Part shown: positions 1 to 64,000 of the stretch, one piece after another | Layout: each line of letters begins with the position of its first letter | Position numbering within the stretch: position 1 is the stretch's first letter | From: Flammeovirga pectinis | Lineage (GTDB): Bacteria; Bacteroidota; Bacteroidia; Cytophagales; Flammeovirgaceae | Direction: 5' to 3' | Assembly (NCBI RefSeq): GCF_003970675.1 | Contig: NZ_CP034563.1 | Span: 687,501-751,500 of the forward strand | DNA length: 64,000 nt | Made by a program: the position numbers and the translations under genes | Notes under the pieces: model-generated | The model's input: the letters and a program-made list of their open reading frames with translations, nothing else | The model's database searches: none | What the model was told of the DNA's origin: nothing

Positions 1-1338
<1,338 letters not shown>

Positions 1339-1344
1339 TTTACG

Positions 1345-1421
1345 GTTAGCACTCTAGTGATAGAGTGCTAGCAAAGTTTTTCCTTTTCACTGTCAAATAA
1401 CTTATTTAGAAGAGTTATTTG
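1345..1421 (+). other. 23S-5S spacer with two hairpins
   Basis: The spacer holds no tRNA. It contains a 12-bp stem (arms 1345-1356 and 1361-1372, loop gtga, one G-U pair) and a 9-bp stem (arms 1394-1402 and 1413-1421). Neither is followed by a T tract, so they are more likely processing or folding elements of the rRNA precursor than terminators. That role is inferred. Confidence 0.6.
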
Positions 1422-1460
1422 GTATTAGTGATTAGATTCGATGATCAAAGACATTAAGAT

Positions 1461-1577
1461 ATTGATGGTGTCAATGACGTGGGTGTTCACCTCTTTCCAT
1501 TCCGAACAGAGCAGTTAAGCCCCACAGTGCTGATGGTACTGGGTTAACCCCCGGGAGAGTAGGTCGACGCCACATTC
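1461..1577 (+). rRNA. 5S ribosomal RNA
   Basis: About 115 nt with the conserved 5S core ttccattccgaacagagcag and the loop E/helix IV part ggttaacccccgggagagta. The 5' segment ggtgtc pairs with gacgcc near the 3' end to form helix I. It lies about 120 nt after the 23S end in the usual order. Ends are accurate to a few nucleotides. Confidence 0.93.
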
Positions 1578-1589
1578 ATTATATATAGA

Positions 1590-1626
1590 AGGTTAGTTAA
1601 CACAAGATGTTGACTAACCTTTTTTT
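1590..1626 (+). terminator. rRNA operon terminator
   Basis: A 12-bp stem (arms 1590-1601 and 1609-1620, one G-U pair) with a 7-nt loop is followed directly by six T residues. It sits 13 nt after the 5S gene, the expected place for rRNA operon termination. Confidence 0.9.
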
Positions 1627-1687
1627 GTGACTATACTTTTTTACTTTTACATTAGGTTGGAAATTAATTAGTATAAAAGATATAATT

Positions 1688-1963
1688 ATGGGTTTTATAG
1701 ATAGTGGAATGAAAAGTCTACAACAGAACCGTAGACAATTAAAAGAAGCATCAACGAGATTTTTCAAAGACTCTAAGTCTTTGAAAATAAAACCTATGAA
1801 GTTTAAAAAAGCTTCGAGAAGAGAGTTAGACCTACTCAGGCATAAAATGGGGCAGGAGAAAAGAAGATTAATTTTCTACACGATTTTAAAAGTAATACTT
1901 TCAATACTAATTGTGTCAATAGTATTTTATATAGACGATATATTACCGTATTTAACCAAATGA
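1688..1963 (+). CDS. Small basic membrane protein of unknown function
   Basis: 91 residues, not recognised. The first 60 residues are strongly basic and rich in Lys, Arg and Ser, with no signal peptide. One hydrophobic stretch at about residues 60-83 should span the membrane, followed by a short acidic tail. This suggests a single-pass protein with a positively charged cytoplasmic domain. The stop codon overlaps the start of the acetyltransferase gene by 4 nt (ATGA), so the two are very likely translationally coupled. The pair sits directly downstream of the rRNA operon terminator and so needs its own promoter; no TAnnTTTG box was found. Confidence 0.7.
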   Translation: MGFIDSGMKSLQQNRRQLKEASTRFFKDSKSLKIKPMKFKKASRRELDLLRHKMGQEKRRLIFYTILKVILSILIVSIVFYIDDILPYLTK

Positions 1964-2739
1964 ATATAATAGAACAAATAGATTTAAATTTCAAATTACA
2001 TGCTGTGGCATTACCAAAAGAATGTAATTTGATGCAAGTTTTTTCAACAGACAATATTAATTATATCGATAGTGGATTAGAAGCCGATACTTTTAATGTA
2101 ATTCATTTAGAAAAAACAGATTCTATCTCAAAAAATGAATTAGAAAAGATTCTAAACTTTTATGAAAATAGGTTGAGAAAAGTATGTATATGGATTGAAA
2201 GTTCTAAACTTAATACAAAGACTGAACATATTTTTTCACAATTGTCAATTGGCGAAAGTGGAATAAATAAAGGGATGTATTCATCTCAACTAGATAAAAT
2301 TAGAGATGTAGAAGATTGTTTCAATATCTACCAAGTAGATAATAAGCAAGACATCATTGATCATGCATTTGTTATTGCAAACAATTGGGACCCTTTTGAT
2401 ATAAATATTCTTCATTATTATGATAGAACATCAACTATTATATTAACTAATAAGAATAACTTGCTATTTAATTACAAAGAGGATAATGTAATTGTTGGAG
2501 TAATAGAATTATTTATTGAAAAGGAGAATCCAAAAAATGCAGGAATCTATAATCTATCAGTAATGAAAGAGAACAGAAGAAAGGGAATAGGGAGTAAACT
2601 TATTCAGCATGCTATGAAAGTAGCACACCAAAAAGGAGTAGAATTATTATTACTGCAAGCTTCAGATTATTCAGCAAACTTATTTTTAAAAGAAGGATTT
2701 AAAGTGCAGGGAGAATTTATTGAATTTTGTAAAAAATAA
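1960..2739 (+). CDS. GNAT family N-acetyltransferase
   Basis: 259 residues. The C-terminal third carries a GNAT fold: strand VIVGVIELFI, strand AGIYNLSVM, then the acetyl-CoA pyrophosphate loop RRKGIG at residues 206-211 and the helix SKLIQHAMKVA. The end, ANLFLKEGFKVQGEF, matches the terminal strand-helix-strand of the family. The N-terminal 150 residues are not recognised and may be a degenerate second GNAT lobe. The substrate is unknown. The gene overlaps the preceding small membrane-protein gene by 4 nt. Confidence 0.85.
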   Translation: MNIIEQIDLNFKLHAVALPKECNLMQVFSTDNINYIDSGLEADTFNVIHLEKTDSISKNELEKILNFYENRLRKVCIWIESSKLNTKTEHIFSQLSIGESGINKGMYSSQLDKIRDVEDCFNIYQVDNKQDIIDHAFVIANNWDPFDINILHYYDRTSTIILTNKNNLLFNYKEDNVIVGVIELFIEKENPKNAGIYNLSVMKENRRKGIGSKLIQHAMKVAHQKGVELLLLQASDYSANLFLKEGFKVQGEFIEFCKK

Positions 2740-2768
2740 AAGCATCTTGAAATTCAAGATGCTTTTAG
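2737..2768 (+). terminator. Rho-independent terminator after the acetyltransferase
   Basis: A perfect 10-bp stem (agcatcttga at 2741-2750 and its complement at 2754-2763) with a 3-nt loop is flanked by AAAA and TTTT. It begins at the stop codon of the acetyltransferase gene. Confidence 0.85.
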
Positions 2769-2880
2769 CTGGAACATTGTCCAACTAGTTTTTTTTTATA
2801 TAGGTGACTAACCTATGATTCTTTACCCATGTGCAATATAATAAGTATTATATTTAAAACACAAAAAAATGTAATATTTT

Positions 2881-3870
2881 ATGTGTTATATTACATCTAA
2901 GGTAAGTTTTGATAAAAATTATTTACAAATGTTAGAAAGTTTACTTTTATCTATATTAAATATTAAAGGTTTTGGTCCTAAATACTTGTTTAGGTATAAA
3001 GACATAATTGTTGAAAAAGAACAGGAATCGACTACTGTTCTTGAAGCAATAACTGCAATTTTTGAAGAAACGAATAGAATAAATAAGGTAAGTATTTCAG
3101 AAATTGATGAAGGCATTGATAGAGCTGAAAAAATTATTAAACAATGTAATGAGTTATCGATTGAACCAATAAGTTTTTTGGACGAAAGATTTCCTAAAAA
3201 TATAATAGAACAGTCTGAACTATGGCCAATAATTTACGGTATAGGTAATGTTGAATTATTAAATAATTATTCTATTGGGATTGTAGGGACAAAAATTCCT
3301 GATGAGCATGGTAAAATCATTTCTAATAGAATTGGTGAATTTTGTACTGATTATGAAGTTAATCTTGTGCTATTACATCAAAAAGGTGTAGTTGAAGAAG
3401 TATTAAATACTTTTGATTATACTCATATAGAAGTACTAGCATCGGGAATTGATTTAATGTACAATCCATTAGATGAGGTTTATAATGATGATATGAGATG
3501 TGTTATCTCACCATTCCCTCCAGGTGTAATTACAGATGATTACAAATACATAGAAGCTTCTAAGGTAGTTGCATGCCTTTCAAATAGAATAATTTTGATA
3601 CAGGATTCTCCTTCAGATGATACGCGCTTTGTATTAAGTTATTTTTCTAGAATGCCAAGAACTTTAGGCGTAATTAAGCCAATAACTTCTGCTTTAAAAT
3701 ATCAAATTAATAGTGGGAATGTAATATTACTTAGTGAAAAAATCAAGGGAGTAATTAAATACTGTAGGGCAAAAGATGTTAATTTAGATACTGTAAGATG
3801 TACTTTTAAAGAATTACAATCCAAATCTGATTACCCTCAGTTTTTTGGAGAAGAGGAACTTCCTTTTTAA
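2881..3870 (+). CDS. Divergent DprA/Smf-like Rossmann-fold protein
   Basis: 329 residues. The N-terminal part (LLLSILNIKGFGPKYLFR, about 20-38) resembles the helix-hairpin-helix-like start of DprA. The middle follows the DprA order: FLDERFPKNI, then IGIVGTK at 132-138 in place of the usual IVGSR, then VLASGIDLMYNP at about 185-196, where DprA has its Gly-Leu-Asp-x-x-Tyr-Pro segment, then SNRIILIQDSP. The family's conserved SGLA-x-GID loop is replaced by an unrelated stretch (LLHQKGVVEEVL). No clear C-terminal winged helix is seen. DprA loads RecA on incoming single-stranded DNA; whether this protein still binds DNA is doubtful. It is monocistronic. Confidence 0.7.
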   Translation: MCYITSKVSFDKNYLQMLESLLLSILNIKGFGPKYLFRYKDIIVEKEQESTTVLEAITAIFEETNRINKVSISEIDEGIDRAEKIIKQCNELSIEPISFLDERFPKNIIEQSELWPIIYGIGNVELLNNYSIGIVGTKIPDEHGKIISNRIGEFCTDYEVNLVLLHQKGVVEEVLNTFDYTHIEVLASGIDLMYNPLDEVYNDDMRCVISPFPPGVITDDYKYIEASKVVACLSNRIILIQDSPSDDTRFVLSYFSRMPRTLGVIKPITSALKYQINSGNVILLSEKIKGVIKYCRAKDVNLDTVRCTFKELQSKSDYPQFFGEEELPF

Positions 3871-3882
3871 GATACAAGTAAT

Positions 3883-3921
3883 AAAAAAAGCCACTGATTT
3901 TGAAATCAATGGCTTTTTTAT
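3883..3921 (+). terminator. Terminator between converging genes
   Basis: The stem aaaaaagccactgattt / aaatcaatggctttttt has one G-U-type mismatch and a short loop. It has A and T tracts on either side and should therefore act on both strands, serving the DprA-like gene and the converging gene that ends at 3935. Confidence 0.85.
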
Positions 3922-3934
3922 TAAAAACTAAATT

Positions 3935-4537
3935 TTAATTTTCTTGGATATAAAATTTAACAACATCACGTTGCTTATTATCTACTTTGTTTCCACTTGC
4001 CTGTGAATGAGATTCATAACGTAATAATAAACCTTCTTTAGAAATATAAAACTTAGTCCAAATATTCATAATATTAGACATTGAAGAAGAACTATTTCCT
4101 TCTTGGTTTTTAGAATATACATTAGGTATTTTTCTATCTTCTTCTTTAATAGTTACTAAATAAGAGGATAAACCAAGGTAAACAACTTCCTCAATTTCAA
4201 TTGAATTTGAAGGCTCGTTAATAAGTTCTATTAAATCTCTTCTAATTTTAGACTTAAAGAATGGAAGGCCAGAATAATCTTTATTTGCATTGTGTACTTG
4301 CATTTCCCAGTCTTTGTCAAGGTAGTCAATAGCATAAAAGTCACTAGATGCATGTACCACTCTACCTGTTAGATTAACATATTCAGAAGATCCATAAGCA
4401 GTCGAAATTACATCAACATTATAAGGAAGGTAGTCTGAATTTGATTGTTTTAAAGTAGTAATCACTTTGTCTTTTGCTGGTTGGTCTGAAGGAGCAAATA
4501 GAATAGAAAATAAGACCAATAGTAAGCTAATTTGCAT
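3935..4537 (-). CDS. Secreted protein of unknown function
   Basis: 200 residues. The start MQISLLLVLFSILFA is a short hydrophobic segment that could be a signal peptide or membrane anchor. The remainder is soluble, with several strand-like stretches and a low-complexity Ser run (SSSSMSN). I do not recognise a family. The start codon lies inside the 3' arm of a hairpin formed with the leader (separate entry). The gene converges on the DprA-like gene and shares its terminator. Confidence 0.65.
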   Translation of the reverse strand: MQISLLLVLFSILFAPSDQPAKDKVITTLKQSNSDYLPYNVDVISTAYGSSEYVNLTGRVVHASSDFYAIDYLDKDWEMQVHNANKDYSGLPFFKSKIRRDLIELINEPSNSIEIEEVVYLGLSSYLVTIKEEDRKIPNVYSKNQEGNSSSSMSNIMNIWTKFYISKEGLLLRYESHSQASGNKVDNKQRDVVKFYIQEN

Positions 4538-4579
4538 GTCGTTTTATTTTTAATTGTCAATACATAAATAAACGACATG
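4535..4579 (-). promoter_or_regulatory. Leader hairpin that includes the start codon
   Basis: On the plus strand catgtcgttttattt (4535-4549) and aaataaacgacatg (about 4566-4579) are complementary with one bulged base. In the mRNA of the gene starting at 4537 the AUG falls at the end of the 3' arm, paired to the 5' arm in the leader. This could hide the start codon or be a palindromic protein-binding site. Function is inferred only. Confidence 0.45.
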
Positions 4580-4630
4580 ATAAGATGTAATAATATTTTT
4601 GATATTCTATTTATCAAATTTTAACATTAA

Positions 4631-4951
4631 TTATGCAATTAATCGCTCGATTTCCTCCTTTATGAAGTATTTTGATTGGTAATCTCTAATAAATGAGAAT
4701 AATTCATCAATATCTAATTCACTTAAGGGTAAGAAGGGCACATTTATGGCAATTGAATAACCATTAAAATAGAAACGGATTTTTATCAAGTGATTTTCTT
4801 CAGCTACTTTAGCCTTAGCTCTAACTGTAATCTTTTTGCAGTTTTCAATAGTTACTTCATCTTCAAAGTAGATATTCTTTGATGATAAATGATTTTTGAT
4901 CTCGTTAATTCTAGTTCTAAGTTCCATTTCAATCTTTGTTTTCGTTTTCAA
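4631..4951 (-). CDS. Small soluble protein of unknown function
   Basis: 106 residues, or 98 if the internal Met of MELRTRI (start 4927) is used. There is no signal peptide or membrane segment. An N-terminal helix (RTRINEIKNHLSSKN) is followed by beta strands containing KKITVRAKAKV and HLIKIRFYFNGYSIAINVPF, then two acidic helices. The plan resembles small one-domain cytosolic proteins, but I cannot name a family. It lies just upstream of the secreted gene at 3935-4537 on the same strand, about 90 nt away. Confidence 0.55.
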   Translation of the reverse strand: MKTKTKIEMELRTRINEIKNHLSSKNIYFEDEVTIENCKKITVRAKAKVAEENHLIKIRFYFNGYSIAINVPFLPLSELDIDELFSFIRDYQSKYFIKEEIERLIA

Positions 4952-5010
4952 TAATTGGTACTACAAAGCTATTATTAATAAAGCTTATAGCGGAGGAAAA
5001 GGAATAGAAA

Positions 5011-5058
5011 AAGGTGGAATATTAAAACATCAATTGTATTGTCTTATTATTCCACCTT
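5011..5058. repeat. Long-loop inverted repeat in a spacer
   Basis: aaggtggaata at 5011-5021 is exactly complementary to 5048-5058, separated by 26 nt. It lies between the small gene starting at 4951 and the 3' end of the barrel gene at 5080. It may help end the minus-strand barrel transcript, but no T tract follows, so this remains unassigned. Confidence 0.4.
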
Positions 5059-5079
5059 ATAGATTATATTTACTACTTA

Positions 5080-5757
5080 TTAATGTAATTTTCTTTTCCC
5101 GAAAATCCTGTATGCTATACCTATGTTTATTGTCCCATACATATCAGTAGGAAACCTTGGGTTAGACATCATATCTAATTGATCACTTGAAGTAATTCTT
5201 CCTTGGGCTTCTAAGTTTATTATCCATTTGTTTGTTAGACTGTAACGAATTCCTGCACCACCATATATAACACCTCCTGCTTTATTTGAAGAAGTATTTT
5301 TTAAATGATTTGTCGTAGAACCATAAAAAACACCTACACCACCCATTAAATAATAATTAATTCTTTGGTTTCTTTTTCTATTACGAGCACCCAAGTCATA
5401 AATTACCATAGGAATAAATTCTATAATATTTGCATCAAAAGCATTTTGATTATAAGTTTCACTATTAGAACGCTTATCCTTTGCTCCTAGACCAACATGA
5501 GAAAGTTGGTACCTAAAAGATATTCTTTTTGATACTTTTTTTTGTACATAAATAGTATAGTTCGGTTTAATATTTTCAAAATTTCCAAAGCCACCATATA
5601 CTCCATTATATTGAGCAGCACCAATGCTACCTCCTATTAAAACGTAATCAGTATTTTCCATCAAATTATTGAAATAATTAGGAGAAGAATATTTACTTTG
5701 GGAAAATCCTAAATTGGAAACAATAAGTAATATTAAAATGTAGAAAATGTTTTTCAT
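5080..5757 (-). CDS. Outer-membrane beta-barrel protein
   Basis: 225 residues. The signal peptide MKNIFYILILLIVSNLGFSQ ends in a typical FSQ cleavage site. Alternating hydrophobic and polar strands follow, with turns rich in Asn and Gly: YTIYVQKKVSKRISFRYQLSHVG, YYLMGGVGVFYGS, GGVIYGGAGIRYSL, WIINLEAQGRI. The end GTINIGIAYRIFGKRK is a barrel-closing strand followed by basic residues. The size and pattern fit the small 8- to 10-stranded barrels common in Bacteroidota (DUF6089-like). Cargo or function is unknown. No operon partner is apparent. Confidence 0.75.
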   Translation of the reverse strand: MKNIFYILILLIVSNLGFSQSKYSSPNYFNNLMENTDYVLIGGSIGAAQYNGVYGGFGNFENIKPNYTIYVQKKVSKRISFRYQLSHVGLGAKDKRSNSETYNQNAFDANIIEFIPMVIYDLGARNRKRNQRINYYLMGGVGVFYGSTTNHLKNTSSNKAGGVIYGGAGIRYSLTNKWIINLEAQGRITSSDQLDMMSNPRFPTDMYGTINIGIAYRIFGKRKLH

Positions 5758-6004
5758 GACTAAATATGAATAAATTTTGTTTTAACGTATTTGCATAAAA
5801 CAGAGTAATCTACTTCGTAGTGATTAGAATATAAATTACTTTATCTATATTATTCAAAGGGTATTCTTAACTAAAGAACCCTATTTTGAGTAAGGATTGA
5901 ATCATAAAAAAACAGAATATTCTTTTGTTATTAAAATTCATGATATTACATTGTCTATCGATTTACTAGAGTTGTATTCTTGTTTATATAAATACATTAA
6001 TTAA

Positions 6005-7354
<1,350 letters not shown>

Positions 7355-7383
7355 TTATATAGTTAAAAACATAATCATTATGT

Positions 7384-7431
7384 AACAGAAGAAGCCGATA
7401 TTCATGGGATTGAATATCGGCTTCTTCTGTT
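7384..7431 (+). terminator. Strong bidirectional terminator
   Basis: A perfect 21-bp stem (arms 7384-7404 and 7411-7431) with loop tgggat. T-rich sequence follows on the plus side, and the arms begin and end in A/T. It separates metY from the converging membrane-protein gene. Confidence 0.9.
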
Positions 7432-7448
7432 TATTTTAAATAATAAGA

Positions 7449-7817
7449 TTAGTCTCTTCTCACTCCAAATAATGTATCTAGAAAAGTTAAAACAGTAGAA
7501 TAGACAAAGCTAAATATTAGAGACATCATTAAACCTCCAGTAGAAAAACCATCAATTAATTCTCCAGACCAATAAAACATAAGTGCATTTATTACTAAAA
7601 GAAATAAACCAAGAGTAAATACTGTAATTGGCAATGTTAATATAGTAAGGATAGGTTTAATAATTGCGTTCATAAACCCAATAGCTAATGCGGCCCAAAT
7701 AGCGGTGGTATAATCTGTAACTACTACACCAGATGTAGGAGCTACCCATTCAAAAAAGCCAGCACAAGCCCACACTGCAATTGCAGAAACTAACATTCGA
7801 ACAATAAAATCTTTCAT
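7449..7817 (-). CDS. YvlD/phage holin 4-2 family membrane protein
   Basis: 122 residues with four hydrophobic segments (about 5-25, 38-60, 63-85, 95-117). The segment NAIIKPILTILTLPITVFTLG is the signature of the Phage_holin_4_2 (YvlD) family. In spite of the name, this family is chromosomal and widespread and is not evidence of a prophage; its role is uncertain, with links to envelope stress in some bacteria. It lies 23 nt downstream of the serine-hydrolase gene on the same strand and is probably co-transcribed with it. Confidence 0.9.
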   Translation of the reverse strand: MKDFIVRMLVSAIAVWACAGFFEWVAPTSGVVVTDYTTAIWAALAIGFMNAIIKPILTILTLPITVFTLGLFLLVINALMFYWSGELIDGFSTGGLMMSLIFSFVYSTVLTFLDTLFGVRRD

Positions 7818-7840
7818 TTTTTTAAGAGTTATAAGTATTA

Positions 7841-9382
7841 TTAATTAATTATTTTTTTCGCTTTAATTTCTGAGAAATGAAAATCGTTATTTGGTACATC
7901 AAATTTTAATGCTGTAATATTCCTATTGTTATCCATTTCAAAACTTACAGTTCCTAATGTATACCATGGACTTTCAAAATCCCATAAGAGCTCAAAAGTA
8001 TCATAATGCCAATGAGATAATGTTGCATTTAAGTTTTTCTGATGTTCAAAATCAATTATTAGCTTACCATCATTTATACGCACCGTTATATTTCCATTTA
8101 ATTCAGAAAAGTAAACACCTTCATATTCATTTAAATTTTTAGAAGGTTTTGTATCTTTTTTATGATGGGCGATAATATCCTCAATTCTCGTATCATTATC
8201 GTAGTGTTCATTAGATTTTTCTAAGTATATTTTAGAATAGTTTAATTCTTTCAATTTCAAGAAGGTGTCTATCGTATAATTTGTAGCTGCACTAATAGGA
8301 CTTTTTAAACCATTTGTTAATACTACTACACCTAATTTTTGATCAGGAATTAGAGTTATTGCTGTTATCATACCATCATAGCCACCTGTATGACTAACTC
8401 TCATGTTGCCATAATAATCTTTCACACCCCACCCTAAAGCGTACCCAGAGAAATGTGTATTTACAGAAGTTTGTGTTAAATCTGAAGTATAGTTATTATG
8501 TAGTTTCCATAATTGATTACGTGAACTAGATGTCAGTAGAGTATCTGAATTAATAATCCCATTATTGATATTGAAAATCATCCACTTAGATAAATCTTTA
8601 ACAGAAGATATTAAACCACCAGTTGCAGCTATTTCTTCCCAGTTTGTCCATTCCATAGAAACGTTTTCTTTATTTTTAATCAATTGATGGGGTGTTGCAA
8701 AATTACCCATTTCTTCTAATTTTGATAACGAATAAATGGTGCGGTCCATACCTAATGGATCTAATATTTTTTCTTGAACATTTTCTCCCCAAGATTTCCC
8801 TGTTACTTCTTTTATTAATTGACCAGCAGTGATATACATTAAGTTTGAGTATCCAAAACCATCTCTAAGTTCAAAAGCAAGTGGAATATATTTTATTCTT
8901 TTTATAAGTTCTTTTGATGTGTAATTGGATTGATACCACATAATATCTCCACTAAAAGTACCAAGTCCAACTCTATGTGATAGCATATCCTCTATTGTTA
9001 CCAATTGAGATAAATAGGGATCGTTTATTGCAAAATAAGGGAGGTAATCCACCACTTTATCATTCCAATTTAACTTTCCTTCTTGGACTAACATAGCAAT
9101 AATTGCAGAGGTAAAAGCCTTAGAATTTGATGCTATTGCATATAGTGTATTTTCATCTGGCGTATCTTGTTTACCAATTTCTTTAGTACCATATCCTTTT
9201 GAGAATATTAATCTACCATCTTTAACAATGCCCACAGTCATGCTAGGTATTTCCCAATCATTAATTATTTGCTGATAATATTTATCTAATTTCTTGAGTT
9301 CTTTGGTGTAAGACTTTTGTGCTATGACCAGAGATGAAACAAATTGAAAAATAATGGCAATTAATAATGTCTTTTTTATCAT
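7841..9382 (-). CDS. Secreted serine hydrolase, beta-lactamase/DD-peptidase fold
   Basis: 513 residues. A signal peptide ends near SLVIAQ (about 22). The class C beta-lactamase/esterase fold shows its three motifs: S85-N-S-K88 (SxxK), Y178-S-N180 (YxN) and H331-T-G333 (in the place of KTG). The C-terminal 100 residues (from about 415, YEGVYFSELNGNITVRI) match the DUF3471-type beta domain often found after this fold. It may be a peptidase, esterase or D-amino acid hydrolase acting in the periplasm; the fold alone does not tell. It probably forms a two-gene operon with the YvlD-type protein. Confidence 0.9.
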   Translation of the reverse strand: MIKKTLLIAIIFQFVSSLVIAQKSYTKELKKLDKYYQQIINDWEIPSMTVGIVKDGRLIFSKGYGTKEIGKQDTPDENTLYAIASNSKAFTSAIIAMLVQEGKLNWNDKVVDYLPYFAINDPYLSQLVTIEDMLSHRVGLGTFSGDIMWYQSNYTSKELIKRIKYIPLAFELRDGFGYSNLMYITAGQLIKEVTGKSWGENVQEKILDPLGMDRTIYSLSKLEEMGNFATPHQLIKNKENVSMEWTNWEEIAATGGLISSVKDLSKWMIFNINNGIINSDTLLTSSSRNQLWKLHNNYTSDLTQTSVNTHFSGYALGWGVKDYYGNMRVSHTGGYDGMITAITLIPDQKLGVVVLTNGLKSPISAATNYTIDTFLKLKELNYSKIYLEKSNEHYDNDTRIEDIIAHHKKDTKPSKNLNEYEGVYFSELNGNITVRINDGKLIIDFEHQKNLNATLSHWHYDTFELLWDFESPWYTLGTVSFEMDNNRNITALKFDVPNNDFHFSEIKAKKIIN

Positions 9383-9570
9383 TTTCAGAAAATTAAGTAA
9401 TAGGGAAGCCGTTCAATACAACTTCTGATAAATATAAAAGAAATATTTCTCAAGTTAGTTCATTTTAGAATGATTATAATTAGTTCAACTAATATGCGAA
9501 AATGAGTACATTACGTAAGTTTTTGAGATAACAAAGTAAATTACATTGAAGAATTACCCATTAAGAGTGG

Positions 9571-9601
9571 TTGTTAATAAGTATAAATTGTACTATGTTT
9601 G
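9571..9601 (+). promoter_or_regulatory. Bacteroidota-type promoter
   Basis: TTG at 9571-9573 and TATGTTTG at 9594-9601 are separated by 20 nt, matching the TTTG / TAnnTTTG consensus. The expected transcript start near 9605-9608 lies downstream of the first in-frame Met codon (9546), which supports choosing the Met at 9636 as the true start. Confidence 0.7.
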
Positions 9602-9635
9602 TGTCATATTACTACATTTAACATATTTTATACTA

Positions 9636-10316
9636 ATGTATAACAAACTATTACCCTTGTTGCTTATTCTCATTAGCAGCAGTTTGTGCTTTGCCCAAAG
9701 AGTGCATGAAGAAGAATACGAAAACAAAATTGCTATTGGTATCAGCGGAGGTACAAATGGCGGTGGAATTGATGTGTCGAGAAACATCAATAAACATTTT
9801 AATGGATCATTAGGCTTAAATTATTTTAAGATAAATGATTTTACGAGACAAGTTGCTGTAGATGGTAAGCAATTAAAATCTACAGTTAATGTTGAAATGG
9901 TAAATATTGACTTAAGGTTAGAGTACTTACCTTTTGTGAATAGCAGTTTTAAAGTTGTTGCAGGTTTAGCATACATGACAAGTAATGGAGTTCGTGTAAT
10001 CGGACAATATGCAAGTGATGTTACTTTAGGTGAGATGACAATTGAGTCTGAAGATATCGGAGAAATTCGTTTTGATGCCGAATGGAAACAGATTACTCCA
10101 TATTTTGGTATTGGTTTAGGTAGAGCAGTTCCCAAAAATAGAATTGGTTTTGGCTTTGATATTGGTACTTATTACATAGGTAAACCAAATGTACAATTTA
10201 CTGGAACTAGCATGCTTTCAGAAATGAATTCTCAGGAAGAACAACTTGCTAAAAATATGGAAGACTACAATTGGTTTCCTGTTTTTAAATTAAGATTAGC
10301 TGTTCGAATTAATTAA
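9636..10316 (+). CDS. Outer-membrane beta-barrel protein, partner of the downstream lipoprotein
   Basis: 226 residues from the Met at 9636, which begins the clear signal peptide MYNKLLPLLLILISSSLCFA; the longer frame from 9546 would start upstream of the promoter. The mature part has amphipathic strands with Gly/Asn turns (NKIAIGISGGTNGGGIDVSRNI, NGSLGLNYFKINDF, VNIDLRLEYLPFV, ITPYFGIGLGRAV) and ends with the strand FKLRLAVRIN. It resembles small eight-stranded barrels; no precise family. The next gene starts 11 nt downstream, so the pair is probably one transcript. Confidence 0.75.
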   Translation: MYNKLLPLLLILISSSLCFAQRVHEEEYENKIAIGISGGTNGGGIDVSRNINKHFNGSLGLNYFKINDFTRQVAVDGKQLKSTVNVEMVNIDLRLEYLPFVNSSFKVVAGLAYMTSNGVRVIGQYASDVTLGEMTIESEDIGEIRFDAEWKQITPYFGIGLGRAVPKNRIGFGFDIGTYYIGKPNVQFTGTSMLSEMNSQEEQLAKNMEDYNWFPVFKLRLAVRIN

Positions 10317-10326
10317 AACTACTACA

Positions 10327-12045
10327 ATGAACAATAAAATACTATCTACTGTAACGTTATTACTTTCGTTATTTTTACTACAAAATTGTACAAATCCTTT
10401 AGAAGGAATAGATGTAACATTACAATCTACAACTTCAACTCACTTTGGATTAATTGAAATATCAGATACCACTACTCTTGATATCAGTCAAGAGAATATT
10501 ACTGTCGAAGTATTAGGTGATGATACAGAATATTTATATAATGAAGCTGGAGGTAAAGAATTTCAGGCAACAAATGGTTTGTTATCTTTTACTGTCGATC
10601 CAGATTACACATTTGCTAAACCTTTAACTTTTACTGTTTTAGTAACAGGTGATAATTATTTAGAGAAACAAGTTCCAGTAACTGTAACAATGGATGATAC
10701 CGTAAGTTACACTAAAGTTGAAATGGAAAGGTTAGAGGATATCACTGGTGGAGAAGAAGTTGTAGAAGATAATTTTGATCTTTCTTCGGGAGCTAGAATG
10801 AATAGTACAGCATTTTTTAGTTCTTCACGTTCGTTTTGGAACAATAGTAGCCTATCTGTAGACGTAAAAGTACCTGCTAGTTCTGCATACCGTGATTTTT
10901 ATAACAATAATTACAATGCTTCATCTATGTATATCGGCTTAGGTGCGTATGATTATGAAAGTTATAATTATAGAGGTTATTCTTACAAAATGTATATTCC
11001 TGCTTTAATTAGAAATTTACAAGGTGATCTAGAGAATGATCAGGGAATTTATATGTCTCAGTTTGTTTATTTATATATGTATGCTAACTCTAATGGTTAC
11101 AAAAGAGTATATTCTACTTCTGAATCTTTTACAGTTACAACAACATTAAACCCAAGTACAATTAACCAAGAGACAGGTAGTACTATTAAAGCTGGCGATA
11201 ATATCAAAGTTTTTAGAATGGGTAATACAAATAACTATTTTGATTGGTATGTAAGAGAAGTGGAGGATAATGCTACAATACAAGAAAGATCGGATGGTAG
11301 CTTATATATCACTTTTAATTCGAATTACTCATCATACTTTTGGATAGGTTATAAGAAGCAAGTTTGTAAAGCGTATAATTACTCTACAACACCAGTAACA
11401 TATAGAAGCAGTTATAATAACCGTGAGTACAGATATTATCCAGCTCAGAGAAATGAAAACTTTGGTAGTATTAAATTTTCTACGTCAAATTCGTATAATA
11501 ATTCGCATATCGTTGGTGCTCGTGTTACAATGACTTACCCTGATGGTACAAAACAAAATGTTTATAACACATGGGGTTTTAGATTATATAATGATAGTAG
11601 AATTAGACCATGGTTCAGCGTTGGTGAGGCAAGTATGCAATTAGAAATCTATGAGCGCTATAATCCTAATAATGTATACTATACGTCAAGTAAATTTGAT
11701 TTATGTAATGGAGATGTTACGTTTGATGTAGAATCAATATTAAGTAGACTTCCAAATTATCAAACGGTTACTATTGACTATCAAGGTAAATGTGGTAGTA
11801 CAGTAATTAAACCAACCGTTCCTCTTTGGGTAGAGCATTCTAATAGCTCAGGAAGAAGATATTACCAATACTATTATGTTAGAAATGGAAAGGTAACTTT
11901 ATATAGTATGGAAGTAGGAAAAACATATCCTTTCCATACCGTATACAATAATAAATGGTATTCTGAAGATGTAACTATTGAAAGTACATTAATGGAAAAT
12001 GATAATTATGAAGTACCTCAGAGATTCTGTGATATGATTAATTAA
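10327..12045 (+). CDS. Large secreted lipoprotein of unknown function
   Basis: 572 residues. Lipoprotein signal with lipobox LQNC (acyl Cys at 21). Residues about 25-125 look like an immunoglobulin-like beta domain (VEVLGDDTEYLYNEAGG ... FTVLVTGDNYLEKQVPVTVTMDD). The rest is rich in Tyr, Ser and Asn (for example YYYVRNGKVTLYSME), typical of exposed carbohydrate-binding or adhesive beta domains. I do not recognise a family. It follows the barrel gene by 10 nt. The same arrangement, barrel then lipoprotein, recurs at 15577-17911, so the two proteins may form an outer-membrane/surface pair. Confidence 0.75.
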   Translation: MNNKILSTVTLLLSLFLLQNCTNPLEGIDVTLQSTTSTHFGLIEISDTTTLDISQENITVEVLGDDTEYLYNEAGGKEFQATNGLLSFTVDPDYTFAKPLTFTVLVTGDNYLEKQVPVTVTMDDTVSYTKVEMERLEDITGGEEVVEDNFDLSSGARMNSTAFFSSSRSFWNNSSLSVDVKVPASSAYRDFYNNNYNASSMYIGLGAYDYESYNYRGYSYKMYIPALIRNLQGDLENDQGIYMSQFVYLYMYANSNGYKRVYSTSESFTVTTTLNPSTINQETGSTIKAGDNIKVFRMGNTNNYFDWYVREVEDNATIQERSDGSLYITFNSNYSSYFWIGYKKQVCKAYNYSTTPVTYRSSYNNREYRYYPAQRNENFGSIKFSTSNSYNNSHIVGARVTMTYPDGTKQNVYNTWGFRLYNDSRIRPWFSVGEASMQLEIYERYNPNNVYYTSSKFDLCNGDVTFDVESILSRLPNYQTVTIDYQGKCGSTVIKPTVPLWVEHSNSSGRRYYQYYYVRNGKVTLYSMEVGKTYPFHTVYNNKWYSEDVTIESTLMENDNYEVPQRFCDMIN

Positions 12046-12066
12046 TCAAATTTTTAAAGTATAAAG

Positions 12067-12101
12067 ACACTCAAGAATATTATTTCTTGGGTGTTTTTTT
12101 T
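12067..12101 (+). terminator. Terminator after the lipoprotein gene
   Basis: An 11-bp stem (arms 12067-12077 and 12084-12094, one G-U) with loop tattat is followed by seven T residues. It ends the barrel-lipoprotein transcript. Confidence 0.88.
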
Positions 12102-12111
12102 GTTTAAAATT

Positions 12112-12423
12112 TCACATCCCCATCTTCTTATACAACGCTTCCATTTTTTTCATATGGGTCTTAAAGGCAACAACTTTTTCTTTTCTTTTTTTCAGAAGGT
12201 CATCTCTTTTTAAAGTGACTTCCATACCCTCCTCAGGTCCAATGCCACAAGCAAGTTTTTGTTCCCCATCAATTTCTACCAAGCAAGAATTACAAGTACC
12301 AAACTTCCGCATAGTTTTATAACAAGGAGCTACAATACTTAATTTTTGTCTCCTAAAAACATCTACTAGAGTTTTGTCTCTTGGTGCAATTTCTATTGTA
12401 TTCCCATCAACAATTATTTTCAT
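12112..12423 (-). CDS. Small 2Fe-2S ferredoxin (Fer2_4 type)
   Basis: 103 residues, one domain. Four cysteines are placed as C34-x9-C44-x2-C47-x11-C59, the pattern of the N-terminal 2Fe-2S domain of NuoG and formate dehydrogenase alpha chains (here APCYK, CNSCLVEIDGEQKLACG). The C-terminal 35 residues form a basic helix (LLKKRKEKVVAFKTHMKKMEALYKK), longer than in a plain ferredoxin. There is no signal peptide, so it should be cytosolic. Its redox partner is not encoded nearby. It converges on the lipoprotein gene, whose terminator it may share. Confidence 0.85.
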   Translation of the reverse strand: MKIIVDGNTIEIAPRDKTLVDVFRRQKLSIVAPCYKTMRKFGTCNSCLVEIDGEQKLACGIGPEEGMEVTLKRDDLLKKRKEKVVAFKTHMKKMEALYKKMGM

Positions 12424-12541
12424 GTAATAAATTATTTAAACAATCTTAAAACAGAATAACAACAAATATTGTTGGTATTGATAAGAGTTCAAATTTTATT
12501 TCAAAAAATCACTTATCTTTCTTCTTCAATCTTTCCTCTTG

Positions 12542-13186
12542 ATGTTATTACCATTATTTAGAATGCTATTTAATTCTGATCAATTTTTTAAAGGCTTATT
12601 TTTATTACTTTTTATGACACTTTTTTTATTTGAAAGTAAAGCACAAAGTAAATCGCCTGCAGATCGACTTTTACAGAGAGGAGATACACTATCTCCAATA
12701 GAATTACGTGATTTAAAAAACAAACCATTTATTACTCCAGGTATAGGCGAGAAAGTATTACTAATTTTTTATCCTGATCCAGATAACCCACATCAGAACG
12801 ATTATTTTGTAGAGCAGAGCAAGCAATGGAAATTTCCTTTGGATGAGTTTTTAGCCTATGGAATTGTGAACCTTAAAGATACGCCTTATCCAAACCCAGT
12901 TATACGGTTTATGTTGAGAATGCTTCGGAAAAGATCAAAAAGGGAAGCAAATGCATTAGTATTAACCGACCCTAAAGGAACTTTACAAAAGGAATGGAAT
13001 ACAGGAGATTGTAATAATGCAATCACAATTTTAGTAGTTGATAAAACTGGGGAAGTCTTATTTTTTAAAGCAGGAAAATTAGATGAAGAAGAAACCTCAT
13101 TTGTAATCAAAGAAATTTGTGATCACCTAACTACATCACATAAGATGACTCCTGAGGAAATGAAAGAATTTGAATTAGATGAATAA
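12542..13186 (+). CDS. YtfJ-like thioredoxin-fold secreted protein, copy 1
   Basis: 214 residues from the ATG at 12542; a shorter start at 12563 also leaves the signal peptide intact (FLLLFMTLFLFESKAQ). The mature part follows the YtfJ/thioredoxin-like order: GDTLSPIELRDLKNKPF, GEKVLLIFYPDPDNP, YGIVNLKDTPYPNP, LVLTDPKGTLQKEWNTG, ILVVDKTGEVLFFKAGKL. The redox CxxC of true thioredoxins is absent; the only Cys nearby is in NTGDCNN. A periplasmic, non-catalytic or unknown role is likely. It is a close paralogue of the next gene. A weak -7 box (TATCTTTC, 12514-12521) lies upstream. Confidence 0.75.
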   Translation: MLLPLFRMLFNSDQFFKGLFLLLFMTLFLFESKAQSKSPADRLLQRGDTLSPIELRDLKNKPFITPGIGEKVLLIFYPDPDNPHQNDYFVEQSKQWKFPLDEFLAYGIVNLKDTPYPNPVIRFMLRMLRKRSKREANALVLTDPKGTLQKEWNTGDCNNAITILVVDKTGEVLFFKAGKLDEEETSFVIKEICDHLTTSHKMTPEEMKEFELDE

Positions 13187-13239
13187 CTTAATAATAGGTA
13201 ATACCTTTAATTACTGTAATACTTACACCAATTCTTTTT

Positions 13240-13247
13240 TATCTTTG
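13240..13247 (+). promoter_or_regulatory. -7 promoter element of YtfJ-like copy 2
   Basis: TATCTTTG matches TAnnTTTG exactly, 38 nt before the start codon at 13285. No good TTTG box lies 19-20 nt upstream. It suggests that the second copy has its own promoter rather than depending on read-through from copy 1. Confidence 0.5.
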
Positions 13248-13284
13248 AAATGTATTTTATCTAACAATTTATTAATTAGGGTTT

Positions 13285-13890
13285 ATGAGGCGTGTTATCG
13301 CTTATATTAATATAGTATTCATTTGGTTAGTTTTTAGTAACCATGTAGTCGGACAAAAGCTAGCCGATAAACATGCTTTACAAAAAGGAGATGTAATTTC
13401 TGCAATAGAGGTTAGAGACTTAAAAAATAAGCCTGTTATGACTCCCTTTATAGGAGAAAAGGTTGTAATGATTTTTTATGCAGACCCAGATACACCAAAA
13501 GCCAATGAGTATTTTGTAGAAAAAGTGAAACAATGGAAGTTTCCTACTGATACATTTTTAGCATATGGGGTTGTCAATTTAAAAGATACGTTCTATCCAA
13601 ATAGTTTTGTCCGTTTCTTAATTAGATCAATACGTAAAAGGTCTAAAAGAGAAGCAGGAGCAACAATTTTAACAGACCCTGAAGGTACTGTTCAAAAAGA
13701 ATGGAATACTGGAGATTCTAACAATACAATAGGGATTTTAGTAGTTGATACTACTGGAGAAGTACTCTTTTGGAAAGCGGGAGAACTAACAAAAGAAGAA
13801 ACAGAAGAAGTAATAAATATATTAATAGACCGATTACCACAAGCCAAAAAGTTGACAGAAGAAGATCTTCGTCAATTTGAATTAGACTAA
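13285..13890 (+). CDS. YtfJ-like thioredoxin-fold secreted protein, copy 2
   Basis: 201 residues with signal peptide MRRVIAYINIVFIWLVFSNHVVGQ. It aligns with copy 1 along its whole mature length: GDVISAIEVRDLKNKP, GEKVVMIFYADPDTPK, YGVVNLKDTFYPN, ILTDPEGTVQKEWNTG, ILVVDTTGEVLFWKAGEL. There is no cysteine in the mature part, so thiol chemistry is excluded. Even the dibasic stretch (SIRKRSKREA) is shared with copy 1. The pair is a tandem duplication. Function unknown; the family resemblance to E. coli YtfJ is by pattern only. Confidence 0.75.
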   Translation: MRRVIAYINIVFIWLVFSNHVVGQKLADKHALQKGDVISAIEVRDLKNKPVMTPFIGEKVVMIFYADPDTPKANEYFVEKVKQWKFPTDTFLAYGVVNLKDTFYPNSFVRFLIRSIRKRSKREAGATILTDPEGTVQKEWNTGDSNNTIGILVVDTTGEVLFWKAGELTKEETEEVINILIDRLPQAKKLTEEDLRQFELD

Positions 13891-13926
13891 CCATCTAAAT
13901 AGATATTCAATAAATTAACAATCTAT

Positions 13927-13956
13927 AGTTTCTTTAATAACCTACTTAAAGAAACT
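13927..13956 (+). promoter_or_regulatory. Hairpin in the leader of the cysteine desulfidase gene
   Basis: agtttctttaa (13927-13937) is exactly complementary to 13946-13956, with an 8-nt loop. It ends 17 nt before the start codon. No T tract follows, so it is not a terminator. It could be an operator or a translation-control hairpin. Confidence 0.5.
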
Positions 13957-13973
13957 TATATAACGAACAAGAC

Positions 13974-15266
13974 ATGCAAGTATCAATCAAAGAGCAAGAA
14001 CAAATTTTTAAGATTCTTGAAGAAGAAATTGTTCCCGCAGAAGGATGTACTGAACCAATAGCAATTGCTTATGCGGCTGCTAAAGCCGTTCAAGTTTTAA
14101 ATGATATACCAGATAAATTAGAAGTAATTGTATCGGGTAATATTCTCAAAAATGCTAAAAGTGTTGTTGTTCCAAATAGTGGTGGTAGAGTAGGTATAGA
14201 AGTATCGGCCGCTATGGGTGGTCTATGCGGAGATGCTACAAAAGATCTTTTAGTAATAAGTGATGTAACTTTAGATCAGCTACTTGCTGTTCAGAAATTT
14301 ATTGAAAGGAAGAGAGTTACTGTGAATGTAGCAGAAAATAATTTGACCTTATACATTTATATTAAGGCTTTTTCAAAGGAACAATCAGCTGCTGTAGAGA
14401 TAAAACATACGCATACTAATATCACTAAAATTATTAAAAATGATGAAGTTCTGGTAGATCAACCTTGTAATGATAACGACTTTAACTCATCCTTATTGGA
14501 TAGAGGTGTTTTATCCGTAGAGAAAATTTATTCTTTAGCAAAAACCATTGATATCAATAAAATTGCTCCAATCTTCGAAAAAGTAGTTGATTATAATACA
14601 ACAATAGCAAACGAGGGTTTAAGCCAGAAATACGGTGTAAATATTGGTGCTGCTATCCAGAAATATATAGATAAGGGAGTATATGGTAATGACCAAAGAA
14701 ACCGTTCAGCAAGTTTTGCCGCAGCTGGTTCAGATGCTAGAATGGGAGGTAGTCCAATGCCTGTAATGACAACATCAGGCAGTGGAAATCAAGGCATGAC
14801 TGCAAGCCTTCCAATTATACGCTATTGTTTTGATCAAAAAATTGATGAGGATCAAATGTACAGAGCATTATTTATGTCTCATTTAACAACCGTTCATGTT
14901 AAAACTAATGTAGGTCGTTTATCTGCATATTGTGGTGCAATGACTGCTTCTGCAGCAGTTAGTGGTACGTTAGTTTTCTTAGAAGGTGGAGATGTGAGAG
15001 CGATAGAGAATGCTATAACAAACACTTTAGGAAATGTTTCAGGTGTAATTTGTGACGGAGCAAAAGCATCTTGTGCAACAAAAATTGCTTCTGGAATATA
15101 TTCTGCTTTTGATGGTGCAATGCTTGCTCAGATGGGAAACGTATTGCAATCTGAAGATGGAATTATAGGTGATAGTGTCGAAGAAACAATCAAGAATGTG
15201 GGAACTTTAGCACAAGTTGGAATGAAATCTACAGATAAAACAATCTTAGAAATTATGTCTAAATAA
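13974..15266 (+). CDS. cyuA: L-cysteine desulfidase family protein (UPF0597/YhaM)
   Basis: 430 residues, the normal family length. Diagnostic segments are PAEGCTEPIAIAYAAA (C25), VSGNILKNAKSVVVPNSGG, the Gly-rich region GSGNQGMTASLPI, YCGAMTASAAVSG and the double-Cys segment VICDGAKASCATKIASG. The cysteines are expected to hold a 4Fe-4S cluster, as in the serine dehydratase alpha-chain relatives. The enzyme breaks cysteine down to pyruvate, ammonia and sulfide in the cytosol. The released sulfide could feed metY or cysK, both in this window but not in the same operon. The symbol is by family, not by proven function. Confidence 0.88.
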   Translation: MQVSIKEQEQIFKILEEEIVPAEGCTEPIAIAYAAAKAVQVLNDIPDKLEVIVSGNILKNAKSVVVPNSGGRVGIEVSAAMGGLCGDATKDLLVISDVTLDQLLAVQKFIERKRVTVNVAENNLTLYIYIKAFSKEQSAAVEIKHTHTNITKIIKNDEVLVDQPCNDNDFNSSLLDRGVLSVEKIYSLAKTIDINKIAPIFEKVVDYNTTIANEGLSQKYGVNIGAAIQKYIDKGVYGNDQRNRSASFAAAGSDARMGGSPMPVMTTSGSGNQGMTASLPIIRYCFDQKIDEDQMYRALFMSHLTTVHVKTNVGRLSAYCGAMTASAAVSGTLVFLEGGDVRAIENAITNTLGNVSGVICDGAKASCATKIASGIYSAFDGAMLAQMGNVLQSEDGIIGDSVEETIKNVGTLAQVGMKSTDKTILEIMSK

Positions 15267-15298
15267 TACATTCCTAATTTGTTAACTGACCTATTTTA

Positions 15299-15336
15299 CA
15301 GTAGCTCATAATATTAAATTGTGAGCTACTTTTTTG
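15299..15336 (+). terminator. Terminator after the cysteine desulfidase gene
   Basis: A stem agtagctcat / gtgagctact (15300-15309 and 15321-15330, one G-U pair) is followed by a run of T. The rest of the 310-nt gap up to 15576 shows no gene and no promoter that I can defend. Confidence 0.85.
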
Positions 15337-15576
15337 CTTTAAAAGCTCTAAATAAGTTTAAAGAGAACCTTCCAAAATCAAATAAAACTTTATAACAATA
15401 AACACATTTTGTAAAACGTGTTAAGGCGATTCTATTCTTTTATTAAAGCTAATTATTCTATTTAATTTTAGACAATAACGATGTAACACCAATAATTATT
15501 GAGTAATCTAAGTTGATAATTAAATGCAATTTTATTTGTATTACCGACTTAGTTTATATGACTAAATCAATTAAAA

Positions 15577-16353
15577 ATGTATCAATATCTACTAACAATT
15601 TTACTGCTTTTTAGTAGCCTAATTGTTTATGCCCAAGTTGAAGAACTTGATAGTTTAGGAAATAAAATTCCGAGGAAAGAACAATTTAATAGAGGAATTA
15701 GTAATCGAACTTTTATAGAAAAAGGTCAGTGGCTTGTTGGATCAACTTTTAGGTATTCTGAAACAACCAACGATAACTATAAATTTATGGTTATGGAAGA
15801 TTGGAGCGGACAGACTTTTAATTTTGCTGTAAGCCCTTTCTTTGCCTATTTTATCAAAGATAATTTTGCCATAGGTGGCCGTTTTACCTATACAAGAAAG
15901 CGTGTAAATATTGATGAAATGAACATAAAAATTGATGATGACCTGTCTTTCAAAATGGACGGTATTCAGAACGAGGAGCACATGTTTTATTCTTCAATTT
16001 TTATGAGAAATTATTTACCACTCGGAGATGGTAAACGTTTTGGATTATTTAACGAGGTAAGACTATCTTATGGGTATGGTCAATCTAAAGAAACTGTGCT
16101 GGGAGAAACCCCTCATCATACAACTGGAGTTTATTCTGTAACTCATGAATTTAATATTGGTGTTGCCCCTGGTATGGTTGCCTTTATAAATGATATGGTG
16201 GCTTTAGAAGTATCAATTGGTGTTTTAGGATTTACAAATAAGTGGGTACATCAAACCGAAAATCAAGTAGAAGAAGGGTCGAGGAATGTCAATAAAGCAA
16301 ATTTTAATATTGATATGTTTTCTTTAAATATTGGATTAGCATTCTATTTATAA
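15577..16353 (+). CDS. Outer-membrane beta-barrel protein, partner of the PCMD lipoprotein
   Basis: 258 residues with signal peptide MYQYLLTILLLFSSLIVYAQ. After a short linker (EELDSLGNKIPRKEQ) come amphipathic strands: KGQWLVGSTFRYSET, FNFAVSPFFAYFI, FAIGGRFTYTRKRV, SSIFMRNYLPLG, FGLFNEVRLSYGYG, VALEVSIGVLGFTNKWV, ending in MFSLNIGLAFYL with a terminal aromatic-hydrophobic pattern typical of barrels. The lipoprotein gene starts 5 nt after its stop, so co-expression is almost certain. Confidence 0.8.
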   Translation: MYQYLLTILLLFSSLIVYAQVEELDSLGNKIPRKEQFNRGISNRTFIEKGQWLVGSTFRYSETTNDNYKFMVMEDWSGQTFNFAVSPFFAYFIKDNFAIGGRFTYTRKRVNIDEMNIKIDDDLSFKMDGIQNEEHMFYSSIFMRNYLPLGDGKRFGLFNEVRLSYGYGQSKETVLGETPHHTTGVYSVTHEFNIGVAPGMVAFINDMVALEVSIGVLGFTNKWVHQTENQVEEGSRNVNKANFNIDMFSLNIGLAFYL

Positions 16354-16357
16354 TCAG

Positions 16358-17911
16358 ATGAGAAAAATTATATTTTTAGTTGCAAGTACTTTAGCACTTT
16401 GCATATCGTGTATAAAAAATGATATCCCCTTCCCTTACATTTTTGGAGAAATACTTTATTTTGAAATTGAAGGACAAGAAGGATTGTCATTAATTTCTAC
16501 AGAAGAACAAATTGTAGAAGTGACCATGCCTTTTGGAACAGATTTATCCAAATTAATAATTGATAGTATAAGTGTAACCAACGATGCTATTTTTTCTCCT
16601 TCAAAAGAAGAACTAAATGATTTTACCAATGAAGTAGAAATTACGGTTTCAACTTATCAGGATTATCTTTGGAAGGTTAGGGTATTGAATGGAAATATGC
16701 ACCTTGTAATTTCTAGTTTTGAGATAGAAGGACAAATTTCTTCAATTATTGATACTGCAACTAATAGTATTCAGGTTATAATGCCTATAAATACAGATTT
16801 ACAGAATTTATCTATTTCAACACTCGATTATTCACCCTCAGTTGCTTCAATTTCACCTAAAACAGAAGAGGTGACAAATTTTACAGAAGATGTTGTTTTT
16901 CTTTTTAATGAAGAAGAAGAATGGGTTGTAAAAGTATATGAAGAAGGAGATATAATTGAAATTCGTTCTTTTGAGATTGAAAATCAAATAAGTTCTACAA
17001 TCAATATATCCACAAATACCATTGACGTTATTATGCCAAATGGTACAGATGTAACTGCTCTAACAATTACAGATTTTGATTTTTTGCCTGCGTCCGCAAC
17101 CATTACCCCAAACCCAGGTTACACACATGATTTTTCTGAAAATGTTACTTTTCAATTTAATGAATCTATTAATTGGACTATTCATGTATCTGTAGATACA
17201 ACACCGTCTGAAGGTGACCAAGTAGCATTTTCTGATTTTAAAACTTGGTTTCAAAAAGGTACTGGAAACCAATCATTTTATCTACCAGGAAATGATATGG
17301 AAACGCAATGGAGGTCTGGAGATAAAGGTGCTGCAGATTTAATTTTTAAGACCTATCCACAAACAGTTTCTCCCTATCCGGATAAGGAAAATCCTGAATA
17401 TGCAGTATTAGAAACTAAAACAGCTGTAGGCGTAATTGCATCGGGTTCTTTATTTGTAGGAGATATTGAGGGAAGTGGACTAGTAGATATAGCAATTGAT
17501 TTTGGTATTCCTTTTACAGATAGCCCTTTAAGTTTTACAACTTCCTATAAATACAACCCAAAAACATATGATGGGGATATTATTGATGAATGTGATATTT
17601 ACGTTATTCTACAAGTGAGAGAAGGTGATAAAAGATACAGGTTAGCTACAGCCTGGCAGAGGTCTAATAATGATATGATAGATTTTGAAACATTGACTTT
17701 ACCATTTATTTATGGAAATAGTAATGACTTAGCGGCTTATATGATGCCATCAATGAATAATGATGAAATGCCTGAATCAGGTTTTTATAACGACCTTTCT
17801 GCACAACCTACGCACATAATAATTGTATTTGCCTCTAGTGCTCACGGAGCAAGTTATAGGGGTGGAATTGGGAGTAAGCTAAATGTTAAAGGACTAGAAT
17901 TAAATTACTAA
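16358..17911 (+). CDS. PCMD-domain surface lipoprotein with three Ig-like repeats
   Basis: 517 residues. The lipobox CISC gives an acyl Cys at 18. Three related repeats of about 80 residues follow (from about 27, 115 and 205); the second and third are clearest (SFEIEGQISSIID / SFEIENQISSTIN, then VIMP, then NFTEDVVFLFNE / DFSENVTFQFNE). The C-terminal part from about 290 matches the putative carbohydrate metabolism domain PF13201: TQWRSGDKGAADL, TYPQTVSPYP, VIASGSLFVGDIEG, FTTSYKYNPKTYDGD. Such proteins are usually surface glycan-binding or processing proteins in Bacteroidota. Substrate unknown. It is coupled to the barrel gene just upstream. Confidence 0.85.
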   Translation: MRKIIFLVASTLALCISCIKNDIPFPYIFGEILYFEIEGQEGLSLISTEEQIVEVTMPFGTDLSKLIIDSISVTNDAIFSPSKEELNDFTNEVEITVSTYQDYLWKVRVLNGNMHLVISSFEIEGQISSIIDTATNSIQVIMPINTDLQNLSISTLDYSPSVASISPKTEEVTNFTEDVVFLFNEEEEWVVKVYEEGDIIEIRSFEIENQISSTINISTNTIDVIMPNGTDVTALTITDFDFLPASATITPNPGYTHDFSENVTFQFNESINWTIHVSVDTTPSEGDQVAFSDFKTWFQKGTGNQSFYLPGNDMETQWRSGDKGAADLIFKTYPQTVSPYPDKENPEYAVLETKTAVGVIASGSLFVGDIEGSGLVDIAIDFGIPFTDSPLSFTTSYKYNPKTYDGDIIDECDIYVILQVREGDKRYRLATAWQRSNNDMIDFETLTLPFIYGNSNDLAAYMMPSMNNDEMPESGFYNDLSAQPTHIIIVFASSAHGASYRGGIGSKLNVKGLELNY

Positions 17912-18294
17912 AAAGAGGATAACTTAATATTAAATTACCCTCTCCACTTAACTAACTATTTACTATATAATCTAATTTTTATTATAAGGTAGCTACTAAA
18001 TACCTTATAGGATTATATAAACTAACATTTGCTTTTTGTAATAGGTCTAGATTCATTTCAATATAAAAGTAACAAGGTTTTAATTGCGTTGCAATGATTT
18101 TATTATTAATGAAATTTAAGTAACGAAACCCTGATTGATTACCTTTTATAGAATAGAAAATAGGTATAAATTGAATGTAATGCGTTTAACTTTTTTTATG
18201 CCAAAATAGTTAGGAAAGTCATCTTTTTAAAAAAGAATATCCCTTTAATTTACACTTGAGAAAGTACTTATGAATGAAATGAAATTATACTAAA
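17912..18294. other. Intergenic region, no gene seen
   Basis: 383 nt without a credible gene. A 9-bp hairpin (tataaggta / taccttata near 17975-18008) is the only clear structure and has no T tract after it. A poor stem (agaggataa / ttaccctct, one mismatch) follows the lipoprotein stop and may contribute to termination. Confidence 0.5.
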
Positions 18295-18486
18295 ATGAAT
18301 CAAACAATATTTGGAACTACAGTTTTTGCGGTAGTGTTTTTGATATGTATACCAATTTTATTACTACCATTTAAAGGCAAATTAATTACTACTGATAAGC
18401 CTGTCGTAGAAAAATTCGAGAAAGAAAAACTTCAGACAGTACAAGATACTTATTTTTTAATTACTACCGATTCTTTAGGAGTCTAA
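18295..18486 (+). CDS. Small single-pass membrane protein, hypothetical
   Basis: 63 residues. One hydrophobic segment at about 7-26 (TTVFAVVFLICIPILLLPF) is followed by a charged region (KPVVEKFEKEKLQTVQDT). There is no recognised family. Support for a real gene comes from the sensible membrane topology and from a perfect terminator about 130 nt downstream with no other gene to serve. It could instead be a chance frame in an RNA-coding transcript. Confidence 0.45.
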   Translation: MNQTIFGTTVFAVVFLICIPILLLPFKGKLITTDKPVVEKFEKEKLQTVQDTYFLITTDSLGV

Positions 18487-18612
18487 AAATAATTTATACA
18501 TGATAGTGACATTTTATCGATGTCGATATAACTCTATGATTAGTAATAATAATGATGATAATTTTATTTCTCATTGAGTTAATAAATTGTTTAGGTAGTA
18601 ATATTAGGAAAG

Positions 18613-18638
18613 AAGGGAAGTGAATACTTCCCTTTTTT
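18613..18638 (+). terminator. Terminator downstream of the small membrane-protein gene
   Basis: A perfect 9-bp stem aagggaagt / acttccctt (18613-18621 and 18626-18634) with loop gaat is followed by a T tract. It lies about 125 nt past the stop of the 63-residue frame. Confidence 0.85.
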
Positions 18639-18715
18639 ATTGTCTAATTTTTAAAGGAGAAATTCTATATTAATAGTACCTTTTGATAGTTAATGATAAT
18701 TCAAGTAATAAAAAA

Positions 18716-19513
18716 ATGAAGTACTACAATAATAAAACAGTGTATATAACTGGAGGAACAAGTGGAATAGGATTAGAAATGGGTAAACAACTTGCCAGTT
18801 TTGGAGCAGTTGTAGTAGTATGTGGTAGGAAAAATTTAGGAGTAGCTGTTGATGTAATTGAAGGGAATAAAAAGGAAAATAAAGTATTTGCCTATTTTAT
18901 AGAAACCACCGATATTGATGCTATAGAAACAGCTTTTAGTAATGCAGAAAAAGTAGCAGGCACTCCAGATATTGTTATTCATTCTGCAGGTATTGGGCGT
19001 TGTTTACCATTTATTGAGATGTCGAAAACTGACTTTGAAAAAGTCATTAATGTAAATGTTTTTGGTAGTAGAAACGTTGCTGAAGTTGCCTTCAAATACT
19101 TAAAAAAATCTAAAGGGCAATTGATGTTTATTGCATCTTTGGCTGGAATTATCACGAATTATGGATACTCAGCTTATAGCAGTTCTAAATTTGCAACGGT
19201 AGCTTTTGCAGGAGTTTTAAGGAGTGAATGGAAACCATATGGAATTGATATTACAGTTGCTTGTCCTCCAGAAATAGATACACCTTTGGTAGAGGCTGAA
19301 CGAGTTGAATCGCCGAAGGTAGCAAAAGTTTTAAAACAGTTTGCAGGGAATTTAAAGTTACCGTATGCCTGTAAGTATATGCTTAAAGGTTTATCAAAAA
19401 GAAAATTTATGGTTATTCCTGGTTTTAAAGCAAAATTTGTTGCTGTAACTCAAGGTATACTACCAAGTATCAATTACTTAATTAGTGATTTTATTATATC
19501 AAAGATGAAGTAG
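18716..19513 (+). CDS. Short-chain dehydrogenase, probable 3-ketosphinganine reductase
   Basis: 265 residues from the ATG at 18716; an in-frame TTG at 18683 would add 11 residues but lacks family support. The cofactor loop is T12-G-G-T-S-G-I-G19, the catalytic Ser is near 141 (IASLAG), and the YxxxK pair is Y154 and K158. After the active site, VACPPEIDTPLVEAE closely follows the PPDTDTPG segment that marks 3-ketodihydrosphingosine reductases. The hydrophobic C-terminus (GILPSINYLISDFII) fits the membrane-bound end of that family. Bacteroidota make sphingolipids, so reduction of 3-ketosphinganine is plausible. No serine palmitoyltransferase gene is in the window. Confidence 0.75.
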   Translation: MKYYNNKTVYITGGTSGIGLEMGKQLASFGAVVVVCGRKNLGVAVDVIEGNKKENKVFAYFIETTDIDAIETAFSNAEKVAGTPDIVIHSAGIGRCLPFIEMSKTDFEKVINVNVFGSRNVAEVAFKYLKKSKGQLMFIASLAGIITNYGYSAYSSSKFATVAFAGVLRSEWKPYGIDITVACPPEIDTPLVEAERVESPKVAKVLKQFAGNLKLPYACKYMLKGLSKRKFMVIPGFKAKFVAVTQGILPSINYLISDFIISKMK

Positions 19514-19645
19514 AATAATAATTCATCGTTCTATTTTTAGGTCTTTATAGATCGTTTACAAAATTTGATTAAAAGATAAGTACAAATCTGATGTTATAAC
19601 CTTTAATAGTATAGAAAGCTTATTATTTAATCAGATTTAATATCA

Positions 19646-21034
19646 ATGAAATATTCTTCAATCTTTTTTTTAATTTTTATTGGTGCTGTATTCTTTTCTT
19701 GTGAAAGCAGCGATAATTGCACTGAAACAACATGGTATGAAGATGCCGATAATGATGGTTTAGGAAATCCTAGTGCTCTACAAGATGCTTGCGAACAGCC
19801 AGAAGGTTATGTAGATAATGGGAATGATACAGATGATAATGGGGGAGGTACATCTTCGGATTGTGATACACCAAGTGAAGTAGCACAATCTACTAATACA
19901 GAGATTGAAACAATGCGACAAGCAATGTTATCGTTTAGAAATTCACTTTCTTCTTCTCTATTATCAGAAGCATCTACTTGTTTAGATGATGACCGTTTTT
20001 ATACTTGGCACAATACGCCAAATTCTAACGGAACGCAAAGAGATGGTATTATATATGGAGATCTTTCTGATGAGCAATTAGATTTATTTAAAAGTGTATT
20101 ACAATTATTTCTAAGTGATGCGGGGTATCAGAAAGTAGATGAAATAACAATGCTTGCTGAAGGACTTTTAAATACTCAAAATTCTAGTGCTTGGAATCCA
20201 GATTATTATTCAATTGATATGTTTGGAGACCCTGATAATAGTGGTTCATGGGGATTTCAATTAGATGGTCATCATCTTGCTATCAATTTTTTAGTACATG
20301 GTGATGTTGTATCAATTGTACCTGCATTTTTAGGAGGTGAACCCGCTGTATCTTCTTTTAATGGAACTGATTTTGATATTTTTAAGGAGGAGAGAGATTT
20401 AGCATTAACCCTATATAATGGTTTAACTTCTTCAGAATCTACTTCCGCTGTATCTAATAACAGCCATTCTATGGAAGTAGGACCTGCAGGAACTCCCGGT
20501 GATGTTGATCCTTATAGAGGAGATTATGATTATTCTGGTTTTTCTGGAACTGGGTTAAAATATTCTGATATGTCTACTGACACACAAGCTAAACTTATTT
20601 TAGTGATGCAAGAATATGTTTATACTATGGAAACTACTTTTGCAGATGCATGGTGGACAGATATTATGGCAAATATTGATGATACCTATTTTGTGTGGAT
20701 TGATGAGGTGGACAGTCCTTCTGCAATAACTCCTTTTTATTACAGAATTTATAATCCTTATCTATGGGTAGAATACAATTCTGAAAATGCTCTTGGTGGG
20801 GGTGACGCAGATTATAATCATGTACATACAATTACTAGAATACCTAACAATCCTTCAACAACTTCGGGTGGAGATTATGGTGTATTTGCACAAATGATTA
20901 ATAAAGGAGATGTAAAAACTTTATACGAGCATTATGCTATGGCAGACCATCATAAAGCAAGTGAAATGTTGTTTGACTATACTGTAAAGTTAGCACATGG
21001 TCATAGTCACCATTCTCACACTCATGTACATTAG
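19646..21034 (+). CDS. DUF3500-family lipoprotein with His-rich tail
   Basis: 462 residues. Lipobox FFSC, acyl Cys at 19. A Cys-containing, Asp/Gly-rich linker (WYEDADNDGLGNP) resembles calcium-binding thrombospondin type-3 units. The main domain carries the DUF3500 hallmarks YGDLSDEQLDLFKSVLQLFLSDAGY and GSWGFQLDGHHLAINFLVHGD, then PAFLGGEPAV. The last residues, LAHGHSHHSHTHVH, hold seven His residues in fourteen and look like a metal-binding tail. The family has no settled function. The 200 nt downstream contain nothing I can assign. No clear terminator was found. Confidence 0.85.
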   Translation: MKYSSIFFLIFIGAVFFSCESSDNCTETTWYEDADNDGLGNPSALQDACEQPEGYVDNGNDTDDNGGGTSSDCDTPSEVAQSTNTEIETMRQAMLSFRNSLSSSLLSEASTCLDDDRFYTWHNTPNSNGTQRDGIIYGDLSDEQLDLFKSVLQLFLSDAGYQKVDEITMLAEGLLNTQNSSAWNPDYYSIDMFGDPDNSGSWGFQLDGHHLAINFLVHGDVVSIVPAFLGGEPAVSSFNGTDFDIFKEERDLALTLYNGLTSSESTSAVSNNSHSMEVGPAGTPGDVDPYRGDYDYSGFSGTGLKYSDMSTDTQAKLILVMQEYVYTMETTFADAWWTDIMANIDDTYFVWIDEVDSPSAITPFYYRIYNPYLWVEYNSENALGGGDADYNHVHTITRIPNNPSTTSGGDYGVFAQMINKGDVKTLYEHYAMADHHKASEMLFDYTVKLAHGHSHHSHTHVH

Positions 21035-21235
21035 ATTCGACTAAAGGTTATCTCACTTTTTTATTGATGCTACTTTTTCCGAAGTAATTAAAAAAAGTTT
21101 TATTTAAAATAGGGTTTTTCTATGCTCTTTACACTTCTATTGGTGAAAGCATTACTTACTTAATTGGTTGTTATGAAAACAGTGATAAAAAGTAGTGAGG
21201 CATAAATTTATTGAAAACTTATATTTTCTAATTGG

Positions 21236-21691
21236 GTGAAAAAGCTACAAATCTTTTTATTATTCTTAGGTGTTTTAATCTCTTCTTTATCTTTTGCTCA
21301 AAATGTAAAGCAAAACAAAAGTGCTAATTGGGGTAATCGCCATGTAAAATCAAGTAGTAAGGGTGGTAAACCAGAGAATGCAATTGGATATATTTCAGAA
21401 GGAAATCTTGCCGCTTTTTCTGATAAGGATAGTCTTTTTTTAGAAGCCTTGACTCCTGAATTGAAGGCTTTAGGAATTACAACATCAGAGTGGGAAGGTA
21501 TTCAAAATAAATTAAGAACTAGTTGGACTTTAACAAAAAAATCAACTTTCAAAAAAGCAATTGATGAATTAAATAAAGAAGTTTTCTCTAACCATAATTG
21601 TATCGCTGTTTATGCGGAATATGGTGGTAAAGGAGGACAGAAAGCCATGACCGTTTACTCAAAAGAAACATGGGATTTACTTCCAAATTAA
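21236..21691 (+). CDS. Small secreted protein of unknown function (GTG start)
   Basis: 151 residues beginning with GTG at 21236; this start gives a complete signal peptide, KKLQIFLLFLGVLISSLSFAQ, and no ATG would. The mature part is basic at first (SANWGNRHVKSSSKGGK), then has two helical stretches (FLEALTPELKALG; TFKKAIDELNKEV) and a short beta segment (NCIAVYAEYGGKGG, AMTVYS). Not recognised. It stands alone and is followed by its own terminator. Confidence 0.7.
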   Translation: MKKLQIFLLFLGVLISSLSFAQNVKQNKSANWGNRHVKSSSKGGKPENAIGYISEGNLAAFSDKDSLFLEALTPELKALGITTSEWEGIQNKLRTSWTLTKKSTFKKAIDELNKEVFSNHNCIAVYAEYGGKGGQKAMTVYSKETWDLLPN

Positions 21692-21722
21692 ATGATTTGA
21701 AATGTAGATAAATCATGACTTT

Positions 21723-21755
21723 AAACGAGAGGTAGTAGTATTACCTCTCGTTTTT
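21723..21755 (+). terminator. Terminator between converging genes
   Basis: A perfect 12-bp stem (21723-21734 and 21742-21753) with a 7-nt loop runs directly into a T tract on the plus strand. It serves the small secreted gene and may partly stop the converging dehydrogenase transcript. Confidence 0.87.
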
Positions 21756-21776
21756 GCATTTCAAAAATCATTTTTT

Positions 21777-23225
21777 TTACCCAAAACACATATATTTCAT
21801 CTCTAGGTATTCATCAATTCCATATTTAGAACCCTCTTTCCCAAAACCACTTTCTTTAATTCCACCAAAAGGGGCAACAGCAGTAGAAATCATACCTGTA
21901 TTTATCCCGACCATACCATATTCAAGTGCTTCAGCAACCCTCCATACAAGCTGATAATCTCTACCATAGAAATAGGCAGCTAAACCAAATGGAGTATCAT
22001 TAGCCATATGAATCACTTCTTCTTCAGTCTGAAATCTAAAAATTGGTATAATTGGGCCGAAAATTTCTTCAGTATATACATCCATTCCTTTCTTTACATT
22101 AGAAAGTATAGTTGGTAAATATATTTGATCATTTTCTGAAGAAACTTTACCGCCAAGATCAATAGAAGCACCTTTGTCTATAGCATCTTTTACAATTCCT
22201 TTTACAAAATCCACAGCTTCTTTATCTATTAAAGGACCAATCTGAACACCTTCATCAAAGCCATTTCCAACTTTTAATAGACTTACTGCTTTTTTTAGTT
22301 TTGAAGTGAATTCATCGTAGATTTCATCATGTACAAAGAAGCGATTTGAACAAACACATGTTTGTCCTGCATTTCTATATTTTGATGCAATAGCTCCTTC
22401 TACAGCCTTATCAATATCAGCATCAGCAAAAACAATAAACGGAGCATTGCCCCCTAATTCCATAGATACTTTTTTAACGGTATCTGCACAGGCTTTTATT
22501 AGCGTTTTTCCAACTTCTGTAGAACCCGTAAACGATAATTTCCTTATGATAGGGTTTTCCGTTAACTCTTGCCCAATTTCTCTTGTTCTATTAGAAGTAA
22601 TTACATTAAAAACACCATTTGGAATACCTGCTCTTTCTGCCAATACACCTAACGCTAAAGCACTTAATGGGGTATATTTTGCAGGTTTTACAACAATGGA
22701 ACACCCTGCAGCTAAAGCAGGACCAACTTTACGAGTAATCATGGCATTAGGGAAATTCCAAGGGGTAATTGCAGCAACAACACCAATGGGTTGTTTAATT
22801 GTTACAATTCTTTTATCTGCTTGATGCCCAGGAATTACATCACCATAAGTCCGTTTTGCTTCTTCGGCAAACCATTCTACAAATGAAGCCCCATAAACAA
22901 TTTCACCAATAGCTTCGGGAAGTGGTTTTCCTTGTTCTAAAGTTAATATTTTCCCTAAATCTTCTTTATGTTCGATCATTAAATCAAACCATTTTCTTAA
23001 GATTTGAGAACGTTCTCCAGCCGTTGCTTTTTTCCATTCCTTTTGAGCTTTTTCAGCTGCTAAAATGGCGTTTCTAGTGTCTTCTTGATCAAAATCAGCT
23101 ATAGAGAGAATAGTTGATTGATCATAAGGATTTGTAACATCAAAAGTTTTTCCTTCATGACCACCTATCCAATTCCCATCTACATAACATTTATCTTTAA
23201 GAAGAGCTTTATCTTTTAGTTCCAT
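21777..23225 (-). CDS. gabD: Succinate-semialdehyde dehydrogenase (NAD(P)+)
   Basis: 482 residues, the usual length of GabD-type aldehyde dehydrogenases. The catalytic Cys is C290 in NAGQTCVCSNRF, with a second Cys two residues on, a common GabD feature. The general-base Glu is in SMELGGNAPF. The cofactor segment is TPWNFPNAMITRK and FTGSTEVGK. The C-terminal NTPFGLAAYFYGRD and GGIKESGFGKEGSKYG are typical of the succinate-semialdehyde/glutarate-semialdehyde group. It oxidises succinic semialdehyde to succinate, feeding the TCA cycle. There is no GABA transaminase next to it. Confidence 0.9.
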   Translation of the reverse strand: MELKDKALLKDKCYVDGNWIGGHEGKTFDVTNPYDQSTILSIADFDQEDTRNAILAAEKAQKEWKKATAGERSQILRKWFDLMIEHKEDLGKILTLEQGKPLPEAIGEIVYGASFVEWFAEEAKRTYGDVIPGHQADKRIVTIKQPIGVVAAITPWNFPNAMITRKVGPALAAGCSIVVKPAKYTPLSALALGVLAERAGIPNGVFNVITSNRTREIGQELTENPIIRKLSFTGSTEVGKTLIKACADTVKKVSMELGGNAPFIVFADADIDKAVEGAIASKYRNAGQTCVCSNRFFVHDEIYDEFTSKLKKAVSLLKVGNGFDEGVQIGPLIDKEAVDFVKGIVKDAIDKGASIDLGGKVSSENDQIYLPTILSNVKKGMDVYTEEIFGPIIPIFRFQTEEEVIHMANDTPFGLAAYFYGRDYQLVWRVAEALEYGMVGINTGMISTAVAPFGGIKESGFGKEGSKYGIDEYLEMKYMCFG

Positions 23226-23424
23226 AATTTAAATTTTTTCAAAAATTAGGCTGAAAAATTAAGAGTTAAAAATGAAGGATACGTTTTGTTTTATTTCAGG
23301 CTAAGTAATTTAGTATTACCCACTTTTCTTACTAATAACAGTACTTGAAACACACTAGAATGTTTGTTGTTATCAATATGTTTTATAAATTCGAATATTG
23401 CTAACGATCTCATTCTAAATTAAC

Positions 23425-23994
23425 TTGAAAAATCTACCTCACTTTAAAAGAAAATTACTTCAGCGTTATATAGAGCTGAAAAAATATTCTGTTGCTTGGA
23501 TTGCAGAATATTTAGAGGTATCCCCATCTACTATTTATCGTGAGTTGAAAAGAAATACTAATCCTCATACGGAAAAATATGATGCCGATTACGCTCATAA
23601 ATTATATAGAGCTAGGAAAAAGTATGCAGGTTCTAGAAAAAAGAATCCATTCAGAATACATCCCTTACGTACTACAAAATATAAATTACACGATGAAAGA
23701 CGTTTAATTTATTGGTATTCAGATCAATATTATTTCCGGTTAAATTTAAGAAAATGGAAATTTAGTACTTCTGGGTATAAAATTTATGCCGAGCGCTTAG
23801 GGATTAAGAAATTCCATTATTTAAATAATTGGGAATATTATGATCTTTTGTTAGAACACATGAAGTTCTTTATAAAATTTAAGCCATCCACACTTCCAAA
23901 ATATTATTGGATGCGTAGATTAATAAAAAAAGAAGCCACTCTCAAAGTTTGGAAAAATCCTGTACCACAGATGCAACAGAAGAAATGCGTCTAA
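23425..23994 (+). CDS. IS30-like helix-turn-helix protein lacking the DDE domain
   Basis: 189 residues. The frame is closed upstream by a stop at 23416 and contains no early ATG, so TTG at 23425 is the only start. Residues about 10-65 match the IS30-family HTH_38 domain: YSVAWIAEYLEVSPSTIYRELKRNT, then the spaced DADYAHKLYRARKKYAG. The rest is basic and aromatic (RRLIYWYSDQYYFRLNLRKWKF) and shows no DDE catalytic domain. IS30 transposases are normally over 300 residues. It may be a truncated or domesticated transposase or a DNA-binding regulator. No inverted repeats were found around it. Confidence 0.6.
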   Translation: MKNLPHFKRKLLQRYIELKKYSVAWIAEYLEVSPSTIYRELKRNTNPHTEKYDADYAHKLYRARKKYAGSRKKNPFRIHPLRTTKYKLHDERRLIYWYSDQYYFRLNLRKWKFSTSGYKIYAERLGIKKFHYLNNWEYYDLLLEHMKFFIKFKPSTLPKYYWMRRLIKKEATLKVWKNPVPQMQQKKCV

Positions 23995-24247
23995 TCTATT
24001 CTTATTCCTCTTTATTTACTCTATTTCTCCCTACTTTATAACCTTCCCTTTATCACTTATCATTATGAAAGTGATTTTTTTATGTGCAAATTTTTCAAGA
24101 GGTCAGTTTGTATCAGTAAAAGTAAGATTTATAAAGTTTTTCGCATTTGCTCACGAAAGCAGAGCTATAAATGTAGTGTTGCCATCTAAAAAGTTATTGG
24201 TTATTATAAATAATTGTAAGAACCTGTACTTCCCTGTTCATGTTGAT

Positions 24248-25549
24248 TTAGTTTACCTTTTTATTGTTAGTATTTTTCTCATCTAAGAAAAAAGACATTA
24301 CTGTTTTATTAAATCGTTCTGGATTATTAGAAGGCTCCATATGATCTCCATCTTTAAAAATTATTAGTTGACCATTTGTAATTTCTTCGGCAATTAATCT
24401 AGTATGACTTTCGAAAAAGTAATCATTCTCCCCTGCCATTATTAAAGTAGGGCAAGTGATTTTCTGTAAGTCATTGGGATTAATATTTGGTTCATCTCTC
24501 AATAAATACATCATCCTTTTTTGGAAAGTGATTTCATTCGTTTGTTTTTCTAATTGCTTGATCAATTTTTTAAGTTGCTTATTAATTTTAGGTTTAATAG
24601 ATGTTTCATCATTAAATAAACAAGCACCCATAACAGCAAGTTTATCTATTTTCTGTGGTGCTTTCATTGCCATAATAAGTCCAGTATTTCCTCCATCACT
24701 CCATCCTAAAACATTCACTTTTTTCAGATTTAAATGTTCTATTAAAGCGATCATATCATCAGCAAAAAGATTATATGAAAGGGGAACTCCATCTTCAGTA
24801 GATTGTCCATGTCCTCTTGTATCTACTGCTATGACTTTATAATTCTTAGCGAGTACAGGAATTTGTGCTGCATAACCTTTAATGGATTGAGAATTACCAT
24901 GAATTAGGAGAAGAGGTTCTCCCTCACCATATGTTTCATAATATAGTTTTACTCCATTTACATCTGCAAACTTTCCATTTTTTTTGTTGTAGCCATAGAT
25001 TGATAATTGACTTGCATCTATTATAAGACAATTATTGTCTTTCTCTTTATGAATTTCAAATTTACAGTCTTTAGGTAAATTAAAAGTACCCCAATAATTA
25101 TGATATGTAGTATCTTCTAATCTTGCATTTGGTAATGTTATTGTTTCCCATTTACCTCCTTTCATTTTAATTTTCAGGTCAAAATTATCGAAATAATATT
25201 TTCCTTTATTTAGGCTTATGCCTCCAAAAAGTATTTCCTTTGATTTTTTATCAATTTTACCTTTAATAGAATAGTTTTTCCATACATTAGATTGTATAGG
25301 TTTTTTATACATATTGTTAAAAAAAACTGTATTATCCTTTCTGTCATCGATTCTTACCCATAAATGAGAAGAAGATTTAGAGGTCATAGTATCTGCTTTT
25401 ACATCTGCAGAAAAAACAAATTCTCCTCCTGCATACTTTTCAATATTAAGTTGTTTAACAAAGACTGAAACAAAATCTTTTGGATTTTGAGCATTTATTA
25501 CTTGAATAGAAAAAAGGAACAAAATTAAAGAGTTAACAAAATATCTCAT
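24248..25549 (-). CDS. Secreted alpha/beta hydrolase with N-terminal beta domain
   Basis: 433 residues. Signal peptide MRYFVNSLILFLFSIQVINAQ. Residues about 25-180 form a beta-rich domain (GEFVFSADVKADT, KGKYYFDNFDLKIKMKGGKWE) resembling carbohydrate-binding or galactose-binding-like modules. Residues about 190-430 are an alpha/beta hydrolase: oxyanion LLIHGNSQS, RGHGQST, nucleophile elbow GWSDGG, then Asp in MAGENDYF and catalytic His in DGDHMEP. Substrate unknown; an esterase acting outside the cell or in the periplasm is likely. The last codons overlap no other real gene. Confidence 0.88.
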   Translation of the reverse strand: MRYFVNSLILFLFSIQVINAQNPKDFVSVFVKQLNIEKYAGGEFVFSADVKADTMTSKSSSHLWVRIDDRKDNTVFFNNMYKKPIQSNVWKNYSIKGKIDKKSKEILFGGISLNKGKYYFDNFDLKIKMKGGKWETITLPNARLEDTTYHNYWGTFNLPKDCKFEIHKEKDNNCLIIDASQLSIYGYNKKNGKFADVNGVKLYYETYGEGEPLLLIHGNSQSIKGYAAQIPVLAKNYKVIAVDTRGHGQSTEDGVPLSYNLFADDMIALIEHLNLKKVNVLGWSDGGNTGLIMAMKAPQKIDKLAVMGACLFNDETSIKPKINKQLKKLIKQLEKQTNEITFQKRMMYLLRDEPNINPNDLQKITCPTLIMAGENDYFFESHTRLIAEEITNGQLIIFKDGDHMEPSNNPERFNKTVMSFFLDEKNTNNKKVN

Positions 25550-25650
25550 TGAAGTTTAGCTTTTGGTTAGTGAATAATTGAATACGGAATAAAGAGACGT
25601 TTTTATTGAGATTAGTTGGAATTCTTTAATAGATAGTTAATAAATTCTAT

Positions 25651-25681
25651 TTTGGTGATATTGTACTATTAACTAAATTTG
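25651..25681 (+). promoter_or_regulatory. Promoter directly abutting a start codon
   Basis: TTTG at 25651-25654, 19 nt, then TAAATTTG at 25674-25681: both boxes match the Bacteroidota consensus exactly. The predicted transcript start is at about 25685, yet the ATG of the next gene is at 25686. Either the mRNA is leaderless or the promoter match is accidental. Confidence 0.5.
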
Positions 25682-25685
25682 AACT

Positions 25686-26198
25686 ATGACGTTATTATTT
25701 TATATCAAGAGAATACTGATTGCTACACTATTTTTTGTAACAATCTATTCGTTAGTTTATGTATATGAAGACAGACCAATTGATGTCTATAATTTATTCT
25801 ATATTTCTATTGTGAATGCATTATTTATGACATGGATTTCAACAAAATATCAGAAAAAGCAATTGAAATCTTTGGGGCTAGAGAAGGTAGAAATAACAGA
25901 TTTATATTTAAAGCAGAAAACCATTATCACTAAAGATATCCCATTAGATGCCTTGTTTAATAAGCTAGAAGGCACTTTAAAAAGTGTTCAATGGCAGTTA
26001 AAGTCTAATAATAATGAAATAGAAGGAAGAACTAAACCATCATTATCTTCTTTTTTTGGTGAGAAAATTACAATAAAAGTAATAGAGGGAAATAAATTTG
26101 AGTTAAAGAGTCAGCCTAACTTTTTTTTGACACAATTTGATGCTGGGGTTAATAGGAAAAATATATTAAACCTTGAAAAATGTATGTTGGAATTCTAA
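25686..26198 (+). CDS. Membrane protein of unknown function with cytoplasmic domain
   Basis: 170 residues. Two hydrophobic segments (about 8-25 and 36-52) lie at the N-terminus, joined by a short loop (YVYEDRPIDVYN). The remaining 110 residues are soluble with alternating strands and helices (IIEGR-like TIKVIEGNKFELKSQPNFF) and may resemble a small alpha-beta sandwich. No family recognised. It is preceded at once by a consensus promoter and converges on the CHAT gene. Confidence 0.65.
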   Translation: MTLLFYIKRILIATLFFVTIYSLVYVYEDRPIDVYNLFYISIVNALFMTWISTKYQKKQLKSLGLEKVEITDLYLKQKTIITKDIPLDALFNKLEGTLKSVQWQLKSNNNEIEGRTKPSLSSFFGEKITIKVIEGNKFELKSQPNFFLTQFDAGVNRKNILNLEKCMLEF

Positions 26199-26209
26199 AG
26201 TGATTTCTT

Positions 26210-26245
26210 GACAATGTTATCAATTTTAATATCGATAACATTGTC
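26210..26245. terminator. Inverted repeat between converging genes
   Basis: A perfect 12-bp stem (gacaatgttatc at 26210-26221, complement at 26234-26245) with a 12-nt loop. Neither side has a strong T tract, so termination is likely but weak, acting for both the membrane-protein gene and the CHAT gene. Confidence 0.55.
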
Positions 26246-26255
26246 TCTTAAATTC

Positions 26256-29200
26256 TTAGTTTACTAGAACAAAAGCTCCCCAATAATAAGGTTTAGGGTA
26301 TTCTTTCATAACAATAAGTTGTGCATTTTTAAATGCTAACTGCTTGTCGTTTGTTTTAACCCACTCCTCATAAAATGTATTCATAAGTAATTGAGTAGCG
26401 TGATCGTCTACACTCCATAAACTCATAATAATAGATTTTACGCCTGCAATACTAAATGCATATTGTAATCCAGAAATACCATCACCATCGGCAATTTCAG
26501 ATAATCCAGACTGACAAGCAGATAAAATCAAAAGTTGGGTGTTAGTAAGGTTAAGACTTTTAACTTCGTAAGCTGTTAAAATTCCATCATTTCCAGAGAA
26601 ATAAACATCTTCTAATTTTCTATCTTCACGCTGTGCAATTTCAGTAAAGAACAAACCAGATTTTAATAAATTATTAGAAGATACAGGGTTATTCATTTGG
26701 TCAATAAAAAAACCATGCGTAGCTATATGTATTATAGATGGAGAATTGTTTATCTCTTTAAACTTAGCTTCTAAAGCTTGGTCTTTTGTATATGATGTTA
26801 CATTCCATCCTTTTGCATTAAATACTTTCTCTGCATTAGTAATTTCTTTTTGAGTACCGGGTAGGTTATCTAAATCAAAGTAGTACCCATTTGTACCCCT
26901 AGATTTCTGTTGTTGTTGAATTTCTTTACCATCACTTTCAGAAATTTGAGCTTCTTCTTGGAAAGAGGGGTTTCCTACTAATAGAATATCTTTATTTATA
27001 AATTTGTCTTCATCTTGGTCAAGTAATTCTGCAGTACTTGTAAGTAAATGTATATTGGCTTCTTCAATTAAAAATTTATCAGTAGATGGGTTTTTTAGAA
27101 TATTCAGGTTAATTACGTTGTATACACCATCATTACTAACATAAAAGTTATCTACTTCTATACCTAGAGAATCTATATGATTTTGAATAGGCTTCCAGAA
27201 ATAATTATATGCCCCTGAACTACTTTTTTTAGAAGAATACACAAGAGATCTACTAGAAGGACTAGTTTCGTGTTGGTATTTAAACCACCCGTCAAACTCA
27301 AGATGATCGCTGTTTCCTAAAGCAATAATTGATGGACTTTCGTCGCCTTTTTTAATCATTAATGCAATGTATTCGTCGTCATAGTTTTCATCAATAGAAA
27401 GTAATTTAATAATCTCTATTACAACATCTTTTTCATTAAGTTTATCTTCAATATTTTCCCAATTAAAAGAAGGAGTAATATCCAATTTGTCATCTAAAGC
27501 GTTACTTGCATAAACTAATGACTTCTCTAAATTATTGATTTTATCATTCGATGTAAAAAGGTCAAAATACAACTCATCTCTTTCTTCATCAGACATATAA
27601 TTAATTGCTGCTAATTGAGATTTCATATGGTACAACTCATCTACATAAGTAGACAGGTTATGTTTTTTACGGATATCTACAAGTGCATCAATTTTATTTT
27701 TTCTTTCTTGTGCCTCAGTTAAAAAATACTTTCTGTAATTAAGTTGAATGTTATAACATTGCTTTATCATTCTATCAGATAGGTTATCCTTATTGGCTAA
27801 GACCATTGTAAAGAAATAATCAAAAACTGACTTTGTATTATGAATGTATTTTATTTTTTCATCTTCACTAGAGAATTTTAAGTTTTCATCATATTGCTGA
27901 AATCGCTTATTCGTTGCTTCAATAATAGTTTTTTCTGCTTCGTTAATATCACCTTGCATGGCTTGTAAATAGGCAATTCTTGCAGATAAACCCGGTTGGT
28001 AGATCGAACTTTCCTTAAAACTGCCTTTAAGCTTCATATAAGCAGTATACGCTTCGGTATATTTTTTTTCTGATAGGTAAATGTTTGCCTGTGCTTCTAT
28101 AATTCTTAAGTTATAAAACTCATCATGCTGAATACCTAACTTTTCAGATATCATTTGAGTTTCATTAAACTTTGTCATTGCCAAATCATACTGTTTCCTT
28201 TTTACAAGTAACTTACCTTGAATAAAGTTTGCTTTAACAAGTAGGTAATGAATAGGTAATCCTTTATCGGAAAGTGATTTTTTTAAGGCTTCAACATTTT
28301 CATATAAATCAGTAGTATCATTTATATACAACTGAACTTTATATTTGCTTAGTAGAATTTTGTAGTAATCAATAGTTGAATCCATTTTTCTCTTTTTAAG
28401 AAAATTGACTTCAGTCTGAACAGCTTTTAAAGCCTCAGTTTTACGCCCTAGAATTAAATCTAGGTCTACTGTAGATATTACCCCTTGATTATAATGATGT
28501 GAGTAATGAATTCGTTCCTGTCTAATGATAGAAATTAGTTCAGTAAGCTTTAATTCTGCATTGATATAGTCGCCATAATTTAAGCAAATATTACCTTCAG
28601 TTCGTAGTGTATAATGTCTTAACTCGTTATCACTAAACGGAACTCCCTTTGTTTTAGCAAGATATTCTTCAGCTTTTTCTGTTCTACCTTGATGTAAATA
28701 AACAGTAGCTAAATCTAATAAAGTTCTTACGTAAAGATCATAATTTTCGGTGTTCACTAATTTACCTTCAAGGTAAAGAAGTAACCTTTCTTCTGTAGCA
28801 AATTGAGATTGTAATTTAGAGAGTTGAGCAATTTTATATAAAGCAACTACATAAGAGGGGTGTTGCTTACCAAGGTGAACGATAACATACTTCTGATAAT
28901 TATCAAAATAAAAATAAGCGTTTATATAATTCTCTTTTAGAATTTCTGCATTTCCTATAGTAAATAATAAATGAGCATAAAGAGGGCTTTCTTGAAGATT
29001 TTCTTTTTCTAAATTTACTTGGACTTTTTGTAATATACTTAAAGCTTTATCTTCTTTGAACCAATCAATATATAATTGAGATAATAAAATTTCTATCCAT
29101 TCTTGTTTTAAAAATGGGCGATTATACTTCTGAACACATACTTTATTAAACTCTAATCCCTTTTGAAAATATTCTTCTGATAATTCAAATTTCCCTAAAG

Positions 29201-29705
29201 ACTGCTCTACCAATGCTTGGCTGATATAAGTTAATCCATAATCAATATGCTCTTTACCTAATGTTTTCTGATAAATCATTTCGATTTCATTAAGTAAAGG
29301 AATGCACCCAAAGTCATCACCAAGCTGACTCATACAGATAACTTTATAATTTAAAGCTCTAGCATAATCAGGATAAAGCCAACCAGTGGTATTATCCATA
29401 ATTTTTAGAGCTTCATTCAATCTATCTAAAGCCAAAGGAAATTCCTTTCTACCAATATCATATCGAGCACTTAATATTAAAGGCAAGATCATATTGATAG
29501 AGTTTTCACCATGTTGTTCTCTAGTAGAAGTAATCCACACTTCAGATAAGGCAATAGCTTCTTTTAAATGCCCTGTATGTTGGAGCATTAAGATACTATC
29601 ATTATAAGATGTATTCTGAAGAGGTTTTCCTTCGTCTAGAATAGGATACGCAATACAATTTATTGCACAAAGGAATACAATTAAAAATGGATAAATTAAA
29701 TTCAT
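26256..29705 (-). CDS. Secreted TPR-repeat protein with CHAT protease domain
   Basis: 1149 residues. A signal peptide ([21 protein letters not shown]) is followed by a long helical region with many TPR-like units (about 40-640; for example [29 protein letters not shown] and AEEYLAKTK). A charged helical linker follows (about 650-760). The C-terminal caspase-like CHAT domain (about 780-1149) has the catalytic His997 in HIATHGFF and Cys1064 in LSACQSG, then [26 protein letters not shown]. CHAT domains are clan CD proteases or pseudo-proteases; both catalytic residues are present here. The substrate is unknown. It carries its own promoter and stands alone. Confidence 0.9.
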   Translation of the reverse strand: [1149 protein letters not shown]

Positions 29706-29761
29706 TAATGAAGTAGGTACTGTTTGTTAGGGATATTATTAGGTCAAATCGTTTAAGTTAA

Positions 29762-29791
29762 CAAATGTAAGTCTTTAGTTTGTTTTTACAA
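29762..29791 (-). promoter_or_regulatory. Promoter of the TPR-CHAT gene
   Basis: On the minus strand TACATTTG (29769 to 29762) is preceded, 19 nt upstream, by TTG (29791 to 29789). Both match the Bacteroidota consensus. The leader to the start codon at 29705 would be about 50 nt. Confidence 0.7.
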
Positions 29792-29901
29792 CTATTTAGA
29801 TACTCAATTGGCTTTTCTAATGGAACATTAACATATGTAAATAACATTGTGTACTTTAATTAGTTAAAGTGTATTTTTATTCTTCGATTTGCTTGGTAGA
29901 A

Positions 29902-29909
29902 TAAATTTG
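29902..29909 (+). promoter_or_regulatory. -7 element upstream of the alkaline phosphatase
   Basis: TAAATTTG matches TAnnTTTG exactly, about 170 nt before the phosphatase start. The -33 box is poor. A 55-codon frame begins five nt after this element (separate entry). Confidence 0.45.
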
Positions 29910-29914
29910 GAGTT

Positions 29915-30082
29915 ATGTCTTCCCTTTTTAAATGCTATGGTTTTAAGAAGTTTTACTTTAAGACGAATTCAAAATTTATTCTTTGTAATTCATGTTTTTT
30001 TTACAATTTATTAGTACGCATCAATTATCAATTATACCCAATAAACCTTATCTTAAGGTCTATTAAAAAATTATTAAAATGA
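29915..30082 (+). CDS. Possible 55-codon leader ORF overlapping the phosphatase start
   Basis: An ATG at 29915 opens an uninterrupted 55-codon frame that ends in TGA at 30080-30082, overlapping the phosphatase ATG by 4 nt (ATGA). The product would be rich in Phe, Lys, Asn and Leu, without a family or a clear signal peptide. Such composition is common by chance in AT-rich DNA. The coupling overlap and the promoter box just before it are the only reasons to list it. Confidence 0.25.
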   Translation: MSSLFKCYGFKKFYFKTNSKFILCNSCFFYNLLVRINYQLYPINLILRSIKKLLK

Positions 30083-31254
30083 ATAGAATAGCATCATTAC
30101 TTCTCTTAGGAGCTTTTGGAATTTCTTCTGTAGCCTGTGCACAAGAAAAATTTAACTACCCAGGTAAATCAAAGGAAAAAGTTGAAGCAACAGACAAGAT
30201 TACTTATACCACAACAAGGACATATCCGGTTCAAGAAATTTCATCAAAATCAAAAGCAAAACGTCCTAAAAATGTTATTGTTATGATTTCTGATGGTACA
30301 GGAACGTCTCAATTCTTTACAGCTATTGCAGCAAATAATAATCAGGCTTACATAGAACAAATGCCTATTACGGGTTTTTCTAAGACGGCTAGTAAAAATA
30401 AGTTTACTACAGATTCTGCGGCAGGGGGATCTGCCATCTCTACAGGACATAAATCTAACAATGGAGAAATTGGTTTAGATGAAAATGGCAATGCAGCAAA
30501 AACACTTTTAGAAATGTGTGATGAACAAGGTAAATCTACTGGTTTAATTGCAACATCATCGATTACTCATGCAACACCTGCTTCGTTTATTGCACACCAG
30601 CCTTCAAGAAAGATGAACGAAGAAATTGCACTAGATTTCTTTTCAACTGATATTGATGTTTTTATTGGTGGAGGAAAGAAACATTTTGCAGACAGAAAAG
30701 ATGGTAAAGATTTGATAAAAGATCTTGATAAAAAAGGGTATAAAGTAGCATATACTATTGATGAAGTAACAGCAACAACAGATGGAAAATTAGCAGGTTT
30801 ACTTGCTGATGATGCAATGCCTCCGTACACAGAAAGAGGAGATGTTTTACCTGAAGCTGCAAACACAGCAGTTAAGTTATTAAACCAGAATAAAGAAGGA
30901 TTTTTCTTAATGGTAGAAGGCTCACAAGTAGATTGGGGTGGCCATAATAATAATACAGAACTATTGATTACTGAAATGCAAGATTTTGATTATACACTTG
31001 GTGAAATGTTGAAATTTGCAGAAAAAGATGGAGAGACACTAATTGTAGTTACAGCAGATCATGAAACTGGAGGTTTTTCTGTAAATGGTGGAGATCCTTC
31101 TAAAAATACATTAGTTACTTCGTATACATCTACGCATCATACGGCTACTATGGTTCCTGTTTTTGCTTATGGTCCGGGAGCTGAAGAATTTTCTGGCATC
31201 TATGAAAATACAGAAATTGCTAAGAAAATCATGAAATTGATGAAGCTGAAATAG
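30079..31254 (+). CDS. Secreted alkaline phosphatase (PhoA family)
   Basis: 391 residues. Signal peptide with MNRIASLLLLGAFGISSVACAQ (a Cys before the Ala-Gln makes lipidation possible). Metal and catalytic motifs are visible: Asp in VIVMISDGTG, nucleophile S113 in TTDSAAGGSA, THATPASFIAH, EGSQVDWGGHNN and TADHETGG, then a His in STHHTATMVPVFAYG. It hydrolyses phosphate monoesters in the periplasm or at the cell surface. No Pho-box can be asserted. It is ended by a good terminator and is not part of an operon, unless the small upstream frame is real. Confidence 0.93.
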   Translation: MNRIASLLLLGAFGISSVACAQEKFNYPGKSKEKVEATDKITYTTTRTYPVQEISSKSKAKRPKNVIVMISDGTGTSQFFTAIAANNNQAYIEQMPITGFSKTASKNKFTTDSAAGGSAISTGHKSNNGEIGLDENGNAAKTLLEMCDEQGKSTGLIATSSITHATPASFIAHQPSRKMNEEIALDFFSTDIDVFIGGGKKHFADRKDGKDLIKDLDKKGYKVAYTIDEVTATTDGKLAGLLADDAMPPYTERGDVLPEAANTAVKLLNQNKEGFFLMVEGSQVDWGGHNNNTELLITEMQDFDYTLGEMLKFAEKDGETLIVVTADHETGGFSVNGGDPSKNTLVTSYTSTHHTATMVPVFAYGPGAEEFSGIYENTEIAKKIMKLMKLK

Positions 31255-31278
31255 TCTTTTTATATCAACTTATTTTAG

Positions 31279-31315
31279 TGCACACTATTTTTAAATAATA
31301 GTGTGCATTTTTTTT
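31279..31315 (+). terminator. Terminator after the alkaline phosphatase gene
   Basis: A perfect 11-bp stem tgcacactatt / aatagtgtgca (31279-31289 and 31297-31307) with a 7-nt loop is followed by eight T residues. Confidence 0.9.
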
Positions 31316-31399
31316 GGCTCATTATTTGAATACATCAGTAATAGCATGGCTATGTGATACTTATATTATTCTATTTCTTATTGAACAATCTATTTAATT

Positions 31400-32362
31400 A
31401 TGAAACTCTTATTCATTATTGGTCTCTTTTTTATGCCCATATGTTTAAACGCACAGAAAGTATTTAAGCAAACCATTTCTATTACTCAATGTAAAACTAT
31501 AGTAATAGAAGGGAGTGATGTGACTTTACATATTGCTCCAAATACCTTTATTAATCAAGATGATGCATTGATAAATGAAAACATCTCTGTAGAATTGGTA
31601 CTTTACAAAGATTATTATGATATGCTATTTGCAGATATCCCAATGCACGATAGTAACGGAAATTATATCTCTGGAGGTATGTTTGATATCACTTTTAAAT
31701 CGAATAATATACCCTTAAAATTTATAAAAGAGGTTACGGTAGAATACGTAGCGGATGAAACAGATTATGCTGTATACAAAGGGTATCAATTAGATAAAGT
31801 AAACAATACTTGGAATGAGTTGAACGTGCCTGTCCTAAATTATGCTACAAACGTGGCTTCAGATGCTGCTGATTGGGGGAGTTCTCCAATAAGTACTACG
31901 CCAGAAATAGTAGAAGGCTGGGATGATGAAGACTGTTGGTGTGGAGAAGAAGCAGATGGATTAATAGCAGTTGCTAAAACCTTAGGTATTAAAAGTAATG
32001 GTTTATACAATTATGACTACATAATAGACAACGAAGATTTTGTTCCGCTTTTGGTTAAAGTGTCAACAGAAATAAAAAGAATCTATGTTCACTATAAGGG
32101 TTTAAATACTTTATTGTATTACGATGTAGAAGATACAGGAAGTGTAAAGGATTTTGGATTCTTAAACTCTGTTCAAAAAGCAGATATTACAGTATTTTAT
32201 AAAATGAATACCAAACGTTTAAATCAAATAGTAATTGGTAAGATGACGAACAATATTGATAGAATGGTTGCTAATAAAAATACTATTTCAGCGCTTGTAT
32301 TTGAGATCAATCAGTATCCAGTTCAAAAATCATCTTTCAAGACAAAATTTGAAGCAAAATGA
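31400..32362 (+). CDS. Secreted protein with ZU5-like beta domain
   Basis: 320 residues, signal peptide MKLLFIIGLFFMPICLNAQ. Residues about 40-120 follow the plan of ZU5-like/anchor domains: VTLHIAPNTFI, VSVEL-type strands with ISVELVLYKDYYDMLF, then the Gly-rich NYISGGMFDITF. The rest is beta-rich with an acidic, Cys-containing patch (DDEDCWCGEEADG). No catalytic motif. The stop overlaps the next start by 4 nt (ATGA). It is the first of a three-gene run ending with the MG2/plug-like protein. Confidence 0.65.
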   Translation: MKLLFIIGLFFMPICLNAQKVFKQTISITQCKTIVIEGSDVTLHIAPNTFINQDDALINENISVELVLYKDYYDMLFADIPMHDSNGNYISGGMFDITFKSNNIPLKFIKEVTVEYVADETDYAVYKGYQLDKVNNTWNELNVPVLNYATNVASDAADWGSSPISTTPEIVEGWDDEDCWCGEEADGLIAVAKTLGIKSNGLYNYDYIIDNEDFVPLLVKVSTEIKRIYVHYKGLNTLLYYDVEDTGSVKDFGFLNSVQKADITVFYKMNTKRLNQIVIGKMTNNIDRMVANKNTISALVFEINQYPVQKSSFKTKFEAK

Positions 32363-32997
32363 AACCATTATTTATTTTAATATACCTGCTGTTTACTATT
32401 AATTTCTGTATTGCTCAGTATACAAAAAAGACAACAATTTCTTATATAGAAAGGGTACATGCTAACCATAAAGGTAACGACCAATTAAATGGTATGACAG
32501 AAAAGATACTATTAGCTTTTAAGAATGGTAAATTGAAAGGGTATTACCCTAAAAATACAACGAAAGTAATGCCTTTTGAAAGTTTCTATTTCCATTTTAG
32601 AGGGCTGGAAAACTCAAATAATATAATAAGTAATTGTTTGCAAGAGCAAAAAGATTTCTCAGCGTTATTTTCTTACTTTTCAGATTATTTTGATTTAGAA
32701 TACAAGGTAAACCAACAAGAAATAGCAAATAATATTCATCAAAAGCCAAAGTTCTTACAGCTCTATTTATCAGATATTAATTCACCTTCTGGGATAGAAG
32801 TTCGAGGCCCTTTATTCTTAATAGAAGATATCTTGACATTGAAAATACGGTTATTGAATAAAGATAATTTAATTGTTGATTCATCAGTAAGTAAAATAAT
32901 CCTGAATCATCAGTACCAAGCAGAAATAGTTACCATTGATAAAGAACATTTAATACCAACACATAGATCAACGGTTGAAGGAACTTATGCAGATTAA
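32359..32997 (+). CDS. Secreted protein of unknown function
   Basis: 212 residues, signal peptide MKPLFILIYLLFTINFCIAQ. The mature part is basic (YTKKTTISYIERVHANHKGN; KILLAFKNGKLKGYYPKN) with a mixed alpha/beta pattern and no recognised motif. It is translationally coupled to the preceding gene by a 4-nt overlap. The MG2/plug-like gene follows after about 95 nt, so the three are likely expressed together and may act at the outer membrane. Confidence 0.65.
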   Translation: MKPLFILIYLLFTINFCIAQYTKKTTISYIERVHANHKGNDQLNGMTEKILLAFKNGKLKGYYPKNTTKVMPFESFYFHFRGLENSNNIISNCLQEQKDFSALFSYFSDYFDLEYKVNQQEIANNIHQKPKFLQLYLSDINSPSGIEVRGPLFLIEDILTLKIRLLNKDNLIVDSSVSKIILNHQYQAEIVTIDKEHLIPTHRSTVEGTYAD

Positions 32998-33092
32998 TGT
33001 GTTAATTATTAATTAAAAGTGTAAATTAGTGACGTATTTATGAAATGTGAATGACTTACAAACACCTTTAATTAGGTAACTTGACTACAAAA

Positions 33093-35582
33093 ATGAACAA
33101 ATTAAAAACACTCTTGATACTATTAAGCTTGGTATTTTTTGCCAATGTCTTAGTAAGTATGGATACCGTTCCAACAATTGATATTTTAATAAAAAAGATC
33201 AATGATATAAAAAGGATAAAAGTAAACGATGCGATCTACCTGCATACAGACAAGCCTTATTACATTGCAGGAGAGCACCTTTGGTTTAAAGTGTATTTAA
33301 GAAAATCGTCTTCACTTTTACCAGATCAATGGAGTAAAAATGTTAAAGTTGAGTTATTAAATCCCGATGGCGAAATTTTAGAAAATCGTGATATTTATGC
33401 TATTGGAAAACATAGTAATGGTGATTTTAAGTTGCGAACAGATTTACCAGAAGGTAGATATAGGTTAAGAGCTTATACTAATTGGATGAGAAATTTTGGT
33501 GATAGTACATTCTTTACTCAAGAAATACATATTTATCAAATTAATCCAGATTCTTTAAGAACGGAAGAAGTGGTTTTAGAAGAAGGAACATCTAACAATA
33601 AAGTACTGAACAGAACACAAAAGTTAGACCTTCAATTTTTTCCAGAGGGAGGAAAATTGATAAACGATGTAGCCTCTAAAGTTGGGGTTAAATTAGTGAA
33701 TAAGAGTGGGTTTGGAGAAGAGTTTAGTGCGTCCATTTTTTCAAAAGAGGGAAAAGAAATTACTACCGTAAAAAGTAATACGTTAGGCATGGGGAGTTTC
33801 TTCTTAATGGGAGTTTTAAATGGCGAATATTATGCAATCTTAGATAGAGACAAAAATACAAATAACCCTAAGCAGTATAAATTACCAAAGGTGAATGAGG
33901 TGGGCACTACTTTATTTGTAACTTCTAATCTTGATAAAGTTAGTGTAAAAATAATATCAACAGATACAGCTTTAAAGGAGGGTGGTTATCTAATCGCATC
34001 TACAAAAGGGAAGATTAACTATATGTGGGAATGTCCTCCTAATAGGAAAATAATTCCCTTATCAATGAAATTGAAAGATGTACAAGATGGTATAGTTAAA
34101 TTAACGTTGCTAAATAAAGATTTACAGCCAATAGTTGAACGAGTAATATTTAATTATCATCCTCAAGAAGTTGATTTAAATTTAGCAAAAACGGATTATA
34201 GAAAAAGAGAGAAAGTAGACATTGATATCAATGTAAAAGATGAAAATGGAGTACCTATTAAAGGTGAGGCTTCTTTAGCAATTGTAGATAAAAGTTTAGT
34301 TGATATATCTCAGAAGAAAAATAATATAATATCAGAATTAATTCTGTCTTCAGAAATACACGGTTTTATTGAGAATCCAATGTGGTACTTCCAAGATTAC
34401 TCAAAAGAAAAACACTTTTATTTAGATGAATTAATGCTAACACAAGGGTATAGAAAAATAGAATGGTTGTCTAAAGCTACTGATAGTTTAAAAGTTGATT
34501 TTATACCTGAGCCTGGCATTTCGATTAAAGGAAAAACAAGTAATTATTGGAACGAAAAAAAAGCACAGCAATCAGAAATTAGTATGACTGCTCTGGGAAG
34601 TAAATTTGTTCATGAAAGTGTAATTACTGATGAGTTAGGTGGGTTCACTTTTACAGGAATGGTCTTTTTTGATACGACCGATTTTATTTTTCAAGCTAAA
34701 AAATATAAAGCAAAGAAATCTAAAGTCACAAAAAATTCATCTATAAATATTTCGCTATTTGCAATAGAACCTCCATTAGCAGAATCTATTCAAGAAGAAA
34801 GAGTAGCGGTTCCTTCGAATAATTCTCTAGCTGCATTTGAAGAAGAGATGCTAAAAATTGAAAAAATTGATAGAGCATTCAATACAAAAACAATCATTTT
34901 AGACGAAATTGAGATTGTAGATACAGCAGAGCCAGATGAGTTTGATAGAGCATCTAAAATGTATACTAACTATACTGCTCGATTAGTGACCGATTCTTTA
35001 AGTTATGCAGGTGGGTATAATGTTTGGGAGTTCTTACAAATGGAAATGAAAACTGCACAAGTTTTACGTAGAGCAGGTTTAATGAATGCATCAGCAAGTA
35101 TAGACGATGATGGAAATATATTAGAAGCCGATCAAGTGCCGGTGGTTTTAGATGGTTTTCCGGCAGATGTAGAAATGCTAAGAACTATGAGTATGACAGA
35201 TATTGGTTTTATAGATGTTTTAGATGCAGCGAGCGGTTCAATGTATTTAAGTAATTCTGTTAATGGTGTAATTGCTTTGTACACGCGCCAAGGTGGTGGA
35301 GGTTCTTACATAGTACAAGGTATAGATGCAATTACAAGCCCTGGTTTTTATACGAGTAAAGAATTTTATACCCCAAAATACGATGTTCAAAAAGATGAAC
35401 ACGCTAAGCCAGATCATAGAATAACTTTAATGTGGGAACCCAATATATTTTTAGATGAAAACGGGCAGGCACGAGTGTCATTTTTCACAGATGATAAATC
35501 AACAAATTATCATATAGAGATTGAGGGAATATCGAATAAAGGAAAACCGTTTTATCAAGAAAAAGAATTTGAGACAAAATAG
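33093..35582 (+). CDS. MG2-type/TonB-plug-like outer-membrane protein
   Basis: 829 residues from the ATG at 33093; a TTG at 33081 would add four residues. Signal peptide, then a macroglobulin-like MG2 domain with the typical YLHTDKPYYIAGEHLWFKVY and GDFKLRTDLPEGRYRLRAYTN. Several beta domains follow. Around residues 680-740 the sequence VVLDGFPAD, SMTDIGFIDVL, SNSVNGVIALYTRQGG follows the plug domain of TonB-dependent receptors, but the 22-strand barrel is missing. The C-terminus WEPNIFLDENGQARVSFFTDD resembles an alpha-2-macroglobulin segment. It should be periplasmic or outer-membrane associated. Function unknown. Confidence 0.8.
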   Translation: MNKLKTLLILLSLVFFANVLVSMDTVPTIDILIKKINDIKRIKVNDAIYLHTDKPYYIAGEHLWFKVYLRKSSSLLPDQWSKNVKVELLNPDGEILENRDIYAIGKHSNGDFKLRTDLPEGRYRLRAYTNWMRNFGDSTFFTQEIHIYQINPDSLRTEEVVLEEGTSNNKVLNRTQKLDLQFFPEGGKLINDVASKVGVKLVNKSGFGEEFSASIFSKEGKEITTVKSNTLGMGSFFLMGVLNGEYYAILDRDKNTNNPKQYKLPKVNEVGTTLFVTSNLDKVSVKIISTDTALKEGGYLIASTKGKINYMWECPPNRKIIPLSMKLKDVQDGIVKLTLLNKDLQPIVERVIFNYHPQEVDLNLAKTDYRKREKVDIDINVKDENGVPIKGEASLAIVDKSLVDISQKKNNIISELILSSEIHGFIENPMWYFQDYSKEKHFYLDELMLTQGYRKIEWLSKATDSLKVDFIPEPGISIKGKTSNYWNEKKAQQSEISMTALGSKFVHESVITDELGGFTFTGMVFFDTTDFIFQAKKYKAKKSKVTKNSSINISLFAIEPPLAESIQEERVAVPSNNSLAAFEEEMLKIEKIDRAFNTKTIILDEIEIVDTAEPDEFDRASKMYTNYTARLVTDSLSYAGGYNVWEFLQMEMKTAQVLRRAGLMNASASIDDDGNILEADQVPVVLDGFPADVEMLRTMSMTDIGFIDVLDAASGSMYLSNSVNGVIALYTRQGGGGSYIVQGIDAITSPGFYTSKEFYTPKYDVQKDEHAKPDHRITLMWEPNIFLDENGQARVSFFTDDKSTNYHIEIEGISNKGKPFYQEKEFETK

Positions 35583-35617
35583 ATAATCATATTTTTTCTA
35601 AAACAGAAATGAAATCG

Positions 35618-35655
35618 AGACACTAAGATTAGTAATAATTTTAGTGTCTTTTTTT
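35618..35655 (+). terminator. Terminator after the MG2/plug-like gene
   Basis: A perfect 9-bp stem agacactaa / ttagtgtct (35618-35626 and 35641-35649) with a 14-nt loop is followed by a T tract. The remaining 250 nt up to 35903 contain a -7 element but no gene. Confidence 0.8.
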
Positions 35656-35792
35656 GTGATTAATTGTATAACTCACTAACAGATAGCCAATCATTTTTGT
35701 AAATAGCTACACTAGTATTTACAAACATATTTAAAATAACATTAAAAAAACCAATTAAATTATAAAAATAATAATTTATCAATTTACTAACC

Positions 35793-35800
35793 TACATTTG
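35793..35800 (+). promoter_or_regulatory. -7 element upstream of the DUF2490 gene
   Basis: TACATTTG matches TAnnTTTG exactly, 103 nt before the start codon at 35904. No convincing TTTG box at 19-20 nt upstream was found. Confidence 0.45.
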
Positions 35801-35903
35801 TTACGAATAACATAATGTACTCCTGTTCGATTTTATCTTCAATAAACTTATTTTAATAATTACTACATCTAATTTATACTACACTTAACTTCATTATTAT
35901 TTT

Positions 35904-36710
35904 ATGCTAAGGTCAATTTTACTACTGCTTTTATTTTGCGGTTTACTATCTATCCATGTGTCTGCTCAAGAACATTCGGTAACGAATATGGAAGAGACGG
36001 GTATTTGGAATGGGTTGTATATTAAAGCTCGATTCTCTAAACATTTTGGATATTATGGAGAGCATCATTACAGAACAAGAAATAGTCTTGACGATGTAAA
36101 TAGTTATGTGGGAAGACCTCGTCAAATTTACAATAGGGCAGGTTTAAACATCTTTTTTAATGATTATTTTGAGGCTGTAATTGGCCCTGCCTTGGTTGTT
36201 AATTTCAGTCCAGACCCTTATAGTGATGAATATGAACCATATGTGTTAGAGCATAGAATTTGGCATCAGTGGTTATTAAAAATGCCTATGATGGGGCGAG
36301 TGAAAATGTACCATCAATTTCGAGTGGAACACAGGTGGAAAAAGGACAATGATATAGGAGCGGAGTTCGAGTTTACAAATAGGTTTCGCTATAAACTGTT
36401 TGCTTATATCCCTATAAATAAACCTACGATTACAAAAAACACGTTATACTTTTCGCCTAGTGTAGAAATTTTTATGCATTCTGGAGAATCGATTGTTTAT
36501 AACCCCTTTGAAGATTTCAGAACATATAATGGCTTTGGTTACGTATTGAGCAATAAGGTGACATTGTTTGCTGGACATATGTGGACACTTGGTCAAAAAT
36601 CAAGTGGTTATGAGTATAAATCAAGCAACATTTTTAGGTTCAATGTATTTATTGGATTAGATACGAGAAAGAATCAACAACAACTTCCTAAAATCAACTT
36701 AGGCTATTAA
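35904..36710 (+). CDS. DUF2490 outer-membrane beta-barrel protein
   Basis: 268 residues, signal peptide MLRSILLLLLFCGLLSIHVSAQ. The mature part has the DUF2490 pattern: TGIWNGLYIKARFSKHFGYYGEHHYRTRN, RAGLNIFFNDYFEAVIGPALVVNF, then the conserved LEHRIWHQWLL and RVEHRWKK segments, and a C-terminal strand FRFNVFIGLDTR. Members are thought to be barrel proteins of the outer membrane; no activity is established. The MORN-repeat gene starts 11 nt downstream and is likely co-transcribed. Confidence 0.85.
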   Translation: MLRSILLLLLFCGLLSIHVSAQEHSVTNMEETGIWNGLYIKARFSKHFGYYGEHHYRTRNSLDDVNSYVGRPRQIYNRAGLNIFFNDYFEAVIGPALVVNFSPDPYSDEYEPYVLEHRIWHQWLLKMPMMGRVKMYHQFRVEHRWKKDNDIGAEFEFTNRFRYKLFAYIPINKPTITKNTLYFSPSVEIFMHSGESIVYNPFEDFRTYNGFGYVLSNKVTLFAGHMWTLGQKSSGYEYKSSNIFRFNVFIGLDTRKNQQQLPKINLGY

Positions 36711-36721
36711 TCAATTACATT

Positions 36722-37600
36722 ATGAAAAAAATAGTATCGTTAATTTCACTTTTTATAATATTTCCTGTAGGATATTATACTTACAATTACATAAATGCAT
36801 TAGCTGATAAAATTGAAAAATTAGAAGCTGTAGAAGGAGAAAATATAAATTTAGCGTTAAGGGTTAGGGCAGATTCTTTATTGTTAGCAGATGATTACGA
36901 AGAGGCTCTGAGGTTATTTAAAAGCATTGATAGCATGTATAATACAACAGATTATACAAATTACGCCTTAGATTATATAGACAATAAGAAAGTACCTTAT
37001 GAGATGGTAAATGAATTAGAAAAACGTTATTACAGTAAGCAGAGGTACATTTCTTCGTTAAAGAGTAAGCAGATAAATTTGAGTGATAGTATTACTAGAT
37101 TAAAAAAGAATAATCAAATTTTAGAAACTAACCAAGATGAACTTCAAATGGATTTGTACCATTCTGAAGGAGAAATTATTAGCCTTAAGCATGAACTTGT
37201 GGTTAAAGATAAAGCTATTGATAAACTCCATTTTATTAATCAGGATGATGCCGAAATTGATTATATAGGAGAGGTTACTAACGATATGGCTAACGGTTTT
37301 GGTTATGCAATTTTTGAGAAAAAAGGATTCTATGAGGGCTATTGGAAAAACAATAAAAGATATGGAGAAGGCACGTACAGCTGGGTAAATGGAGATCGAT
37401 TTGAAGGGAACTTTAAGAAAGGTATTCGTGAAGGTTTTGGTGTATATTATTTTAATTCTGGTGAGAAGTACGAAGGCTTTTGGAGTGATAATGTACGTGA
37501 AGGTTTTGGGGTTATTTTTGATAAAAAAGGGAATGTTGTTTTTGAAGGAATTTGGGAAAAAGATAAGCCAAAAAAACAAAAAGATTCTGCTTCAAAATAA
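36722..37600 (+). CDS. Membrane-anchored MORN-repeat protein
   Basis: 292 residues. An N-terminal hydrophobic helix (about 4-22, IVSLISLFIIFPVGYYTYNY) anchors the protein. Residues 25-175 are helical with heptad-like charged stretches and likely form a coiled coil (about 110-170). About four MORN repeats fill residues 182-285: GFYEGYWKNNKRYGEG, GDRFEGNFKKGIREGFG, GEKYEGFWSDNVREGFG, VVFEGIWEKDKPK. MORN repeats bind lipids or proteins. No enzyme domain. It is coupled to the DUF2490 gene and shares the hairpin at 37633-37659 as a bidirectional terminator with rnfB. Confidence 0.88.
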   Translation: MKKIVSLISLFIIFPVGYYTYNYINALADKIEKLEAVEGENINLALRVRADSLLLADDYEEALRLFKSIDSMYNTTDYTNYALDYIDNKKVPYEMVNELEKRYYSKQRYISSLKSKQINLSDSITRLKKNNQILETNQDELQMDLYHSEGEIISLKHELVVKDKAIDKLHFINQDDAEIDYIGEVTNDMANGFGYAIFEKKGFYEGYWKNNKRYGEGTYSWVNGDRFEGNFKKGIREGFGVYYFNSGEKYEGFWSDNVREGFGVIFDKKGNVVFEGIWEKDKPKKQKDSASK

Positions 37601-37632
37601 GCATCTAAAAAAGAATAGTTTTTAAAATAGAA

Positions 37633-37659
37633 AGTTGCCAAGTAATCTACTTGGCAACT
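37633..37659. terminator. Bidirectional terminator between MORN gene and rnfB
   Basis: A perfect 12-bp stem agttgccaagta / tacttggcaact (37633-37644 and 37648-37659) with a 3-nt loop. On the minus strand it is followed by TTTCTATTTT, suiting the end of the rnfB transcript. Confidence 0.85.
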
Positions 37660-37682
37660 AAGAGTAAGAGAAGTATTTAGAG

Positions 37683-38549
37683 TTATGATATTCCTTCTTT
37701 CATTCTTCCTTTTCTTATAATTTTTTTACTTTCTTTTCCTTTAATAATTCCTCTTTTATCATCAATCCAAACAATTGCTCCAGTTGGGCAACGTTGAATG
37801 GGATCTATAGTTTTATGGTTTTGTTGATAATCCACAGTAGGTAAATTATTAATAAGTTCTATGAGGTTACCTTCTGCATCCATGGCACATTTGCCACAGG
37901 CTGTACAACCAACTTGGCAATCCTCAAGAACATCATCTCCATGATCTAAGTTTTTGCAGTTTACCCAAAGTTTATGACTTATTGGTGTAATAGAAAAGAG
38001 CCATTTCGGACAAGCTTCTACACAGTCTCCGCAACCAGTACATTTATCAACATCTACTTCTGGTAGTCCATTTGCGTTGAGTTGAATAGCATCAAAATCA
38101 CAAGAAACTTCACAATCTCCCAATCCTAAACACCCCCAAAAACAACCCCTTTCTCCTCCAGAAATTAAGGAAGATGCCTGACAGGTTTTCATACCTTGGT
38201 ATTTTGCTCTACTTATTGCAACATTAGTACCGCCACCACAAGCTAAACGGGCAACTCTTTTTTCTTCACTTCCAGGGTCTACCCCTAAGTAAGTGGCTAT
38301 ATTATTTTGACCTTCTTCTGTATTTACTGAACACTTTCCGGGTAGAACACTACCACCTACAACTGCTTCTGCAAAAGGCCGACAACCAGGAAAACCACAC
38401 GCTCCACAATTTGCTTGTGGTAGTAATCCGTTTACTACATCTATTCTGGGGTCTTCGTAAACGTAGAGTTTTTTGTTGGCGACAATTAGCATAAGAGCAA
38501 GTAGTAGTGTGAGTCCACCGAGTGCTGATAGTGCTATAATTATTGTCAT
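37683..38549 (-). CDS. rnfB: Rnf complex subunit B, iron-sulfur protein
   Basis: 288 residues. An N-terminal membrane helix (about 3-24) is followed by the RnfB 4Fe-4S motif C48-x2-C51-x4-C56 (NCGACGFPGC) with a further Cys in LPGKCS. Then come several ferredoxin-like Cys groups: CFWGCLGLGDCEVSC, CTGCGDCVEACP and CQVGCTACGKC with RCPTGAI. RnfB accepts electrons from reduced ferredoxin at the membrane. It is the last gene of the locus, separated from the ferredoxin-NADP reductase gene by 159 nt instead of following rnfA as in standard rnfCDGEAB operons. Confidence 0.93.
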   Translation of the reverse strand: MTIIIALSALGGLTLLLALMLIVANKKLYVYEDPRIDVVNGLLPQANCGACGFPGCRPFAEAVVGGSVLPGKCSVNTEEGQNNIATYLGVDPGSEEKRVARLACGGGTNVAISRAKYQGMKTCQASSLISGGERGCFWGCLGLGDCEVSCDFDAIQLNANGLPEVDVDKCTGCGDCVEACPKWLFSITPISHKLWVNCKNLDHGDDVLEDCQVGCTACGKCAMDAEGNLIELINNLPTVDYQQNHKTIDPIQRCPTGAIVWIDDKRGIIKGKESKKIIRKGRMKEGIS

Positions 38550-38708
38550 GTTCTTTTCTTTAAAAATTTAATATCTTTTTACCAAAAGAAGAGTATGACC
38601 TCTTTTTTTTAAGCTGAAAAATGAAGAAAAAGCAAATTACTGATAATCACTTAGGAGCGTTCATAATCAATAATTTTGCTTTAATCTTCATAATATTATT
38701 TCAGCTGA

Positions 38709-39566
38709 TTAATAAATTACTTCAGCCCATTTATGACCAGCAATTAACTCTGCTTTTCTAACTAACCAAGCATCTTCTGAACCAAGAATCGTAGAAAATG
38801 CTTTATCTAAGTTTACGCGTACTTTTTCATGACCAGCTACATAGATATAGGTGTTGTTTTGCATCAACATATCGTGCAATTCATGTTCTTTGGCCTCAAT
38901 AGCGACATCTAATGCAACAGTGTCTGTCCATTCGGGTCTACTACTAACTGCCTTCATTGCCTCAAAAGTACTTTCATTGTAGTAGTTTGTAAGGTCGTTA
39001 TTTTCATCATTCATATAAGGCATTTCCATACCAGTTCTTGCACCGTAAAATAAGCGAACTTGCCCTTTCCAATCGTGTACTTCTTCGTAGATATGTTTTA
39101 CAAAAGCTCTAAAAGGAGCAATACCAGTTCCCATACCAATTAAAATTAAATTAGCGTTATGGTCTTTTGGTAATTGGAAAGCTAAATCAAATGGCCCAGT
39201 AATAGTGATAGCATCACATACTTTACGATCGCATAAAAAATTAGACCCAATCCCTCTGTAACGTTCTCCACTAAAATCATCTATGTAAGCACATCTTTTC
39301 ACTAATAAAGTAATACGGGTTTTACCATTTACTTTTTCTGGAATATCAGCAACACTATATAAACGATGGTGCTTATTTTGTCCAAACTCTCCCTTTATGT
39401 CTACCAAAACACCAAAACTCTGATTTACTTTACATTCAAAAGAAGGGTCATCAATTTCTAAAACCATCTCTCTTATTTCTTCAGTATTCCTTGGTGTTAA
39501 GCGCGTAGTTCTAATTACTCTTGCTTTGTACTGAATATCTGTTTTATAATCTGCTAAATGTGACAT
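38709..39566 (-). CDS. Plant-type ferredoxin-NADP(H) reductase
   Basis: 285 residues, soluble. The FAD motif is R68-L-Y-S71 (HRLYSVAD), the second flavin segment is GIGSNFLCD, and the NADP-binding loop is GMGTGIAPFRAF from G144, followed by LFYGART. The C-terminus AGHKWAEVIY ends in the aromatic residue that stacks on FAD in plastidic-type FNRs. The enzyme would move electrons between ferredoxin and NADP(H). It lies inside the rnf locus, after rnfA and the small Cys-rich gene and before rnfB, which suggests that it draws on the same ferredoxin pool as the PFOR. Direction of flow cannot be told. Confidence 0.88.
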   Translation of the reverse strand: MSHLADYKTDIQYKARVIRTTRLTPRNTEEIREMVLEIDDPSFECKVNQSFGVLVDIKGEFGQNKHHRLYSVADIPEKVNGKTRITLLVKRCAYIDDFSGERYRGIGSNFLCDRKVCDAITITGPFDLAFQLPKDHNANLILIGMGTGIAPFRAFVKHIYEEVHDWKGQVRLFYGARTGMEMPYMNDENNDLTNYYNESTFEAMKAVSSRPEWTDTVALDVAIEAKEHELHDMLMQNNTYIYVAGHEKVRVNLDKAFSTILGSEDAWLVRKAELIAGHKWAEVIY

Positions 39567-39596
39567 TGTATTATAATTTATTTTATGAATTGGATT

Positions 39597-39797
39597 TTAA
39601 AGATTTGCAGTTTTAATCTGCTTTTTACAGACATTACCACAGTTGCATTTGCCGCATTTACTTCTATCTCCTAGAGCATCGGTATTTTGTGTCTGATCGG
39701 AAAATACCTTTTTCCATATGCTCTGAATTACTACCCATGCAACCATCAGTAAGACAATTGCACAGCTACCAATTAGATAAGAGGTAATGCTATCCAC
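39597..39797 (-). CDS. Small Cys-rich single-pass membrane protein
   Basis: 66 residues. One membrane helix (about 7-28, YLIGSCAIVLLMVAWVVIQSIW) is followed by a short tail with four clustered cysteines: KCGKCNCGNVC. It resembles the FeoB-associated Cys-rich membrane proteins and could hold a metal or iron-sulfur cluster at the membrane surface. Its start overlaps the end of rnfA by 8 nt and the reductase gene follows after 30 nt, so it is co-expressed with the electron-transfer module. A role in it is inferred from position only. Confidence 0.75.
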   Translation of the reverse strand: MDSITSYLIGSCAIVLLMVAWVVIQSIWKKVFSDQTQNTDALGDRSKCGKCNCGNVCKKQIKTANL

Positions 39798-40371
39798 CTA
39801 AACCAGAAAACCCCATAAATGAGAGCGATAATACACCTCCGATCAGTAAGGTAATTACCGTTCCTTTTACCACTTTGGGCACTTCTGCAAATTCTAATTG
39901 TTCTCTTAACCCTGCCATCAACATTAAGGCAATAGTAAAACCTACTCCAGCGCCTAAGGCAAAAACGAAACCTTCTATAAGTCCATAACCTTTGTTGGTT
40001 TGGAAAAGTACCAACCCTAAAATTGCACAGTTAGTGGTTATAAGTGGTAAGAAAATACCTAATGCTCTAAATAGGGCAGGGCTCATTTTCTTCACAATCA
40101 TTTCTACCAATTGTACTGTTGAGGCAATGACCACGATATAGCTAATAAGTTGTAAATAAGGTGCATCTATGGCTGTCAATAAACTATTGATTCCAAAGGC
40201 ACAAACAGAACTAATTAGCATTACAAATGTTACAGCACCACCCATTTTTGTAGCCGTATCCATTTTACCTGATACGCCTAAAAAGGGGCAAATACCTAAG
40301 AAATAGGCCAACACAAAGTTGTTGATCAAACAGGCATTAATAAAGATATTCCATAATGATTCTTGATTCAT
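39790..40371 (-). CDS. rnfA: Rnf complex subunit A, integral membrane
   Basis: 193 residues with six hydrophobic helices. Family motifs: NNFVLAYFLGICPFLGVSG at the N-terminus, the mid-protein ITTNCAILGLVLF, and GVGFTIALMLMAGLREQLE. The Cys in NCAIL and the one in LGICPF are the conserved pair expected to hold an intramembrane iron-sulfur cluster with RnfE. It overlaps rnfE by 4 nt and the next small gene by 8 nt. Confidence 0.95.
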   Translation of the reverse strand: MNQESLWNIFINACLINNFVLAYFLGICPFLGVSGKMDTATKMGGAVTFVMLISSVCAFGINSLLTAIDAPYLQLISYIVVIASTVQLVEMIVKKMSPALFRALGIFLPLITTNCAILGLVLFQTNKGYGLIEGFVFALGAGVGFTIALMLMAGLREQLEFAEVPKVVKGTVITLLIGGVLSLSFMGFSGLGG

Positions 40372-41027
40372 GATGTTGATTTTTTTGTTTTGATGATATT
40401 AAATAATAACAACCAAAATGCCAGTGTAAAAAAGCCTCCTGCAGGTAAGATCATCACAATCCACTCCTGAAATCCTTCTGCAAATATTTCTATTCCGAAG
40501 ATGCTTCTACTACCTAACAATTCTCTCACAACACCCAAGCATAAAAGTCCGAATGTAAATCCTAACCCCATTCCTAAGGCATCTAGAACAGATTTTCCAA
40601 TGGTATTTTTTGAGGCAAAAGCTTCTGCTCTACTCAAAATCAAACAGTTCACTACTATAAGCGAAATGAATGCACCTAAACTTTTATGTAACTCTACACT
40701 AATTGCCTGAATCACATAATCTGTTACGGTTACAAAGGTGGCAATTATTAAAATGTAGGAGGATATACGTACTTGTTTTGGAATGAAATTTCTGAGTAAT
40801 GATATCAGAATATTCGACATCAATAATACAAAGGAAGTGGCTAAACCCATTGCCAAAGCATTTGATGAAGTATTCGTAACAGCAAGTACTGGGCACATTC
40901 CTAAGACCTGTACAAAAACAGGGTTTTCCTTCCATAAGCCTTTTATAAACTCATTGGTAGACTGACTCTGATTTAACCTGTCGGAAAAGCTGCCCTTTTT
41001 ATTTTTATCTCTAAGTTGCTGTACCAT
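40368..41027 (-). CDS. rnfE: Rnf complex subunit E, integral membrane
   Basis: 219 residues from the Met at 41027, which starts just after the rnfG stop; an upstream Met at 41054 would overlap rnfG and adds a poorly supported tail. Motifs: ENPVFVQVLGMCPVLAVTNTSSNALAMG and VVNCLILSRAEAFASKN, with the two conserved Cys, and GLGFTFGLLCLGVVREL. It pairs with RnfA in the membrane core. The N-terminal 20 residues are basic and cytoplasmic. Confidence 0.93.
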   Translation of the reverse strand: MVQQLRDKNKKGSFSDRLNQSQSTNEFIKGLWKENPVFVQVLGMCPVLAVTNTSSNALAMGLATSFVLLMSNILISLLRNFIPKQVRISSYILIIATFVTVTDYVIQAISVELHKSLGAFISLIVVNCLILSRAEAFASKNTIGKSVLDALGMGLGFTFGLLCLGVVRELLGSRSIFGIEIFAEGFQEWIVMILPAGGFFTLAFWLLLFNIIKTKKSTS

Positions 41028-41028
41028 C

Positions 41029-41721
41029 TTATTCTTGTTTTGTGTGTAAAACAAATGCTTCCTTATTTTTATAAATAAACGGTAGCATAACTTCTGTACT
41101 GTTTCTTAGAATATCACCAATGGCACGAGAAGAAATTGTTGCTCCTGTTATTCCATCAATTTCCCAAGCATTGGTTTTCTCTCCGCTTTTTGTAGTAGTA
41201 ATCTTATTTTTAAGAGTTGATAAATCGTCTGTTAAGGTGGCATCCATTGCTGAAAAATTGGCAAGAAAATCAGGGTCTTTTTCAATCTTATCACCTAAAC
41301 CGGGAGTCTCTTTACTTTCTAGTACATAGAAACCTACAATTTGTTGTTTATCGAAACTATATCCATACAATACACTGATAATATCTGCATACCCTTGTCC
41401 TTTTCCATTTATGGCAACACCTACTAATTCATTAGAATCATTGTAACCAGCATAAACTACTTCTTTTACCTTTTTTTGATTACTAACTGGCTCAAAAGTA
41501 CCCTCTACAAAATGGAATGCTTTCGTTTTAGTAATTCCTGGAATCACTTTAAAAATGGCTTCTTCTAATGCCGCTTGTTTAAGCTGAGCAATACGAGGCT
41601 TTGTGGTTTCATAGGTAACAACAATCAGTAGAGCACATAAAATACCGATTCCCACCATGGCTTGAAGCATTTTTAAGCTACTAGTTTCTTCTATTACTGG
41701 AGCTTCTTTTATTGTACTCAT
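41029..41721 (-). CDS. rnfG: Rnf complex subunit G, FMN-bearing
   Basis: 230 residues. One N-terminal membrane helix (about 17-40), then a periplasmic flavin domain. The flavinylation motif DGITGATISS gives T195 as the expected site for FMN attached by ApbE. Conserved KETPGLGDKI precedes it. It overlaps rnfD by 4 nt. No apbE gene is in the window, so the flavin transferase must lie elsewhere. Confidence 0.94.
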   Translation of the reverse strand: MSTIKEAPVIEETSSLKMLQAMVGIGILCALLIVVTYETTKPRIAQLKQAALEEAIFKVIPGITKTKAFHFVEGTFEPVSNQKKVKEVVYAGYNDSNELVGVAINGKGQGYADIISVLYGYSFDKQQIVGFYVLESKETPGLGDKIEKDPDFLANFSAMDATLTDDLSTLKNKITTTKSGEKTNAWEIDGITGATISSRAIGDILRNSTEVMLPFIYKNKEAFVLHTKQE

Positions 41722-42734
41722 GTTTTCTTACGTTTTGATGTTCCGTAAACTCTCGGCTTAACAAAATTATCAATCTGTGGTGCAATGGCATTTCCTAACA
41801 GAATAGCGTACATTACACCTTCTGGAAGTCCACCCCAAACACGAATTACGACAATCAATATGCCTATAAATATGCCATAAATCCATACACCAATAGATGT
41901 AAGCGGTGAGCCTACCATATCCGTTGCCATAAAAAATGCACCGAGTAATAAACCTCCAGAAAATACCATAAATAATGGGTTTGGATACAGAGTAGGATCT
42001 ATACTGAAAAGGATACCACTTAACACGATTACCGTTCCAACTATAGCAGTAGGGATACGCCAATTGGCCATTTTTTTACTGATAAGGTATATTCCTCCAA
42101 GTATAATTATCACACCGCACGTCTCTCCAGTCGAACCACCTGTTAGTCCAAACATTAATTCTGATGTAGGGGCAGTAATATGATCAAACTTAAAAGCAGA
42201 AAGAGGTGTAGCACCAGATGTACCATCAAAAATTGGCTGCATAAAAGGAAGTGCCAATACCGATGAAGCTATTTCTGTAAAACGGTTTCCTTGAAAAGCC
42301 TCATACCAAGTGGTAATAGCAACAGGAAAAGCAGCTTGTAATACAGCTCTTCCGACTAAAGCAGGGTTAAAAACATTATACCCTAATCCACCAAATAAAA
42401 ATTTACCTAATCCAATTGCAATTACACCTCCGCAGAAAGCCATCCATAAAGGGAAAATGGGAGGAAGGGTCAAGCCTAAAAGTAGGCCAGTAATTACGGC
42501 AGACCAATCGTTTACAGTTGTCTCCTTATTCGATAATTTACATAAAATATGTTCGGTAAATACACAAGAAATAACAGATGTAATGAGTACCAAAAAGGCA
42601 CTTAAACCAAAGGCATATACAGCAAAACCAGCAGAAGGAAGTAATGCATAGACCACGTTTTTCATAATTACATCGGTACTGTTGCCTTTTGTAATATGAG
42701 GTGATGTACTAATATTTAATGTTTTATTTAACAT
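41718..42734 (-). CDS. rnfD: Rnf complex subunit D, FMN-bearing membrane protein
   Basis: 338 residues from the Met at 42734 (LNKTLNISTSPHITKG is the family's N-terminus); the Met at 42836 is buried in rnfC. About eight or nine membrane helices are seen. The flavinylation motif GTSGATPLSAFK gives T176 as the FMN site. Conserved NVFNPALVGRAVL and ATDMVGSPLTSIG are present. It overlaps rnfC by 11 nt and rnfG by 4 nt, so tight coupling is clear. Confidence 0.95.
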   Translation of the reverse strand: MLNKTLNISTSPHITKGNSTDVIMKNVVYALLPSAGFAVYAFGLSAFLVLITSVISCVFTEHILCKLSNKETTVNDWSAVITGLLLGLTLPPIFPLWMAFCGGVIAIGLGKFLFGGLGYNVFNPALVGRAVLQAAFPVAITTWYEAFQGNRFTEIASSVLALPFMQPIFDGTSGATPLSAFKFDHITAPTSELMFGLTGGSTGETCGVIIILGGIYLISKKMANWRIPTAIVGTVIVLSGILFSIDPTLYPNPLFMVFSGGLLLGAFFMATDMVGSPLTSIGVWIYGIFIGILIVVIRVWGGLPEGVMYAILLGNAIAPQIDNFVKPRVYGTSKRKKT

Positions 42735-44085
42735 GGGCAGTGGCTTTACGTTTTCTAACAATAGCTTTTGATAACCTAAAATACTGAACCAATGGAATGT
42801 GTGATGGGCACACAAAAGAACAGGAGCCACACTCAAAACAATCCATTAAATTCTGTTCTTCAGCCATTTTATCATACGCTTTGAACTTTGCAAGAATCCA
42901 CATTTTAGAGGGGTTTAACGATAACGGACAAGCATCTACACAAGCACCACATTTAATGCAAGGGAACACTTTTTCTGTCGTTTTTACATCCTTGTCTGTA
43001 AATACCACAATACCAGATGTTCCTTTAGTAATAGAAATATCTAGGTTGGATACCGCCATACCCATCATTGGACCACCTAGATACACTTCAGAAATATTAT
43101 CTTCTAGGCCCACCTCATCCAATACATAACGGAGAGGTGTTCCCATTGGAATGAAATAATTCCCTTTCTTCTTTACACCTGGTCCTGTGATAGTAACCAC
43201 ACGTTCCTGAATTCCCCAACCATGAGGAAGCAAGCGGCCAATTTCTGCAGTTGTTGCTACATTCACTACAACAGCTTTTACATCAATTGGTAAGCCACCC
43301 GAGGGAACTTCAATCCCTAGACAAGAAGTGATCAGCATTTTTTCTGAGCCCTGCGGATATTTTACCGGAACAACTTGTACTGTAATTGGACTATTTTCTG
43401 GAAGTAATGTTTTTAGATGTTCAGCAGCATCAACTTTATTTCCTTCAATACCAATTATACAACGTTTTGCACCTGTAGCTTTTAGCAAGTAATTGATACC
43501 TGTAACGACATCCTTTCCTTGTTCTAGCATTACCCTGTGGTCTGTTGTAAGGTACGGTTCGCACTCAATACCATTAATCAACAAGACTTCACATTCTTTA
43601 TCTTCGGGTACTTTTAATTTTACATGTGTGGGAAAAGCAGCTCCACCAAGTCCTACAATACCAGCTTCTTGAATACCCTTTAAAATTTCTTCTTTCGTTG
43701 CTGTTGCTAGAAGAATAGGGGAACCTTCCGCTATTTCCTGACCGGAAAAAGGGAAGGCTTCCAAGTAAATCCCCGGTGACATTTTACCGCCTACAGTTGG
43801 AACATTCCCGATTTTACGAATGATCCCTGAGACTGGTGCATGCACTGGAACTGATACATAACCACTTGATTTGGCTAGCAATTGCCCACGCACAACTTCT
43901 TGACCCTCTCGAACAATTATTTCCGAAGGAGCACCAATGTGTTGTGCCATGGGAATAATGAGCACTGGAGCAAAAGAAAACTGTCTGATCCGTAGATCTT
44001 TTGTGTCATCTTTATACTCCGGTGGATGAATCCCATGTTTGAATGTATTCTTTTGAATAGTCAACATTTTCATGGTTTTGCTCAT
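42724..44085 (-). CDS. rnfC: Rnf complex subunit C, NADH/ferredoxin iron-sulfur subunit
   Basis: 453 residues. The N-terminus FKHGIHPPEYKDDTK is typical, as are VPVHAPVSGIIRKIG, GIVGLGGAAFPTHVKL (flavin/NADH region) and LLINGIECEPYLTTDHR. Two 4Fe-4S motifs sit near the end: C376 in PCIKCGACVDACPLSL and C416 in CFECGSCSFVCPSHIP. RnfC is the soluble entry point facing NAD(H). Its start overlaps the stop of the oxidoreductase gene. The length is that of the common 440-460-residue form without the long repeats seen in some proteobacteria. Confidence 0.95.
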   Translation of the reverse strand: MSKTMKMLTIQKNTFKHGIHPPEYKDDTKDLRIRQFSFAPVLIIPMAQHIGAPSEIIVREGQEVVRGQLLAKSSGYVSVPVHAPVSGIIRKIGNVPTVGGKMSPGIYLEAFPFSGQEIAEGSPILLATATKEEILKGIQEAGIVGLGGAAFPTHVKLKVPEDKECEVLLINGIECEPYLTTDHRVMLEQGKDVVTGINYLLKATGAKRCIIGIEGNKVDAAEHLKTLLPENSPITVQVVPVKYPQGSEKMLITSCLGIEVPSGGLPIDVKAVVVNVATTAEIGRLLPHGWGIQERVVTITGPGVKKKGNYFIPMGTPLRYVLDEVGLEDNISEVYLGGPMMGMAVSNLDISITKGTSGIVVFTDKDVKTTEKVFPCIKCGACVDACPLSLNPSKMWILAKFKAYDKMAEEQNLMDCFECGSCSFVCPSHIPLVQYFRLSKAIVRKRKATAHVK

Positions 44086-47000
44086 TAATTATATTTCTCT
44101 CCTCTTTTGATTAACTTATCGATGTTCTTTTCAGACATATTTTTAGGTAAACCTGGGTGCAACACCCCTGCAGTACACTTTTCTGCTGCCTTTACTACAT
44201 CTTGATAAGTACCTCCGTCCGAGTTTTTTACAAATGCTTTTTTATCTGAATTGTAAGCAAATATTTTATTATTGATTTTGATACATTCATCACAACCACT
44301 ACAATCTTCGGTTTCTATCCAAGGTGCCATGTAGTTTTCATTTGGGGCAACTTGCGTAGCACTTTCTGTAGTAACTGATATACCCGAAGGCTGAACCAAA
44401 TCTACTAAACTACCACCGTCACCACCAGCAAGTTTCATTAAACCTTGAGCAATATTACCTACAACTTCTGCACGGATTTTCTCTTCTATATTTACTTCCG
44501 GTTCCTCTTTAATACCTGCTAAACCTTTAAGCATAATCCAGAAATCACGTCTTTCTTCGCAAGAGAGTACCATTGGTTCTGCACAAAGAACTCTTGTTAA
44601 ATGCTGTTTTCTATCTACTGCCCAAACAAAAGGGAAGAGACCTTCTCTTTCATCAGCATCCATGTTTAAGAACTCTGCAATTGGCACCATATTTTCGTTC
44701 CAAGCATCACGAGGTACTTTACGAAAGTGCTTTCTAAACCTTGCTTCTGTTAGTGCAAAATCAGCAAATGTCATTTCTAAATCCATTGCTTTTTCTACAC
44801 CATTATCTATATATTTTAATTGGTAAGATGGCCAATCTTTTTCCATGTCTGGGTTACCACTTAAATCGAAGTTTTCTTCTGTGGTTTTCCCATTTTCTGG
44901 ATTGTATTTAAAAATAGGATACGTGCGAGATTCTACAGCCATTTTAGCTTGATGTGCACCCAAATCATCGGCAACACCATGTTCAGGCTGACAGGTTGTA
45001 TACAGGTTGAATAGGGCAGGGCGTTTGGCCATTAATCCATCTATAAAACCCTCTATCATCTGCGTAGTATTTGATAAAGTTCCTTGTAAAACATACGTAT
45101 TACGGTGAGCCATTGCTAACAATCCAATCTCTTTTCGAGGTTCTGCTTTTCCTTTCCAAACCTTGCCGTATTGCGCCATATCAGATACTTGCCCAATAAA
45201 CCCAGATGTACAGGCTTGTCCACCAGTGTTAGAATACACTTGAGTATCTACAACAATTACTTTTATCGGTTTACCCGAAGCCATCATTCTAGATAAATTT
45301 TGAAAACCGATATCATACATAGAACCATCTCCACCAAGCGCAACAACAGGAGGACATAAATGCCATTCTTCATCTGTAAATTGTTCCCAAGTAAAATAGG
45401 TAAAGAAATCATCATGTTCTGATGTGTTGTAGTCTCCACTAAGCTCTAATTCAGCTTTACGAATTGTTCTAAAACTATCCGCCATCTTAGACATGTGTCC
45501 TTCAAAAATACCCATAGCCAAAGAGGTGGAGTCTTGGAATAAATGGTTGGCCCAAGGGAATGGATATGGGTTATATGGATACGTACTACCCCAAACAGAA
45601 GTACATCCTGTTGCATTGGTCATCCCCATATTTGCACGTCCATCTCCAGTAGTTCCGCTAGTATATCTCCATTTTAATTGCTTTAATTGTGCAATAAGTT
45701 GAGAGGTATTTCTTAACCATTCCTGATCAATCGGTTCGCTACCTTTTTCTTGTTCAATTCTACTTGTAATTTCAGCCATTGTCAGATCGCTATCTTGCAT
45801 TTCTGCAACAATCTTAGACATCATGTCGGCATCACTTAAATTGACGGTATCCATCAATTTAACTTGTAGATGACGTTCCATTTTTACAATCAGCTCATCA
45901 AGATAGTTAATGTGCTTCTCAATTCTTGGCATCATTAAAGATTGAACTGTTGCTGTAAATAAATGGACAACAGTTTTCTCTGAACAACCTAAACAAGCAC
46001 CATCGCCAGAGGCAAATTTACCATACGCTTCTTTGTTTAATAGAAGTGTTTCTAAAGGGCCAATTTTTTCTTCGAGGTCATCTATTCTATTGTACTTTTC
46101 TGGAGTATTTGGCAATTCTTCCCATAAGTCCCATTCGCTTCTCAATTTGGCAACAGAACCTTCAGTTTGTATAACAGTTTTTAAAGCATTGTCATCACAA
46201 ACTTCTATACATTCCATACAACCTTTACAAGTTGCTGGGTTTAATGTAATACTAAATAAACCTCCACTTCCTTTTTCTTTTTTCTCATTTAGATGATAAT
46301 AAGGACGTGTAAGTGCGAATTTGAAATCACCTAATTCCTCCTTAAACCAGAGCAACTCTTGTTTTAATTGTTCCGAAGTATTTTCATCTTCAACTGTTTG
46401 ATGAATCACTTCATGAATATGTTCATTTACGGAAATACCTTTGTTCTGTTCTCCATCAAAAAGAGTTCTGATTTTACTTTCCATCTTACGAGTAGCCTTC
46501 GGAAGTTCCTCCACTTTTATATGGTTTTTCTTCACTCTATTTACTACTGTTTCAAGCACATCTTTTAGCTCAGAAACCAACCCAGGTAAAGCAGTATCAG
46601 GGCAAACGGAATAACAATTGCCACAGGCAGTACAATTATCAGGTACCCATTCAGGATGCTCAAAACGAATACCCGTCATGTCTCTAAAAAGAGAAGTTGT
46701 GGCAGGCATTACCGACATGCCAATAAATGGATCAGTAAGGTTATCGTTACCTTGTCCTGTCTGGTAGAAATTACCCGTTTGTTCCCAGAAACGATGTACA
46801 TCACTAAGTTTTGATTCAGAAACAGGACGTTCCTTCATCATTTTAGGTACTTTAAGTACCATACCTTCTTTACCATTAGAAGTACCTAAAACTTTATTTG
46901 TAATCTCATGAACCTCAGTAAATCCACGTTTTACAACACGCATATTATCATCTACTACACGCTGTCCTTTTCCTCCGAATTTATATTGTAATTGGTCTTC

Positions 47001-48983
47001 AATGGCTTTAAGTAAGGCTGCATCAGAAAGACCTGCTTTTTCCATTAAAGGTGATGCAGAGAAAAAGGCACCTTGAAAGGCAATACCCTGCATTCTTAAT
47101 TGTAATTCAGGATCAGTTGCTTCTTCTCTTGCAATCTTAAATCCATCTATATAATAAACGTGTATTTCGTTTTGTATAATTAGCTTTTGATATTGCTTGG
47201 GAATTTCTGCCCATACTTCATCGGCAGTAGTTTTATCACTTTGAACAATAAAACTACCTCCTTTTTTAAGCCCTGCTAAAGCATTGGTATGCTTAAAAAC
47301 GTTAGGGTCTGGAGAAAGAACTACATCCACAAAATAATACTCGCAATTAATACGAATAGGCTCTGGTGCAGCTGCTAAATAATAAGTAGTAGGTTGCCCT
47401 TTTTTTTCCGATCCATATTTGGGGTTTGCTTTAATATCGTACCCAAGTAAATCGAACAATGTCATTGCTAGATTTTTACCCGTAGTAATTGCTCCCCAAC
47501 CTCCAACAGAGTGGAAACGTACCGTTATTGCCCCTTTAGGCATAAGGTTTGGGTTTTCAGAACCACGCACAGACAAATCTTGAATGTTTGGATAAGCGTC
47601 TTTAATTGACTCTTGATATTGACGCTGTTTTGGTGTGAAAGCGTGTTCACGAACAAAATCAATAGATAAGTAGAATTGCTTTTTCTGTTTTCCTTCAGGA
47701 AGCATATTTTCTACTGCTCCAATAATACCTTCTGGCTGTAAATCTCTCGATCCCATACCAAAAGAGCCAGAATAAAGTGCAGGGAATTCGTTTGGCTTAT
47801 AACTTGCTAAAGTGGGGTAAGGTTTATTTTTATTACTAGCACCATTTTCAATACATTTAGTAAGCACCGCTCTAATCTCTCTAATAATTGGAGCATCTTC
47901 TGCAAGTGGTTGGTCTAAACGTTCTAAAACAGTAATCCCTTTTTTACCTTTTAAAACCTTACTTATTAGGTCGGCAGGGAAGGGCCTAAACATTACCAAA
48001 TCCACAACGCCAACTTTTAAACCTCTAGTTTCTCTAAGATAATCTACAACAACTTCTGCTGAGGTAACCACAGAGCCTTGTCCTAAAATAAGGTAATCAG
48101 CATCTTCAATTTTGTAGGTCATTACACGTTCGTATAAACGACCTGTAAGTGCAGCAAAATCTTTAAATGCCTTGTCTGTAAGTTCTTTTATATGATCAAA
48201 GAAGAAAGGACGTTGTGCAGCCACAGATTGCATATACGAATCTTGATTCTGTACAATACCAGCCATTAAAGGATTATCTACATCCCAAATTTCTGGAATT
48301 CTTCTTCTCTTTTCTCCATAAATAATTTTTTGAGCTGCAGTGGGGGTATCAATAATGTCATCTGGTCGCCCTAAAAATTCTTTGATTAATTCGCGTTCAG
48401 GAAGCGATAAAGATTCAATAAGATGAGTAGTTAAAAAACCATCCTGTGCAATAACTCCAGGCGTTAAAGACATTTCTGCAATTTTATGAGAAATGATATT
48501 TAAATCGGCTACATGTTGTGCTTTTTTGGCAAACATCTGAAAGAATCCAGTATCGTCAATGGCATGGTAGTCGTCATGACCTGCATGTACATTTAACGTA
48601 GATTTTGTCATTGCTCTAGCACCTATGTTTAGCACATACGTTAAACGTTTACCTACAGCGGCATATAAAGATTCGTGCATATAGGCTATCCCTTGTCCAG
48701 AAGAAAAGTTAGCAGCACGTTGCCCTGTCATAGATAAACCAGCAGTAACAGCTGCAGCAGCATGTTCTCCTTCTGGTTCTATAAAAATAAGGGGTTTATC
48801 CGATATATTTAAATGTCCTTTTGCTGCTTCTTCTGCCCAATATTCTCCCATCTGAGTAGAAGGGGTAATAGGGTACGCACCTGCAGCATCAGTAGATTCT
48901 CTTTCGCACATAATAGCGGCAGTATTGCCATCCATTGCTACGCGAACACCAGGATATTTTACTTTGGAATTTTTTTGATCCAT
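44085..48983 (-). CDS. nifJ: Pyruvate:ferredoxin oxidoreductase, extra-long form
   Basis: 1632 residues; the classic homodimeric enzyme has about 1,200. Order seen: alpha domains I-II (CERESTDAAGAYPITPSTQ to about 440), gamma domain (VRFHSVGGWGAITTGKNLA, about 490-680), a two-cluster ferredoxin domain (C784 in CTACGNCYSVCP, C919 in CKGCMECIEVCD), the proximal-cluster Cys pair at C997 and C1000 (GACLGC), its third ligand at C1127 (NATGC), the TPP/Mg site GGDGSMYDIG with NTGGQ, and TTCQPEHG as the probable fourth ligand. A further Cys-rich unit (DCSGCDECIKIN, KCTAGVLHPG) closes the protein. The window between C1000 and C1127 is a long insertion. It oxidises pyruvate to acetyl-CoA. First gene of the rnf operon. 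Confidence 0.92.
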   Translation of the reverse strand: MDQKNSKVKYPGVRVAMDGNTAAIMCERESTDAAGAYPITPSTQMGEYWAEEAAKGHLNISDKPLIFIEPEGEHAAAAVTAGLSMTGQRAANFSSGQGIAYMHESLYAAVGKRLTYVLNIGARAMTKSTLNVHAGHDDYHAIDDTGFFQMFAKKAQHVADLNIISHKIAEMSLTPGVIAQDGFLTTHLIESLSLPERELIKEFLGRPDDIIDTPTAAQKIIYGEKRRRIPEIWDVDNPLMAGIVQNQDSYMQSVAAQRPFFFDHIKELTDKAFKDFAALTGRLYERVMTYKIEDADYLILGQGSVVTSAEVVVDYLRETRGLKVGVVDLVMFRPFPADLISKVLKGKKGITVLERLDQPLAEDAPIIREIRAVLTKCIENGASNKNKPYPTLASYKPNEFPALYSGSFGMGSRDLQPEGIIGAVENMLPEGKQKKQFYLSIDFVREHAFTPKQRQYQESIKDAYPNIQDLSVRGSENPNLMPKGAITVRFHSVGGWGAITTGKNLAMTLFDLLGYDIKANPKYGSEKKGQPTTYYLAAAPEPIRINCEYYFVDVVLSPDPNVFKHTNALAGLKKGGSFIVQSDKTTADEVWAEIPKQYQKLIIQNEIHVYYIDGFKIAREEATDPELQLRMQGIAFQGAFFSASPLMEKAGLSDAALLKAIEDQLQYKFGGKGQRVVDDNMRVVKRGFTEVHEITNKVLGTSNGKEGMVLKVPKMMKERPVSESKLSDVHRFWEQTGNFYQTGQGNDNLTDPFIGMSVMPATTSLFRDMTGIRFEHPEWVPDNCTACGNCYSVCPDTALPGLVSELKDVLETVVNRVKKNHIKVEELPKATRKMESKIRTLFDGEQNKGISVNEHIHEVIHQTVEDENTSEQLKQELLWFKEELGDFKFALTRPYYHLNEKKEKGSGGLFSITLNPATCKGCMECIEVCDDNALKTVIQTEGSVAKLRSEWDLWEELPNTPEKYNRIDDLEEKIGPLETLLLNKEAYGKFASGDGACLGCSEKTVVHLFTATVQSLMMPRIEKHINYLDELIVKMERHLQVKLMDTVNLSDADMMSKIVAEMQDSDLTMAEITSRIEQEKGSEPIDQEWLRNTSQLIAQLKQLKWRYTSGTTGDGRANMGMTNATGCTSVWGSTYPYNPYPFPWANHLFQDSTSLAMGIFEGHMSKMADSFRTIRKAELELSGDYNTSEHDDFFTYFTWEQFTDEEWHLCPPVVALGGDGSMYDIGFQNLSRMMASGKPIKVIVVDTQVYSNTGGQACTSGFIGQVSDMAQYGKVWKGKAEPRKEIGLLAMAHRNTYVLQGTLSNTTQMIEGFIDGLMAKRPALFNLYTTCQPEHGVADDLGAHQAKMAVESRTYPIFKYNPENGKTTEENFDLSGNPDMEKDWPSYQLKYIDNGVEKAMDLEMTFADFALTEARFRKHFRKVPRDAWNENMVPIAEFLNMDADEREGLFPFVWAVDRKQHLTRVLCAEPMVLSCEERRDFWIMLKGLAGIKEEPEVNIEEKIRAEVVGNIAQGLMKLAGGDGGSLVDLVQPSGISVTTESATQVAPNENYMAPWIETEDCSGCDECIKINNKIFAYNSDKKAFVKNSDGGTYQDVVKAAEKCTAGVLHPGLPKNMSEKNIDKLIKRGEKYN

Positions 48984-49869
48984 AATCGTTGGTCTTTTGG
49001 CTCTTGTTTGTCTTGTGTGTTGTTTATAAAATCTAGTGTGTATTGTTCCAGTATCATATTTTAAAAAAAAACATGATTTACTATAAAATACAATCGGTTA
49101 CTACCTTGAACAGAAATCAAAAATTTCTATCAAGTAATGGTGTTTTATTATAAAATGTGTTTGTCGAACCTTATGTGTTGTTTAAGATAGTTAGTAAACA
49201 AATAAGTGGTTTGTATCATTTTTAATTGTGTTCACTAATTACCTCTTTAGTTATTGGAATCTACCGTTGTTTATTGGTCGGTTAAAGATAGATTTTGTGT
49301 ATGGTTTTTTAGGTTACGCTCAATTTCATTTCTTACACCATTTAGACATGGTCAATCACTTGTTTTTAAAAAGACAAATTGAGCTAATGTGGCTTAAATC
49401 TTTTACTCATTTTCTTGTAATCTAATTTCAATTTAATAAGTGTTGTTTAGAACATTATATGATAAAAGTATTAACAAATGGATTTGTTTATCATGATACT
49501 GATCAGGTAAATAAGTGACGAAAATCAACGTTAAATTATAAATCTTATTTTTCGAATAAATAAAGGAAAGGATTGGAGGTTAAATCATTTACTACTTAAA
49601 AAGGTGATTTAAGGCTGTTTTAAGTGTGTTTACAAACATTTTATATCAATTGAACTGTTTGTAAAATAGCTAATTTCAATTGATTATAACTTAAATAATC
49701 AATATTTTGAATCAACAATAAATACTCATATTTCACCTTTTTTAGTACAAAAAAGCATGAATAATATTTAGACTAATTTTAAATAAACAATCTATTTTAT
49801 CATCAAATTTAATTAGTGTAAAAAATACATTAAAAATTTTTGTTTTTTAATTCTTTTCGATAAATTGAG
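48984..49869. other. Long intergenic region upstream of the nifJ-rnf operon
   Basis: 886 nt without a credible gene. On the minus side it must carry the operon's control region. TTGTTTA (49178-49184) and TAAACAA (49195-49201) form an inverted pair 10 nt apart. A 9-bp inverted repeat gctcaattt / aaattgagc occurs at 49318-49326 and 49376-49384. No exact TAnnTTTG element was found on the minus strand near the nifJ start. A 65-codon frame at 49228 looks spurious. Confidence 0.5.
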
Positions 49870-50349
49870 ATGAATAACAAAAAACTTACAGCAATGAATA
49901 TGTACCCTAAATACCAAAAAGAACAGTTTGAATTAGTTGCATTTTGCAAAAACTCAACTAAAAATGCAGAAAACTATTTAGTTGAAAGTACCTATTACAA
50001 TTTAAACATGATGCTCAATTCTTATGAGCATTTATACATGTGCTTTGAAGACTATTTATTAAAAAAATGCCCTTCTTTAAGCCGTCAACAATTTGGGCAA
50101 TGTAATGAAAATGCACTCCCTAAATTTGATTATGATGGAAAGCGAATGACATTAGAATGTTCTGCTGATTGGGTTTCGGTTAAAGTTATGGAGACAATAG
50201 AAAAATTAGAAAAAGGGATAGTTGCCCCAAAATCTGCTTACATAAACCATTGGAAAGTTTTGCAATTACATCTTCAGAAAACACGTGCATTAGTAAAGGG
50301 TTTACGAAAATATAAGCACCTTATGCCTACAAATGGTCTAATACACTAA
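49870..50349 (+). CDS. Soluble helical protein of unknown function
   Basis: 159 residues, no signal peptide or membrane helix. Mostly helical by composition (YYNLNMMLNSYEHLYMCFEDYLLKKC, VSVKVMETIEKLEKG, WKVLQLHLQKTRALVKGLRKYK), with four Cys and many Tyr and Lys. No family recognised. It lies alone after an 886-nt gap and is followed by a terminator. A second Met at position 9 (49894) would be an equally good start. Confidence 0.6.
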   Translation: MNNKKLTAMNMYPKYQKEQFELVAFCKNSTKNAENYLVESTYYNLNMMLNSYEHLYMCFEDYLLKKCPSLSRQQFGQCNENALPKFDYDGKRMTLECSADWVSVKVMETIEKLEKGIVAPKSAYINHWKVLQLHLQKTRALVKGLRKYKHLMPTNGLIH

Positions 50350-50376
50350 AAATATAATTTTTGGAACGTGAAAGGT

Positions 50377-50409
50377 AGGGTCTATAGCAATATGGACTCT
50401 ATTTTTTTT
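50377..50409 (+). terminator. Terminator between converging genes
   Basis: A 10-bp stem with two G-U pairs (agggtctata at 50377-50386, tatggactct at 50391-50400), a 4-nt loop and eight T residues. Confidence 0.8.
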
Positions 50410-51019
50410 AGAAAGATAAACCAACATTTACACAAATATTACTGTAATTAATATTGTAATCGTTAGTTGGTACATAGTTGTATTTTAAGCTAAAGAAAGG
50501 GTTTATTCTATCAAAAAATGTTGTTGTAAATCCAAGTTCACCCATAAAACCATAACTTACATTGCTTTCTTTTACTTCTCTAGAAGAACTACTGCCACCG
50601 TCTAAATCAAGAGCATATTGAGAAACCATATAACCTTGCTCAATAAAATACCCACTACCGCCAATACCAATAAATGGAGAAATTACTCCTCTTTCATTAA
50701 AATAATAATGTACATTTAATTGAAAAGGCACGATTACAAAGTTTTTAAGATCACTATCAGGAATAGGCGAGTTATAATCTGTATTGATTTCTTTTTCAGA
50801 AAAATTATAAGAAGAGGCTACACCAATTGAAATTGGTACTTTAGAAAGGTGTTTTCTAATATCAATTCCTACACCATTTAAACTCATCTGATGTACATCG
50901 CCAACACTGTTTGTTTTACTATAGTTTACTATGAAATCTAGGTTTTGAGCCTGTATTTTAATAGAAAGCCCTAGTATAATTACGAATGTAAAAGATATTT
51001 TCAAGAATAGGTTTAACAT
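50408..51019 (-). CDS. Outer-membrane beta-barrel protein
   Basis: 203 residues, signal peptide ending near IKIQAQ (about 25). Strand-turn pattern: VGIDIRKHLSKVPISIGVASSYNFSE, FQLNVHYYFNERGVISPFIGIGGSGYF, YGFMGELGFTTTFFDRINPFFSLKYNYV, closing ICVNVGLSF. The plan fits an OmpW/OprF-like eight-stranded barrel. Function unknown. The minus strand shows a -7 box (TATATTTG) 43 nt upstream of the start. It is independent of the DUF5777 operon upstream. Confidence 0.75.
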   Translation of the reverse strand: MLNLFLKISFTFVIILGLSIKIQAQNLDFIVNYSKTNSVGDVHQMSLNGVGIDIRKHLSKVPISIGVASSYNFSEKEINTDYNSPIPDSDLKNFVIVPFQLNVHYYFNERGVISPFIGIGGSGYFIEQGYMVSQYALDLDGGSSSSREVKESNVSYGFMGELGFTTTFFDRINPFFSLKYNYVPTNDYNINYSNICVNVGLSF

Positions 51020-51061
51020 ATTTGATTGTAGTGATTGTTAAATAAGTTTGTAGTAGTAAGA

Positions 51062-51069
51062 CAAATATA
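51062..51069 (-). promoter_or_regulatory. -7 element of the barrel gene
   Basis: On the minus strand this reads TATATTTG, an exact TAnnTTTG match, giving a leader of roughly 40 nt. No TTTG box is seen at the expected distance. Confidence 0.45.
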
Positions 51070-51153
51070 GCTTATTTTTTAATAAATAAGTATATTTTAT
51101 CTTAAAATTGTACAATTACATATTGTAGTTAGTGTTAATCAAGAGTAAGTTGG

Positions 51154-52002
51154 TTAAAAGACTCTGACAATGTTAAACCCAAAGAAAATATCTCCAGTAC
51201 TCCAATCTCCTTCAGCATAACTCATAAAGCCGGGTTCGTTTGTAGATTGAGCATTTGTAAATAAAAGTTGAAAAACATGACCTCCTGTTTCTATGTCTAA
51301 ACCAACAGTTAAAGGGTCCTTGAAATCAGAATCACTAGCTCGACTAAAATTGTAAGAATAATCTATATTGACAGACATTCTTTTACTGACTTTATATCTT
51401 CCTCCAATACCTAATACATATTGATTATGATCTTGATTGACATTATAAACAAGGTTTTGTCTTACGTAAGTTGGGGCCAACTCTACAGATAACTTTTTAA
51501 TACGTTTAGAAAATAAGAATTGAGCTGCATAACTCATTCTATCAGAACCCGTAATTTCTGGATATAATTCTGTACTCACTTGGGTATTGACATTAAAAGT
51601 GCCGTATGCAGAAATATTGATAGGGAAGTTACCTTTTTGCTCTTTTATTCGAATTTTTGTGCTCCCTGCATATGTTTTTCTCCAAGATTCTCTACTTATC
51701 CCAATTTGAAAACCATCAAATAGCGCGTAAACAAGTTGAATTTTTGTATTTGCATTGTCTAAACCAAAAAATGTTTCCCAGCCGTCTTTTAAAGAACCGA
51801 ACCTATGAGAGATATACATATAAAAATCACCTTTTCCGCCCACTTTTGTAGATTGTAGGTTACCAATTTTCATTGCTTTAAACGCAGGTTGTTCAAAAGT
51901 GACAGAGTCGGTTGTTTCTGTCTCTATTTCATTTAGTAAATCATCCTGTGCAAATGTATAAGTACAGGAGAAAATAAAGAGTAATAGTTGGTAATATTTC
52001 AT
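51154..52002 (-). CDS. DUF5777 family beta-barrel protein
   Basis: 282 residues, signal peptide MKYYQLLLFIFSCTYTFAQ. After an acidic linker (EIETETTDSVTFEQPAFKAMKIGNLQST) comes a barrel with KGDFYMYISHRFGSLKDGWETFFGLDNANTKIQLVYALFDGFQIGI, typical of DUF5777, and a C-terminal DIFFGFNIVRVF strand. It is the last gene of a four-gene run (cytochrome, YceI, OB-fold, DUF5777) on the minus strand, 6 nt after the OB-fold gene. Probably an outer-membrane component of that redox operon; its exact role is unknown. Confidence 0.85.
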   Translation of the reverse strand: MKYYQLLLFIFSCTYTFAQDDLLNEIETETTDSVTFEQPAFKAMKIGNLQSTKVGGKGDFYMYISHRFGSLKDGWETFFGLDNANTKIQLVYALFDGFQIGISRESWRKTYAGSTKIRIKEQKGNFPINISAYGTFNVNTQVSTELYPEITGSDRMSYAAQFLFSKRIKKLSVELAPTYVRQNLVYNVNQDHNQYVLGIGGRYKVSKRMSVNIDYSYNFSRASDSDFKDPLTVGLDIETGGHVFQLLFTNAQSTNEPGFMSYAEGDWSTGDIFFGFNIVRVF

Positions 52003-52008
52003 TGTTAG

Positions 52009-52392
52009 TTATTTAATTATTGTACAATTATTGAGTTTAATTTCATCGAGCAATTCATCGAAACCAATGTATTTTCCTTTTATGGTTATTTTAGAATCTT
52101 TAGTGATTTTATAAGGAAATGATGTAGAAAACTGACAGAATACTTTATTATTAAGTTGTATCCCATTTTCTTCTAGTTGAGTTATAGTGCCGTTGAGCTG
52201 TACTACTTTTGCAACATAATTAGTTGAAGTATTGCTTTCTATTTCTTTAATAAAACCAATAGCTTCACCATTATAACTCAAACTACTATTTTCTACGGTT
52301 GTAGGAGGTTTGAAAATGTAAGCTACTGATAGAACTAAAGCACTACTTAGCACTATTAATAGTGTAAGTAGTTTACTTTTTTTTGAGTTCAT
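52009..52392 (-). CDS. Membrane-anchored OB-fold (tRNA_anti-like) protein
   Basis: 127 residues. One N-terminal membrane helix (about 8-28). The remainder, YVAKVVQLNGTITQLEENGIQLNN, ITIKGKYIGFDELLDEIKLNNCTIIK, has the five-strand OB-fold plan of small tRNA_anti-like proteins seen in Bacteroidota. There is no catalytic motif, and RNA binding is not implied in a periplasmic protein. It overlaps the YceI gene by 20 nt, which shows tight coupling. Confidence 0.75.
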   Translation of the reverse strand: MNSKKSKLLTLLIVLSSALVLSVAYIFKPPTTVENSSLSYNGEAIGFIKEIESNTSTNYVAKVVQLNGTITQLEENGIQLNNKVFCQFSTSFPYKITKDSKITIKGKYIGFDELLDEIKLNNCTIIK

Positions 52393-52912
52393 AGTTTATA
52401 GATATATGAATTTTTTCTGATATCTTTTCCTCTACAATACTTGGAATTTGAATATCAAAATCTGAGGGAGCTACATCAAAAGCTGACTTAGCATATAAAA
52501 TATCCTTATTTACGTACAACTTAACTCTAGCTACTATTTCTTTTGATATGCCTTTAATAGTAAGTGTTCCTTTTAAATTAAAATCTTTGGGAGCATTACT
52601 TAAATTTTTAAAATCAAAATCAGTGATTTCCCCTTTAAAAGTAGCTTTTGGAAATTTATCAGAAGACATATAATTTTCATTGAAATGCTCCTGCATTAAT
52701 GCCACTTTAAATTCGAAAGCAGCAATAAATAATAGTGCAGCTATTTCTCCTGTTTCAGTATTAATAATTGCTGTTGTACTATTATTAGTTGCTTCTACAG
52801 GTTCAAAAGCCTTAACGGATGCTTCAAAATCGGTTAGACCAGTTTTAGTTATATATTTTTGTCCGAAAGAGGTAATACTTAAGAAGAGTAATAAGATTGT
52901 AAGTTGTTTCAT
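52373..52912 (-). CDS. YceI family secreted lipid-binding protein
   Basis: 179 residues, signal peptide MKQLTILLLFLSITSFG. The YceI lipocalin-like barrel is seen in AFEFKVALMQEHFNENYMSSDKFPKATFKGEI, then FNLKGTLTIKGISKEI and a C-terminal KIHISINYEL. YceI proteins bind isoprenoid chains such as quinone precursors in the periplasm. Position next to a c-type cytochrome supports a redox or quinone-related task. It starts 5 nt after the cytochrome gene and overlaps the OB-fold gene. Confidence 0.9.
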   Translation of the reverse strand: MKQLTILLLFLSITSFGQKYITKTGLTDFEASVKAFEPVEATNNSTTAIINTETGEIAALLFIAAFEFKVALMQEHFNENYMSSDKFPKATFKGEITDFDFKNLSNAPKDFNLKGTLTIKGISKEIVARVKLYVNKDILYAKSAFDVAPSDFDIQIPSIVEEKISEKIHISINYELKKK

Positions 52913-52917
52913 GTTTT

Positions 52918-53310
52918 CTATTTTTCTGGGAAATTATCATCTACCCATTTTTGGATACGTTGTCTTTCTTCTTGTGGCATTAAACCAGCAGGAGGCATAG
53001 GGTTTGAACTATTATTTATTCTTGATAATAAATTGCCGCTTTCTGTCTGAAATTTAAAATTAGTATAACCAGATAAGTTAATACCTGCTTGTAGACTACT
53101 ACCACTGTGACAAGAAATACAATAATTATCTGCAATAGTTAATACATGAGGATCGTAAACTACAGCTTCTTCTGCTACAGCATCGTCGTCATCTTCAGGA
53201 ACTTCAATAACATCATTATCATTTGTACCTGTGTTATCATCATCGATAACAGCTTCAGAACAACCAAAAATAAGAAGAGAAATAAAAGTGAAAATAAATA
53301 CCTTTTTCAT
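52918..53310 (-). CDS. c-type cytochrome lipoprotein
   Basis: 130 residues. Lipobox IFGC with acyl Cys at 17, then an acidic linker (DDDNTGTNDNDVIEVPEDDDD, residues 23-43). The single heme site is C64-I-S-C67-H68 with the typical preceding IADNY; the likely Met ligand lies in NPMPPAG, as in planctomycete-type cytochrome c domains. The C-terminal helix RIQKWVDDNFPEK fits. It is the first gene of a four-gene operon and would carry electrons at the periplasmic face. Two identical palindromes lie upstream. Confidence 0.9.
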   Translation of the reverse strand: MKKVFIFTFISLLIFGCSEAVIDDDNTGTNDNDVIEVPEDDDDAVAEEAVVYDPHVLTIADNYCISCHSGSSLQAGINLSGYTNFKFQTESGNLLSRINNSSNPMPPAGLMPQEERQRIQKWVDDNFPEK

Positions 53311-53368
53311 AACGTTAGAATTTAGTGCGTTTAGATTGAATAATTAGTAAAACAGGTTTGTGTTATTA

Positions 53369-53407
53369 TTGTTTAAACAAATTAAAGATAAAAACTTGTT
53401 TAAACAA
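53369..53407. promoter_or_regulatory. Two identical 12-bp palindromes, probable operator
   Basis: TTGTTTAAACAA occurs at 53369-53380 and again at 53396-53407, centre to centre 27 nt. Both are followed by AAT on the plus strand. Each is a perfect palindrome. They lie 59-97 nt upstream of the cytochrome gene start (53310), a place for a dimeric regulator. The half-site TTGT/ACAA recalls Crp/Fnr-type sites, but no regulator gene is present to support that. Confidence 0.6.
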
Positions 53408-53656
53408 ATAAAGTGTCTTTCTCATTAAAATTTGGAATTAATTGGATTTTAAATGTAAGGGTAATAAAAAATTAGAATAATAACATCTTGTAAATAAGTT
53501 ATTTATGTCTTAAAATATAAAAAAATTGAATTAATCTAAGAATTGGTCTAGTAATTGTATCTTCTACAATTAAATATACTATATTAGTATAACACAAAAT
53601 AAGAGAACAAGTAATCTTAGTATTACAATAAAAATATAAATATCTAGTAAGTAATT

Positions 53657-53692
53657 AACCCCATCTTTTGATTAAAGGTGGGGTTTCTTTTT
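53657..53692 (+). terminator. Orphan plus-strand terminator
   Basis: A 12-bp stem (53657-53668 and 53674-53685, one G-U) with a 5-nt loop is followed by TTCTTTTT. No plus-strand gene lies in the 3.3 kb upstream. A small plus-strand RNA ending here, within 53311-53692, is possible. Confidence 0.6.
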
Positions 53693-53699
53693 GTACAAA

Positions 53700-53733
53700 A
53701 AAGAGTCATTGATTTTTACATCAATGACTCTTT
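53700..53733 (-). terminator. Terminator of the cysteine synthase gene
   Basis: A perfect 14-bp stem (53700-53713 and 53720-53733) with a 6-nt loop. On the minus strand it is followed by a T-rich run, suiting the end of the gene that stops at 53752. Confidence 0.88.
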
Positions 53734-53751
53734 AAATATCATTTTTATGGA

Positions 53752-54669
53752 CTACACCCCAAACAATCCTTCAATTGAAAGGTATCTTTCGCCTGTATCA
53801 TAATTGAAAGTAAGAATTGAACTTCCTTCAGGTATTTCAGCTAATTTTTTATCTACAGCAGCTAAAGATGCTCCAGTAGAAATTCCACCAAGAAAACCTT
53901 CTTTAAGTGCTAATTCTCTTGCAAAAGCTTTAGATTTTTCGGCATCAACACCAATAGCACCATCTAATAAAGAAGTATCTAAGTTTTTTGGAATAAAACC
54001 AGCACCAATTCCTTGTAATGGGTGAGGACCAGGAGCTCCACCACCAATAACAGCACTTACTTCTGGCTCTACAGCAAACACTTTAATGTTTGGCCATTTT
54101 TCTTTAAGCACTTTAGCAACACCTGTAATATGTCCGCCTGTACCAACACCAGTAATTAGATAATCCAATCCGTTAGGAAAATCTTCAATAATTTCTTGAG
54201 CCGTTGTTGTGGCATGGATATTTACATTGGCAGGATTATCAAATTGAGATGGAATCCAAGCATTTTTATTTCCTTCTGCTAATTCTTCTGCTTTAGCAAT
54301 AGCACCTTTCATACCTTTCTCTTTAGGAGTAAGTACTAATTTAGCACCATAACTAGCCATTAATTTTCTACGCTCAATACTCATAGATTCGGGCATACAA
54401 AGTGTAATAGAATAACCTTTTACAGCAGCAACCATAGAAAGACCAACACCTGTGTTTCCAGAAGTAGGCTCAATAATTTCTGAATCTTTATTTAACAGAC
54501 CATCTTCTTCCGCTTTTTCAATCATTGCTAAAGCAATTCTATCTTTAATACTACTAGCGGGATTAAATCTTTCAGCTTTAATAAATACATTATGCTTATT
54601 AGAGAAGAGCTTATTAATTTTTATAATAGGAGTTTGGCCTATTGTGTCAAGAATTGAATTATAGATCAT
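53752..54669 (-). CDS. cysK: Cysteine synthase (O-acetylserine sulfhydrylase)
   Basis: 305 residues from the Met at 54669 ([14 protein letters not shown] is the family's start); a Met at 54699 would add ten unsupported residues. The PLP lysine is K42 in [12 protein letters not shown]. The substrate loop [10 protein letters not shown] and the PLP phosphate loop [11 protein letters not shown] are intact, and the C-terminal [11 protein letters not shown] is typical. It makes cysteine from O-acetylserine and sulfide. No cysE gene is adjacent. It is the cytosolic counterpart to the desulfidase and metY in this window. Confidence 0.94.
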
Positions 54670-54837
54670 TTGTATTTTAAATTTAAATGTTTGTTTCACG
54701 AATTAACATATAAATCACATAATATCCAAAGTCTATATACTTTATATACTAATAGAATTCTGAATATACTCCTATCCCTATTTTAGTTTGTAAAAGAGTT
54801 TCTAAAACGTGATTATTTTAATATTCTAAATGAGAAT

Positions 54838-56247
54838 TTAAGGAATGACAATTTTCTCTATAGCAATAAATTGCCCATTATTAACCCTAATAATGTACTG
54901 ACCTTTGTCTAAATCTGTAAAGTCTAAAGGTATTTTCTTATTCTTTACTTTACTAGTATCAAGTGTTTTTCTGCGCATTAAGTACCCGTTGGTACTGTAA
55001 ATTTCATAGGTTGTGATATTCCCATCAAGTGCATTTAGTTCTAGAATGGCTGTTTTATCTTTAGGTGCATTCGGGATCACTTTTACATTAAATATAGCTT
55101 CGTTACCACCTACTTGAATTGGGCCAAATTCTTCAGAATTACCATCAATATCAACTTGTAGAATTCTATAATAAAACGCCTCACTTAAATGATCTTGCCA
55201 GAAATAGGTACTTTTAATCAACCGATCATCATATACTTTAATTTGATCAAGTGCTTCCCAATCTTTTTTATCTACAGATCTTTCAATTATATAATAATCG
55301 CAATTTATTTCTGATGAAGTAGACCAATGCAATGTGTTTTTTCCTTTTTCAATTTTTCCTGTAAATGAAATTAATGCAATAGGAGATGCTGTATTCAAAA
55401 GGTAATCACAAGTAACAAGGCTCTTTTCTGGTATAAAATCGCAATTAGGGATGTTCCAATTTAATGTATATGATAAATTTTCATCATCTAGTTTTCCAAA
55501 ATCTACTGACGTGTTTTCAGTAAAATTAATTGTTCCTTTTCCTATAAAATACAAAACGTTATTAGGCAGCGTAATTCTAGAAAGATCAAGAATACTATTT
55601 TCTATAAAATTAAGCACGCCATCATTTAAAATTTCAAAATCGTTGCCTTCAACACTAAAACTTTCTGTTATACTAACAGATGCTGTGTCTACAATACTAT
55701 AAGTACTATGTTTTGCAATATATAAATTACCAATTACAGATTTCTTTCCTTCAAGTTGTAATAGACCATGCTGAATATTGACATCATTTGCATGCACGTT
55801 TTCTTTTAAAACTGAAGAAGAGTTGATAATAATTTTATCTTCTACAATTAGAGGGTTTGTTACATTATAAGCAGATATAGTATTCACTTTTTCGAATTTA
55901 ATATTCTTTAATGTACTAATACTATCCCCTGATATTGAAGAAGCAAATTGCTGTTTTTGATTATTAAGACTTCCAGTAATTATAATTTCAGCATTTGTAA
56001 TTAATGCACCTTTTATGTATAAGTTCCCCTCTAAAGTTATTTTTTTAGCTTGAAGTGTATCTGAATCACTTCCGTTAAACTTTACAGTTGGATCAAAACC
56101 ACCTTTGATAATAATTTCTTTATTGGCATATAATTTAGAAGACCTATTTATAGAAACAGGGGTCTTTAAAATGATCTGTGCATTTACATTTTCAGCGTAA
56201 AAACTACATAACACCATTAAAATGAATACGTTAAATCTGGCTTTCAT
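54838..56247 (-). CDS. Secreted beta-rich protein with type IX sorting domain
   Basis: 469 residues, signal peptide ending at VNAQ (about 24). Residues 25-300 hold repetitive strands (KKITLEGNLYIKGALITNAEIIITGSL; VEDKIIINSSSVLKENVHANDV), suggestive of a beta-helix or filamentous fold. Residues about 300-380 look like a fibronectin-like domain (ALISFTGKIEKGKNTLHWSTSSEINCDYYIIERS). The C-terminal 80 residues (VIPNAPKDKTAILELN ... YEIYSTNGYLMRRK ... LDKGQYIIRVNNGQ) match the type A sorting domain of type IX secretion. Likely surface-exposed; target unknown. It stands alone. Confidence 0.82.
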   Translation of the reverse strand: MKARFNVFILMVLCSFYAENVNAQIILKTPVSINRSSKLYANKEIIIKGGFDPTVKFNGSDSDTLQAKKITLEGNLYIKGALITNAEIIITGSLNNQKQQFASSISGDSISTLKNIKFEKVNTISAYNVTNPLIVEDKIIINSSSVLKENVHANDVNIQHGLLQLEGKKSVIGNLYIAKHSTYSIVDTASVSITESFSVEGNDFEILNDGVLNFIENSILDLSRITLPNNVLYFIGKGTINFTENTSVDFGKLDDENLSYTLNWNIPNCDFIPEKSLVTCDYLLNTASPIALISFTGKIEKGKNTLHWSTSSEINCDYYIIERSVDKKDWEALDQIKVYDDRLIKSTYFWQDHLSEAFYYRILQVDIDGNSEEFGPIQVGGNEAIFNVKVIPNAPKDKTAILELNALDGNITTYEIYSTNGYLMRRKTLDTSKVKNKKIPLDFTDLDKGQYIIRVNNGQFIAIEKIVIP

Positions 56248-56972
56248 AATAGGATTGCTCTTTCAATAAATAAATTAATCAGTGACTGATTTTATTCAGA
56301 TTAAAACTATCATTTTATACGCAATAGTACCGAAGAAATGCGTCTTGGTTAATATTTATTAGCTTTATAATGGAACGGAAAGCATTTTTAAGGAATACTG
56401 ATGATTACTGTTAATCTGATGGTTTTTTATGCTATTTGCTTAATTTTTGTCATATCTAAGTCAAAATTATGCTACAATTGGTGAGGATTATTACAGTTTT
56501 TGATTTACGAATCGACTACATTTGTTTTAAGTGTAAGTCGAACTATTAATAGAGGGAGTACACTTAAAGATTTTTTCGATTCTAATTTTTTATAGCATTA
56601 CCATGATTACTTATAGAAGAAAATGCTAATAGAATCGCTTCGGTTTTCCTTATGTTTAGTTGCAAGATTGAACATAAGGGAAATTTTAAGAAGTAGAAAT
56701 TATTTATTGACGGATTTAGACAGGAAGAAGATCAGAAAAGACATACTTGATATGTAAAATAAACATAGATTGAAATTAATTGGTTGGATTAACTTGTAAG
56801 AAAATAGTTTAAAGAATAGACGATTTTAACGAAACTCTAATCTGCTAATAAATTGATTTTTTCTGCTAGTTTAAATCTTAAATAACCACGAATATAGCAG
56901 TGGAGTAATTTTTTGATGAATCTATTTTTAGACAACCGTCTCAGAGAAGAAATAAACAAATAACAAAATAGT
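56248..56972. other. Intergenic region upstream of the sulfatase locus
   Basis: 725 nt without a credible gene. A 13-bp hairpin (arms 56644-56656 and 56671-56683, one G-U) with a 14-nt loop is the clearest structure, about 290 nt before the first sulfatase. It is followed by AATTTT only weakly. No exact TAnnTTTG element was found close to either flanking start. Confidence 0.5.
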
Positions 56973-58532
56973 ATGAAATTTAAAAGTATTTACGCACTAG
57001 CATTAATGGGAATGTTCTCTTGTAGTAAGGGTACTTCTCTTGATGGACAAGCAAACAAAAAAGTAAACAAGCCAAATATTATCGTATTTTATGTAGATGA
57101 TTTAGGATATGGCGATGTAGGAGTAAATGGTTTAAAAGGAGCTTCTACGCCAGTTATTGATAATTTAGCACAAGGCGGAATTAACTTTACAGATGTACAC
57201 TCTCCTCATGCAACCTGTACACCATCAAGATATGCTATGCTAACTGGTGAGTATGCTTTTAGAAAAAAGGCTCAAATTTTACCAGGTGATGCACCTCTAT
57301 TAATAGACACCAACAAAAAAACATTACCAGACATGCTTAAAGAAGCAGGTTATGCAACAGGGGTTGTAGGTAAATGGCATTTAGGTTTAGGTATTGGCAA
57401 TGTTAATTGGAATGAAGCCGTTAAACCAGGTCCTCTAGAAATAGGATTTGATTATTCTTTCTTATTACCTGCAACTGGAGATAGAGTTCCTGCAGTATAT
57501 TTGGAGAACCATCATGTGGTGAATTTAGATAAAAACGATCCTCTTTTAGTTAATTATAAAAAGAAACCGGGTAACACGTATCCAACAGGAGAAGAGAACC
57601 CAGAGTTAAGACGTCAACCGGCAGATAAGCAACATAATAAGACAATTATCAATGGTATTTCAAGAATTGGTTATATGTCTGGTGGAGAAAAAGCAATTTG
57701 GAAAGATGAAGAATTTCCAGATGTTTTAGCAGGTAAGGCAAACGAATTTATGACAAAACATAAAGATCAACCTTTCTTCTTATACTTTGCTTTTCATGAT
57801 ATTCACGTTCCTCGTCTACCAAATAATGATTGGAAAGGAAAATCAGAAATGGGAGTTAGAGGTGATGTTATCATGCAAATGGATCACACTGTTGGAATGG
57901 TAATGGAGTCATTAAAGAAATTAGGTCTTGAAGAAAATACGTTAGTCATCTTCACATCAGACAATGGTCCGGTTCTTAATGATGGTTACGACGATAAAGC
58001 TGTAGAATTATTAAACGATCATAAGCCTGCAGGTATTTATAGTGGTGGAAAATATTCTGCTTTAGAAGGTGGAACACGTGTACCAATGATTGCCTATTGG
58101 CCTAAACAAATTAAAGGTGGTAAAACAAGTGATGCTATGTTTTCTCATTTAGATTTTTATGCTTCTTTTGCTGATTTAGCGGGAATAGAAATTAAAAAAG
58201 GAGAAGCAATAGATAGTAAAGATGTGTTAGCTGCTTTAGTAGGAACTTCTGACGAAGGTAGAAAAATGATGTTAGAAGAATCGTATACTTTATCTTTAAG
58301 AAATGGTGATTGGAAATACATTGAACCAATTGCAAAGAATAAAAGAATACCTGATTTTATGGATAAAAACAAAGGTATTAAAGGTGGTATGTCTAAGAAA
58401 GTACAACTCTTTGATTTATCAAATGACCCTGCTGAAACAACAAATGTTGCGAATAAACACCCTGAAATGGTGAAAATGATGCAAGCACACATCGATTCAC
58501 TTAAAAGTGTTTCAGTGAGTGCATCAATATAA
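56973..58532 (+). CDS. Lipoprotein sulfatase, formylglycine-dependent (copy 1)
   Basis: 519 residues. Lipobox MFSC with acyl Cys at 17. The sulfatase S1 fold begins with NIIVFYVDDLGYGDVG (metal-binding Asp pair). The modification motif is C82-T-P-S-R in HATCTPSRYAMLTG, to be converted to formylglycine. Later metal and substrate motifs: GKWHLG, the DIHVP segment and VIFTSDNGPVL. A large insert (about 160-250) is present. It should remove sulfate esters from a sugar, tethered to a membrane. A formylglycine-generating enzyme is not in the window. A terminator separates it from copy 2. Confidence 0.93.
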   Translation: MKFKSIYALALMGMFSCSKGTSLDGQANKKVNKPNIIVFYVDDLGYGDVGVNGLKGASTPVIDNLAQGGINFTDVHSPHATCTPSRYAMLTGEYAFRKKAQILPGDAPLLIDTNKKTLPDMLKEAGYATGVVGKWHLGLGIGNVNWNEAVKPGPLEIGFDYSFLLPATGDRVPAVYLENHHVVNLDKNDPLLVNYKKKPGNTYPTGEENPELRRQPADKQHNKTIINGISRIGYMSGGEKAIWKDEEFPDVLAGKANEFMTKHKDQPFFLYFAFHDIHVPRLPNNDWKGKSEMGVRGDVIMQMDHTVGMVMESLKKLGLEENTLVIFTSDNGPVLNDGYDDKAVELLNDHKPAGIYSGGKYSALEGGTRVPMIAYWPKQIKGGKTSDAMFSHLDFYASFADLAGIEIKKGEAIDSKDVLAALVGTSDEGRKMMLEESYTLSLRNGDWKYIEPIAKNKRIPDFMDKNKGIKGGMSKKVQLFDLSNDPAETTNVANKHPEMVKMMQAHIDSLKSVSVSASI

Positions 58533-58545
58533 ATAATAATTTAGA

Positions 58546-58588
58546 TAAGGGCATCTGTTTTAAGAAATGGATGCCCTTACTATTTTAA
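58546..58588 (+). terminator. Terminator after sulfatase copy 1
   Basis: A perfect 10-bp stem taagggcatc / gatgccctta (58546-58555 and 58570-58579), 14-nt loop, followed by ACTATTTT. The T tract is short, so read-through to copy 2 is possible. The rest of the 380-nt gap holds no gene. Confidence 0.7.
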
Positions 58589-58912
58589 CTACATGCAGAC
58601 TACTTATTTTAAATTATCTTTTATATAAGTAAATGCATTCTTACACTTTTTGTATCATCAACTATTTAGCCAACTGATTCAATAGTATGGCTAACTTCTT
58701 TGATATGGGGGAATTCAGCTAAATAACATAATTAATTAAAAGTGGGTATTTATAACATAGAATTGACGATTATATCCTACCAACTCTAAATTGACTAATT
58801 AGTTATACTATTTGATTAAAATGTTCTAATTATACGTATTCTTTTAGTGAAATTTGTAACTAGTACTTAATAAGAGTAGATGTCACAATTATTTGATGTG
58901 AAATGATTTTTT

Positions 58913-60349
58913 ATGATGAACAGATTGACAAAATTAACTTTAAAAGCGGCTCTATTATTCTTAGTCACAATGCAGTTTTCACTAGCAGATGATGGAGGAA
59001 AAAAAACAAAAAAGCCTAATGTCTTAGTTATTTTAGCCGATGATTTGGGTTATAATGATGTTAGCTTTAACGGCTCTAAAGAAATACCTACTCCCAATAT
59101 TGATAGAATTGCAAACGAAGGAGTGCATTTTACAAATGGGTACGTTTCTTATGCTGTCTGCGGACCAAGTAGAGCAGGTTTAATAACTGGAAGATATCAG
59201 GATAGATTTGGGTGTGGAAGAAACCCTCTTTGGGCACCAAATGATATAAACCAAGGTTTAGCGTTATCAGAAGAAACAATTGCAGATGTATTGGGGCGTG
59301 AAGGTTACAAAAGCATGGCATTAGGAAAATGGCATTTAGGTGCTCACGAAGATCTTCGTCCGCTAAATAGAGGATTTGATGAATTCTATGGTTTTCTAAC
59401 GGGTGGACATAATTATTTCCCTGAAGAATTAACATTGTCTGATATCTCTAAAGTAACGTCGCAGTTTCATGCATATAAAACAATGATGTTGCATAACAAT
59501 ACGCGTGTTAAAGAGACAGAATATGTAACTGATGGTTTATCTAGAGAAGCTGCTAAATTTATAGAAAACAATTCTGATGAACCTTTCTTTATGTATTTAG
59601 CATACAATGCACCTCATTCACCATTACAAGCAACTCAAAAATATTTAGATAGGTTTTCTCACTTAGAAGAAGGCAAAAGAAAAACATACTGTGCAATGGT
59701 TAGTGCACTAGATGATGGTGTAGGAAGAGTACTAGAGACATTAGAAAAAGAAGGTATTGCAGATAATACAATCGTTATTTTCCTTTCTGATAATGGAGGT
59801 CCACTAAAATATAAGACAGATAATGGAGCTTTAAGAGAAGGAAAAGGAAGTATTTATGAAGGTGGAATTCGTGTTCCTTTTGCTATGCGTTGGCCAAATA
59901 AAATAAAAGCAGGAACTGTTTATGATGAACCTGTAATTTCTCTTGATATTATGGGTATTGCAGTAGCTTATGCAAATGCATCACCTAAAAATCAAATAGA
60001 TGGTGTGAACATTGTTCCTTACATAACAGGTGATAAAAAAGGAGTTCCCCATGATGAATTAAGATGGAGAATGTTTGATAAAAAACACTATGCTGTACGT
60101 AGAGGGGATATCAAATATATCAATAAAACAAATAGAAAAAATGGAAAGGTATCTCAAGAATATTATGATGTAAAGAATGATATTTCTGAAGCAAAACCAT
60201 TAAACTTATCTGCCAGCGATAAAGAGGATTTACAAGCTAATTATGATAGCTGGGTAGAGCAACTTCTAAACCCTAAATATTTAGGATTAGGGCAAGATAA
60301 AAAGTACACTGAATTGCACCCAAATAGGTACAATACTGTTGTATATTAA
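58913..60349 (+). CDS. Secreted sulfatase, formylglycine-dependent (copy 2)
   Basis: 478 residues; the start at 58913 or the next Met codon (58916) are both possible. Signal peptide MNRLTKLTLKAALLFLVTMQFSLAD. Motifs: NVLVILADDLGYNDVSF, C83-G-P-S-R in YAVCGPSRAGLITGRY, GKWHLG, NAPHSPLQA and VIFLSDNGG. It is not a close paralogue of copy 1 beyond the shared fold. Without a lipobox it should be periplasmic or secreted. It is followed 68 nt later by the beta-galactosidase on the same strand, and a shared transcript is likely. Confidence 0.93.
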   Translation: MMNRLTKLTLKAALLFLVTMQFSLADDGGKKTKKPNVLVILADDLGYNDVSFNGSKEIPTPNIDRIANEGVHFTNGYVSYAVCGPSRAGLITGRYQDRFGCGRNPLWAPNDINQGLALSEETIADVLGREGYKSMALGKWHLGAHEDLRPLNRGFDEFYGFLTGGHNYFPEELTLSDISKVTSQFHAYKTMMLHNNTRVKETEYVTDGLSREAAKFIENNSDEPFFMYLAYNAPHSPLQATQKYLDRFSHLEEGKRKTYCAMVSALDDGVGRVLETLEKEGIADNTIVIFLSDNGGPLKYKTDNGALREGKGSIYEGGIRVPFAMRWPNKIKAGTVYDEPVISLDIMGIAVAYANASPKNQIDGVNIVPYITGDKKGVPHDELRWRMFDKKHYAVRRGDIKYINKTNRKNGKVSQEYYDVKNDISEAKPLNLSASDKEDLQANYDSWVEQLLNPKYLGLGQDKKYTELHPNRYNTVVY

Positions 60350-60402
60350 TTTTAATTTGAGAAACATTTTTTAGTCCTTCTAAGCTTATTTCGAAGAACT
60401 GA

Positions 60403-63600
<3,198 letters not shown>

Positions 63601-63607
63601 TAAAAAA

Positions 63608-63631
63608 ACATTATTACATTTGTAGTAATGT
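63608..63631. repeat. Hairpin directly after the beta-galactosidase
   Basis: acattattac (63608-63617) pairs with gtagtaatgt (63622-63631) with one G-U. It has an A tract before it and no T tract after it, so it would terminate only a minus-strand transcript. Confidence 0.4.
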
Positions 63632-63739
63632 ATTAGTATGAAATGAATTAAATCGTGCTAATATGAATACTTTCTTTTTAAGTATTCAGTCAGACTTTTG
63701 AAATAAGAGACCGACAGCTCAATCAAAAGACTACGCTAG

Positions 63740-63781
63740 AATAGGCAGCATTCCAATACTGGAGTGATGCCTATTTTTTTT
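63740..63781 (+). terminator. Terminator of the sulfatase-galactosidase transcript
   Basis: A 16-bp stem with one mismatch and one G-U (arms 63740-63755 and 63760-63775), 4-nt loop, and a run of eight T. It sits 140 nt past the beta-galactosidase stop. Confidence 0.88.
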
Positions 63782-63922
63782 ATCTTAAAATCAATTCTTA
63801 TTAGTTGAATCATAGTCAAAACAATACTTATGAGTGCACAGATACAGCTTATAAGTAGTATATATCAATGATATATTTACAGTTATAATAGAAGTTGAAC
63901 AACTATTGTAATTTACTTTACT

Positions 63923-64000
63923 ATGAATACTCCATTTTATCTATTCAATTTTTTAATAGTTACTTTATCATTATTTAATTTTTCTATTAAAGCCCAAAAT
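63923..64000 (+). CDS. Start of a secreted protein, cut by the window edge
   Basis: Twenty-six codons are visible. They encode a full signal peptide, MNTPFYLFNFLIVTLSLFNF followed by SIKA-QN, with a signal peptidase I site after Ala. The family cannot be told. Its place just after the sulfatase and GH2 genes makes a role in the same glycan locus possible, although the terminator at 63740 separates them. Confidence 0.6.
   Translation, partial: MNTPFYLFNFLIVTLSLFNFSIKAQN

What the first reader, a model, noticed from the sequence alone, without database searches (positions are those of the whole stretch)
37683..48983. One locus joins a 2-oxoacid oxidoreductase, a full Rnf complex and a ferredoxin-NADP reductase
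Order on the minus strand: nifJ, rnfC, rnfD, rnfG, rnfE, rnfA, a small Cys-rich membrane protein, a plant-type FNR, then rnfB. Genes from nifJ to the Cys-rich protein overlap or abut. All Rnf cofactor motifs are intact. Placing a source of reduced ferredoxin and two exits, to NAD through Rnf and to NADP through FNR, in one unit suggests a balanced ferredoxin hub. rnfB is displaced from its normal place after rnfA by two inserted genes.
Basis: partly seen in the sequence, partly recalled or inferred. Interest (0 to 1): 0.6.

Follow-up and report, generated by a model that had tools for sequence, protein, structure and literature searches.

The report
A conserved nine-gene Rnf electron hub
Bacteria of one large phylum, and a few methane-eating bacteria, carry the same nine genes in the same order, apparently encoding a membrane ion pump, an enzyme that feeds it electrons from 2-oxoacids, a second flavin-type electron outlet and a small new cysteine-rich helper protein: a variant of a known machine that we did not find described.

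Summary
In the window (a Flammeovirga genome) nine minus-strand genes run nifJ-rnfC-D-G-E-A-cys-FNR-rnfB, with one strong terminator-like hairpin after rnfB. The order is the same in 64 of 80 named loci and 12 of 13 unnamed ones; the other 17 are cut by contig ends and show no other order. Most were found through the FNR, so its loss could not be seen there; independently, in 395 phylum genomes full-length nifJ and clear cys matches occur only in the two that hold the block.

Corrections. rnfB-last is common in Bacteroidota, often with apbE in the gap, so rnfB is not newly displaced. The FNR has the plant-type fold, but the equivalents of two NADP contacts (Lys244, Tyr246) are missing in 81 of 81: 'exit to NADP' is unproven. 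NifJ is a distinct ~1635-residue enzyme with its own C-terminal ferredoxin. The Cys-rich protein is a new small family standing where other Rnf loci have RseC (45 of 47; 0 of 80 here); its likeness to NqrM is weak and partial.

Best reading: a 2-oxoacid-fed, ion-pumping electron hub. Direction, substrate and pyridine nucleotide are inferred.

The parts
44085..48983 (-). nifJ: long 2-oxoacid:ferredoxin oxidoreductase, 1632 aa, with two ferredoxin-like cluster motifs, a TPP domain and an extra C-terminal single-cluster ferredoxin domain (residues about 1557-1604)
   Evidence: Pfam/NCBIfam; PDB PFOR match; C-terminal Cys 1561, 1564, 1567, 1603 in 61 of 61; only POR_N match at E 1e-10 in this genome
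42724..44085 (-). rnfC
   Evidence: TIGR01945 488 bits; eight cluster Cys conserved 68 of 68
41718..42734 (-). rnfD (ORF opens at TTG 42836; ATG at 42734 more likely)
   Evidence: TIGR01946 324 bits; start judged
41029..41721 (-). rnfG, flavinylation motif TGAT
   Evidence: TIGR01947 102.9 bits, just over the cut-off of 102; motif
40368..41027 (-). rnfE (ORF opens at TTG 41054; ATG at 41027)
   Evidence: TIGR01948 236 bits; start
39790..40371 (-). rnfA
   Evidence: TIGR01943 238 bits
39597..39797 (-). cys: 66-aa protein, one N-terminal helix, C-x2-C-x-C-x3-C near the C-terminus; small family found so far only in this type of rnf unit
   Evidence: ORF; no Pfam/NCBIfam match over cut-off; found in 78 of 80 named loci, the other two cut 87 and 405 nt before the FNR; clear matches in 2 of 395 genomes; helix model
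38709..39566 (-). FNR: plant-type ferredoxin-NAD(P) reductase-like flavoprotein, 285 aa
   Evidence: 2'-phosphate site
37683..38549 (-). rnfB, polyferredoxin subunit
   Evidence: TIGR01944 75 bits; 20 Cys conserved 78 of 78
37633..37659 (-). intrinsic terminator-like hairpin (12 bp) after rnfB
48984..49869 (-). upstream region without a called gene of note, presumed to hold the promoter
   Evidence: inference

Best explanation
The nine genes form one operon-like unit whose Rnf part has one origin. NifJ oxidises a 2-oxoacid (perhaps pyruvate) to acyl-CoA and CO2 and passes the low-potential electrons along its clusters to its own C-terminal ferredoxin domain. From there they enter RnfB and run through the Rnf membrane core, which pumps Na+ or H+ while RnfC reduces NAD+; the FNR gives the same electrons a second outlet to a soluble pyridine nucleotide, NADP+ or NAD+. 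The Cys-rich membrane protein is an assembly or Fe-S handling factor for this Rnf type, standing in for RseC. Shown: gene content, order, conservation, co-occurrence, conserved Cys, fused ferredoxin domain by profile. Inferred: substrate, direction, electron path, pumping, role of the Cys protein, nucleotide used by the FNR.
For: Same order in 64 of 80 named and 12 of 13 unnamed loci, the rest cut by contig ends. In 395 phylum genomes NifJ matches over the full length occur only in G000 and G064 (G152 and G162 match over half or less at 44%), and clear Cys-profile matches only in the same two (two further hits at E about 5e-4 lie in frames of 29 and 36 aa). The Rnf core of 17 sampled loci is one clade, 100/100. 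Pairwise distances of nifJ, cys, FNR and five rnf genes correlate, r 0.65-0.94, 27 loci. The Methylomicrobium copy L141 nests with a Mariniradius copy (100/95), so the block moved whole. Terminator-like hairpin after rnfB; FNR-rnfB gap 20 nt or less in 20 of 78 loci, though over 150 nt in 19. C-terminal ferredoxin Cys 61 of 61. Sister locus L064 pairs split OFOR parts, one bearing that ferredoxin domain, with rnfB and rnfCDGEA. In G000 this NifJ is the only POR_N match.
Against: No expression or biochemical data. G000 has three E1 dehydrogenase genes of PDH, OGDH and a third size, so NifJ need not serve ordinary aerobic 2-oxoacid oxidation. NifJ scores 425 bits against a PFOR equivalog cut-off of 911, so the substrate is uncertain. 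The FNR lacks two NADP contacts. Rnf is reversible (review PMC12174285, abstract and passages). Some loci have long FNR-rnfB gaps, so rnfB may have its own promoter there.
Confidence: 0.55

Rival explanations
1. The unit runs in reverse: Rnf uses NADH and the ion gradient to make reduced ferredoxin, which drives NifJ as a carboxylating synthase and/or the FNR as an energy-linked source of NADPH.
For: The Bacteroidota hosts tested have E1 dehydrogenase genes for the forward reactions and G000 has a separate NQR-type locus; Azotobacter Rnf1 is described as running NADH to ferredoxin (PMC12174285, passages).
Against: The FNR's NADP site is incomplete. KorA-like genes, of another ferredoxin-linked OFOR, follow rnfB in 3 of 13 unnamed loci, which suits electron input, though OFORs also run backwards.
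Confidence: 0.25
2. The unit supplies reduced ferredoxin for nitrogen fixation, as the names nifJ and rnf suggest.
For: The two methanotroph genomes tested (G527, G528) carry four nitrogenase-family genes each.
Against: 0 of 16 Bacteroidota genomes with the block have a PF00148 match at E 1e-10, the window's genome included.
Confidence: 0.03
3. This is an intermediate on the way from Rnf to NQR: an FNR and a small Cys-rich membrane protein already beside rnfCDGEA, with rnfB still present.
For: Colinear with nqrABCDE plus nqrF; NQR is held to have arisen in Chlorobi/Bacteroidetes by gaining an FNR-family reductase (PMC4014512, passages). In the quick RnfE tree this clade, NQR and the CDGEA-B Rnf clade group together at SH-aLRT 89.
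Against: The concatenated tree, drawn with NQR as outgroup, puts this clade with L064 and then the CDGEA-B Rnf clade (95/88), and the RnfA part leaves NQR's place open. The FNR scores 114.6 bits with a PetH model and 49.8 with NqrF and is too short for NqrF's 2Fe-2S and membrane parts.
Confidence: 0.05
4. The Cys-rich protein and FNR are bystanders kept in place by a recently spread operon.
For: The block has moved between phyla at least once; the FNR was the search query, so loci that lost it would be missed.
Against: The four Cys are conserved in 78 or 79 of 79 rows while the protein as a whole falls to 25-47% identity with the window's; cys, nifJ and rnfB, which were not queries, are present wherever the contig reaches far enough; in 395 genomes cys and full-length nifJ occur in the same two.
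Confidence: 0.07

Closest known systems
Rnf complex (ferredoxin:NAD+ oxidoreductase)
   Same: All six subunits with their Cys and flavin motifs; B-last order as in 25 of 47 other loci of the phylum
   Different: A separate clade with nifJ, cys and FNR built in; no RseC and no ApbE gene in any of 80 fetched loci (54 of them 18 kb or longer)
Pyruvate:ferredoxin oxidoreductase (PFOR, NifJ; PDB 6cin, 1b0p)
   Same: POR_N, PFOR_II, POR, ferredoxin-like and TPP domains; YPITPS and the Arg of GARAM align with PFOR
   Different: About 460 residues longer than 6cin, inserts in the ferredoxin-TPP region, extra C-terminal ferredoxin; under half the PFOR equivalog cut-off
Plant-type FNR (PetH; BoxA is the next nearest profile)
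   Same: FAD motif R-x-Y-S (80 of 80), VKR Lys (79 of 80, Arg 1), GTGIAPFR, aromatic C-terminus (Tyr 67, Phe 13 of 80)
   Different: Lys244 and Tyr246 equivalents absent in 81 of 81, active-site Cys272 replaced (Ala 80, Val 1)
NqrM (PF04400, DUF539)
   Same: Under 80 aa, one N-terminal helix, four Cys near the C-terminus followed by basic residues, gene beside a Rnf/NQR core; 15 of 30 NqrM frames from Methylococcales relatives share C-x-C-x3-C
   Different: No PF04400 match. The best-scoring NqrMs have C-x12-C-x2-C-x3/4-C (14 of 30). Profile match 62.7% with 13 NqrMs picked for the pattern, 54.9% over 18 columns with all 30, 1.1% with the 14 best-scoring ones
RseC/MucC
   Same: Small Cys-containing membrane protein coded beside other Rnf operons
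   Different: No similarity by profile (2.3%); its Cys lie in the N-terminal part before the membrane stretch
NQR
   Same: Homologous membrane core, FNR-family gene after the nqrE/rnfA position
   Different: This unit has RnfB and RnfC, and its FNR has no ferredoxin domain; not shown to be a sister in the trees

Membership tests
Rnf complex | Subunits A, B, C, D, E, G over family cut-offs | tested here: met
Rnf complex | RnfA/RnfE Cys for the membrane 2Fe-2S cluster, RnfG/RnfD flavinylation motifs, RnfB and RnfC Fe-S Cys | tested here: met
   that these residues have those roles is recalled
Rnf complex | Ion-coupled ferredoxin:NAD+ activity | not testable with these tools
   no biochemistry
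PFOR (TIGR02176 equivalog) | Score over the curated cut-off | tested here: not met
   425.3 vs 911.35 bits
2-oxoacid:acceptor oxidoreductase superfamily | POR_N, PFOR_II, POR, 4Fe-4S and TPP domains present | tested here: met
Plant-type FNR fold family | Alignment over FAD and NAD(P) domains with solved FNRs | tested here: met
   profile of 14 FNRs: 7.1e-37 with 3vo2, 1.3e-36 with 1fnb
NADP-specific FNR | 2'-phosphate contacts Ser234, Arg235, Lys244, Tyr246 (spinach numbering, recalled) | tested here: not met
   Lys and Tyr equivalents absent in 81 of 81; a Ser/Thr-x-Arg that might replace the first two in 77 of 81, His in place of Arg in 4 (mapped)
NqrM (PF04400) | Match to the Pfam model | tested here: not met
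   no hit listed for 52 members at E 10
NqrM (PF04400) | Profile similarity and Cys spacing of typical members | tested here: inconclusive
   54.9% with 30 NqrMs but 1.1% with the 14 best-scoring; spacing shared only with the Methylococcales-type half
RseC/MucC | Profile similarity | tested here: not met
   2.3%; best Pfam E 1.5 in 9 of 52 members
NQR | Clade with NqrB/D/E and NqrA, NqrF genes | tested here: not met
   RnfA, E, D and G score higher with rnf than with nqr models

The most novel reading that the evidence does not exclude
The nine genes encode one physical supercomplex: a membrane-bound, ion-pumping 2-oxoacid:NAD(P)+ oxidoreductase in which the ferredoxin domain fused to NifJ docks on RnfB and on the FNR, so that no free ferredoxin is needed, and the Cys-rich protein is a dedicated maturation factor for the RnfA/E cluster that displaced RseC and does the job NqrM does for NQR.
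Probability: 0.2. Interest if true: 0.78.

Novelty: new variant of a known kind. Interest (0 to 1): 0.6.

Why it matters
The review seen (PMC12174285, abstract and passages) treats Rnf mainly in anaerobes, diazotrophs and archaea. Here a distinct Rnf type is wired in one fixed gene unit to its likely electron source and to a second flavin outlet, in Bacteroidota genomes that also hold PDH- and OGDH-sized E1 genes, and it has passed whole to methanotrophs. Three questions become directly testable: whether an OFOR and Rnf work as one complex, what an FNR does beside Rnf, and whether the Rnf membrane cluster needs its own maturation factor, which is reported for NQR (NqrM) and which I did not find assigned for Rnf.

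Tried and rejected
Nitrogen fixation: rejected for Bacteroidota, 0 of 16 genomes. NQR ancestor: not supported; the A/E tree is a quick one with a long-branch warning and leaves NQR's place open. Cys protein as a general Rnf or NQR factor: no cys match in 47 other Rnf loci (tblastn E below 0.5), in 393 of 395 genomes apart from two chance-like hits, or in 14 NQR loci (best E 0.86). Cys protein as PF04400 NqrM, RseC, FeoB-associated or CcoS: no match over cut-off. My first NqrM comparison (62.7%) used 13 NqrMs that had passed a filter for the wanted Cys pattern, so it leaned towards likeness; all 30 frames found among 32 loci give 54.9%, the 14 best-scoring give 1.1%. KorAB as a standard tenth part: only L023, L026, L028; 0 of 64 named loci with at least 4 kb after rnfB. 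RseC or ApbE near the block: 0 of 80 (about 10 kb each side at most). Sigma-70 promoter scan: 55 sites against 43.7 (sd 7.4) in shuffles, uninformative. AlphaFold of the Cys protein: confident helix 2-32, low confidence for the Cys part. Paper searches (open-licence PMC only; listings read, and passages of five papers) showed no description of this unit; that is weak evidence of absence.
Full report
What is there. The window lies in a genome of 6.68 Mb in 3 contigs (G000, contig C2). Same-genus genomes match records named Flammeovirga: contig lengths of G004, G005, G001, G003 equal those of L076-L079. Pfam and NCBIfam name rnfC, D, G, E, A, B, the FNR NAD-binding domain and the OFOR domains of nifJ. 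The small protein has no match over a cut-off. A 12-bp terminator-like hairpin follows rnfB; the scan's only other site on this strand is a 5-bp stem inside nifJ, and the scan as a whole found fewer sites (3) than shuffles (7.5).

Conservation. With the FNR as query, 14 of 147 relatives had a match at E 1e-20: all 9 of the genus, one other genus of the family, and 4 genomes of two other families. The 13 loci outside the window keep the order; in L028 the contig starts inside rnfD, in L026 inside nifJ. A scan of named genomes with the FNR alignment gave 210 confirmed relatives, of which the tool keeps the best 80; I saw only these. Sixty-four have all nine genes in order on one strand (63 plus L148, which has an extra rnfA fragment upstream); 16 are cut by contig ends, and none shows another order. 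In L117 the contig starts 159 nt before rnfA and those bases do not hold the end of rnfE, so the spacing there is longer or rnfE lies elsewhere. Four of the 80 are the same genomes as unnamed ones. By record title they include Flammeovirga, Cyclobacteriaceae, Saprospiraceae, Flavobacteriaceae and three Gammaproteobacteria, two of them Methylomicrobium sp. wino1 and Methylotuvimicrobium buryatense. Because the FNR was the query, these sets cannot show blocks that lack it.

Co-occurrence. In an even draw of 395 phylum genomes, 49 have an rnfC over the cut-off. Two of these, G000 and G064, hold the block. In the same kind of draw the Cys profile finds clear matches only in these two, plus two hits at E about 5e-4 in frames of 29 and 36 aa, and NifJ matches over its full length only in these two; G152 and G162 match over residues 7-810 and 8-700 at 44%. 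I fetched all 47 other Rnf loci: none shows cys or FNR.

Position of rnfB. Of those 47 loci, 22 have rnfB before rnfC (L064 at 4.1 kb) and 25 after rnfA: 9 adjoining, 16 with 1.0-2.5 kb between. The six gaps I looked into all hold an ApbE gene. ApbE attaches the FMN of Rnf and NQR subunits (review PMC12174285, passages). In the concatenated RnfD-E-A tree of 50 sampled loci, rooted on NQR, the window's type (17 loci) is one clade (100/100) with L064 as sister (100/99), then nine loci that all have rnfB after rnfA (95/88); the remaining Rnf loci are B-first except L046. So rnfB-last is probably inherited, and the slot between rnfA and rnfB often holds accessory genes.

RseC exchange. A profile from six RseC genes finds RseC in 45 of 47 other Rnf loci (not in L052 and L064; the six seeds are among the 45) and in 0 of 80 loci of the window's type; an ApbE profile from four seeds gives 23 of 47 and 0 of 80. 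The Cys protein shows the reverse: found in 78 of 80 named loci, the other two being cut 87 and 405 nt before the FNR, and in none of the 47. L064, the sister, has neither in view. This looks like loss of RseC followed by gain of the Cys protein; RseC elsewhere in those genomes was not searched.

The Cys protein. About 60-87 aa as called, one N-terminal helix (model), invariant W, Q, W, F, D, R and the first, second and fourth Cys of C-x2-C-x-C-x3-C in 52 aligned sequences, chosen from 74 different ones. Exceptions: L118 has a changed Cys pattern; L127, L134 and L137 have one more residue before the last Cys. In control loci 3 of 4208 small ORFs have the pattern and none has pattern plus helix. 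NqrM: I first aligned 13 frames that had passed a pattern filter and got 62.7% over 22 columns. On checking, 30 of 32 NqrM loci give a frame: 15 have C-x(6-8)-C-x-C-x3-C, 14, the best-scoring ones, have C-x12-C-x2-C-x3/4-C, one (L196) fits neither. Against all 30 the match is 54.9% over 18 columns, against the 14 it is 1.1%. RseC gives 2.3% from six sequences. So the likeness to NqrM is one of build (small, one helix, four Cys, beside a Rnf/NQR core) and not of demonstrated descent. PF04400 was not found over its cut-off in 30 genomes of the phylum, 27 of which have an RnfD/NqrB-family gene; the two methanotrophs have it, in L177 beside what look like nqrF and apbE by eye.

NifJ. 1632 aa; relatives up to 1643 in the frames used. 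Cys of the two ferredoxin-like sites and of the C-terminal one (C1561, 1564, 1567, 1603) are conserved 61 of 61. All 18 genomes tested with the block have one long OFOR frame (1634-1677 codons; 1534 in G044, cut by the contig end); in G000 it is the only POR_N match. PF00676 finds three E1 genes in G000, in frames of 339, 940 and 817 codons; calling them PDH, OGDH and a third type rests on length.

FNR. A profile of 14 FNRs aligns with solved plant FNRs over nearly the whole length. At the places of Lys244 and Tyr246, 81 of 81 FNRs have neither Lys nor Tyr, by the profile and the MAFFT alignment alike. At Ser234-Arg235 the two alignments differ; a Ser/Thr-x-Arg stands there or beside it in 77 of 81. 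The roles of these residues are recalled. NADP or NAD use is open.

Mechanism. The fixed unit, the fused ferredoxin and the sister locus with OFOR parts beside rnfB make direct electron feeding of Rnf by NifJ the most likely reading; direction and exits are not decided by sequence. Nitrogenase-family genes are absent in 16 of 16 Bacteroidota tested and present in both methanotrophs.

Literature. Seen: PMC12174285 outline, abstract and passages; passages of PMC4014512 (it gives rnfBCDGEA as the Chlorobi/Bacteroidetes order, one of the arrangements seen here), PMC13108547, PMC9502895 and PMC10434189. Kostyrko 2016 on NqrM is not held and is known only through the review's passage.

Noticed in passing
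L148 3-224: A partial rnfA-like frame (57% identity) ends directly upstream of the block's nifJ in Lewinellaceae bacterium Ww617, as if two rnf operons stood in tandem.
   Followed up: no
L023 14673-18999, L026 from 10888, L028 4753-9021: KorA-like (and in L023 and L028 KorB-like) genes after rnfB in three unnamed relatives; no KorA-like match in 64 named loci with at least 4 kb downstream.
   Followed up: partly
L064 (G277): Sister Rnf locus with OFOR parts carrying the same C-terminal ferredoxin, rnfB upstream of rnfCDGEA, and no RseC, cys or FNR in view.
   Followed up: partly
L032, L036, L040: In another Rnf lineage of the same order an ordinary-length PFOR, a dihydroorotate-dehydrogenase-like gene, a flavodoxin-like gene, an unknown gene and RseC precede rnfBCDGEA (names partly by eye).
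   Followed up: no
30 genomes: No PF04400 NqrM over cut-off although 27 of 30 have RnfD/NqrB-family genes and 14 NQR-type loci were read, so NQR there may mature its cluster without NqrM or with a diverged one.
   Followed up: no
L177-L208: Two kinds of NqrM Cys spacing within one order: C-x(6-8)-C-x-C-x3-C (15 of 30) and C-x12-C-x2-C-x3/4-C (14 of 30).
   Followed up: partly
window 1-1341 and 1464-1575: End of a 23S rRNA gene and a 5S rRNA gene at the window's start.
   Followed up: no
window 48984-49869: Nearly 890 bp without a called gene of note upstream of nifJ, long for a promoter region.
   Followed up: no
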